A DNA stretch of 21,678 nucleotides from a virus. This document shows positions 1-21,678 of this stretch, in pieces (within the stretch, counting starts at the first letter, position 1; each line of letters begins with the position of its first letter). Under the pieces are notes generated by a model. It had not been told where the DNA came from, made no database searches, and saw only the letters and a program-made list of their open reading frames with translations. The stretch lies in the IMG/VR virus record IMGVR_UViG_3300047297_000063, positions 1 to 21,678 of that record, one strand, 5' to 3'. The position numbers were made by a program, and so were the translations under genes.

Positions 1-6
1 GTACCC

Positions 7-465
7 ATGAAGTCAAATAAGTTACCTGAGTTAAATGTTCTAGAAAAGCTATTTTCTTATGACAAAGATACAGGGATCGTCATAAGAAAGGTTTCTGTGT
101 CAAGAAACACTAAGGAAGGAGATATAGTAGGAAGTAAATCTAACGTGGGGTATTTGAAAGTTACTGTTGAGGGAAAAAGTTACCCTCTCTCACGTATTTG
201 CTACAAAATGTACACGAAGAAAGACCCATTAGGCGAAATTGATCATGTAAACCGCAATAGGATATATAACAGGGCAAATAATTTGAGGGATGTCAGTAGT
301 CAAGTGAACCAACTTAATAGACGAGCGAGGGGTTACACTGTGCTTAAGAATGGTAGGTATAGGGTCACCTTGCATAACAAAGACGTAGGCTATTTTAATT
401 GCCCGACTGCCGCCACTCTTGCCTACTTGAAAGCAAAAGGAGATTTTATTGCAAGACTTAAGTGA
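7..465 (+). CDS. HNH homing endonuclease inserted in polA
   Basis: This 152-residue protein is an HNH-family endonuclease of the kind found as free-standing homing genes in phages. The core lies at residues 78-97, with the IDHVN motif (D79, H80, N82) followed by N88, N91/N92 and LRDVSS. The His usually found in the upstream 'HR' pair is Ser62 here. Residues 112-145 (GRYRV...GYF...A) look like the C-terminal AP2-like DNA-binding segment of these enzymes, so the protein seems complete. Its last 17 bases overlap the polymerase ORF in another frame. Ten of its 13 arginines use AGA/AGG against 3 of 22 in the polymerase, which suggests separate acquisition. It probably cuts an uninterrupted polA allele to spread itself; that target is inferred from position only. 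Its own ribosome-binding site lies outside the window. Confidence 0.85.
   Translation: MKSNKLPELNVLEKLFSYDKDTGIVIRKVSVSRNTKEGDIVGSKSNVGYLKVTVEGKSYPLSRICYKMYTKKDPLGEIDHVNRNRIYNRANNLRDVSSQVNQLNRRARGYTVLKNGRYRVTLHNKDVGYFNCPTAATLAYLKAKGDFIARLK
436..451 (+). promoter_or_regulatory. Ribosome-binding site and TTG start for the polymerase fragment
   Basis: AAAGGAG at 436-442 is followed by a six-base spacer and TTG at 449-451. The site lies inside the last codons of the HNH gene. It decides the start of the downstream polymerase fragment, which would otherwise have no initiation signal. Confidence 0.65.
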
Positions 466-1870
466 AGAAGCATGGCGTCTGATTGACTACCTTACCTTCA
501 AAATGGACTGTGCAAAAGAGCAAGAGTCCCTGCGATGGAAATTAGACGTAGAAAAGACACAAGAAGCCTACGATCAGATTATGTTGCTGAAAGAGGAAAA
601 GGTAGTGCAACTGGCCGAGGCTATGCCAAAGCGTGTTCTTACTCGTGTAGCAACAAAGCCAAAGGTTATGTATAAGAAAGATGGGGAACTGTCTTCTAAT
701 GGTGAAAAGTGGGTAGAGTTGTGCAAGGAATACAAGCAACCTATTACTACCCAATCTTTTGCTATCAAGGTTGGAGAGGAACAGGGTAATCCTAACTCGT
801 CAGATCAGGTTAAGGATTGGCTATACAGTCTAGGGTGGCAACCTCGTACATTCAAGTTTGTTCGTGACAAGACTACAGGTGAAGAACGTCAGATCGAACA
901 GGTGAGAGACGATGGTGAGCTTTGTGAGAGTGTTAAAGAGTTGAACGAACTAGACCCTGCTGTAGACCTTCTGGATGGCCTTACAGTGCTTACTCACAGG
1001 GCTGGTATCCTTAAGTCTTTCCTCGACTGTGTATCACCAGATGGCTATCTAAAGGCGGAGATTGCAGGGTTTACCAACACTATGCGCTTCAAACATTCGA
1101 AGCCTTTGGTAAATCTACCCAGTGTGGACAAGCCTTATGGTGACGTTATTCGTGGTGTTCTTACCTGCCCCGATGGATATGTTCTAGCTGGTGCGGATAT
1201 GACTAGCCTAGAGGATACAACAAAACGTCACTACATGAAACCTTTAGACCCTGATTATATAGAAGAAATGTCACGAGAGGGTTTCGATCCTCACCTTGAC
1301 TTGTGCAAGTTTGCTGGTGAGATTACTCAAGATGATATTGATGCTTACAATCGGGGAGAAAAGCCAGAGCTTAAGAAGGTTCGCAAAGCGTACAAGGTTG
1401 TAAACTACAGCGCATTGTATGGCGTAGGAGCCTCTAAGCTGGCCCGTGGCACAGGTCTAAGCGTTAAGCAGGCTAAGGCACTACTAGAGGCTTTCTGGGC
1501 GCGTAACTGGGCTATTAAACAGGTCTCTGATAACGTACGTACTAGGGAACTGTTCGGGTCTATGTGGTTGTATAATCCTGTGTCACACTTCTGGTATAGC
1601 CTGCGTAGTGACAAGGATCGTTTCTCTACTCTAAACCAAGGGACGGGGGTATTCTGTTTTGACACTTGGGTTGCCCTGTGTCGTAAGAATGGTATCAAGA
1701 CTATTGGGCAGTTCCATGACGAGATTATTGCTTTGGTAGAAGATGGTAAGCAAGATGAAGTGGCTGCTATCATGCACGGGGCTGCTGCTAAACTGAACGA
1801 GAAGGTAAAGCTTAATGTCCCGCTAGGATGTGATGCACAGTTCGGCAAGACTTACGCAAGTATCCATTAA
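449..1870 (+). CDS. polA: DNA polymerase family A, polymerase domain (C-terminal part of a split gene)
   Basis: This 473-residue protein has the thumb, palm and fingers of a T7-like family A polymerase but no 3'-5' exonuclease domain. Visible motifs are motif A (GADMTSLED, Asp250), motif B (R312-x3-K316-x3-Y320-x3-Y324-G325) and motif C (QFHDE, His423-Asp424). T7 gp5 is about 700 residues, so the missing N-terminal exonuclease portion should lie left of the window, beyond the HNH gene. The start chosen is TTG at 449, because AAAAGGAG sits six bases upstream inside the HNH gene. The frame is open only back to 431, so it cannot run through the endonuclease. The next in-frame ATG (503) has no ribosome-binding site. 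The fragment is probably made as a separate subunit that associates with the exonuclease part; splicing has not been excluded. Tyr320 aligns with T7 Tyr526. Confidence 0.9.
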   Translation: MQDLSEEAWRLIDYLTFKMDCAKEQESLRWKLDVEKTQEAYDQIMLLKEEKVVQLAEAMPKRVLTRVATKPKVMYKKDGELSSNGEKWVELCKEYKQPITTQSFAIKVGEEQGNPNSSDQVKDWLYSLGWQPRTFKFVRDKTTGEERQIEQVRDDGELCESVKELNELDPAVDLLDGLTVLTHRAGILKSFLDCVSPDGYLKAEIAGFTNTMRFKHSKPLVNLPSVDKPYGDVIRGVLTCPDGYVLAGADMTSLEDTTKRHYMKPLDPDYIEEMSREGFDPHLDLCKFAGEITQDDIDAYNRGEKPELKKVRKAYKVVNYSALYGVGASKLARGTGLSVKQAKALLEAFWARNWAIKQVSDNVRTRELFGSMWLYNPVSHFWYSLRSDKDRFSTLNQGTGVFCFDTWVALCRKNGIKTIGQFHDEIIALVEDGKQDEVAAIMHGAAAKLNEKVKLNVPLGCDAQFGKTYASIH

Positions 1871-1883
1871 GAAAGGAAAACCT

Positions 1884-2096
1884 ATGGATTACGATGACCA
1901 CCAAGAAGTTAAGGACGTTTACGTAACAGTTTTGTTCAAGGTTAAGGCAAGAATGACCCTTCTAGGTGCAGACTATAACGAGTCAGATGGCACAGATAAG
2001 GGGGCTGTTATGGCTGCTCTGCTTGAGGATGGTATTCCTTCTGATTTTGATGTGATGGAACCTCATACTATAATCTCTGTCACAGACTGCCTTTAG
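1884..2096 (+). CDS. Small acidic hypothetical protein
   Basis: I do not recognise this 70-residue protein. It begins 13 bases after the polymerase stop, with GAAAGGA about seven bases upstream of the ATG at 1884. It starts MDYDDHQEVKD and has many acidic residues. The middle part (VYVTVLFKVKARMTLLGAD) could form a beta hairpin. It is soluble, with no membrane segment or recognised motif. Position suggests co-transcription with the polymerase. The same frame is open further upstream, inside polA, but that extension has no ribosome-binding site. Confidence 0.6.
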   Translation: MDYDDHQEVKDVYVTVLFKVKARMTLLGADYNESDGTDKGAVMAALLEDGIPSDFDVMEPHTIISVTDCL

Positions 2097-2259
2097 AGAC
2101 ACTAGATTGTGAGTCTTTTGTGCAACACTAAACAAGATAGTGCGTTTTCCATGAGAAATACCTCTTGGTGAGCGTCTAAGAAGTCTGAAAATGAACGTAT
2201 AGTTATATACAACCTTATGAAAAGCCCAAAGGGCAACAACGCAGTGAAGGAATACCCGA
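2097..2259 (+). other. Intergenic gap upstream of the ssDNA-binding-like gene
   Basis: This 163-base gap is the longest non-coding stretch in the left arm. It holds a weak hairpin, CACTA/TAGTG at 2126-2142 followed by CGTTTT, which could be a leaky terminator. It also holds a small GCCC-AAA-GGGC hairpin at 2225-2235. AT-rich TATAGTTATATAC near 2198-2210 could be a -10 region, but I find no convincing -35 partner. GAAGGA near 2247-2252 serves the gene at 2260. Confidence 0.35.
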
Positions 2260-2817
2260 ATGACTAAATACACTATGGACATGGTTCTTGAGTATGCCAA
2301 AGTCTTCCCAGAGAATGCTGATATGGGCGACCAGAATGGTAACAAAACTCAAAAGGCTATCCATGCAAAAGGTGGTCAATATATTGTCAATGCTTACTTC
2401 ACTTCCGAAGAACAAATTCAGCAACTTCTCGCTGATGGTATGAACCCAAACCCGATGAACTCCCAGCGTATCCTTGATGGTAATACTGACTTTGGTATCG
2501 GAAGCTTCATCAAACTGAAGCGTGAAGTTAAAGACAACATCAAGACCTTCGAGAACAAGAAGCGTGGTGACGTGACTGTAAACTTTGGTGGCCCTGTTGG
2601 TATTGTTGATTTGACTGATGGTGTTGATAACAAGAAGTGGTGGTCTTTCCAAGAGAATGGCCCTCTAGGTAATGGTACACGGGCTATGGTACAGTTTGAA
2701 ATGTATGCCGAAGGTTCTGGCCTGCGTCTGAAAAACATTGGTGTCACAAGCCATGTGCCTTATGAAACTAATGGTGACTACGATAATTCTGCTGATGAAA
2801 TGTTTAAGGTAGCTTAA
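2260..2817 (+). CDS. Putative phage single-stranded DNA-binding protein
   Basis: This 185-residue protein resembles phage ssDNA-binding proteins of the T7 gp2.5/DUF2815 type. The supporting pattern is GGPVGIVDL in the middle, then a WWSF segment, then LGNGTRAMVQFEMY...GLRLKNIGVTSHVPY near residues 136-168, typical of an OB-fold strand pair. It ends in an acidic tail closed by an aromatic (DNSADEMFKVA), as in proteins that dock to replication partners. Position just after the polymerase fits a replisome role. The gene has its own leader and GAAGGA ribosome-binding site, and its codons are regular, consistent with strong expression. The assignment is by pattern and context; an unrelated abundant early protein is possible. 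Confidence 0.5.
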   Translation: MTKYTMDMVLEYAKVFPENADMGDQNGNKTQKAIHAKGGQYIVNAYFTSEEQIQQLLADGMNPNPMNSQRILDGNTDFGIGSFIKLKREVKDNIKTFENKKRGDVTVNFGGPVGIVDLTDGVDNKKWWSFQENGPLGNGTRAMVQFEMYAEGSGLRLKNIGVTSHVPYETNGDYDNSADEMFKVA

Positions 2818-3038
2818 TGCTAGATTGGGGTTTTAGTATGAAAAAAGATAACGAAGACACTCTGGTAATTATTGGTGCTGTTATTCTTGCGATTACTCTA
2901 TTTATTGCAGGGCCAATTTTTGTTTTACTTGCACTAAACACTTTGTTCCCAGCTTTGGCTATCCCTTATACACTAGGGACTTGGGCTGCTACGTTAATTA
3001 TTATTGCTGTATTTCGCGGAAAGGTTAAAACGAAATGA
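2817..3038 (+). CDS. Small two-helix membrane protein
   Basis: This 73-residue protein has two hydrophobic segments, about residues 15-40 (TLVIIGAVILAITLF...) and 48-66 (LGTWAATLIIIAVF), and a basic C-terminus (RGKVKTK). The ATG at 2817 shares one base with the preceding stop and has AAGG upstream. An alternative ATG at 2838 (MKKDNEDTL) would give 66 residues with a more usual basic start. No family is recognised. An inner-membrane protein with cytoplasmic tail is the simplest reading. Its place among replication genes does not suggest a lysis role. Confidence 0.55.
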   Translation: MLDWGFSMKKDNEDTLVIIGAVILAITLFIAGPIFVLLALNTLFPALAIPYTLGTWAATLIIIAVFRGKVKTK

Positions 3039-3235
3039 AAGTATCTATTCACGCAGAGTTTGAGAAAGACTTCGATGGTTTTGATGGTGAACTGGTTTAT
3101 ACTTGGGATAACGTCGAAGATTTGATTGAGGTATCTCAATTCTTGACTAGTGCAGTCCAAGCTATGGGGTACACTTATGTAGAGGATGTAGGTCTTCAAA
3201 AGAAAGATGGTGATGTAGTCTGGGGTGGGTTCTAA
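3035..3235 (+). CDS. Small acidic hypothetical protein
   Basis: This 66-residue protein has an ATG that overlaps the previous stop by four bases and a stop that shares one base with the exonuclease start, so it is translationally coupled on both sides. It is strongly acidic (EFEKDFDGFDGE, DNVEDLIEV) and ends VVWGGF. No catalytic motif or membrane segment is visible, and I do not recognise a family. Tight packing between other genes supports it as real. Confidence 0.6.
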   Translation: MKVSIHAEFEKDFDGFDGELVYTWDNVEDLIEVSQFLTSAVQAMGYTYVEDVGLQKKDGDVVWGGF

Positions 3236-3951
3236 TGGAAAAGAGTAGCAAGGGTCACGTTTTAGTGGATGGCGATATTGTTGCTTACCGAGCAGCCTTT
3301 GCTACTCAAGATCAGTCTCCAGAAGATGCTGTAGCTAAAGTTGACGATCTAATGTCTTTCATTATTGAAGCAACTATTGAGGTACCATTTGCATCTTCTG
3401 AAGATTACAACACCTATCTTACAGGTAAGGGCAACTTTAGGTACGAGATTGCTAAGACTCTAGAGTATAAAGGCAACCGAAAAGAAGTTGCCAAGCCTAC
3501 CCACCTAAGCCTCTGTAGGGGCCATCTGATTGATAACTATGATGCTATTGTAAGTCAAGGTGAAGAAGCTGATGATCTAATCTCTAAAGCTGCTGCAAGC
3601 CTTAATTATAACTGTGTCGTAGCCTCTATCGACAAGGATATGCTTCAACTACCCTGCTGGCACTTTAACTTTGGTCGTAACGAGTGGTCTAAGGTTAGTC
3701 CAGAGGAAGGGATGAAGTTCTTCTACACTCAAATACTGACGGGTGATAGGGCTGACAACATTGGTGGTCTTCATGGTGTAGGGCCAGTAAAAGCTAGTAA
3801 GATACTACAAGGCTGTGAGACTGAAAATGAACTATGGGATGCTGTTGTAAAAGCCTACGAGGGTGATGTAGAACACGTCCTAGAGAATGCTAGATTATTG
3901 TGGTTGCGTAGGTATGAGGGAGAAATCTGGTGTCAACCTATCACGGAATAA
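3235..3951 (+). CDS. T7 gp6-like 5'-3' exonuclease (FEN/PIN fold)
   Basis: This 238-residue protein has the acidic metal-binding residues of the flap-endonuclease family: VDGD near residues 11-14, GEEADDL at 109-115, SIDKD at 131-135 and TGDRADN at 169-175. A helix-hairpin-helix DNA grip follows (GLHGVGPVKASKIL, about 178-191). The C-terminal ARLLWLRRYEGEIWCQP parallels the end of T7 gp6. In T7 this enzyme degrades host DNA and removes RNA primers. The gene immediately precedes endonuclease I, which also works in host DNA breakdown and recombination. Its 3' end overlaps that gene by 22 bases. Confidence 0.85.
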   Translation: MEKSSKGHVLVDGDIVAYRAAFATQDQSPEDAVAKVDDLMSFIIEATIEVPFASSEDYNTYLTGKGNFRYEIAKTLEYKGNRKEVAKPTHLSLCRGHLIDNYDAIVSQGEEADDLISKAAASLNYNCVVASIDKDMLQLPCWHFNFGRNEWSKVSPEEGMKFFYTQILTGDRADNIGGLHGVGPVKASKILQGCETENELWDAVVKAYEGDVEHVLENARLLWLRRYEGEIWCQPITE

Positions 3952-4322
3952 AGAATGGCTATCGCTCAGGTCTTGAAGAAAAAGTATCTCAACAGCTAGA
4001 GGATTTGGGTGTAGATTATGAGTACGAAAAGTTAAAGATTACCTATGAGGTACATGAGAACAGAACCTACACACCAGATTTTAAAATATTAGCCAATGGT
4101 ATTATTGTAGAAACAAAAGGTAGGTTTGTTACTGCTGATCGTAAAAAGCACCTATTGATTAAGAAGCAACACCCAGAGATTGATATTAGGTTTGTCTTTT
4201 CTAATTCTAATGCAAAGCTACAGAAAAAATCTCCTACTTCTTACGCTGATTGGTGTGACAAAAATGGTTTCCTTTATGCTGACAAACTTATCCCACAGGA
4301 GTGGTTAGATGAAACTACTTAA
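3930..4322 (+). CDS. T7-type endonuclease I (Holliday junction resolvase)
   Basis: This 130-residue protein matches T7 gp3 along its length: YRSGLEEKVSQQLEDLGV, YTPDFKI, ETKGRF, DRKKHLLIKKQHPE, IRFVFSNSNAKL, SPTSYADWC and LIPQEWL. The nuclease residues are visible: the early Glu of SGLEEK, Asp of TPDF, and Glu and Lys of ETKG. It resolves branched DNA during replication and packaging and helps degrade host DNA. The start is GTG at 3930, inside the exonuclease gene, with GAGGGAG seven bases upstream. This keeps the conserved N-terminus in frame. T7 gp3 is 149 residues; the missing tail is the basic C-terminal extension. Confidence 0.93.
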   Translation: MSTYHGIKNGYRSGLEEKVSQQLEDLGVDYEYEKLKITYEVHENRTYTPDFKILANGIIVETKGRFVTADRKKHLLIKKQHPEIDIRFVFSNSNAKLQKKSPTSYADWCDKNGFLYADKLIPQEWLDETT

Positions 4323-4497
4323 TCGTATTAACGAAAGGTTAGCCCTAAAGGGAAAGCCTTATAGCCCACAGGAAATTGATGAGCATGAGTGTGCAGAACG
4401 TATTTGGGCGACTATTGAGCAGTGTAAGCAAGAGTCTATGGTTGCTGTTAAAGAAGGATACGACATTGGTTATGCCCTTGGTAAAAACAACGAATGA
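4309..4497 (+). CDS. Small hypothetical protein
   Basis: This 62-residue protein begins MKLLNRINERLALKG and contains a likely amphipathic helix (EIDEHECAERIWATIEQCKQE). It overlaps the end of endonuclease I by 14 bases and has AGGAG upstream. No recognised domain or membrane segment is seen. Its 3' end overlaps the next ORF. Small genes at this place in T7-like clusters are often accessory or host-takeover proteins, but nothing here assigns a function. Confidence 0.55.
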   Translation: MKLLNRINERLALKGKPYSPQEIDEHECAERIWATIEQCKQESMVAVKEGYDIGYALGKNNE

Positions 4498-4729
4498 AGG
4501 TACTGTACTGGTCTGGGATGTACTAGAGGGGCCATATCTACGTGAGGAGTTTGATGAGGATGATTTACACGCAGAGGGTATTCCTATAGGTCTAGACGCT
4601 ATGCTTGTTGTTCTTATACAAGAAGGTGATGAAATGGACACAGTAAACTTCTGGTATGATACAGAAGAAGATGCCCTCGAAGTGATTAAATTCTTTAAAG
4701 CAAACATTGGCCCTTTGGAGGTTAAGTGA
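4472..4729 (+). CDS. Small acidic hypothetical protein
   Basis: This 85-residue protein is very acidic (REEFDEDDLHAEGIP, YDTEEDALEV) and has a central hydrophobic strand (AMLVVLIQEGDE). I place the start at ATG 4472, with GAAGGA about 13 bases upstream; TTG at 4478 is an alternative. The frame is open back to 4376, but that part overlaps the previous gene and reads as non-conserved sequence. The stop shares a base with the next ATG. The low pI and small size recall DNA-mimic-type phage proteins; that is speculation. Confidence 0.5.
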   Translation: MPLVKTTNEGTVLVWDVLEGPYLREEFDEDDLHAEGIPIGLDAMLVVLIQEGDEMDTVNFWYDTEEDALEVIKFFKANIGPLEVK

Positions 4730-5511
4730 TGAGTGGTAAAACAGTAGTAGTCTTTAGTTGTGGTCACTCTGATCCATCAGTTCCCAATGATCGTTACTCT
4801 TGGTTAGGGGACTTCCTTTACGATCTGAAACCCGATTATGTTGTTGACTTGGGTGATGGCGCTGATATGCGGTCGTTGGATACCTACGACACTCGTTACC
4901 CACAAGCTATTGTCTCACAATCCTATCAAGCTGATATTGAACACTACAATGATGCTATGGAACGTATGCGTTGGAAGTTTCGACACAACAAACGTAAAAG
5001 TCCACGTTACATTGGTTTTGAAGGTAATCATGAAAATCGTATCAAGAAAGCTATTGCGACTGATCCACGACTAGAGGGTGACAAGTATGGTATCTCCTTT
5101 AGTCATTTGCAGACTGACCATTGGTTTGATGACTATCATGAGTATCATAACTCAGCCCCCGCTCTTGTGGAATACGATGGCATTATCTATGGTCACTACG
5201 TAGCCAGTGGTAACTATGGTGCTGCTATGGCAACTAAAAATCATGGTGGTTCTCTGGTAGAGAAACTAGCGTGTAGCGTGACTGTAGGCCACACCCACAA
5301 GTTTGATTACCACTACAAGGGAGAAGCTCGTAAGCCTATTCACGGTCTTGTTGTGGGTTGTTTTAAGGGTGCTGATGAGACTTGGGCTGGACAAGCTAAC
5401 CTAGATTGGCGTAAGGGCGTAGTTGTCAAGAGTGAAGTACAGAATGGTGACTACAATATTGGGTGGTTCTCTATGGAATGGTTGAGGAAAGAGTATGGGC
5501 AAGTACTCTAA
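4729..5511 (+). CDS. Calcineurin-like metallophosphoesterase
   Basis: This 260-residue protein carries the metallophosphoesterase motif series: GHSD (His13), DLGDGAD (Asp40, Asp43), GNHENR (99-104), YGHYV (His156) and GHTHKF (187-192). These bind two metal ions in enzymes that cleave phosphodiesters or phosphomonoesters. The usual DxH at the first motif reads Cys11-Gly-His13, so one expected Asp ligand is missing or displaced. The substrate cannot be read from sequence; DNA ends, nucleotides and cyclic nucleotides are all possible. The start at ATG 4729 overlaps the previous stop, and the gene overlaps the methylase by 17 bases, so the block is translated together. Confidence 0.85.
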   Translation: MSGKTVVVFSCGHSDPSVPNDRYSWLGDFLYDLKPDYVVDLGDGADMRSLDTYDTRYPQAIVSQSYQADIEHYNDAMERMRWKFRHNKRKSPRYIGFEGNHENRIKKAIATDPRLEGDKYGISFSHLQTDHWFDDYHEYHNSAPALVEYDGIIYGHYVASGNYGAAMATKNHGGSLVEKLACSVTVGHTHKFDYHYKGEARKPIHGLVVGCFKGADETWAGQANLDWRKGVVVKSEVQNGDYNIGWFSMEWLRKEYGQVL

Positions 5512-6034
5512 TTTTGAGAGAAGACCAAGGGACTTTTACACTACTCCCCTCGAACCTGTTAAACCACTGATTGACCATCTTCCGTATTCCTTCGATTATG
5601 TGGAACCTTGTGCGGGGGATGGTCGCCTAATCAACAATATTACAGAGCTTACCGAAGGTCATGGTAATTGCATCTTTGCTTCTGATATTGAACCTCTAGC
5701 AGAGGGTATGTATAAGAATGATGCTTTGACTATTGACTTCGGTGGTTATGGTGTTGTAGATATGTGCATCACTAACCCACCTTGGAACAGAGACTTCTTG
5801 CACCCTTTCATTGAGCATTGGTTAGGAATATGCCCTACTTGGTTGTTGTTTGATGCTGATTGGATGCACACTAAGCAGTCTGCTATTCTTATGACCTACT
5901 GTGCTAAGGTAATCTCTGTGGGGAGGGTTAAGTGGATTGAAGGTAGTAAGGGCGTAGGTAAAGAGAATGTCTGCTGGTATCTATTTGATGCTAATAAGAC
6001 ACACCAGACATATTTTTATGGGAGACAACCTTGA
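5495..6034 (+). CDS. SAM-dependent DNA adenine methyltransferase-like protein
   Basis: This 179-residue protein has a class I methyltransferase SAM-binding motif (EPCAGDGRL, 37-45), an acidic residue after strand 2 (SDIEP, Asp64) and the catalytic NPPW (94-97) typical of amino-group DNA methylases. An early DFYTTP segment is shared with phage Dam-like enzymes. It is short and has no obvious target-recognition domain, so specificity is unknown. It may protect phage DNA against host restriction. GAGGAAAGAG precedes the ATG at 5495. It overlaps the metallophosphoesterase upstream and the zinc-finger gene downstream. Confidence 0.8.
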   Translation: MGKYSNFERRPRDFYTTPLEPVKPLIDHLPYSFDYVEPCAGDGRLINNITELTEGHGNCIFASDIEPLAEGMYKNDALTIDFGGYGVVDMCITNPPWNRDFLHPFIEHWLGICPTWLLFDADWMHTKQSAILMTYCAKVISVGRVKWIEGSKGVGKENVCWYLFDANKTHQTYFYGRQP

Positions 6035-6276
6035 TGGGGTTAGATAATCATGGGTCTTGTAAAGAGTGTGGCTTTGATCTAAATGGAGAAAGAGTGTATG
6101 ATTATTTTCTTCGAAAGTATGGTGGCGACAGGGATAAAGCTCTAGAAGTGTCCTCTATGTATGGTTGTCGAGAGGGGTTCGGCAGGTTTGGTAAACAAAT
6201 TCTGGTTAAGACTTACACAGAACAAGGTAAAACCACAGAACACATCTGCCCTAGTTGTAAAGAGAGGTGCTATTAA
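6034..6276 (+). CDS. Small zinc-binding protein with two CxxC pairs
   Basis: This 80-residue protein has a CxxC knuckle near each end: C9-KE-C12 and C72-PS-C75, suggesting one tetracysteine zinc site that closes the chain. A third motif, RKYGGDRDKALE, lies between. The stop of the methylase and this ATG share a base (TGATG). I do not recognise a family. It could act as a DNA-binding or transcription-affecting accessory factor, or partner the methylase, but only the metal site is visible. Confidence 0.6.
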   Translation: MGLDNHGSCKECGFDLNGERVYDYFLRKYGGDRDKALEVSSMYGCREGFGRFGKQILVKTYTEQGKTTEHICPSCKERCY

Positions 6277-6277
6277 C

Positions 6278-6700
6278 ATGATTACTGACCATGATATTAA
6301 AGATATGGATACCAATGGCATTATGTGGGAATACTTTAATATTGCCCCAGAAGGAAAAAGTCCCATGACAGTTACAGATATGGTCAAAGAGTTTAGTAAA
6401 GTTCTAGATCAGAAGCCCGAAGCTATCCTATACGAGAGGCTAGTTTTTGAGGAGTTTGATGAATGGTCAGAAGGAGACAGCCATACAGAAGATGACCTCA
6501 AGGAACTAGCTGACCTAGTATATGTAATCTATGGTTATGCTAATGCCTGTGGGTATGATCTTGATGAAGCTATTCGCCGTGTCCATGCTAACAACCTTGG
6601 TCGCTGTGTACAGCCTGATGGCACTATCCTTCGTCGTGAAGATGGAAAAATTATCAAGAACAAGGATTATCCTAAAGTGGATTTGAGTGACCTAGTTTAA
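6278..6700 (+). CDS. MazG-like nucleotide pyrophosphohydrolase
   Basis: This 140-residue protein has the all-alpha NTP-pyrophosphatase signature: ExxE (Glu59, Glu62, in FEEFDEW) and ExxD (Glu76, Asp79, in ELADLVYVIYGYA), followed by LDEAIRRVHANNLGR. Such enzymes hydrolyse (d)NTPs to monophosphates. They are thought to clean up abnormal nucleotides or alter alarmone levels during infection. The ATG at 6278 follows AGAGAGG and starts two bases after the previous stop. The open frame further upstream overlaps the zinc-finger gene and is not real. It sits directly before ribonucleotide reductase, which fits a dNTP-pool role. Confidence 0.8.
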   Translation: MITDHDIKDMDTNGIMWEYFNIAPEGKSPMTVTDMVKEFSKVLDQKPEAILYERLVFEEFDEWSEGDSHTEDDLKELADLVYVIYGYANACGYDLDEAIRRVHANNLGRCVQPDGTILRREDGKIIKNKDYPKVDLSDLV

Positions 6701-6733
6701 GTATAACAATAATATAAGAGAGAAATAATAAGA

Positions 6734-8428
6734 ATGTCTAAATACAAATCTAACCTAAACCCCATGTTCCGTAGCAAGTTTTCAGAGGATATTTTTAATC
6801 ATAAGTATCGGCACGAAGGTGCAGAAACGTGGGCTGCACTATCCAAGACACTTGTTGAGGATGTAATGTCTGTTGGGGGAGATGCAATTACTAAAGATGA
6901 TAAAGATACCCTAGAGAAGTATATCCGAGAACTTAAGTTCATTCCAGGTGGTCGTTATCTGTACTATGCAGGGCGTCCAAACAAGTTCTTTAACAACTGT
7001 TACTTATTGCGAGCAGAAGAAGATACTCGTCAGGATTGGGCTAACTTGTCTTGGAAATCTGAGTCTTGTCTTATGACAGGCGGTGGTATCGGTATCGACT
7101 ACTCTGTGTATCGTGCGGAAGGTACTCCAATTCAACGTACTGGTGGACAAGCTTCTGGCCCAATTCCCAAAATGAATATGATCAATGAGATTGGTCGCCG
7201 TGTTATGCAAGGTGGTTCTCGTCGGTCTGCTATCTATGCTTCTTTGAATTGGAAGCACGGGGATATTGAACAGTTCCTTAAAGCCAAGGATTGGGCAGAT
7301 ATGCCCGTTGGTAAAACAGGAAAGAGCATTTGGGACATTAAGCAAGACGATTTTAACTTCCCTGCCCCACTAGATATGACCAACATTTCTGTAAACTATG
7401 ATACCGAGTGGTTACTAAATTACTGGAAGACAGGTAAAGTTGGCAAGGTGTTTGAGCAGAATGTCCTTCAAGCTATGAAGACAGCAGAACCAGGGTTTTC
7501 ATTCAACTTCTTTGATAAAGAAAAAGAGACACTTCGTAATGCTTGTACAGAAGTTACATCAGAGGATGATAGTGATGTCTGTAACCTAGGTTCTTTGAAC
7601 TTTGGTCGTATCGAAAGTATTGATGAGCTTCGTGATGTAGTCCGTCTTGGTACTATGTTCCTAATCTGTGGTACACTCAAGGCAGAACTCCCTTATGAGC
7701 AGGTTTACCTAACTCGCGCTAAGAATCGTCGTCTAGGACTTGGATTCATGGGTGTACACGAGTGGCTCATTAAGAAAGGTTATGCTTATGAAGTAACACC
7801 TGAACTTCATCAGTGGTTGTCTGTTTATAAGGGTGTGTCTGATGAAGTAAGTAAGTCTTTTGCTGATCGACTGTCTGTCAGCCGTCCCGTAGCTAATCGT
7901 GCTATTGCACCAACAGGTTCTATTGGTATTCTTGCAGGCACTTCCACTGGCATTGAACCTATCTTTGCTGTTGCATACAAACGGCGTTATCTGAAGGGGA
8001 AGGATAAGTGGGCTTACCAGTATGTAGTTGATAGTGCTGCCCAAGAATTGATAGAGTTTTACGGGGCTGACCCAGAGAATGTAGAAAGCGCACTTGATTT
8101 GGCTGATGACTATGAACGTCGAATTAAGTTCCAAGCTGATGTTCAAGACTACGTGGACATGAGTATTAGTTCTACTATCAATTTGCCAGCTTGGGGAAGT
8201 AAGTTGAATAATGAAGATACTGTGAAAGACTTTGCTAATACTTTGGCATCGTATGCACATCGTCTTCGCGGTTTTACTTGTTACCCAGATGGTGCAAGGG
8301 GTGGACAACCTCTTACTTCTGTGCCATACTCAGAGGCGGTCGCTAAGTTAGGGGAAGAATTTTATGAACACGTTGAGACGCATGATATTTGCTCTATCTC
8401 AGGTACTGGTGGTTCCTGCGGTGTCTGA
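6734..8428 (+). CDS. nrdJ: Ribonucleotide reductase, class II (adenosylcobalamin-dependent) type
   Basis: This 564-residue reductase makes deoxyribonucleotides from ribonucleotides. Key residues are visible: NNCY (Cys89) and DVCNLGSLN (Cys283) as the redox pair, NACTE (Asn269, Cys271, Glu273) as the radical-site triad, the GGGIGIDY loop (116-123) and the PTGSIG phosphate-binding turn (393-398). The C-terminal cysteines (Cys553, Cys562) would carry electrons from a thioredoxin or glutaredoxin. I call class II because of overall likeness to marine phage NrdJ, lack of the C-terminal Tyr pair of class I, no ATP-cone, and no small-subunit gene in the window. Arginine codons are almost all CGN (1 of 30 is AGR). 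The stop overlaps the start of a GIY-YIG endonuclease gene. Confidence 0.88.
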   Translation: MSKYKSNLNPMFRSKFSEDIFNHKYRHEGAETWAALSKTLVEDVMSVGGDAITKDDKDTLEKYIRELKFIPGGRYLYYAGRPNKFFNNCYLLRAEEDTRQDWANLSWKSESCLMTGGGIGIDYSVYRAEGTPIQRTGGQASGPIPKMNMINEIGRRVMQGGSRRSAIYASLNWKHGDIEQFLKAKDWADMPVGKTGKSIWDIKQDDFNFPAPLDMTNISVNYDTEWLLNYWKTGKVGKVFEQNVLQAMKTAEPGFSFNFFDKEKETLRNACTEVTSEDDSDVCNLGSLNFGRIESIDELRDVVRLGTMFLICGTLKAELPYEQVYLTRAKNRRLGLGFMGVHEWLIKKGYAYEVTPELHQWLSVYKGVSDEVSKSFADRLSVSRPVANRAIAPTGSIGILAGTSTGIEPIFAVAYKRRYLKGKDKWAYQYVVDSAAQELIEFYGADPENVESALDLADDYERRIKFQADVQDYVDMSISSTINLPAWGSKLNNEDTVKDFANTLASYAHRLRGFTCYPDGARGGQPLTSVPYSEAVAKLGEEFYEHVETHDICSISGTGGSCGV

Positions 8429-8910
8429 TGCTGGTCTATAGGGCACACAATAAAAAGAATGGTAAGGTCTACATTGGCCTTACTACTCAGTCCCTAGAGA
8501 TCAGAAAAGCCTCGCATCTAAGGTCTGCAAAGAATGGTTCAGTTGCTCACTTTCACAAAGCAATTAGGAAACACGGGGAAGACTCTTTTGAGTGGTCTGT
8601 TGTAGATAAGGTAGAATCTTTAGAGGACTTGTACGAGCTTGAGAAGCAAACTATAAGTTCTTACAACACTTCTCAGACCTACAACATATCTTTTGGGGGA
8701 GAACACTCTGCTTATGGAATGAAACACACAGATGAAGTAAAAGTTTTGTGTGGGGAGTTTGCTAAGAGACGTTGGGATGGAAAACGTAGCGGAGATTTGT
8801 ACCCCAAAGAGGCCTTTCTGTGCAGAAGTTACAAAGAAGCAAAGTGTTTGTACGGAGTTCCCAAGACAACTTGGTACAGAAACAAAAGAAATATAGATAA
8901 TAAGGATTAG
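8428..8910 (+). CDS. GIY-YIG homing endonuclease
   Basis: This 160-residue protein is a GIY-YIG nuclease: LVYRAHNKKNGKVYIG at 2-17, catalytic Arg26 with His30 (EIRKASH), and catalytic Glu73 in YELEKQTI, then YNISFGGE (86-93). The C-terminal part (SYKEAKCLYGVPKTTWYRNKR) looks like the NUMOD/helix-turn-helix DNA-binding segment of homing enzymes. The start at ATG 8428 overlaps the reductase stop (TGATG), so its translation may depend on the reductase. Eight of ten arginines use AGA/AGG, against one of 30 in the reductase. It probably recognises the 3' end of intron-less nrd genes; that target is inferred. Confidence 0.88.
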   Translation: MLVYRAHNKKNGKVYIGLTTQSLEIRKASHLRSAKNGSVAHFHKAIRKHGEDSFEWSVVDKVESLEDLYELEKQTISSYNTSQTYNISFGGEHSAYGMKHTDEVKVLCGEFAKRRWDGKRSGDLYPKEAFLCRSYKEAKCLYGVPKTTWYRNKRNIDNKD

Positions 8911-9046
8911 CGTCTGACCTAGGCTTATGCCTAAACTGTGGATGTTACACAGTGAGTGGGATTGATCAACCACAAGGGAATTGGGATGGGTCACATTTAA
9001 CTGACCTAGGGTTATAGCGCCCCCTCGTCCTACCTATTACAGAATA
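8911..9046 (+). ncRNA. Hairpin-rich intergenic block, possible structured RNA
   Basis: Within about 110 bases there are four well-formed hairpins in series. They are TAGGC-TTAT-GCCTA (8920-8933), ACTGTG/CACAGT with a seven-base loop (8935-8953), GTGG/CCAC with an inner TTGATCAA (8956-8973), and GGTCA/TGACC (8989-9006). A weaker AGGG/CCCT pair (9008-9025) follows. A near-identical 17-base direct repeat begins at 8914 and 9001 (CTGACCTAGG then TTAT). One frame is open at 8904-9017 and contains two CxxC-like cysteines, but it has no start codon. It could be a structured RNA, a processing leader for the tRNA, or a leftover of the endonuclease insertion. It does not fit a tRNA or a cobalamin riboswitch that I can recognise. 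Confidence 0.35.
8914..9017 (+). repeat. Direct repeat pair flanking the hairpin block
   Basis: The 17-base stretches starting at 8914 and 9001 share CTGACCTAGG and TTAT and differ mainly at one G/C position and near the end. The copies begin 87 bases apart. The first copy contributes to the first hairpin; the second contributes to the last two. Confidence 0.5.
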
Positions 9047-9123
9047 CTACCACTAGCTCAACTGGATAGAGCAAGAGCCTTCTAAGCTCTAGGTTCCGTG
9101 TTCAACTCACGGGTGGTAGACCA
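9047..9123 (+). tRNA. tRNA-Arg (anticodon UCU)
   Basis: A full cloverleaf can be drawn. The acceptor CTACCAC (9047-9053) pairs with GTGGTAG (9113-9119). The D stem is GCTC/GAGC with GG in the loop. The anticodon stem AGAGC/GCTCT carries the loop CTTCTAA, giving anticodon TCT at 9081-9083. A five-base variable loop follows, then T stem CCGTG/CACGG with loop TTCAACT. The discriminator is A9120 and CCA is encoded at 9121-9123. It reads AGA and, by wobble, AGG, the arginine codons favoured by the two homing endonucleases here. Confidence 0.95.
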
Positions 9124-9142
9124 ACCAACACAAGGGGGTAAC

Positions 9143-9367
9143 GTGTACACAATTATTGGTCGTGAAGATTGTTTTTGGTGTAATGCTGCTATAGAACTGT
9201 TAGATGAGCCTTACGTTTATTATGATTACACAAGTCTTCCTGTTCTAAGTCTTTTGATGAAGAAGTGTGAAATGAAGACTGTGCCACAGATTTGGGACGG
9301 AGATAACTACATTGGTGGTTATGTAGAACTAGAGGCTTACCTTAAAGACAAAGAAAGTGAACTATGA
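9143..9367 (+). CDS. Glutaredoxin
   Basis: This 74-residue protein is a small thioredoxin-fold reductant. It has the active-site CxxC (CFWC) after the first strand (YTIIGRED), the cis-proline TVPQIW, and GGYVEL near the C-terminus, as in glutaredoxins. The start is GTG at 9143 with AAGGGGG four bases upstream. The open frame further upstream runs into the tRNA and is rejected. The gene lies two features after ribonucleotide reductase and could reduce its C-terminal cysteine pair. Its stop overlaps the PhoH start (ATGA). Confidence 0.88.
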   Translation: MYTIIGREDCFWCNAAIELLDEPYVYYDYTSLPVLSLLMKKCEMKTVPQIWDGDNYIGGYVELEAYLKDKESEL

Positions 9368-10077
9368 ACCTCAGTGATGATGAAGGCCAAGGCTCTCGTA
9401 AGTCTAAGCGTGTGACTAAGTACAAGAACGCTGACGTAAAACTTACTTCTGGTCTTGTTGCTAAGACACCTAAACAGCAAGACTTGATCAACGCCCTGAA
9501 GTCTAACACTCAGGTTTTTATTCTTGGGCCTGCTGGTACGGGGAAGACTTATGTTACAGCAACATATGCTGCTGACCTCTACACATTAAAGAAGATTGAC
9601 AAGATTGTTATCACAAGACCTATGGTGTCTGTAGGTAAAGAGCTAGGTTTCCTAAAAGGTGATCTACATGAAAAGACTATGCCTTGGGCCTTACCTGTCC
9701 TTGATGTGTTGGATAAACACTTGGGTAAGGCTACAGTAGAGATTGCTATCAAGAGTGGTAACATTGAAATGGCTCCCCTAGCTCTTATGCGTGGTAGGTC
9801 TTTCGAGAATGCCTTTATCATTGTTGACGAGACACAGAATATTACTACACACGAACTTAAAATGCTCTTGACAAGGGTTGGAGAGGGTTCTACTATCGTA
9901 CTCAATGGCGATGTTCAACAAAGCGATCTTAAAGAAGCTGATGGACTTACTAAAGTCATTCACCTCGCTAAGAAACATCTGCTTCCTGTCTCTATTGTAG
10001 AGTTTGGGGTAGAAGACATTATCAGATCGGACATTACGGCTCAATGGGTCAAAGTGTTTATGCAAGAAAAACTGTAG
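9364..10077 (+). CDS. phoH: PhoH-like ATPase
   Basis: This 237-residue P-loop ATPase has Walker A GPAGTGKT (55-62), ITRPMV (83-88), Walker B FIIVDETQN (151-159) and a GDVQQSD sensor segment (182-188), all typical of PhoH. Phage PhoH proteins are widespread in marine phages. The role is unproven; the bacterial relatives are linked to RNA metabolism or phosphate stress. The N-terminal 30 residues are basic and probably disordered. The start overlaps the glutaredoxin stop by four bases, so the two are coupled. Confidence 0.92.
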   Translation: MNLSDDEGQGSRKSKRVTKYKNADVKLTSGLVAKTPKQQDLINALKSNTQVFILGPAGTGKTYVTATYAADLYTLKKIDKIVITRPMVSVGKELGFLKGDLHEKTMPWALPVLDVLDKHLGKATVEIAIKSGNIEMAPLALMRGRSFENAFIIVDETQNITTHELKMLLTRVGEGSTIVLNGDVQQSDLKEADGLTKVIHLAKKHLLPVSIVEFGVEDIIRSDITAQWVKVFMQEKL

Positions 10078-10092
10078 GTTTAAGGAGAAACT

Positions 10093-10740
10093 ATGAGTAA
10101 TGTTAAATTCGTGAGTAGTATTGAAGCAGGAAGTAAGTGGCGGGCTTTGGTTCATCAACCATATGGTTCTGATCTTTCTCAAGGTGAATGTGTCACAGTA
10201 AATTCTTTTTTTACAAACGGAACTTTGCTCTTTTCAGACAATCGTAAGTCTTTATGGCATGGGAACGTACAAACTTGGAAAGAGTACTTTGAACCTTATG
10301 TAGAGGAAAAACCAATGAATGAAATTACAGTTGGAAGTAAGTGGGTAGCTAAGGAAGATCGCCCTCATGAAGCAAATATCCGTACAGGAACTGTAGTCAC
10401 TGTGGTAGAAGTGGATGACGTTGATATTACGTACTGCGAAGATGGAGATGAGTTATCTTGGTACGCTGATCCAAAGCTTTGGCACGATAACTTTGAACCT
10501 TATGTAGAGGTACAAGAAGGTTTTACTTTGGGTGACAACGTAAACAACCCATCCCACTACGGACAAGGTAAGATTGAGGCTATTGAATACATCTCTGACT
10601 TCCTCACTAAAGAGGAATACCAAGGTTACTTGCGTGGAAATATTGCTAAGTATCTGCACCGCTTCCCTTACAAGAATGGTATTGAAGACCTACGGAAAGC
10701 ACAATGGTACTTGGAACGTCTTATCCAAGAAGTAGAATAA
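10093..10740 (+). CDS. DUF3310 protein with two tandem SH3-like N-terminal modules
   Basis: This 215-residue protein ends in a DUF3310 domain (about 149-213: NNPSHYGQGKIEAIEYI, YLRGNIAKYLHRF, KAQWYLERL), the family that includes T7 gp1.7-type nucleotide kinases. Before it are two copies of a module of about 65 residues (about 9-71 and 77-140). Each begins with GSKW and ends with W...FEPYVE, resembling KOW/SH3-like barrels. The two ends also share a 21-base identical DNA segment, so the duplication may be recent. AAGGAG precedes the ATG. It is the last gene of the plus-strand arm, ending just before the hairpin terminator. Confidence 0.75.
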   Translation: MSNVKFVSSIEAGSKWRALVHQPYGSDLSQGECVTVNSFFTNGTLLFSDNRKSLWHGNVQTWKEYFEPYVEEKPMNEITVGSKWVAKEDRPHEANIRTGTVVTVVEVDDVDITYCEDGDELSWYADPKLWHDNFEPYVEVQEGFTLGDNVNNPSHYGQGKIEAIEYISDFLTKEEYQGYLRGNIAKYLHRFPYKNGIEDLRKAQWYLERLIQEVE

Positions 10741-10741
10741 C

Positions 10742-10780
10742 AAAAAGCCGCAAGCGTCCGTTGGGATACTTGCGGCTTTA
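10742..10780. terminator. Bidirectional terminator between convergent arms
   Basis: An 11-bp perfect stem, AAAGCCGCAAG (10744-10754) with CTTGCGGCTTT (10769-10779), is closed by a 14-base loop. On the minus strand it is followed directly by TTTTTG, a good U-tract; on the plus strand the run is weaker (CTTTACTATTT). It lies between converging gene sets, two bases after the last plus-strand gene, and 17 bases from the end of the minus-strand arm. Confidence 0.85.
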
Positions 10781-10797
10781 CTATTTGTATTTTATTG

Positions 10798-11187
10798 TTA
10801 TTTCTTACGAGAGAATAGGCTTCTGATGCTCCTACCAATCTCATGTGGGCTAGGCAGCAACCAACCAAGCACCAGTAACAGAATTACCCAAGGGTTAGTC
10901 TCATTGACAGTTACATTCTCTACTGATTCCGTCTTAACTCTGTTGGTGTCCGTAGATTGAAAAACTCTATCAGCAGTACCAAACTCTAGTCTTTGTTCAG
11001 TATTGTTTGTTGTCCCTAGGGTTTGTGTGTTAGTCTTACCAACTTGAGTGTTAGCCGCTACGTTAGTTCCCCTGCCCGTCAGAAGGCCCAGAGGACTTGT
11101 CCCGCAACTTGCTATACTGGTCAAGACCAAAAGCAGCAGTAGCAAACGTGAAGATGGGCCAAACAAGAATTTCAATAATTTTAGCAT
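10798..11187 (-). CDS. Spanin-like lipoprotein with C-terminal membrane helix (u-spanin candidate)
   Basis: This 129-residue protein starts with a basic and hydrophobic signal and a lipobox (TSIASC, Cys28), so it is probably an outer-membrane lipoprotein. Its middle is polar and Asn/Thr rich. Residues 98-112 (NPWVILLLVLGWLLP) form one membrane helix, followed by a basic tail (RSIRSLFSRKK) fitting the cytoplasm. This is the plan of unimolecular spanins such as T1 gp11, which join inner and outer membranes to finish lysis. Its first 125 bases lie within the preceding holin-like gene in another frame, similar to the Rz/Rz1 overlap. It is the last gene of the late operon. Confidence 0.7.
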   Translation of the reverse strand: MLKLLKFLFGPSSRLLLLLLVLTSIASCGTSPLGLLTGRGTNVAANTQVGKTNTQTLGTTNNTEQRLEFGTADRVFQSTDTNRVKTESVENVTVNETNPWVILLLVLGWLLPSPHEIGRSIRSLFSRKK

Positions 11188-11272
11188 CTTTTACCTCTAC
11201 GATATAGAATAACCATAGCAGAAGAATTACCGCTACTTCCCTCTTGAACGTCTTCTTCACAATTTGTCTCAT
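11063..11272 (-). CDS. Small membrane protein, holin candidate
   Basis: This 69-residue protein has a basic N-terminus (MRQIVKKTFKR), two hydrophobic segments (about 12-27 and 32-49) and a polar tail (KLRDKSSGPSDGQGN), a class II holin-like plan. It lies between lysozyme and the spanin candidate. Its ribosome-binding site (GAGG) lies in the end of the previous gene. The holin role is inferred from size and place; the neighbouring single-helix protein is the other candidate. Confidence 0.55.
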   Translation of the reverse strand: MRQIVKKTFKREVAVILLLWLFYIVEVKDAKIIEILVWPIFTFATAAFGLDQYSKLRDKSSGPSDGQGN

Positions 11273-11277
11273 AGGTT

Positions 11278-11532
11278 TTATTTACCTCTTTCGAGATGCT
11301 CTCTAATACCTTTGATATTCTCATCTATGCGGGCTAAAGTGATTGCTTGGCTCTGTACAACAGTCTCTAGGCTAGAAGTTCTAGCATCAAGACGAATGAT
11401 GTCTTCAGAGTTAGAATCAATATCATTTCTAAGGGAAGCTGCAAACCAGATGATAGCTACTGTTTGACAAGCAATAGCAAATACAAATGTTATAGGTACG
11501 CTCTTAGATAAGTGCCAAGGTTCATTAGGCAT
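11278..11532 (-). CDS. Single-helix membrane protein with coiled-coil tail
   Basis: This 84-residue protein has one membrane helix near its N-terminus (about 12-33, VPITFVFAIACQTVAIIWFAA) and then a heptad-like helical tail (residues 36-80, with RLDARTSSLETVV and LARIDENIKGI). It could be a holin, antiholin or inner-membrane spanin-like subunit. It overlaps the end of the lysozyme gene by eight bases and precedes the holin-like gene, so it is part of the lysis cassette. I cannot decide between these roles. Confidence 0.55.
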   Translation of the reverse strand: MPNEPWHLSKSVPITFVFAIACQTVAIIWFAASLRNDIDSNSEDIIRLDARTSSLETVVQSQAITLARIDENIKGIREHLERGK

Positions 11533-11965
11533 TGAACAACTCTCTCTCTTTTTTCCTACGTATGGTAAGACCTCTGAGTGTGACCATCTTACCCGTTTGT
11601 TTGTCCCTCTGTTTGTCCCACATTAGGAAGGCATCAGCAGCTCCCCTGTAGTCCCCCAAATTGAGCTTACGAAGCACTGTTGACTTAGAGAATGACCCAC
11701 CACCTATGTTAAAGATCAGAGAGCCTACAGCATCCCTCTGGTTCTGTGTGAGAGGTACTTTAACAAGACGATCAATAGTATCTTCTACCCAAGCTAAATC
11801 TTCTCTAAGGAACTGCTCCGCTTGGGTAACAGTAATAGTCATGTTAGGTTTAGCATTCTTAGTGTGACCCCAACCAATAGTCCAAACATCATTCTTTGTT
11901 GGTAGGTAAGAAGTCAACCTCAGTTGTTCATGCTCTTTAATTGCATCTACGTTTTTAATACGCAT
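11525..11965 (-). CDS. Phage lysozyme (glycoside hydrolase family 24-like endolysin)
   Basis: This 146-residue muramidase has the family signature: IKEHEQLRL (catalytic Glu at 13), VWTIGWGHT (27-35), LTQNQRDAVGSLIFNIGGGSF and a late FLMWDKQ segment. It cuts the glycan backbone of peptidoglycan. The segment between the catalytic Glu and TIGWGHT reads YLPTKND, with its Asp at 26 rather than the more usual earlier position. There is no signal peptide or SAR helix, so release needs a holin, and the following genes provide candidates. GGTGGG precedes the ATG. Confidence 0.9.
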   Translation of the reverse strand: MRIKNVDAIKEHEQLRLTSYLPTKNDVWTIGWGHTKNAKPNMTITVTQAEQFLREDLAWVEDTIDRLVKVPLTQNQRDAVGSLIFNIGGGSFSKSTVLRKLNLGDYRGAADAFLMWDKQRDKQTGKMVTLRGLTIRRKKERELFNA

Positions 11966-11975
11966 GGCTACCCAC

Positions 11976-12191
11976 CTATGCTTTGCTTGGATAAGGGTAA
12001 CGAGCCTTAATTTCTTCTACTTTAGCCAGCCATTCATCTTTGGTTGCTGATTTACGCTGATACTTGAAAAAAAGAGGGTCAGATTCTTTTTTATAAGCAA
12101 GTTCACGAAGGGCTTCTTGTTGGCTATACTCTTGTTCAAATACTTCAGTAGCTCTTTGTTGAGCAGTTTTGAGTTTGGATAGATCAATCAT
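11976..12191 (-). CDS. Small hypothetical tail-operon protein
   Basis: This 71-residue protein is largely helical (LKTAQQRATEVFEQEYSQQEALRELAYK) and ends with EWLAKVEEIKARYPYP. The pattern recalls small conserved proteins encoded after tail fibre genes in many siphoviruses, often labelled tail assembly or hypothetical. Its ATG overlaps the stop of the upstream gene by four bases. No catalytic or membrane features are visible. Confidence 0.6.
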   Translation of the reverse strand: MIDLSKLKTAQQRATEVFEQEYSQQEALRELAYKKESDPLFFKYQRKSATKDEWLAKVEEIKARYPYPSKA

Positions 12192-12478
12192 TGGGGCAAC
12201 TCCAAAAGGCCATCTACAGGATCAAGCAGAGGGGTAGGGAAACGGGCAGCATCAGATGCCTCTGCACCATGTGGGAGAAGCAAAGTCAAATGCAGGGTAT
12301 CACCAATACGTTCCACATCTGAGGCTAACCACATACAGTCCACTACCTCTTTCGGTAAAATTGCTCCATCAGGGATTACAGAGAAATCGTAAGCTGTACC
12401 ATTGATGGTTAGTGTGTCACCAGATTTGATAACTTCCAGAGTATCATCACGGCGTTGGGGAGAGAGTGTAATATTCAT
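12188..12478 (-). CDS. Small hypothetical tail-operon protein
   Basis: This 96-residue protein starts MNITLSPQRRDDTLEV and contains GDTLTINGTAYDFSVIPDGAILP, a beta-rich pattern, then CMWLASDVERIGDTLHLTLLLPHG. It follows the tail fibre gene with AAAGGAA as ribosome-binding site and is coupled to the next gene. Similar small beta proteins occur near tail fibres, where they may be fibre chaperones or virion components; nothing in the sequence settles this. Confidence 0.6.
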   Translation of the reverse strand: MNITLSPQRRDDTLEVIKSGDTLTINGTAYDFSVIPDGAILPKEVVDCMWLASDVERIGDTLHLTLLLPHGAEASDAARFPTPLLDPVDGLLELPQ

Positions 12479-12489
12479 TTTGTTTTCCT

Positions 12490-13149
12490 TTAGAACCAGC
12501 GACCAACGGCGATAATATCAATAGTTCCAGTTGCACCTGTAACAGCAGTCAAAAGTCGCGCTGTGGCTCCTGTTGTGCTACTTGAGACACTTCCTGCCCA
12601 GTGGCCCGTAGTTCCACCTAATCGCGTTGCACTTGCGGAAATTGCTGGGGCCACACTAAAGGTTGCTGGAAATGATGGTGAACTTACTGTAGAGGTGAAC
12701 ACGTTCCCAACAGCGATGCTTGCTGTAAGAGTTGGGGTGGTTAGCCAACAGATTAAAGTTCCGTCTGCAAACTTGATATAATCACCATTGGCGTTTGATC
12801 CCCTTTCAAGGATAGCACCAGTAGGTACGCCAGAGGTCTGAGATACAGTCCCAAGGATATTACCACGATAAAAAACTTGTGATCCACCAACAGTCAAGTT
12901 ATTAGCGTTTGCACTCCAAGTACCAGCCCCTTGGTCAAAAGAAAAGATGTTAATCCAAGCTGAGTTAGCAGCGTTTCTCATCTTCAGGATATTAGTAGTG
13001 GTATCATACCAGAACTGATAGGGGTAGCGTGTTGAGGGTTGTGTATCGCCCTCTGAGTTTGAGGCTAAGGCTTGAAGGGCATCGTTCAAATCTCCCCTAA
13101 ATGTTGGAAAGCCTTGATTGGCTATCTCGAAATTACTTTGAGTTGTCAT
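12490..13149 (-). CDS. Tail fibre / tip-attached fibre protein
   Basis: This 219-residue protein has an N-terminal attachment-type segment (FRGDLNDALQALASNS...YPYQFWYDTTTN, with W-N-I) and a Ser/Thr/Gly/Ala-rich C-terminal domain. The C-terminal half contains NGDYIKFADGTLICW and ends AVGRWF, a common phage fibre or receptor-binding end domain. It probably contributes to host recognition. Its ATG overlaps the stop of the J-like gene by four bases. Confidence 0.75.
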   Translation of the reverse strand: MTTQSNFEIANQGFPTFRGDLNDALQALASNSEGDTQPSTRYPYQFWYDTTTNILKMRNAANSAWINIFSFDQGAGTWSANANNLTVGGSQVFYRGNILGTVSQTSGVPTGAILERGSNANGDYIKFADGTLICWLTTPTLTASIAVGNVFTSTVSSPSFPATFSVAPAISASATRLGGTTGHWAGSVSSSTTGATARLLTAVTGATGTIDIIAVGRWF

Positions 13150-15965
13150 GCTATCTCCTTGCCGTAGCCCTTAGCTACATAATCAATCGTTGTCGGGTTG
13201 GTACTGATGCTTGCACCAGTGTATGTTGTTATGGTGAAACCTGTTCTACTCTTAGCTGAAATTACATACCTATCCCCATTTGCAAGATCAGCAGAAATAC
13301 TTAGCGCGGGAGTATCTTTAAATGCAACAGGAAAAGTAATAACTCTGCTTCCAGTGTAGTTAAGGCCACTACCAGATTCAAGTCTATCTAGCATACCTAT
13401 GTTTGCTTCAAGTGCTGTGACTGCTGGTGCCATCTTAGTTGAATCAGTCTCTAGGATTACTCTAAATCTGATTGCCCTAGCTGAAACGTCACTAACAACT
13501 ATATCCTGATATTCTGACCAAACAGGAGAACCCGCTGGGTTATCATCAGTGTAAGAGACTTGCGCCCTAACAGTTGTTAAGTCAAACTTAGAGGGGTCGC
13601 CATCAAAATCCCCATCTCTGCTATCAAAGTCACCAGTGGCTAGGTCAAAAGTATCTACATAGTCTAGGAATAAAACCTCTGGGTTAACTTCAACCCTACT
13701 TGTGTACTTCGCTCCAAGATCAACATAGTTAGAGAACTCATATGTACCAGAACTTGCTATTTGCCCGTCCTTACCACCAGCATCAAAAAGACCAATCTGA
13801 GCATCAAAGTTACCAGATAGGCTATCAAACAAGGTTGTAGTGTCCAAGGTAACATAGCCATCTACTTTAGAAACACTAGACTTGTTGCCAGTGAAGTCGG
13901 GTTGTAATAGAGTTGTTATGGGGCTAAGGTTTTGGAGAGAATTGCTATTAGTTTTGACAACAAAACTTGAAGGGGTATTGCTGACATTACCTAGTTTATC
14001 TACTGCCCTAATAAAGTAAGTACCCGTCTTTGCTGGAACTGTAACACTAACGGCTGGTCTAGATACCTTTTTAACTAAGTCTACTGAGTTTTGATAGCTG
14101 GCTCCTGTTGTTTTTTTTGAGTAACGAATCCTATAGTAGGACAAATCTAAGTCTGGAACTGCCTTCCAAGTCAAGTGCAAAGAGTTGCCAACAACATTAC
14201 CAGTGAAGTTTTGTACAGTAGAGGGGGGCGTGGCAAATAAAGTAATATACCTATTTGGTACAGTGCTGTACGCACTCCTGATGCCAAGGGTGTTAACTGA
14301 CCTAGCTCTTATATCATATAAGCCATCGCTTGCAGATAGTATCTCAAAAAGGTTGGAGTTTGATTTCCCAACAGGAATGTACTTTGTTGAACTTGACTTC
14401 TTGTATTCTACCTCAAAGTAATCTTCAAAGAGGTTATTGGCGCTAGTTAGTTCTACAAGAATTACCCCAGTTACTTGTTCATTGACAACACGAAGTTCAC
14501 TGCTAATAGAAATTCCTGGAGGTATAATCTCAAATGGGTCAGGTAGGGTAGTGTTGTTGCTCTCAAAGTTCTTTTCAACACCAGCAGTAAAAACTGCCTC
14601 GCTAATCTCTCTGAGTGTCATACGAACTTGAATATCTAGACCTTCAGTTAAACCAAAGTTCCACTCTACAACCTCAAAAGCCTTGTTTGACCAGCCAAAC
14701 CTTTCATTGCTTATGCGGATAAAATCTCCAACCTGAACTTGAAAAGCCCTCATACCAAAAGATGCACTAAAGGTAAGTTGTTCTCTATTACGATTTAGAG
14801 CAATTTGAGCAATTCTTCTTGCAGTTTTACTTGAAGATGTGAAGGGCAAAGGAAGGTCAAGAGTATTGACAACTCCCCCATCAATATTTAAATAGGTATC
14901 ACTATCTACTTGTGGATAATCTGCTGTTTGCCAATCTGTTTGCGACCCTCTAAACGTCCCCTTAACCGAGTTAAAGTTGTCTCTACGTGAGTACCTAGTT
15001 GAGAGTGATATGCCAGAACGTAGGTCATTCTCATCAAAAGATATAGTAGGTTCAGTCCAAGCAGCAGCCTTTACTCTCCATTTACCTTGCCCATACCACA
15101 ACAATCCCCCCATAGAAGTTAATAAGCTACTTAGGATAGAAGATGGTTCTGCTCCTGTGATTAATGCCCCATTGCAAGTGTAACGCTTTTCACTGCCTAC
15201 AGTCTGATTACAGATACTAGCAGCAGTAATGATTAAATCATCATCAATACGAGAGGAGGGCTGGTTCATCCCATAGTCAGAAGTTAAGTAATCTCTGATA
15301 CAAAGGGCTGGGTTATCACTCCAAGCTGTAGTGTTGGTATTGGGATTAAATACTTTCTTACCACGTATTACAGCAGATACAGAAGGGACACCATTTGGAA
15401 AAGCATTCTCATCGTACTTAAACCTTACGTAGATATAAGCTATGCCCTGAAGTCTATGCTCGCTTGTCCATTTACCCGCAGAAGCAGAAAGGTCACGTGT
15501 GGCAGAAATTAACTCTCCATCAGCTTGTTGGTTATCCGTCCCAAGGTATGTTTTAATACGAACATTGCCATCATATCGATTGGGGAAAGTTACATCGTCG
15601 CTTCCGTTAATAGTTACAACTTGGTCATTAAGGTAGATTTGTTGGAAGCTGTCAATCTCATGTCCAGCAAAAGCAATAATTCTGTGTAAATATTTATTCT
15701 CCCCACCAGTAGAGGCATCATAAATGCGAACACCACCGACCCTTGTCTCACCATAGATAATCTGATGGTCTAAAGCAGAACCAGATTGACCCTGAAGGCT
15801 GTACCCACCAGCACCAGTTACAGTTGGCTTTGGGGTAAGGGCATTAAGTGCGGCTCCCATAGCTGTGCTTACTAGGAAATAAGTAAGTGCACTAGAAAGG
15901 GCTATTGTACCAGCCACTACACCTACGCCAGTTGATAGGGCCGCTACTACCGCTGAAACTGCCAT
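13146..15965 (-). CDS. Central tail tip protein, lambda J-like
   Basis: This 939-residue protein is the host-specificity or tail-hub type. It has a hydrophobic Gly/Ala-rich start (residues 1-40), a first conserved block (HQIIYGETRVGGVRIYDAS, IAFAGHEIDSFQQIYLND), hub-like beta domains to about 470, and a fibronectin type III domain at about 580-672 (PPSTVQNFTG...LTWKAVPDLDLSYYRIRYS). A segment with repeated FD pairs follows at about 700-790. The end domain (FPVAFKDTPALSIS...YGKEI) resembles receptor-binding tips. It would sit at the tail tip and contact the receptor. The gene shares one base with the acetyltransferase stop (TAATG). Confidence 0.85.
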   Translation of the reverse strand: MAVSAVVAALSTGVGVVAGTIALSSALTYFLVSTAMGAALNALTPKPTVTGAGGYSLQGQSGSALDHQIIYGETRVGGVRIYDASTGGENKYLHRIIAFAGHEIDSFQQIYLNDQVVTINGSDDVTFPNRYDGNVRIKTYLGTDNQQADGELISATRDLSASAGKWTSEHRLQGIAYIYVRFKYDENAFPNGVPSVSAVIRGKKVFNPNTNTTAWSDNPALCIRDYLTSDYGMNQPSSRIDDDLIITAASICNQTVGSEKRYTCNGALITGAEPSSILSSLLTSMGGLLWYGQGKWRVKAAAWTEPTISFDENDLRSGISLSTRYSRRDNFNSVKGTFRGSQTDWQTADYPQVDSDTYLNIDGGVVNTLDLPLPFTSSSKTARRIAQIALNRNREQLTFSASFGMRAFQVQVGDFIRISNERFGWSNKAFEVVEWNFGLTEGLDIQVRMTLREISEAVFTAGVEKNFESNNTTLPDPFEIIPPGISISSELRVVNEQVTGVILVELTSANNLFEDYFEVEYKKSSSTKYIPVGKSNSNLFEILSASDGLYDIRARSVNTLGIRSAYSTVPNRYITLFATPPSTVQNFTGNVVGNSLHLTWKAVPDLDLSYYRIRYSKKTTGASYQNSVDLVKKVSRPAVSVTVPAKTGTYFIRAVDKLGNVSNTPSSFVVKTNSNSLQNLSPITTLLQPDFTGNKSSVSKVDGYVTLDTTTLFDSLSGNFDAQIGLFDAGGKDGQIASSGTYEFSNYVDLGAKYTSRVEVNPEVLFLDYVDTFDLATGDFDSRDGDFDGDPSKFDLTTVRAQVSYTDDNPAGSPVWSEYQDIVVSDVSARAIRFRVILETDSTKMAPAVTALEANIGMLDRLESGSGLNYTGSRVITFPVAFKDTPALSISADLANGDRYVISAKSRTGFTITTYTGASISTNPTTIDYVAKGYGKEIA

Positions 15966-16417
15966 TATAACACCTTTGAGTAAAGATTTTCTATGTGCTT
16001 ATAACCCAACCAAAGAAGCAGGGAATCAAAAGGTTTATGTCTCTTAGTGTTCACAATGATAACGTCAACACCATCTGCCTTTAAGCACTTCTCAGCAAAT
16101 TTCATAAGCCTTGGGCCAGTGAAACCCTTGCGATAGTTCTGGTCAACAAACAAGATGTCGTTGTATGCAAACAAGTTATCTTTGTAATGTATGTGAGCCT
16201 TGACAAAAACAACAAAATACCCAACAAGTTTATTCTCTGTATCCCTAGCGGTAAATATTTTTAGTATCTCCGCGTCTTCTAGATTAGCATAAGCATCCCA
16301 GTCTGGGTTTAACTTAATCTTATCTTTGTGCAGGGCCACTTCTTCCCAGTGCTTCTCTAACAAGGGTATGGCATCAGACTTGCAAGTAACTAAAGATTCT
16401 TGCTGGTAAGTTATCAT
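15965..16417 (-). CDS. GNAT-family acetyltransferase in the tail operon
   Basis: This 150-residue protein has the GNAT fold features: strand 4 (LVGYFVVFVK), the acetyl-CoA loop region (LFVDQNYRKGFTGPRLMKFAEKCLKADG) and a late strand with LLLWLGYKHIENLYSK. It lies between the hub protein and the J-like gene, where lambda-type phages usually carry an NlpC/P60 peptidase (K) and I genes. Overlaps of four bases upstream and one downstream show it belongs to the operon. The substrate is unknown; it may modify a virion protein or act on the host during infection. Confidence 0.75.
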   Translation of the reverse strand: MITYQQESLVTCKSDAIPLLEKHWEEVALHKDKIKLNPDWDAYANLEDAEILKIFTARDTENKLVGYFVVFVKAHIHYKDNLFAYNDILFVDQNYRKGFTGPRLMKFAEKCLKADGVDVIIVNTKRHKPFDSLLLWLGYKHIENLYSKVL

Positions 16418-17007
16418 TTCTTAGCGACCCTTCCCCAAAAGATTTCTTTATCCTGTAGACTAGCAACATACTCTAAACCACGGTCATCGGGGAAACGAGA
16501 CTTTTGGTCTTCATTAGTAAAACGCCTTACAACAGGACGCTCAAGTTTAACCAAAACATTCTCAGCAGTAACAGAGATATTAGCTGTATCAACTTGTTCT
16601 TCTATGTTCATTTGATCTAGTTCACCAGAGAATACTTCTACGTAGTTGGACGGGCTGCTAGTTACTCCAAAGTAAATACGGCACTCACGCCCTTGATAGG
16701 GGTTAGTTAAAGCCAAAGTTAAGAAACTAGAGGGGATACCAGACATACTGATAGTTGCACCCTTAGCTTCCATCTCTGTAGTTTCAGTGATAGATGAAAT
16801 GTTTAGTAGTTGCCCTGCACCAAGGTAAATTTTACTTCCAATTTGTAAATCACCATAACCAGACCAAAGGTACAAAGGTTGAGGTGTAAATACAGGAGGG
16901 GATACTCCAAAATCAGCACTTACTAAATCTAAATCAACAGCAAAGAAAGGTTCAATAACAGTGTCATCAAGAGCGTTTAGTACTGCTGCAGTAATGTCTC
17001 TGCTCAT
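16414..17007 (-). CDS. Tail hub / minor tail protein (DUF2163-like)
   Basis: This 197-residue protein has the typical pattern of this minor tail family: LYLWSGYGDLQIGSKIYLGAG, ISSITETTEMEAKGATISMSGIP, QGRECRIYFG, VFSGELDQMNIEE, and RPVVRRFTNEDQKSRFPDDRGLEYVASLQDKEIFWG. It is probably part of the baseplate hub between the distal tail protein and the J-like protein. It starts one base after the preceding stop. Confidence 0.75.
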   Translation of the reverse strand: MSRDITAAVLNALDDTVIEPFFAVDLDLVSADFGVSPPVFTPQPLYLWSGYGDLQIGSKIYLGAGQLLNISSITETTEMEAKGATISMSGIPSSFLTLALTNPYQGRECRIYFGVTSSPSNYVEVFSGELDQMNIEEQVDTANISVTAENVLVKLERPVVRRFTNEDQKSRFPDDRGLEYVASLQDKEIFWGRVAKK

Positions 17008-17008
17008 G

Positions 17009-17593
17009 TTAAATTGCCTCTACACAATCAAAGCTGATACCATAGATACTAGCTTCATTGATACTGAATGATTGTTGATTACCCGATAGACGAAACCTAC
17101 CAACAGTGTTGCTTAGCACTACAGTAGCCCCTGTCACAGAAGAACGTAAGGCAGGCCAAATCTCTATTGTACCACTGCCATTCTTAAACTCTAAGATTTT
17201 GTGTAACCTTGCTGTAGCACCTGAGCCAATCTGAATATAGTCTCCTGCAAACAAATTACCTGTCATAGTAATAGTTGGGCTAGAGGAACCAGCAGTTCCC
17301 GTAATGGTAGCTGTAGAGGCTGTCCCCCTAGGCTCTTTAGCATTAGGGTCTCCCAACAAGAAGGTTCCTACAGGCCCATTTAGAGCTAATAGAAAAGCAA
17401 GCCAAGGTTCAGCTAAATCCCTACGAACTGGGGGGATAGAAACTGAAGCTGTCCATCTCTGACCAGCGTGTTGAATGATTTGTTGCTGAAAGGTAAATGG
17501 AGACTGACTAATGGCAACAGCATTATTAGCAGATAAGGTGATGTTAGCAATACCAATAGATGTGGGTAGTGTTAGTGGATAAGAGATAGCCAA
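17009..17593 (-). CDS. Distal tail-like minor tail protein
   Basis: This 194-residue protein has a family pattern seen right after tape measure genes: YPLTLPTSIGI, SPFTFQQQIIQHAGQRWTASVSIPPVRRDLAEPWLAFLLALNG, FLLGDPNAKEPRG, GDYIQIGSGATARLHKIL and a final GISFDCVEAI. It probably forms the distal ring joining tube and tip. It is beta-rich and soluble. It lies between the tape measure and the hub gene. Confidence 0.75.
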   Translation of the reverse strand: MAISYPLTLPTSIGIANITLSANNAVAISQSPFTFQQQIIQHAGQRWTASVSIPPVRRDLAEPWLAFLLALNGPVGTFLLGDPNAKEPRGTASTATITGTAGSSSPTITMTGNLFAGDYIQIGSGATARLHKILEFKNGSGTIEIWPALRSSVTGATVVLSNTVGRFRLSGNQQSFSINEASIYGISFDCVEAI

Positions 17594-17606
17594 AGTAAAT
17601 ATCCTT

Positions 17607-19961
17607 TTAGTTAAAGGCGGCTTTCATTTGTCCACCACGTCTACGAGCATCAATAACTGCACTCTTAGTTGCACTTGTGATCTGTGGCATAAGTTTAGCC
17701 ACTTCAGCACGAATAGCAGCAGGATCAGAACCACCAGTTACATTGATATTATTAACTACATTGACAGAACCAGAGCTACCTTCGACAGATACACCTAGTT
17801 TACCACCCTTACCCCGCTTAAGAGGCATAATAGCTTCTGGGCCAGCTTCACCCATCAGACCAGTTTTACCACCAGACATTGGGAAGTAAGTAGGGCCACC
17901 AACAACACCACCATTGGCATAGGCTTGGATTTGCTTACCAGCACTAAATGCACCACCATTAGCAAACGATCCACCTAAGAAACCTTTGACACTATTAACA
18001 AGACGCTGAACAACAAGAACTTCATACAACTGTTTGATAATATCACGAGCCATGTCTCTGAAAGCATCCTTGACAGTTTTTGTGCCATCAACCATAGACA
18101 TAAAGCCATCACCGATAGTCTCAGCGACACTTTGTTGTAAAGACTCCATTTGTTGTAGGGCTTCTTTTTCTTTGTTGATAGCCTCTAGACGGGCAACAGC
18201 ACCTTGGATAGCTGCATCAGAGTATTTCTTATCAGAACCTTGAATAGCCTGTAGCACCTCTTGGTATGCCTCTGATGTTCCGAGTAGTTCTTTCTCAAGT
18301 TCTATTCTTTTCATTAGATCAGCTAGAGGGTCACTAGCAGTGCCACCGCCAGACCCAGCACTATCGCCAGAAGAAGTAACAAAGCCAATACCTAGAGAGG
18401 CAATATAGTTCCTGTTCTTCCAAGCAGAAGATGCACTCGTTGCCTCTGAGCCGTTAAAAGAACTACCTGTATTAAGTGGGTTATAGGCTGGGCTATTAAC
18501 AAAAGCTGCTCCACCTTTAGCCGCAAGATTTACCATACTTTGTGCTGCACCTAGGGAGATACCTAAGTTGTTAGCGAGTATCCTAGCTGCTTCTGCTGCC
18601 CTATCAATACCACTCTCCATATTAGCACCAGCAATACCTAAAGTATCAAGGTATGCTTGGCCAATACTTTTAGCAATCTCAGCCCTCTTTTTAGACTCCT
18701 CAACGATAGTTGACAAGATAGAGATGCCTAAAGCTCTCTTTGCCTCTAGGTCACGAAGACCTTGTTCGTTCTGAGCATCAATACGGGCGTTATTCATTTC
18801 CCGTGCTTTAGCAAGTCCAACTTCTTGTTGATAAGCTGCAAGCTCAGCCTTTGCTTTTTTTACAGCGGCTTGGGCAGCTAGTTCTTCAAACGAAGCGATC
18901 TTTTCCATCTGGACTATGCTGGGAGTAAGGTCTGTGCCAATGTAATCTTGAGCAGAGCTTAACTGACTAGCTGCTATTACCGCAGATTCATATGCAACTG
19001 TTAGTTTAGAAAGTTCTGTTTGGGCTGAGTTTAAAGTTTCGTCAAACTTAGGGTCTAGAGCTTTCTGTCTTTCAAGGCCAAGCTGTTTAGTTGCTTCAGT
19101 CAATCTTTGGAATACGTCAACAGTCTTTTTAGTTTCCTCTGTCGTTCTAGTCATATAGGCCAGAATACCAGTGATGATAGGAATAGCAATACCAAGTCCA
19201 GTAAAGACACCAATCATTGCCATTGATTTTGATAACTGCGCACCTAGGCCCGCAAGCTGCGTCATCTGCTGACCAAAAGCAACAAAGAAGTTAGTACCAG
19301 ATTGAACTTGAACTGCTAAGTCACCTACCTGATAACCGACTTGTTGAGTGACTAGACCAAATTGGTTTGTATAACCTTTAGTCTGATTTGCACCCCTTCC
19401 GTAATTAGCAAAAACACCAGTGCCTGTGGCCATCTCTTGATTTAGTTTATCAAGACTAATTCTCTGTTGGTCAGCAGTAATAATACCAGCCTTACGGGCA
19501 ACAGAAAGGTCATTGAGTTCTTTAGAGTAAATCTGCATAGCCAAATGGCCTTCAACAAACTTAATCTTAAGTCTTTCTTCTTCTGCTGCCGCCCTTGCAG
19601 TTTCTGCTGCTTCTTGTTTCTTCTGTCTGTCAAACTCTTTGTTGATTGCTATAGCTTCTCTACGAGCCTGTGCAAAAGCCCTATCTTCTTCTTTGGCTTG
19701 TTTAGCAGCAGCAGTCGCTTCTTTCTGGGCCTTATTAGCAGCTAAGATAGACTTTGTTACTCCATCAACTTGTTTACCATAAGCACCAGAGTTCTTTGCT
19801 AGTTTTTCCAGAGAGGCGTTTAGTTGGGCGTCATTTATCTGATTTCTCTCTCTGGCTTTGATTAGCTTTTCAATATTATTCTTTAAAGTTGTTGTAGTCT
19901 TAATGGCAGTAAGAACACCCTTAGTCTCTACCCCAATAGTCAAAAAAATGTCATCAGCCAT
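17607..19961 (-). CDS. Tail tape measure protein
   Basis: This 784-residue protein sets tail length and occupies the tail lumen. It has a long helical, Ala/Lys/Glu-rich N-terminal part (about 25-180), a hydrophobic stretch at about 245-270 (MIGVFTGLGIAIPIITGILAYM), and the conserved C-terminal block AGPEAIMPLKRG preceded by FPMSGGKTGLMGE. At roughly 1.5 angstrom per residue this predicts a tail near 115-120 nm, excluding processing. The ATG at 19961 (MADDIFL) is chosen because GGGGGTGG sits just upstream; the open frame to 19985 has no start signal. It overlaps the chaperone extension by eight bases. Confidence 0.93.
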   Translation of the reverse strand: MADDIFLTIGVETKGVLTAIKTTTTLKNNIEKLIKARERNQINDAQLNASLEKLAKNSGAYGKQVDGVTKSILAANKAQKEATAAAKQAKEEDRAFAQARREAIAINKEFDRQKKQEAAETARAAAEEERLKIKFVEGHLAMQIYSKELNDLSVARKAGIITADQQRISLDKLNQEMATGTGVFANYGRGANQTKGYTNQFGLVTQQVGYQVGDLAVQVQSGTNFFVAFGQQMTQLAGLGAQLSKSMAMIGVFTGLGIAIPIITGILAYMTRTTEETKKTVDVFQRLTEATKQLGLERQKALDPKFDETLNSAQTELSKLTVAYESAVIAASQLSSAQDYIGTDLTPSIVQMEKIASFEELAAQAAVKKAKAELAAYQQEVGLAKAREMNNARIDAQNEQGLRDLEAKRALGISILSTIVEESKKRAEIAKSIGQAYLDTLGIAGANMESGIDRAAEAARILANNLGISLGAAQSMVNLAAKGGAAFVNSPAYNPLNTGSSFNGSEATSASSAWKNRNYIASLGIGFVTSSGDSAGSGGGTASDPLADLMKRIELEKELLGTSEAYQEVLQAIQGSDKKYSDAAIQGAVARLEAINKEKEALQQMESLQQSVAETIGDGFMSMVDGTKTVKDAFRDMARDIIKQLYEVLVVQRLVNSVKGFLGGSFANGGAFSAGKQIQAYANGGVVGGPTYFPMSGGKTGLMGEAGPEAIMPLKRGKGGKLGVSVEGSSGSVNVVNNINVTGGSDPAAIRAEVAKLMPQITSATKSAVIDARRRGGQMKAAFN

Positions 19962-20307
19962 TAGCCACCCCCATGTAGACCTCATCTAACCTAATGATTG
20001 CTTGTATCTCCCAAGTATCTATCGGTGTTTCAGTCAATTCTTTCCACGCTTTTATCTGCTCAAAGGTAATTGGGTTAGGCCCAGAAAACCCTGCACTTCT
20101 TCTGTTGCTCAACGCCAAAAAGGCCGACCAGACGTGTCCTAGTAACATTGGGAAATCTGTCGGGGGTTCCAATGCTTCAGGTCTACGTCCAATCTGCCTT
20201 TCTACTTGCTCAAGATGCTCTCTCTCAGATATGCCATCCTTGTCACGCCTGTTGAGTTTAAACTGATGTTCAGCCCACTCACACAACTGACAAGTTAGGC
20301 TTTCATA
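19954..20307 (-). CDS. Tail assembly chaperone, -1 frame extension (gpT-like)
   Basis: This frame continues from the slip site and ends 354 bases on (117 residues after the shift). It reads YESLTCQLCEWAEHQFKLN, then an amphipathic region with RRDKDGISEREHLEQVE and FPMLLGHVWSAFLAL. There is no good start codon in this frame; the first available one is TTG at 20286, without a ribosome-binding site. It is therefore best read as the second half of a G-T-like fusion of about 246 residues made by -1 slippage. It recruits the tape measure during tail assembly by analogy with lambda gpGT. Confidence 0.75.
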   Translation of the reverse strand, partial: YESLTCQLCEWAEHQFKLNRRDKDGISEREHLEQVERQIGRRPEALEPPTDFPMLLGHVWSAFLALSNRRSAGFSGPNPITFEQIKAWKELTETPIDTWEIQAIIRLDEVYMGVANG

Positions 20308-20693
20308 AAACCCAGAGCTTCCTCCGAGGCTTCTTCGATTTGAGCCTTGATCCAGAAGACCCTCTCATAAATTTCACGAGCCTTAGCCAACGACAACTTA
20401 GGCTTCTCACCACTGAAAGTGATATTCCATTCTTTAGTTGTTTTAGCCAAGCTATCTAGCGAGATTTCATCAAGTTCTTCTGCTGTAATATCTTTAGCCC
20501 CTTTACCTTGCATCTTCTTGAGACGCTTATTAGTCATCTCGTGCAGGATTTTCTTATACTCTTTCGAGTAAGGGGCAAACACAGTAATAGTCATGTCGCT
20601 GCCATCTTCGTTCTTAAGGGCATCACCAGTAGCTGGGTGCTTTAGGGCAACAATAATTTCTTCTGATTTCGGAGTTAGGTCTAGCAAGTCCAT
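20295..20693 (-). CDS. Tail assembly chaperone, first frame (gpG-like)
   Basis: This 132-residue protein is acidic and mostly helical (YSKEYKKILHEMTNKRLKKMQ, EELDEISLDSLAKTTKEW, LSLAKAREIYERVFWIKAQIEE). It lies between the tail tube and the tape measure, where gpG-like chaperones occur. Its codons near the end include the slippery heptamer GGGTTTT, which leads into the overlapping -1 frame. Its ATG follows AAAGGA at about nine bases. Lambda gpG is 140 residues, close in size. Confidence 0.8.
   Translation of the reverse strand: MDLLDLTPKSEEIIVALKHPATGDALKNEDGSDMTITVFAPYSKEYKKILHEMTNKRLKKMQGKGAKDITAEELDEISLDSLAKTTKEWNITFSGEKPKLSLAKAREIYERVFWIKAQIEEASEEALGFMKA
20307..20313 (-). promoter_or_regulatory. 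Programmed -1 ribosomal frameshift site (GGGTTTT)
   Basis: On the minus strand GGGTTTT fits the X-XXY-YYZ slippery heptamer with zero-frame codons CTG-GGT-TTT. Sliding back one base lets both tRNAs re-pair (GGG, TTT) and joins the first chaperone frame after Phe129 to the -1 frame that runs to 19954. The zero frame ends three codons later with TAA. The position matches lambda G/GT, where a comparable heptamer is used at low frequency. Confidence 0.8.
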
Positions 20694-20815
20694 GTCGGGT
20701 TATCCTTTAAGGTAAACTGTCGGGGTTTAGAGTTGTTTTGTCGGGTTAATAATTAGTGCGAGGAAGCATAAGACCCGACACCTATGCTTCCTCTACCCTA
20801 GCTAGGGATTCTTAT
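20694..20815 (-). promoter_or_regulatory. Intergenic region between tail tube and chaperone with hairpin and short repeats
   Basis: It contains an 11-bp perfect stem, GAGGAAGCATA/TATGCTTCCTC (20760-20793), with a 12-base loop and no U-tract, and a 12-base palindrome CCCTAGCTAGGG (20796-20807). GTCGGG recurs at 20694, 20719 and 20740, and in inverse orientation near 20773-20779. The hairpin could be a processing or attenuation site separating abundant tube protein from the rarer chaperone. The ribosome-binding site for the chaperone is AAAGGA near 20704-20709. Confidence 0.5.
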
Positions 20816-21678
20816 TTAATCTGCGGTACGAGTGATAACCAAGTTAGAGGCTTCAGTTGCATCATACAAAGCCACGAAGGACATATTGATGATACGGCTG
20901 GTTGGGCCATCTACTGGAACATCTGCACTGTTGATTTTAATGCGTGGGAATAGGAAGGTAAGGGCATTAGTTCCAGTTGGATCATTTACCGAGACTTCAA
21001 GTTCTGTTTCAGTCTCATTCAAGAAGCGGTTAATCAGAGAGGCATCTTCAAAATAAGCCGTAATAGTACCTTCAATCTCTGCACGACCATACTCAAGCGA
21101 GGGAGCAGCACTATCACCAATTACGAAGGTAGGGGCAAAAGAGTTGTTCAAGGTAAAGTCAAGGCCAGTTACAATAGCTACAGCAGAGCTTGAGCCTACG
21201 TTACCGATAGAAATGTCACCTGAGTAAGAATCATAGGGCGCTCTTACGAAAGGGCCATCTTGAACCTTCTGAGTTGCACTGATGGTCATATCCTTGCCTA
21301 CCATACCGAAGGTCGTAGTGACCATCTGGTTGGGGGCTAGAGAGATTGCCATAGTCGATACTGTCAGACCAGTAAACAGACGAGCTTGGTCAATGTCAGC
21401 AGCATAGTCTTCAATAGAGAAGAACTGAGGGCTAGTACCTACCTTGAGTACATCACTAGCCCAACGACCAAGCAGAGCCGACTCTAGAAACTCTCCATAT
21501 ACAGTGTCACGCAAGTCAACAACAATGTCCCCAGATACTTGGCGGTTGCCATGACGATCAGTACGAGGCATACGATCAGCCTGAATGTCATTGCCAACGA
21601 CACGATCTTTGGTCAAGTTCAGTGAGTGAGTGCTAAAGGGAAGGTTTTTAAAGTTACCAGCGGGCGTAGTACCAAATG
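20816..21678 (-). CDS. Tail tube protein (5' end beyond the window)
   Basis: The reading frame is open to the right edge, so the true start lies outside. The first visible residues are FGTTPAGNFKNLPFSTHSL, typical of the beginning of tube proteins, so the TTG at 21614-21616 is not the start. About 286 residues are visible. The family pattern of early DRxxRTDRHGNRQVSGDIVVDL, a DSYSGD segment, a DFTLNNSFAPTF region and a late RIINMSFVALYDA points to the phage tube fold (Phage_tube_2 type). It forms the stacked hexameric tube of the tail. It is the first gene seen of the minus-strand tail block. Confidence 0.85.
   Translation of the reverse strand, partial: FGTTPAGNFKNLPFSTHSLNLTKDRVVGNDIQADRMPRTDRHGNRQVSGDIVVDLRDTVYGEFLESALLGRWASDVLKVGTSPQFFSIEDYAADIDQARLFTGLTVSTMAISLAPNQMVTTTFGMVGKDMTISATQKVQDGPFVRAPYDSYSGDISIGNVGSSSAVAIVTGLDFTLNNSFAPTFVIGDSAAPSLEYGRAEIEGTITAYFEDASLINRFLNETETELEVSVNDPTGTNALTFLFPRIKINSADVPVDGPTSRIINMSFVALYDATEASNLVITRTAD

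Follow-up and report, generated by a model that had tools for sequence, protein, structure and literature searches.

A phage T7-type DNA polymerase probably encoded as two proteins around a free-standing HNH endonuclease gene, in a cassette-borne split

Replicative DNA polymerases are usually viewed as single, tightly built enzymes. The locus described here raises the question of how a phage polymerase gene came to lie in two pieces with an endonuclease gene between them, and whether the pieces still make up one enzyme. The window, i.e., the whole stretch of DNA analysed, is a 21,678-base virus record from a marine-type phage; its left edge cuts through the split locus and, at a record length of only 21,678 bases, it may itself be a fragment. 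Our answer, which we hold with good confidence, is that a T7-type polymerase is made here as two proteins, encoded on either side of a free-standing HNH gene, without splicing and from a split that travels on a cassette.

The window opens on the 3' end of an exonuclease gene (positions 1-10; this and all other features of the locus are on the plus strand), which can be aligned with three related contigs (L002, L082, L084) and consists of a TAC codon (2-4), a CCA codon (5-7) and a TGA stop (8-10). An earlier note on this DNA had predicted an exonuclease fragment ending near position 1. Indeed, in all three contigs a 3'-5' exonuclease ORF of about 148 amino acids lies directly upstream of the HNH gene, and it ends with KLKRLYP and a stop codon, whose TGA (window 8-10) overlaps the ATG of the HNH gene as ATGA. 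The HNH gene (7-465) encodes 152 amino acids. The polymerase ORF (449-1870, 473 amino acids, TTG start) begins inside it and encodes a complete family-A polymerase domain without an exonuclease, matching PF00476 (7e-18) and phrog_17 (3e-75); the exonuclease domain is absent from this ORF, since the phrog_17 match covers only profile positions 832-1232. The upstream ORF covers positions 669-829 of the same profile, so that the two halves tile the polymerase family almost without loss, with the exonuclease domain in a separate ORF and not in the same polypeptide as the polymerase. The family-A motifs were located by an invariant-residue comparison with intact relatives: the catalytic Asp of motif A (1196-1198; D394), motif B (RKAYKVVNYSALY, 1382-1420; R456, K460, Y464 and Y468) and the HDE of motif C (1715-1723; H567, D568 and E569). 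In the polymerase gene, the stretch from ~1550 to 1867 is only 67-93% identical to L002/L003, the remainder being about 93-100% identical; this divergent end is probably due to a separate recombination event.

The reading of the junction given in the earlier note also holds. A TGA at 428-430 sits in the polymerase frame and excludes read-through from further upstream, and a Shine-Dalgarno sequence, AAAGGAG (436-442), lies within the HNH gene six bases ahead of the TTG at 449. As the halves have their own starts and their overlapping genes are not fused in frame, they are predicted to be translated separately. The same arrangement of HNH and polymerase ORFs is found in four contigs (the window, L002, L082 and L084), and the junction recurs in six others, so an assembly or sequencing error can be rejected. 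The 28-kb contig L084 contains one exonuclease match and one polymerase match only. In L003 and L004, the HNH gene is absent from this site and a single fused polymerase gene is present, with the linker LYPEEKDKDRLIDYL and a polymerase 98% identical to the split form. No relatives were found among bacterial genome contigs.

The HNH ORF matches the HNH family phrog_99 (E 1e-32), the match to HNH_3 being below threshold. The residues of its active site (D79-H80, N92 and N101; 241-309) are invariant in nine HNH relatives, which marks the product as a putative HNH endonuclease; the genes of L002, L082 and L084 encode proteins 97% identical to the window copy. In the predicted structure (pLDDT 87.5), the C-terminal part (328-459) is tentatively an AP2-like DNA-binding domain, as Foldseek matched it to the AP2/ERF domain 1gcc with a probability of 0.97 but an E value of 0.74. 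The fold search as a whole returned only weak AP2 and I-PpoI matches, and a search of solved structures by sequence yielded nothing of use. At residue 87 (265-267), the window copy reads Ile-Tyr, compared with Met-Asp in L002, L082 and L084, within an NRNRMDNR stretch. This position is mostly Asp in the relatives, with Asn and His also occurring. The Asp87-to-Tyr change may weaken the nuclease of the window copy; we do not claim a loss of the active site, position 87 not being invariant.

The earlier note had further taken codon usage as a sign that the HNH gene arrived later than the polymerase. The counts are right and the difference is significant (10 of 13 arginines in the HNH gene vs. 3 of 22 in the polymerase are encoded by AGR codons; Fisher p = 3e-4). 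However, AGR codons are also frequent in further small genes of the window (5/9, 3/5, 4/7), and the contrast therefore cannot date the insertion. A second homing endonuclease gene, of the GIY-YIG type (8428-8910; AGR codons 8/10), begins at the stop of a class II ribonucleotide reductase gene with a TGATG overlap. It does not split the reductase, which is full length and followed by the endonuclease gene. A tRNA gene (9047-9120; Rfam RF00005, E 3e-11) is flanked by the GIY-YIG gene on one side and a glutaredoxin-like ORF on the other.

Is the HNH gene the cause of the split, as the wording of the earlier note ("polA split by an HNH endonuclease") implied? The gene does occupy the gap, but that wording credits it with too much. 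In ten contigs, the same split point with shared ends encloses one of three unrelated genes, encoding an HNH protein, a methyltransferase-like protein or a PAPS-reductase-like protein (the latter two names are the PHROGs annotations), and the HNH gene is thus one of several occupants of the slot, whose status as the sole cause of the split is not supported. In L038, the exonuclease ends with KLRRLYP-stop, the polymerase starts with MNNDLSEDAWRLIDYL, and the middle gene belongs to phrog_757 ("DNA methyltransferase"); L093 and L254 carry a diverged member of the same methyltransferase-like family in the gap. Three near-identical contigs (L178-L180) have a phrog_424 gene ("phosphoadenosine phosphosulfate reductase") there. 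The polymerase halves share a head that is specific to split forms (449-478 in the window, M-Q-D-L-S-E-E-A-W-R): its motif, DLSxxAWR, was found in nine viral contigs, every one of them split. In our junction table, other split forms have an ATG at the position of the window's TTG (449). The ribosome-binding site and TTG start, which the earlier note had called new, are both present; as counterparts of a start used elsewhere, they are new for this lineage only.

Translation signals are likewise found at the other end of the slot. In the exonuclease tails of split forms, the Lys/Arg codons are rich in AGG and can double as a ribosome-binding site serving the middle gene (GAGGT, AGGAGGT); the intact L003 carries AAATCGT there. 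Every half has a start of its own, in most cases with a recognisable ribosome-binding site. A pattern scan for the exonuclease end pointed to five additional contigs, which were chance matches, with no polymerase in any of them. In Pseudomonas phages PA11 and TC6 and in the oyster phage T2S1, endonuclease genes stand beside polymerase genes; they follow an intact polymerase gene, and nothing is split. The polymerase half of L038 (3995-5533) has ~38 extra residues, and the intact L069 and L071 also match longer there. L254 (contig 3300038701_000178, 8204-11136, minus strand) has its polymerase in three pieces, in the order exonuclease, methyltransferase-like gene, N-terminal polymerase part (308 aa), endonuclease VII-like gene (PF02945) and C-terminal polymerase part (191 aa), with the second cut just ahead of motif B; its primase-helicase gene appears, by eye, to contain an intein.

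How did the split move? In a tree of the polymerase body (109 distinct polymerase sequences, six of them split), split forms are scattered among intact ones, and well-supported branches force five changes of state. A single clade of split forms is rejected (AU test, p about 1e-64, or p = 0.01 when only the non-HNH forms are considered). As all split forms have the same junction, it is the junction that most likely moved between lineages. In the surrounding clade (L003-L009), the linker is typically intact, which suggests that the split is a newcomer there. Comparison of neighbours, L002 vs. L003 and L084 vs. L004, reveals what came along: the exonuclease gene is about 100% identical except for its last ~80 bp, where identity drops to 57-73%, and divergence 3' of the cassette is limited to about the first 30 bp. 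Taken together, the scattered distribution and the foreign ~80-bp tract indicate that the split is an arrival in this lineage, received as a ready-made cassette with foreign flanks.

The HNH protein may have driven this transfer. A foreign tract of ~80 bp just upstream of the HNH gene is what co-conversion leaves behind, and it looks like the trace of a homing event, but ordinary recombination with a split donor, without any cleavage by the HNH protein, could yield the same pattern. The HNH gene could then be a passenger, and the cassette would spread by ordinary homologous recombination through conserved stretches of the exonuclease and polymerase genes. We regard this as a serious possibility, though with the odds somewhat against it: the methyltransferase-like and PAPS-reductase-like split forms have no nuclease and yet are also scattered among intact genes, whereas two different exonuclease backgrounds (L002 and L084, with exonuclease 5' ends only 46-83% identical) carry HNH cassettes that are 100% identical, as recent homing predicts. 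In the scenario that we prefer, a pre-formed cassette consisting of an exonuclease tail, a middle gene and a polymerase head would have entered an intact gene by homing, presumably by the HNH protein, or by homologous recombination, probably bringing with it some 80 bp of flanking donor sequence. Other genes are also accepted in the slot, such as the methyltransferase-like or PAPS-reductase-like genes of related phages.

Whether the two products still form one enzyme can be approached through the position of the cut and the conservation of the halves. The earlier note had placed the break between domains, and an AlphaFold model (pLDDT 88.5) of L003, an intact relative, agrees; its top PDB matches are all T7 DNA polymerase (E 1e-28). 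The cut corresponds to Tyr146-Pro147, in a turn of three residues that joins helix 117-145 to helix 149-172 at the domain boundary. All six catalytic residues examined in the exonuclease and all nine examined in the polymerase are kept in every split form. Undivided polymerase halves keep 140-141 of the 141 positions that are invariant in 47 intact relatives (141 in the window), and the exonuclease halves keep 37-38 of 38. In most of the split-to-split comparisons that allowed an estimate, dN/dS was 0.04-0.11. L093 and L254 (0.055 for exo, 0.11 for polN) share both the split and the middle gene, so that their divergence must have accumulated while the polymerase was split. As judged from these values, both halves are under strong purifying selection.

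A two-subunit enzyme is thus plausible, its assembly being suggested by conservation and by precedent. The 3'-5' exonuclease domain would come from the upstream gene and the polymerase domain from that at 449-1870. Because the exonuclease gene overlaps the start of the HNH gene, and the HNH gene that of the polymerase gene, ribosomes finishing one could begin the next, so that translation may be coupled; the halves would then most likely pack via the normal exonuclease-polymerase interface and act as a heterodimer. It is also conceivable, if rather unlikely, that the halves stay apart, the polymerase half working without proofreading and perhaps with strand displacement, and the exonuclease serving as a separate nuclease. 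The break does leave two self-contained domains, and Kuravirus-type phages have genes annotated as "polymerase exonuclease subunit" that stand alone. However, in all split lineages seen the two genes are adjacent in one overlapping operon, and an exonuclease that keeps its active site under purifying selection fits a partner of the polymerase.

The polymerase half appears to be produced without splicing, from a start with its own ribosome-binding site inside the end of the HNH gene, as the earlier note had proposed. The locus is accordingly best described as a gene in pieces, with two halves that, to judge from their reading frames, are translated separately. HNH genes are common in polymerase introns, polymerases split by an intron are known (e.g., from the annotation of Escherichia phage 4HA13), and an intron has been suggested for phage MEP401 (PMC10580990); the HNH gene might therefore sit in a spliced intron here too. 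We consider this very improbable. At E values up to 1, Rfam detected no intron in the window, L002, L038, L176, L180, L084, L254 or L093, while the same search did detect the group I intron of the 4HA13 polymerase gene. Furthermore, the three overlapping genes comprise almost no non-coding sequence and leave almost no space for a ribozyme, the slot holds three unrelated coding sequences without a common intron core, and each half has a start of its own. A group I intron was therefore rejected. An intein or split intein was rejected as well: the exonuclease frame stops at the start of the HNH gene, the HNH and polymerase frames differ, and the exonuclease half ends, and the polymerase half begins, where the two domains normally meet, neither half carrying an additional domain. 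Least credible of all is decay, i.e., that the polymerase was destroyed by the HNH insertion and the phage relies on another one, which might be encoded beyond the contig ends, none of the contigs being complete. Against decay, dN/dS is far below 1, the catalytic residues are all intact, the split recurs in ten contigs with three types of middle gene, and there is a matching start codon with a ribosome-binding site.

The split thus seems to be a gene slot that is both stable and mobile, and not the result of damage. In a wider reading, to which we give about an even chance, the boundary between exonuclease and polymerase serves as a mobile slot for cargo: an allele that is split and equipped with translation signals spreads among intact genes, in some lineages with the help of an HNH protein, unrelated accessory genes are swapped in it, and the polymerase is assembled from two proteins, or perhaps three in one lineage. 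Natural alleles of this kind mark where a T7-type polymerase can be cut, and the cut has been tolerated long enough for divergence under selection. The cut itself most likely passes between lineages, on a cassette whose contents can be exchanged. The way in which selfish genes make two subunits out of one protein can be tested directly in this system, with the 98% identical intact alleles as controls. Separate exonuclease and polymerase proteins could also be useful tools, because proofreading can be added or omitted.

We found no published description of an exchangeable slot in a T7-type polymerase among the open-licence papers of PubMed Central, but several known systems share some of its features. 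SPO1-type and T7-like polymerase genes with HNH-carrying group I introns (e.g., that of 4HA13) have, as here, an HNH gene within a family-A polymerase gene; these introns are spliced and contain a ribozyme with an Rfam match, for which no counterpart was found at the split loci. Kuravirus-type phages (Paul, Bas92) encode a T7-type 3'-5' exonuclease as a gene of its own, which stops at almost the same point of the profile (phrog_17 668-826), but, unlike at the split loci, with no inserted gene. The gene adjoining this exonuclease in Escherichia phages Bas92 and Paul (L263/L264) gave no match to PF00476, and in Bas92 it is called a nucleotidyltransferase.

The OM43 phages MEP401 and MEP402 (Zobellviridae) are marine phages with a family-A polymerase in two ORFs and a small ORF between them, for which the authors considered an intron (PMC10580990). 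Their cut, however, is inside the polymerase domain (phrog_17 1003/1008) and not at the exonuclease boundary. In the sequence of Methylophilales phage MEP401 (L250, 6111-8221), the polymerase is interrupted by a 77-aa ORF without a family match. In phage Aeh1, nrdA is split by mobE, a free-standing HNH gene, and, according to the account in PMC2988022 (citing Friedrich 2007), the pieces remain functional. As here, an essential gene is split by a free-standing HNH gene with neither an intron nor an intein; the target enzyme is another one, and in our case the cut falls exactly at a domain boundary and persists with non-HNH genes. The precedent is gene 43 of the T4-related Aeromonas phages 25 and 44RR, which is split into 43A and 43B with a seg-type endonuclease gene or an untranslated spacer between them. 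The two products of phage 25 co-purify as an active polymerase, and the gene, as a review suggests, was perhaps already split when the endonuclease invaded it (PMC2988022). Both systems have a replicative polymerase in two parts with a homing endonuclease or another sequence in between. However, gp43 belongs to family B whereas the polymerase described here belongs to family A, its genes overlap, at least three unrelated coding genes occupy the slot, and split alleles are interspersed with intact ones among its relatives.
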